This document shows, piece after piece, positions 1 to 9,295 of a DNA stretch of 9,295 nucleotides. The position numbers and the translations under genes are program-made. The number at the start of each line of letters is the position of its first letter. Positions within the stretch are counted from its first letter, which is position 1. This DNA is from Nitrospinota bacterium. Its GTDB lineage: Bacteria; Nitrospinota; Nitrospinia; JACRGO01. A model generated the notes under the pieces. That model was not told where the DNA came from. It did no database searches and was given only the letters and a program-made list of their open reading frames with translations. The stretch lies in contig JACRGO010000053.1 in assembly GCA_016212295.1 (NCBI GenBank), forward strand, positions 1 through 9,295. The letters run 5' to 3'.

Positions 1-96
1 AGAAGACAGGGCGTTCATCCAAGAGATTTCTTGCAAATTCTCCTAAGCGAGGATACGGCCAAGGCCCAAGCCGCACTATACCAAAACTCAAGCTGA
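1..96 (+). CDS. 3' end of an unidentified protein (cut by window edge)
   Basis: The frame starting at base 1 is open for 31 codons and stops at TGA 94-96. The visible tail reads as an ordinary soluble C-terminus, with a short HPRDFL stretch and a final SEDTAKAQAALYQNSS. It loosely reminds me of the C-terminal ends of some IS66-type transposases, but this is a weak recollection and no catalytic motif is in view. No start codon or ribosome binding site is visible because the gene begins before the window. A chance open frame of this length cannot be excluded. The 129 bases between it and the next gene show no convincing terminator or promoter. Confidence 0.35.
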   Translation, partial: RRQGVHPRDFLQILLSEDTAKAQAALYQNSS

Positions 97-225
97 AGCC
101 GTGATGCGCTCTAAAAAATTTGGGCTAAACTGTTACTTAAAACGGGGTTCTGTTAAGCTTGTGCAAATTCAGGGAGGGAAATAAAGGCCCTCTGAATAAT
201 AAACCATTTTTCAGGAGGCAGGAAG

Positions 226-1854
226 ATGGAAAAACGGACCAATTCCACGGACAATGCAGGTTTGAGAAACCGGACCGGGAAATTTTCCGGCCTTGCCTTT
301 CTTTTCACGCTTCTTCTGCTTTTTGTCTTCGCATTTCCTTCTTATTCCTGGGCAATCTCCTTGCAAAAGGCCCAGTCCATAGCGCTTGCGGAATTAAAGC
401 CGGAAAGCGAAAAAGGGCCCGTGGTCTTGTTCGGCCTCCCTGAACCTCTCAAATCCACCCAATCAGTAGTGGAGGGCGGTTCCGCGAAATCCAACGCGGT
501 CCCTTTCATTCAAAAAGGAAAACCTCTCAAGAAAAAGACATGGCTCTTCTGGGAAGATTTAGCCCCCTACGCGCGATTCCAGCACGAGAGCGTTCTCCTT
601 CTTGTTGACGACAAAACCGGAAGCGTTATTAAAAAAGAAAACCTTCTTTGGTATCCTCTTGTAGACGGCGAAAAACCCGCATTCTTGAAATCAACAACCG
701 GGTATGAAGACAAGACGTACCGTGTCTATTCCAATCTGCCGGATTCCTCTTCGCTATTATCGCCGGACAGCCTGTCCGCTTTTGCCGCAGGCAATGCCTT
801 GCCCGCTGACGCCTTTAAGGACGATTGCCTGATAATGATCGGCCTGAAAAACGATCCCCAATTCGCCAAGGATTTCGAGGGTATGACGACTTTCGCCGAA
901 TCCGTTGGACTTCAGGTCTTTACCGCCTCAGCCGGAAAAGACGCCGCAGGGAAAGACAAGCCGGTGACAGGAGGCGCCCTTATAAGCAATGTAAACTGGA
1001 TGGCCAAGACCAAGGGCTGCAAGGACATCCTGATCTACGCGAGCGGCCACGGCTATCAGAGCGGGACCCCATCCATTCAAAGCGACACGCCCTCGCCCCG
1101 CACGGCCTATGTTTTTACCGCCCCTCAACTGAGGTCCATTCTCCGCGCTCATAAGGACATCACCTTCAAGGTCAAACTCGACGCCTGCTACTCCGGGAAA
1201 TTCGCGCCTTACCTTGACCAAGAGGACAATCTTCTGGTAATCGAGACGTCCTCCAGCGCCGCCGAAGTTTCGTACAGCACCTTGCCTGACGGATATAAGG
1301 ACAAAAACGGAAATGAGATTAAAATCAACAGGGTAAATCCTGGGCGGGGAGAATTCACCAACGGCAACTTGGCGGGAATGGCTTCATTTGTGGGCTCCGC
1401 CACGGAAATTTCCGACGCCCAGGCAAAGGGAGGATCACTTTTGGCGAGAATGCTGGAGCGGGCTTATACCCTTGGAGCGGATTCCGACGCGGCGAGAAGC
1501 GCGGGCCTGACCCATCCGGGTCTGACAACCAATTTCAGCGGCTTTACTCTTTCCGCCGCGATAGGATATCAACATTTTACCGGGTCCTCGGAGGTATGCG
1601 TCACCTTTGGCGCTGAGCCCCCTCAAGAAGGCGGAACGTATACCGCGACAATTTCAGGACCGTGCGTCAGCGGATCTTCCGAAGCCACCGGGACCCTTGC
1701 CTCTCTTGGGGAAGGCGCCGCCAGTTTCGGCATTTCCTGTTACGGAACATATAAGGTCGAAATTGTTGTTACAGGCAAGGACGGTTCCAAGCAAACCATC
1801 ACTAAAACAGTGGTAGTCACGGCTGCTGACGATACATCAGGGGTCTGTAAGTAG
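226..1854 (+). CDS. Secreted caspase-like cysteine peptidase (clan CD, C13/C14-like) with C-terminal Ig-like domain
   Basis: A 542-aa exported protein. The start is supported by AGGAGG at 213-218, seven bases before the ATG. Residues 1-43 form a Sec signal peptide: a basic N-region (K3, R4, R14, R17, K19), a hydrophobic core at about 22-41, and probable cleavage after SWA. Residues 44-150 look PepSY-like (SLQKAQSIALAEL, then a TGSVIKKENLLWYP strand region) and may be a prodomain; this is inference. The caspase-type core spans about 195-450. A beta-strand leads into YASGHGY with the candidate catalytic H275, and a second leads into LDACYSGKF with the candidate catalytic C321. This is the His/Cys dyad arrangement of caspases, metacaspases, legumains and gingipain relatives. 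Residues about 455-535 are a Thr/Ser/Val-rich beta region resembling an Ig-like domain, with cysteines 458, 480, 505 and 541 that could form disulfides outside the cytoplasm. Substrate preference is unknown. The next gene has its own promoter, so this is probably monocistronic. Confidence 0.8.
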   Translation: MEKRTNSTDNAGLRNRTGKFSGLAFLFTLLLLFVFAFPSYSWAISLQKAQSIALAELKPESEKGPVVLFGLPEPLKSTQSVVEGGSAKSNAVPFIQKGKPLKKKTWLFWEDLAPYARFQHESVLLLVDDKTGSVIKKENLLWYPLVDGEKPAFLKSTTGYEDKTYRVYSNLPDSSSLLSPDSLSAFAAGNALPADAFKDDCLIMIGLKNDPQFAKDFEGMTTFAESVGLQVFTASAGKDAAGKDKPVTGGALISNVNWMAKTKGCKDILIYASGHGYQSGTPSIQSDTPSPRTAYVFTAPQLRSILRAHKDITFKVKLDACYSGKFAPYLDQEDNLLVIETSSSAAEVSYSTLPDGYKDKNGNEIKINRVNPGRGEFTNGNLAGMASFVGSATEISDAQAKGGSLLARMLERAYTLGADSDAARSAGLTHPGLTTNFSGFTLSAAIGYQHFTGSSEVCVTFGAEPPQEGGTYTATISGPCVSGSSEATGTLASLGEGAASFGISCYGTYKVEIVVTGKDGSKQTITKTVVVTAADDTSGVCK

Positions 1855-1864
1855 CGTCAAACAT

Positions 1865-1904
1865 AGTAACCAAAGTTACATGGCGCGGCTCCGCCGCAAC
1901 CAAA
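1865..1904. repeat. Two small hairpins framed by a repeated AACCAAAG
   Basis: Just after the peptidase stop there are two short stems: GTAAC/GTTAC with a CAAA loop (1865-1878) and GCGGC/GCCGC with a TCC loop (1884-1896). The octamer AACCAAAG occurs at 1867-1874 and again at 1897-1904. No U-run follows, so this is not a classical intrinsic terminator, though the GC-rich stem could slow polymerase at the end of the upstream gene. Confidence 0.4.
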
Positions 1905-1926
1905 GGGAAAGAAAAATCTCAAAAGA

Positions 1927-1965
1927 CAAATAACAAATTTCAAATAAATTTCAAATTACAATAAA
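1927..1965. repeat. AT-rich heptamer array (CAAATNN units)
   Basis: Seven-base units beginning CAA run in near-perfect phase: CAAATAA at 1927, CAAATTT at 1934, CAAATAA at 1941, a 4-base insertion, then CAAATTA at 1952 and CAATAAA at 1959. Only one arm is present; I see no inverted partner nearby. It shares its 7-nt period, but not its sequence, with the arrays at 3923-4019 and 9141-9260. Confidence 0.6.
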
Positions 1966-1990
1966 CCGGGTGTGCGTTTCTCTCTTGGGC

Positions 1991-2019
1991 TTGACCTTAA
2001 CATGCCTAACGGTTATATT
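1991..2019 (+). promoter_or_regulatory. Sigma70-like promoter of the ArsR-family gene
   Basis: TTGACC at 1991-1996 matches the -35 consensus at five of six bases, and TATATT at 2014-2019 matches the -10 consensus at five of six. The spacer is 17 bases. The predicted transcription start is near 2026, leaving a 5' leader of about 30 bases before the ATG at 2056. Confidence 0.65.
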
Positions 2020-2022
2020 AGA

Positions 2023-2034
2023 TTATTATAATAA
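2023..2034. promoter_or_regulatory. Candidate operator palindrome for the ArsR-family repressor
   Basis: TTATTATAATAA is a perfect 12-bp palindrome, with further imperfect symmetry outward to about 2018 and 2039. It lies immediately downstream of the -10 box and covers the predicted start of transcription. ArsR/SmtB repressors typically bind AT-rich inverted repeats overlapping their own promoter, so autorepression is the simplest reading. An AT-rich 12-mer palindrome can also arise by chance. Confidence 0.5.
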
Positions 2035-2055
2035 ACTTAATAAGAAACGGAATTT

Positions 2056-2385
2056 ATGACTTGCAAGGTCAAGAAAGATCTCTATGGTTTGCACTCGGAA
2101 CTCTGCCGGTTCCTGACGCATCCGGTCAGGCTGGAAATCCTGGACCTCCTCCGTGACGGGGAAATGTGCGTCAATGAACTTCTGAAAAACGTGGATATCT
2201 CCCAGGCCAACCTGTCACAGCATCTGGCCCACCTGCGGCAAAAGGGGATCCTCAACACGCGCAAGGAAGGCACCTCGGTGTATTACTCCATCAGCAATAA
2301 AAAAATCCTCGACGCCTTCGACATCATGACGGACGTGCTGAGGGACATCATGGAAAAGAAGTCCTCGCTTGCCGGCAGGATATAA
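2056..2385 (+). CDS. ArsR/SmtB-family winged-helix transcriptional repressor
   Basis: A 109-aa protein of typical ArsR/SmtB length. The helices follow family order: LTHPVRLEILDLL (20-32), the alpha-3 region GEMCVNELL (35-43), the recognition helix SQANLSQHLAHLR (49-61), and the wing RKEGTSVYYSI (69-79). Classical ArsR sensors have an ELCVCDL metal box in alpha-3. Here it reads EMCVNEL, so C38 is kept and the second cysteine is replaced by N40. Two other cysteines, C3 and C17, lie N-terminal, so a CadC-like N-terminus/alpha-3 thiolate pair or a redox or persulfide switch are possible. The inducer is unknown. The ribosome binding site is weak (ACGGA close to the ATG). No efflux, arsenate reductase or sulfurtransferase gene is adjacent, and the next gene is convergent 31 bases away, so the regulated target, beyond itself, is not in view. 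Confidence 0.9.
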   Translation: MTCKVKKDLYGLHSELCRFLTHPVRLEILDLLRDGEMCVNELLKNVDISQANLSQHLAHLRQKGILNTRKEGTSVYYSISNKKILDAFDIMTDVLRDIMEKKSSLAGRI

Positions 2386-2416
2386 TGAAGACCGTCATGA
2401 GTCATTTTTATGCTGA

Positions 2417-3391
<975 letters not shown>

Positions 3392-3434
3392 TTAAACCCC
3401 CTGATAGCGACTAAAGTTTAAAGTGAGACTAAGC

Positions 3435-3495
3435 GGGCACAAAGATCACAAAGTTTTTTCTCCGTGTCCTTTGTGAAATTTTTGTGCCCTTTGTG
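3435..3495. repeat. Inverted repeat built from CACAAAG units
   Basis: This lies in the gap of nearly 400 bases between gmd and the miniprotein gene. The left arm (3435-3453) begins GGGCACAAAG and contains CACAAAG at 3438 and 3447, nine bases apart. The right arm (3469-3489) is its complement with a 2-base indel, ends GTGCCC, and is followed by another CTTTGTG at 3489-3495. The loop is about 15 bases and T-rich. I recall similar CACAAAG/CTTTGTG intergenic repeats from unrelated bacterial genomes; this is recollection, not a search result. Confidence 0.75.
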
Positions 3496-3538
3496 GTTAA
3501 TTTTAATTCTCTTGTTCCCAGGATTTGCCTCACTGCCG

Positions 3539-3732
3539 TTAAGTTAAGGAATTTAACTTGGGTTTTGATCTTCTCTTGTCCCGGAGGGACGGCTGAAAAG
3601 CGATGTGGAGAGGACCAAGGATTCAGTCGTCCCTACGGGACTTACCTATTTGGTCTCGTTACCCAGCAATGAATTGCTGGGCTACTATCACAAGTCCCTC
3701 CGGGACAAAAACGGAAAATTTCCTTAACTTAA
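3539..3732. repeat. 194-bp nested palindromic element (MITE/REP-like)
   Basis: The outer inverted repeats are about 16 bp: TTAAGTTAAGG at 3539-3549 continuing to 3554, and its complement at 3716-3732 with one missing base. Inside is a perfect 15-bp inverted pair at 3576-3590 and 3694-3708 containing GTCCCGGAGGGAC and its complement. The centre has a GTCCC-TAC-GGGAC hairpin (3629-3641) and a perfect 9-bp stem, CCCAGCAAT/ATTGCTGGG, at 3662-3681. The GTCCC-N3-GGGAC unit therefore appears three times. AAGTTAA/TTAACTT at 3541-3559 gives a further hairpin at the left end. No coding potential is convincing. The architecture fits a non-autonomous mobile element or REP cluster; no transposase for it is in the window. 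Confidence 0.75.
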
Positions 3733-3780
3733 TGACAGAGAGTCTATGCCAGGGAGCTAGAGTAAGCTAAATCCACCGCC

Positions 3781-3891
3781 TTATTTTTTTTCAAAAAGGT
3801 CCTGTCCTGATTTTCCGCACTTCTCGCATTTTTTCGGCTTGCAGCGTCCTTCCCTCTTGGCGCCGCAACTGGTGCATACAAAGGTCGCCAT
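3781..3891 (-). CDS. RCKP-type rubredoxin-like (zinc-ribbon) miniprotein, 36 aa
   Basis: A small gene easily missed by length cut-offs. It has the ATG at 3891 and a near-perfect Shine-Dalgarno, AGGAGGTGA (minus strand, 3899-3907), seven bases upstream; the stop is TAA at 3781-3783. The protein opens MATFVCTSCGAKREGRCKPK and ends KCEKCGKSGQDLFEKK. Two CxxCG knuckles (C6/C9 and C22/C25) are the four expected ligands for Zn or Fe in a rubredoxin-like fold, and the RCKPKKC stretch (16-22) is the family hallmark, with an extra C17. The protein is highly basic and probably cytosolic. Its role is not known; the family name is from recognition of the motif. A heptamer array lies immediately upstream, where its promoter should be. 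Confidence 0.85.
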   Translation of the reverse strand: MATFVCTSCGAKREGRCKPKKCEKCGKSGQDLFEKK

Positions 3892-3922
3892 GGATTACTC
3901 ACCTCCTTTTAAAAGCGGTTAT

Positions 3923-4019
3923 CAGTTGACAGTTTTCAGTTGGATGCCGCCATATTCTAATACCTAATCTCTGGCCCCTGGTCCCTGATTCCTGTCAACT
4001 GACACCTGACACCTGACAG
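3923..4019. repeat. Inverted heptamer array
   Basis: The right arm at 3957-4019 is nine contiguous 7-base units, each starting CT: CTAATAC, CTAATCT, CTGGCCC, CTGGTCC, CTGATTC, CTGTCAA, CTGACAC twice and CTGACAG, with no phase slip. The left arm at 3923-3943 has CAG every seven bases (CAGTTGA, CAGTTTT, CAGTTGG), the opposite orientation of the same theme; TCAACTG at 3995-4001 is the exact complement of CAGTTGA. The array ends one base before the stop codon of the neighbouring minus-strand gene and occupies the upstream region of the miniprotein gene. Confidence 0.75.
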
Positions 4020-5120
4020 CTATTTTTTAACCGTTTTTCTCCAAATCTTGTCCGCCTTTTTGAGTTTCAGTCCAAGGTATTTCCTGAACACGTCCTCGAA
4101 GTCCTCGGTTGTCCCTTTTTTCAAGGCCATTAATATTTTAGCCTTTCTTTCCTCCGCCGAGCCTCCGGTCTCCTCTGACTCAAAAAGAAATTTGACGAAG
4201 GAGCATGACATCAATAATAGCGCTGTATGGGCATGTACCCTGGAGTTGGACACAAGGGAAAAGAAAGCCACGTACTGGGCCCACCGGTCGAATTCCACGT
4301 TGGAGACAAGCTTGGTAATTTTTTCCAGCGGGATGCTTTCCATGATATTTTTTGTTTCCTCGCAAAAAACCTCCTTTGAGGCATTGAACACTGGGTAACG
4401 CCCCTCCGCGATGAATTGGGCGTAATAGGCGGAAAAACCGTATAGAAAAAAACGTGGAATTTTTCCGTTCAGCCTCCGGAGGAAATGAGAGCAAAGCTGA
4501 AACAGGTCGCAGGGATGATTGGAAAAGACCCAATCACGTCCGGCGGTCCCGGCCTCCAGGCCGATTTCCGGCAGGGATTTTTCCCCGTCAAATACGAAAT
4601 AGTCCAGGGCGGAATCAGGCGCCTTTTCATCAAAATATTTTACCAGTCTCTCATATTCCCCTTGGGCGCAGCCAGCGTGGATAGGGTCCATGCTCTTCTT
4701 GATGGAATAATCAAAGAAATGCCTGATCCTTTCCCCGTCTATCCTTCTCCATCCCTGGCGTTCTGAAAGACGCTTGAGATAAGCGCCCTTTCCTGAAACC
4801 TTCCACTCCCCTCTTTCGGGGTCCTTTTGAAAAGGAAACCAGGTATATTCAGTGGAGACGGGCTCCCGGCCTTTTTCAGGCGTGTAGGAATAGAACATGC
4901 GGACAAAATCCGCCTCTTCAATTTTTTCCTGAGAGCTATCCCCAACCACCACGGCCTTGTGGAAGGCCGTTTCATTGTGTTTTAAAAAATTTTGGAAGGA
5001 GGGGATTTCAAATTCGTCCATGTCCTCCGGGGAACGGAAAAACCCGGCCAAGCCCCTGGGGTCCTTTTTTTTCGCCTCCTCGCACAAACGAATAAAAATT
5101 TCTTGTGGTTCAATGTACAT
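4020..5120 (-). CDS. Cytosolic protein of unknown function, resembling a catalytically dead peptidase MA-like protein
   Basis: A 366-aa protein with no signal peptide or membrane segment. I do not recognise it by name. Its C-terminal two thirds follow the layout of peptidase MA-like (gluzincin) proteins. A predicted strand region YERLVKYF...DYFVFDGEKSLPEI (156-186) comes first. Next is DLFQLCSHFLRRLNG (205-219), where an active relative would carry HExxH. Then come IPRFFLYGFSAYYAQF (221-236), where WLxEGxAxY would give the third zinc ligand; helices at 279-315; and ERKAKILMALKKG..FEDVFRKYLGLKLKKADKIW (324-360), which closely follows the usual helical tail. Every expected ligand is replaced (F207, Q208, S211, Y227), so if the assignment holds it is a pseudo-enzyme. 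Residues 1-130 are not recognised. The ribosome binding site is a modest GGAGAG about 11 bases upstream. The assignment is inference from pattern and spacing only. Confidence 0.75.
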   Translation of the reverse strand: MYIEPQEIFIRLCEEAKKKDPRGLAGFFRSPEDMDEFEIPSFQNFLKHNETAFHKAVVVGDSSQEKIEEADFVRMFYSYTPEKGREPVSTEYTWFPFQKDPERGEWKVSGKGAYLKRLSERQGWRRIDGERIRHFFDYSIKKSMDPIHAGCAQGEYERLVKYFDEKAPDSALDYFVFDGEKSLPEIGLEAGTAGRDWVFSNHPCDLFQLCSHFLRRLNGKIPRFFLYGFSAYYAQFIAEGRYPVFNASKEVFCEETKNIMESIPLEKITKLVSNVEFDRWAQYVAFFSLVSNSRVHAHTALLLMSCSFVKFLFESEETGGSAEERKAKILMALKKGTTEDFEDVFRKYLGLKLKKADKIWRKTVKK

Positions 5121-5156
5121 TTTTCATTACTCTCCATTAATTTAGCAGCTTACAGG

Positions 5157-5200
5157 CCCAAAAAAAATAATTTAACAGGGATGCACAGGATGCACAGGAT
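5157..5200. repeat. Direct repeat copy 1 flanking the GxxExxY gene, with GGATGCACA tandem
   Basis: The 35-base unit at 5157-5191 starts CCC, then eight A, then TAATTTAACAGGGAT, and ends CACAGGAT. It matches 5602-5635 except for one extra T and one G/A change. It is followed by a tandem of the 9-mer GGATGCACA (5179-5187 and 5188-5196) and a partial GGAT. The GxxExxY stop codon lies four bases further on. Unlike copy 2, this copy lacks the inverted left arm. Confidence 0.75.
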
Positions 5201-5203
5201 AAA

Positions 5204-5578
5204 TTAGTTATGCAATCTTCTATATTCAAGCTTAGGGTTTCCAAAGTTGACCAAAAGTCCGACTTCAATGCCAGTTGCCTTAAGATAATTGATCAACTGG
5301 GCCTGATGCTCAGGCGCAAGTTTTTTTATTGCTTTTATTTCTATGATAACCATATTCTCAACTAAAATATCTGCGTAGAATTCCCCGACCACTGCTCCTC
5401 TGAATTTCACGGAAATAGGAAACTGCGCCTGCGCCTTCAGGTCTTTATCCTTTAAGGCAAGAAGCAACGCCTTCTCATATACCGATTCAAGGAAACCAGA
5501 GCCTATTTCGTTGCTTACCTCGAAACAGGCTTCCAGTATTTTTCCAGTTAATTTTTCGTGCAGCATTTTAATTTTCAT
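5204..5578 (-). CDS. GxxExxY protein (PD-(D/E)XK-like fold)
   Basis: A 124-aa protein if started at the ATG at 5578, or 130 aa from the ATG at 5596. The signature G-F-L-E-S-V-Y is residues 28-34 of the shorter form, after the usual helix KLTGKILEACFEVSNEIG. A PD-(D/E)XK-like core follows: D in FYADILV, then IIEIKA with the E-x-K pair, and a final strand GLLVNFGNPKLEYRR. The family is widespread and of unestablished function, with a nuclease-like fold. I prefer the 5578 start because the extra six residues are encoded inside a repeat stem and an AGGA lies eight bases before 5578, whereas nothing suitable precedes 5596. The gene is bracketed by near-identical 34/35-base direct repeats and its stop abuts one of them, which suggests it travels as a cassette. 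Confidence 0.9.
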   Translation of the reverse strand: MKIKMLHEKLTGKILEACFEVSNEIGSGFLESVYEKALLLALKDKDLKAQAQFPISVKFRGAVVGEFYADILVENMVIIEIKAIKKLAPEHQAQLINYLKATGIEVGLLVNFGNPKLEYRRLHN

Positions 5579-5584
5579 CCTTCC

Positions 5585-5636
5585 TATCCTGTCCATCCCT
5601 GCCCAAAAAAAATAATTAACAGGGATACACAGGATA
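5585..5636. repeat. Direct repeat copy 2 within a 17-bp-stem hairpin upstream of the GxxExxY gene
   Basis: TATCCTGTCCATCCCTG (5585-5601) pairs with CAGGGATACACAGGATA (5620-5636) with two mismatches. The 18-base loop is CCC, eight A, then TAATTAA. The loop plus right arm (5602-5635) is the second copy of the direct repeat seen at 5157-5191. The hairpin lies between the PDZ lipoprotein stop (5652) and the GxxExxY start. It could act as a transcription barrier, but it lacks a U-run after the stem. Confidence 0.75.
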
Positions 5637-5651
5637 TTTTGTTTTTTTTAG

Positions 5652-8081
5652 TCACTTGTTTTTTATTTCAGGATCTCCATCCAGGAGAATTCCCCACTTC
5701 AATTGAATCCTTGCTGAATTATTCTTGCCTTCCCTGGAATATTGGTCCTGGGAACCGCCAAGGTCCATTAAAATTCCCAAGCTCCCGGTTCCTCCAATAT
5801 CATTGACGCCGTCGCCCCATCCCTGGCTGTTTTCCCTATTATAATACACATCCGCCCCTTTTTTATCGAGCAGTACCCCTAAACCACCGGCGTTCCCGGC
5901 GCCCTGGACCAGCGCCCCGCCCTGGTACAAATCGGACCCGTCATCATCCTGAAGTATGCCAACCGACTCGTCATGCCCGCAGCCTTGGGAAACGCCGAAG
6001 CCCGCTAGGTACTGGTCGTCTCCCGCGCCGTCCCATAGTATTCCTATGGAGCGATGGACGCCTGTGCCTTGGGAATAGCGCCTTGCCTGATAAAAATCGT
6101 GGCCGGACTCATCCGCCAAAATTCCAAGGCCGTACCAATAACTGGATCCCTGGGAAAAATAACTGGCGATGTAGGTGTCGTTGCCTCCGCCATCGGATAG
6201 CAACCCTATCCCGCCCGAGGCCCCCACCATGGTTTTAAAAGGCCGGAATCCGAACCCGAACCCCTGGGACATGGATTGATACGCCTTGCCAGGCTCGCGG
6301 AAATCGGTGTATTTCCCGCCAGCGAAATACAGGTCTTCTCCTTCCCCGTCCACGATGGCGCCGAAGCCTTTCACCATTCCGAACCCCTGTGAATAAAGCC
6401 GCGCCTTGTAGGAATCGTCCCCTTTCGCGTCCAGGAGCAGTCCGCATCCGAAAAACCCGGCCCCCTGGTTGGACACATTGCCGCTGTAATGGTCATTCCC
6501 CTTTTCGTCATACAAAATCCCAAGACCGAGAAATCCGGTCCCCTGTGAATAGTTTTTCCCGTCGTAAATATCGTCCCCCTCCAGGTCGATCAAAACCCCC
6601 ATTCCCATCCTGCCGCTCCCCTGGGAAAAATCCCGGCTTGAGCGATAGACGTCGTTTCCCTTCAAATCAATGCAGATGGAAAAAGGAATTTCCTTGCTTG
6701 AACCCCCAGCGGAATTGAGATGGATATCGTCCCCTCCCAGATCAATTATAAGGGCCGCGTCAGCGGTGTATACGTTCCTGCCCGGCCCGCCGATGATGAT
6801 GCGGCCGGACTCAGTGTCCTCGTCCAATAACACTTCCCCTTCAACCCCGGCCCGGCCCGGCTTGAGGGGATAGCCGGCGGTCAACTCCCTGATCCTGTCC
6901 TCCATGCCCCTCAGGTAGTCGAAGTATTCAAGGTCAACAAGCCCCAGCGCGTCCACAAAGGCCGAAAACAGTTTTTCATAATCGACCATGGAACCTGGTT
7001 TGAGGAATTTCAGGAGGTTTTCCTCCGCGTCGCGCTGTTCCTCTTCAGTTGGTTCCTTCTCCGGGGCGTCCGGTTCCTGGTAGAGCAGGTCCGGAGCGGA
7101 ATCATAAAGATATTTTCTTTCCTGTTCAGTAAGCCGGGAAAACGCCTCGTTGATCTTGCGGTTGGCCTGGCATAGCGCGGACTTCCACTCCTTTATATAT
7201 TCTCCGAAATCCCTAAGATGCTCACCAGCCGTTTTTTCAGGAATTTTGATTGGGACGTCGATTTCATCCGACGCTTTTGCCAGGAGATCAAGCAACCCCC
7301 TTTCCTTCAATTTTTTTTGCATGGCCTGGGAAAGGTCCTTGGCCAGGGGGCCTCCGCGCATTGGAAAATGCAGGAGATAATCCACCTCTCCGAGGCGGAA
7401 GGGGTCTTTCCCCTGGCTGGTGAAGAGCAGCTTATAGCTTGCGGCTTCGTAGCTTCTCTCGCGTATTCTGTCAAGTATCTTTTCAGCGGCGTCCCGGACG
7501 CCGGCCCCTGAAAGGGTCTTTTCCAGGATAGAAGGCCCTTCAATGTTTTCCTCCAGCTCCGGATGCGGTTTCAATACAGGCACGGCCTCTATGGGAGAGC
7601 CGAGGACGATTTTCATATCTGTCCTTTTCCCTTCCCGCAGCACGGTGAACGAGGTTTCTGCCCCGTCCCCCATCTCCTCTATCTTTTTCTTGAGTGCGCC
7701 GGGAAGGGAAGTCCCTTCAAGGGAGGAGAGCGGCGCTTCGCCGATGGACACTATAACGTCCTTTTCCCTGAATCCCCCTTTTTCAGCGGGCGAACCCTGG
7801 ACAAGATAATCAACGCGCACTCCCTTTTCCTCCGGCCTGCCGCCAAGGTCAACAATGTTTCCATCAGGGGTCCCCATGAAAATACCGAGCCATCCCTTTT
7901 TTCCCTTGGTGGAGGCCCTGGGTTTGAGCTGGAAATCAAGCGCGGACCCCGCCTCCTTCGGCATTGGCAATTCCAAGGGAAATTCGGGCCTGGCAGGGGT
8001 TTCCTTTTTTCCCTGGGTCGCGCAGCCAAGGAAAATAAAAATCAACGGCGTAATGAAGTAGAATTTGTTTGTTGATGCCAA
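5652..8081 (-). CDS. PDZ-domain lipoprotein with about twelve 26-28-residue Gly/Asp/Tyr repeats
   Basis: An 809-aa envelope protein. The start is TTG at 8081, the only usable start codon between the upstream in-frame stop and the signal peptide. The signal sequence ends in the lipobox IFLGC, with C20 as the lipidated cysteine. Residues about 60-160 form a PDZ domain: GWLGIFMG carboxylate-binding loop (63-70), VRVDYLVQGSPAEKGGFREKD (88-108), then LREGKRTDMKIVLG. Residues about 165-405 are mainly helical and charged, with an EPDAPEKEPTEEEQ linker near 336-349. From about 445 to 805 there are some twelve repeats with consensus (I/L)LxDxxGxDxY, a few variable residues, (Y/F)SQGxG, then about six residues and G. 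The unit near 575-626 carries an insertion, and the last two lack SQG. The Asp-rich turns recall calcium-binding repeats, but the canonical RTX nonapeptide is absent; a beta-solenoid is plausible. Function is unknown; peptide or protein binding at the cell surface or in the periplasm is inferred. Confidence 0.85.
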   Translation of the reverse strand: MASTNKFYFITPLIFIFLGCATQGKKETPARPEFPLELPMPKEAGSALDFQLKPRASTKGKKGWLGIFMGTPDGNIVDLGGRPEEKGVRVDYLVQGSPAEKGGFREKDVIVSIGEAPLSSLEGTSLPGALKKKIEEMGDGAETSFTVLREGKRTDMKIVLGSPIEAVPVLKPHPELEENIEGPSILEKTLSGAGVRDAAEKILDRIRERSYEAASYKLLFTSQGKDPFRLGEVDYLLHFPMRGGPLAKDLSQAMQKKLKERGLLDLLAKASDEIDVPIKIPEKTAGEHLRDFGEYIKEWKSALCQANRKINEAFSRLTEQERKYLYDSAPDLLYQEPDAPEKEPTEEEQRDAEENLLKFLKPGSMVDYEKLFSAFVDALGLVDLEYFDYLRGMEDRIRELTAGYPLKPGRAGVEGEVLLDEDTESGRIIIGGPGRNVYTADAALIIDLGGDDIHLNSAGGSSKEIPFSICIDLKGNDVYRSSRDFSQGSGRMGMGVLIDLEGDDIYDGKNYSQGTGFLGLGILYDEKGNDHYSGNVSNQGAGFFGCGLLLDAKGDDSYKARLYSQGFGMVKGFGAIVDGEGEDLYFAGGKYTDFREPGKAYQSMSQGFGFGFRPFKTMVGASGGIGLLSDGGGNDTYIASYFSQGSSYWYGLGILADESGHDFYQARRYSQGTGVHRSIGILWDGAGDDQYLAGFGVSQGCGHDESVGILQDDDGSDLYQGGALVQGAGNAGGLGVLLDKKGADVYYNRENSQGWGDGVNDIGGTGSLGILMDLGGSQDQYSREGKNNSARIQLKWGILLDGDPEIKNK

Positions 8082-8131
8082 GATAAGCTCTGTCTATTTA
8101 AGCTTGCTAAATCAAAATCCAGAAATGAACA

Positions 8132-8203
8132 GCGGAGACGCCGAGGCACAGAGAAAATCTCTTTAATCATAATATTTTTTTCTCCGCGCCTCAGCGTCTC
8201 CGC
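8132..8203. repeat. GC-rich inverted repeat with about 8-nt period
   Basis: The left arm at 8132-8147, GCGGAGACGCCGAGGC, pairs with 8188-8203 with one mismatch in 16. The 40-base loop is AT-rich. Each arm itself shows an approximately 8-base period of GAG/CTC (right arm: CTCCGCGC, CTCAGCGT, CTCCGCGG). It fills the space between the PDZ lipoprotein start and the end of the acyltransferase gene. I recall very similar CTC-CGC repeats in intergenic regions of many unrelated bacteria; not verified. It could form a strong hairpin downstream of the acyltransferase gene. Confidence 0.75.
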
Positions 8204-8237
8204 GGTGAAAAAAATTTTAAATATTTTTGGTTAACAT

Positions 8238-9026
8238 TCAGCGCGCAATCCTAGCGCCTGGAGGATACACGCCTTTCGCCACAGTGGCGTTGGGATGGAC
8301 CCAGGAACCCTGCCCCAAGATAACGCCTGGAGAGGTGACGCAATTGCATCCCAGTTCGCAGTAGTCTCCTATAACCGCGCCAAGCTTCCTCAAGCCGGTA
8401 TCGAGTATCTCATCTCCGGCCTTGAGCCTGATCCGGCCCGACTTCTTACCTTCCGCTTTTTCCTTTTTAGACCGGAACTGAAGGTTGGCCAGCTTGGTCC
8501 CGGCGCCAAGGTTCACATGGCTCCCTATGATGCTGTCTCCTATGTAAGCGAAGTGTCCGGCCTCGCTGTGGTCCATCATTATGGAGTTCTTGATCTCGGT
8601 AGCGTGTCCCACTGTGCAATGGTCCCCGGCAATCACGTTCCCTCGGCAATAGGCGCCCTGCCGTATCTCGCAATGGTTCCCGATGATGGCGGATGCCTTA
8701 ATGATGGCCGTGGGCTCCAGCAGGGTCCCTTCGCCGATATAAATTCCGAGATCATGAAAGATAACCGGCGCCTTGAGGCGGACCGCCCGTTCCACCACAA
8801 GCACCCTCTCCGTGGCGTTCCCTTCATGATCTTGCGCCTCCTGTTGGGAGACCTCTTTCAAGGTTTCGCCTCTCACGGCGTCTTTACCGGTCCCGTCCAG
8901 GAAATCCCTTATGGCCCCGGCTATTTTAGCCAACGCCTCCCAAGGTGGGACACCGTCCGGCGCCAGTATGTCCTTGTGCCGGAAGGAGTTTCTTAAGGGA
9001 AAAAGATTGTCTATCCGCCAATCCAT
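8238..9026 (-). CDS. Stand-alone left-handed beta-helix acyltransferase-like protein (GlmU C-terminal-like)
   Basis: A 262-aa protein from the ATG at 9026; a TTG two codons upstream (9032) is an alternative. The N-terminal ~80 residues are a helical leader (DNLFPLRNSFRHKDI, then PWEALAKIAGAIRDFL), and the rest is hexapeptide repeats from about residue 85 on (numbered from the TTG). The segment EIKNSIMMDHSEAGHFAYIGD (146-166) followed by IIGSHVNLGAGT lines up with the GlmU acetyltransferase region, and H160 matches the catalytic histidine of E. coli GlmU. No nucleotidyltransferase domain is present, unlike bifunctional GlmU. Relatives are usually annotated as UDP-GlcNAc pyrophosphorylase-related or glucose-1-phosphate thymidylyltransferase-like, names that describe homology rather than proven reaction. 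An acyl transfer to a sugar nucleotide is the likeliest role. The C-terminal GVYPPGARIAR is typical for the fold. No clear ribosome binding site is visible. Confidence 0.85.
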   Translation of the reverse strand: MDWRIDNLFPLRNSFRHKDILAPDGVPPWEALAKIAGAIRDFLDGTGKDAVRGETLKEVSQQEAQDHEGNATERVLVVERAVRLKAPVIFHDLGIYIGEGTLLEPTAIIKASAIIGNHCEIRQGAYCRGNVIAGDHCTVGHATEIKNSIMMDHSEAGHFAYIGDSIIGSHVNLGAGTKLANLQFRSKKEKAEGKKSGRIRLKAGDEILDTGLRKLGAVIGDYCELGCNCVTSPGVILGQGSWVHPNATVAKGVYPPGARIAR

Positions 9027-9140
9027 GGGCAAAACTCGATTTTATAATGTACGTGGGAAAATAAATATTTTAATTGTATAGGAATTTCCATTTTTTTCGC
9101 TTATAAATCAAGGAGATGCTAAATGCAGAAGAGGAAAAAC

Positions 9141-9260
9141 TGAACGTCCAACGTCCAACATCGAACGTCCAACATCGAAGTAAGAAAAATTCGTTTTACG
9201 TTTTAAATCCTTTCTTCCTTTTTCGACGTTCGACGTTCAATGTTGGATGTTCGATGTTCA
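9141..9260. repeat. Inverted heptamer array (AACGTCC / ACGTTCG type)
   Basis: The left arm has units TGAACGT at 9141, CCAACGT at 9148, CCAACAT at 9155, CGAACGT at 9162 and CCAACAT at 9169, all in 7-base phase. The right arm has ACGTTCG at 9226, ACGTTCA at 9233, ATGTTGG at 9240, ATGTTCG at 9247 and ATGTTCA at 9254, again without slip. The complement of each left unit belongs to the same (A)(C/T)GTT(C/G)(A/G) alphabet as the right units, so the arms can pair in more than one register. An AT-rich loop of about 50 bases separates them. It lies upstream of the acyltransferase gene. With the flanking DNA at 9033-9140, which shows no gene, this accounts for the end of the window. Confidence 0.75.
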
Positions 9261-9273
9261 ATTCTTTAAAGTC

Positions 9274-9286
9274 CGCCCGAAGGGCG
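9274..9286. repeat. Short GC hairpin at window edge
   Basis: CGCCC-GAA-GGGCG is a perfect 5-bp stem with a 3-base loop. It is followed by TTAAGTT, which is also the start of the nested palindromic element at 3539. It may be the edge of another REP-like element that continues beyond the window; too little is visible to decide. Confidence 0.35.
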
Positions 9287-9295
9287 TTAAGTTCA

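Follow-up and report, generated by a model that had tools for sequence, protein, structure and literature searches.

Introduction

A close described counterpart of the locus reported here is the REPIN/RAYT system, in which one gene is flanked by its own palindromic repeats and is not amplified, many gene-less inverted pairs being dispersed in the genome, and in which the RAYTs presumably serve the REPINs (PMC3116915). The window, i.e., the whole stretch of 9,295 nucleotides of Nitrospinota DNA that was analysed, carries a gene of the GxxExxY family which is likewise flanked by its own palindromes, and inverted pairs of the flanking motif were found to be dispersed. The repeats of the two systems differ, being tandem 7-mers at 9-10 bp for GxxExxY and GTAG-tagged for the REPs, and so do the enzymes, as the RAYT protein (TnpA-REP) is HUH Y1 transposase-like whereas the GxxExxY protein is predicted to be of the Cas4/RecB-type PD-(D/E)XK kind. 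Because the enzyme is unrelated, the GxxExxY system is not a REPIN/RAYT system by membership.

Further systems share single traits with the locus. MITEs and their parent insertion sequences resemble it in that an inverted-repeat unit with a gene is accompanied by inverted-repeat copies which lack the gene; in contrast to insertion sequences and MITEs, the GxxExxY element possesses no recognised transposase and no target-site duplication was seen, and, unlike those of MITEs, its arms vary among copies although the two arms of any one copy match. As far as the protein is concerned, Cas4 (including solo-Cas4) and the lambda-exonuclease family provide the closest solved folds and share the D..ExK..QxxxY motifs, whereas the GxxExxY protein has a length of about 130 aa, was seen in neither a CRISPR nor a phage context and matches the PADLOC Cas4 models only with E 0.01. 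The 23S rRNA intervening sequences (encoding the S23p / four-helix-bundle protein) likewise have a small gene enclosed by a long inverted repeat; they encode a different protein, however, the GxxExxY places that were read lie between protein-coding genes, and the GxxExxY arms lack the mismatch bias expected under selection for an RNA-level stem (see below). To our knowledge, the PD-(D/E)XK class of enzymes has not been known to be encoded by such a single gene that is accompanied by its own dispersed palindromes. The open-access literature searched yielded no description of an association of GxxExxY or of the repeat sequences with one another, and likewise none for DUF559 with inverted repeats or for Cas4-like nucleases with palindromes.

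Architecture of the window locus

The original prediction described the GxxExxY gene as bracketed by direct repeats of 34/35 bp and suggested a possible mobile cassette, spread by recombination or as a passenger. Re-alignment of the two repeat copies (Table 1) confirmed that they differ by one gap and one substitution in 35 aligned columns, whereby the alignment score of 28.5 is far above the maximum of 14.5 obtained in 200 trials with shuffled controls, for which the 450-bp flanks were resampled first-order (dinucleotide-preserving). As described, the stop codon TAA (5204-5206, minus strand) is located at a distance of four bases from the first copy in its extended form (5157-5200). The 17-bp hairpin that includes copy 2 (5585-5601 with 5620-5636) was likewise confirmed, 15 of its 17 positions being paired.

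Read in gene sense, the locus consists of a left arm (ATCCTGTGTATCCCTG), a loop (TTAATTATTTTTTTTGGG), a right arm (CAGGGATGGACAGGATAGGAAGGAT), the gene, again a left arm (ATCCTGTGCATCCTGTGCATCCCTG) and a loop (TTAAATTATTTTTTTTGG), without a second right arm. From this order it follows that the direct repeat is left arm plus loop and that the gene resides between inverted arms, the upstream arm CAGGGATGGACAGGATAGGAAGGAT (which together with copy 2 makes up the hairpin) and the downstream arm corresponding to each other in inverted orientation. The unit duplicated in the direct repeat of the window comprises left arm and loop; in functional terms, the locus is symmetrical by inversion and not by direct repetition. 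The upstream arm and the beginning of the long ORF overlap, the arm also providing a Shine-Dalgarno-like AAGGA.

Table 1. Features of the GxxExxY locus, in positions of the window
Feature	Position	Strand	Evidence
GxxExxY gene (TIGR04256 / PF13366 PDDEXK_3), intact 130-aa ORF	5204..5596	-	Pfam E 9.4e-41, NCBIfam E 3.7e-41
Upstream (5') inverted arm, gene sense CAGGGATGGACAGGATAGGAAGGATGAAA	5573..5601	-	Sequence; inverted match to downstream arm, score 15
Left arm of upstream hairpin, sense ATCCTGTGTATCCCTG, pairing with 5586-5601	5620..5635	-	15/17 paired including flanking base
Direct repeat copy 2 (left arm + loop)	5602..5635	-	
Downstream (3') inverted arm, gene sense ATCCTGTGCATCCTGTGCATCCCTGTT	5174..5200	-	Sequence
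Direct repeat copy 1 (left arm + loop; second right arm absent)	5157..5191	-	

The GxxExxY protein

The ORF between the arms matches PDDEXK_3/GxxExxY models only and, with 140 bits for TIGR04256 (cut-off 35) and 139 bits for PF13366 (cut-off 22), belongs to the GxxExxY family. Since the first codons of the 130-aa ORF fall in the repeat arm, translation is likely to start at the ATG 5566-5564 (M11), as suggested by comparison with homologues. The AlphaFold2 model of the protein (pLDDT 96.9) predicts a Cas4/RecB-type PD-(D/E)XK fold, with Cas4 SSO0001 (4ic1) being the nearest solved fold (Foldseek E 1.6e-4; Z 9.6 over 98 residues, 3.1 A), followed at lower rank by LHK-exonuclease (LHK-Exo), lambda exonuclease, AddAB and Holliday-junction resolvases; a search of solved structures by sequence gave nothing above chance. 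No variation was seen among 52 sequences at the residues E37, D76, E86, K88, Q100 and Y104. By its model, its Foldseek match and these residues, the predicted nuclease possesses both the core fold and the catalytic D..ExK residues of the PD-(D/E)XK superfamily. Among Luteimonas orthologues dN/dS amounts to 0.02-0.28, by which measure the gene is under purifying selection.

A role in anti-phage defence was not indicated by PADLOC, which gave no strong match (the best, to a Cas4 model, with E 0.0098). Spread by plasmids or phages was considered and rejected, as the family is rare on plasmids (7 of 72,556 records) and absent from the phage records searched (0 of 50,697), the viral contigs being without a relative as well. 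As to gene integrity, one genome (G087:C130:29589-30347) possesses a 289-aa open frame with two GxxExxY domains, and five others (G002, G011, G013, G015 and G030) hold many GxxExxY fragments and stop-containing frames, pointing to frequent decay of the gene.

Inverted arms of GxxExxY loci

For comparison, loci were picked blind to their flanks, GTDB genomes contributing 80 named loci and the phylum of the window about 30, and the best inverted match of the 160 bp upstream against the 170 bp downstream was scored. Inverted arms (score at least 14) were identified in 79% of 107 GxxExxY loci, as compared to 4.8% of cross-locus pairs and 0.5% of random places within the same loci; clear arms are missing in about 20% of the genes. 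Direct-repeat scores of 14 or more were reached by about 30% of the loci, whereby direct repeats occur where each side carries a whole hairpin. According to the record titles, the phyla with GxxExxY loci include Desulfobacterota, Acidobacteriota, Planctomycetota, Verrucomicrobiota, Chloroflexota, Spirochaetota, Nitrospirota, Bacteroidota, Bacillota and several candidate phyla.

The arms are phased arrays in which a 7-base motif recurs two to four times at intervals of 9-10 bp, a period identified in 61 of 77 arms and close to one helical turn. The unit differs among elements (ACAGGAT, CACAGAT, CACGGAT, CGCAAAG, CACGAAG and others) and is common to both arms of one element, the upstream arm being purine-rich in 80 of 93 cases. 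On the basis of crude ORF calls, the gene has the orientation of its co-directional neighbours in 59 cases and the opposite one in 5, whereas gene-less hairpins are oriented about 7:6, i.e., without bias; the simplest reading of this is selection for read-through expression and not an insertion rule. Mismatches between the arms, counted in the sense strand of 94 loci, are of the G.U type in 82 and of the A.C type in 84 cases. An excess of G.U would be expected if the arms served as an RNA stem, and there is therefore no RNA-strand signal.

Dispersed gene-less repeats

The pattern ATCCTGTNNATCCYTGTTNA (at most two mismatches) matches 29 times in the window genome and once as reversed control, so that, along with the inverted pairs at 79% of the loci, the repeat is tied to GxxExxY genes and not random. 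The outcome that would have spoken against the original prediction, a random repeat unconnected with such genes, was not observed. In the only congener (G001) one match was found for pattern and control each. Most dispersed copies are hairpins of 90-170 bp without a gene, which reside at different sites and share the left end and the loop. Three further GxxExxY genes of the window genome, each located between inverted copies of another motif (CACGGA, CACGAA and CGCAGAT/CGCGGAT), encode proteins with 40-54% identity to the window protein. The congener possesses a CAGGAT-type gene of its own and hairpins with their own spacing signature; when synteny of both genomes was compared, the neighbour gene was present in a different context, hence no clean empty site was obtained. 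Neither a target-site duplication nor a precise insertion boundary was found, as judged from the aligned solo copies and from the Luteimonas junctions, the latter being too diverged to define ends.

Filled and empty sites in Luteimonas

In Luteimonas the element occupies precisely the junction of two genes, for an enoyl-CoA hydratase and a biotin carboxylase, taken from their sequences to be liuC and liuD. Among 43 genomes read at this junction, seven carry an intact element, one (G107) a degraded element and one (G129) the 3' arm only, whereas about a dozen have few bases between the two genes and the rest possess longer spacers or other inserts. Filled and empty or gene-less alleles hence exist at one site, as the original prediction had proposed to look for, in addition to the repeat copies without a gene. 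Arm identity at this junction is 94% within an element as compared to a mean of 62% between species, and changes therefore hit both arms together. The gene-less Luteimonas palindromes are often nested, and an orthologous pair of them (G096 and G077) differs by GGG to GGA in both arms. At one locus just upstream of liuD (L233, genome G077), the upstream arm mirrors the first bases of this host gene (AGAGCATTTTTT / AAAAAAATGCTCT), as if copying of one arm from the other had extended beyond the edge of the element.

The CGCGGAT-array pattern gave 32-51 matches in six of the eight gene-bearing Luteimonas genomes and two and four in the remaining ones (G131 and G129), compared to 0-15, mostly 0, in 43 of the 44 gene-less genomes; controls were zero throughout. 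The exception among the gene-less genomes is G138 with 40 matches, for which gene loss or another enzyme is possible; the 15 matches were counted in G107, which holds the degraded element at the site. At least 30 repeats were thus counted in 6/8 gene-bearing and 1/44 gene-less genomes (kinship ignored; many assemblies incomplete) and at least 15 in 2/44 gene-less ones (Fisher p 3.6e-5, kinship ignored), and the counts with and without the gene differ (Mann-Whitney p 4e-6, kinship ignored). In the window's phylum, medians for gene-positive genomes and the others were 13.5 and 2 for ACAGGAT arrays (p 2e-6) and 11.5 and 1 for CACAGAT arrays (p 6e-5), kinship being ignored in both cases; two genomes (G041 and G024) have many repeats and no gene.

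Proposed mechanism and alternative explanations

Based on these data, the window locus is suggested to be a member of a widespread two-part system, consisting of a GxxExxY nuclease gene and cognate palindromic repeats on which the nuclease acts, a reading which we put forward with evenly balanced confidence. It builds on a maintained gene with a nuclease fold, on cognate palindromic arms with helical phasing, on the dispersal of copies that lack the gene and on the statistical association of gene and repeats, from which we infer the action of the nuclease on the palindromes. Most likely the system operates at the DNA level, as a REPIN/RAYT-like pair with an unrelated nuclease. The suggested mechanism assumes recognition of the motif array, with its helical phasing, by the nuclease, probably when replication exposes it in the form of a hairpin or cruciform; the recognised palindrome would then be nicked or cut. 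Host repair would subsequently copy the palindrome elsewhere, whereby hairpins would multiply in trans at a low rate, as REPINs do with a RAYT, and copying by repair would keep the two arms of each palindrome identical. The gene copy itself may be expressed via read-through from its neighbours.

Of the other explanations, the one with most to recommend it, albeit unlikely, assumes that host processes (template switching, hairpin-primed repair or recombination) make and spread the palindromes and that the gene merely rides inside. Gene-less copies do far exceed gene copies, and the G077 arm AGAGCATTTTTT mirrors the start of liuD, a copying of adjacent host bases that template switching would bring about; yet the same gene family is found in unrelated palindrome families across many phyla, and the repeat number depends on the presence of the gene. 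As purifying selection (dN/dS 0.02-0.28) and the 59:5 orientation also argue against it, the passenger role offered by the original prediction probably does not apply. Somewhat less probable still is a behaviour like that of homing endonucleases, with the nuclease cutting repeat sites and the gene invading existing palindromes by gene conversion, for which speak the predicted nuclease fold and the location of the gene between the halves of palindromes that occur elsewhere without it. Against it stands the divergence of the gene copies of one genome, which have 40-54% identity to the window protein and differing arms; moreover, a repeat family in which one genome holds many near-identical copies of the gene was not seen.

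An element acting at the RNA level, comparable to the 23S rRNA intervening sequences, in which the transcript of the gene would be released through an RNA stem formed by the arms, is regarded as improbable. The arms could pair in a transcript and the genes are co-directional with their neighbours, but the fold is predicted to be of DNA-nuclease type, and neither the mismatch asymmetry (82 G.U and 84 A.C, no preference) nor the orientation of the solo hairpins, for which none is preferred, lent support to such a stem, so that this model was rejected. A simple cassette, excised or duplicated via recombination between the 34/35-bp direct repeats, is very improbable, even though the direct repeat of the window is real and about 30% of the loci reach direct scores of 14 or more: most loci have inverted arms only, which is the shared design, and direct repeats occur where a whole hairpin resides on each side. 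What endures of the cassette idea is the non-random, gene-linked repeat and the existence of empty sites; spreading by way of recombination at the direct repeats was not supported.

Beyond the two-part system as such, it is tentatively suggested, with somewhat less confidence, that bacteria possess a new class of mobile palindromes whose enzymes are the GxxExxY nucleases, and in which a hairpin-recognising PD-(D/E)XK protein, without transposase or recombinase, would drive the spread of cognate repeats and the homogenisation of their arms in many phyla. If true, this would explain the origin of short repeats of the types ACCACGGATGAACACGGAT, ACAGGATGAACAGGAT and CGCAAAGACGCAAAG, which are widespread and so far without explanation, would give a function to a protein family known only by its motif name and would show that a REPIN-like partnership of one gene and a palindrome cloud has arisen with a different enzyme. 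Dispersed repeats of this kind are present in many bacterial genomes, and the link to GxxExxY provides a candidate enzyme and a testable substrate.

Further observations

An ORF of the nuclease-like DUF559 family (PF04480) with inverted repeats of its own (CCCTCCCCTTCAAGGGGAGGG...GGGTGGGGATGGTGTT) was seen at the liuC-liuD junction in five loci (L220, L221, L225, L229 and L231), the Pfam match having been run on L231 only. This element is possibly a parallel system, and its occurrence at the same junction suggests that the phenomenon may be broader. In genome G000, the solo CAGGAT hairpins of loci L005-L011, L015, L022 and L025 are located inside a larger ATTTTAGATTT-type palindrome and are repeated together with it. 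At two loci of the congener (L310 and L311), the gene is followed directly downstream by a repeat of the element's 5' end, in which the region of the gene start is included.

The window itself contains other palindromes of short tandem motifs (3434-3503, 3541-3727, 3922-4020, 8129-8206 and 9142-9252; motifs CACAAAG, GTTAAGTTAAGGAA, CTGACACCTGACA, CGGAGACGC and AACGTCCAACGTC), which have no GxxExxY gene nearby and have the appearance of solo copies from other families of repeats. Positions 226-1854 encode a protein with a hydrophobic N-terminal stretch and a sub-threshold match to peptidase C13 (caspase/legumain-like).
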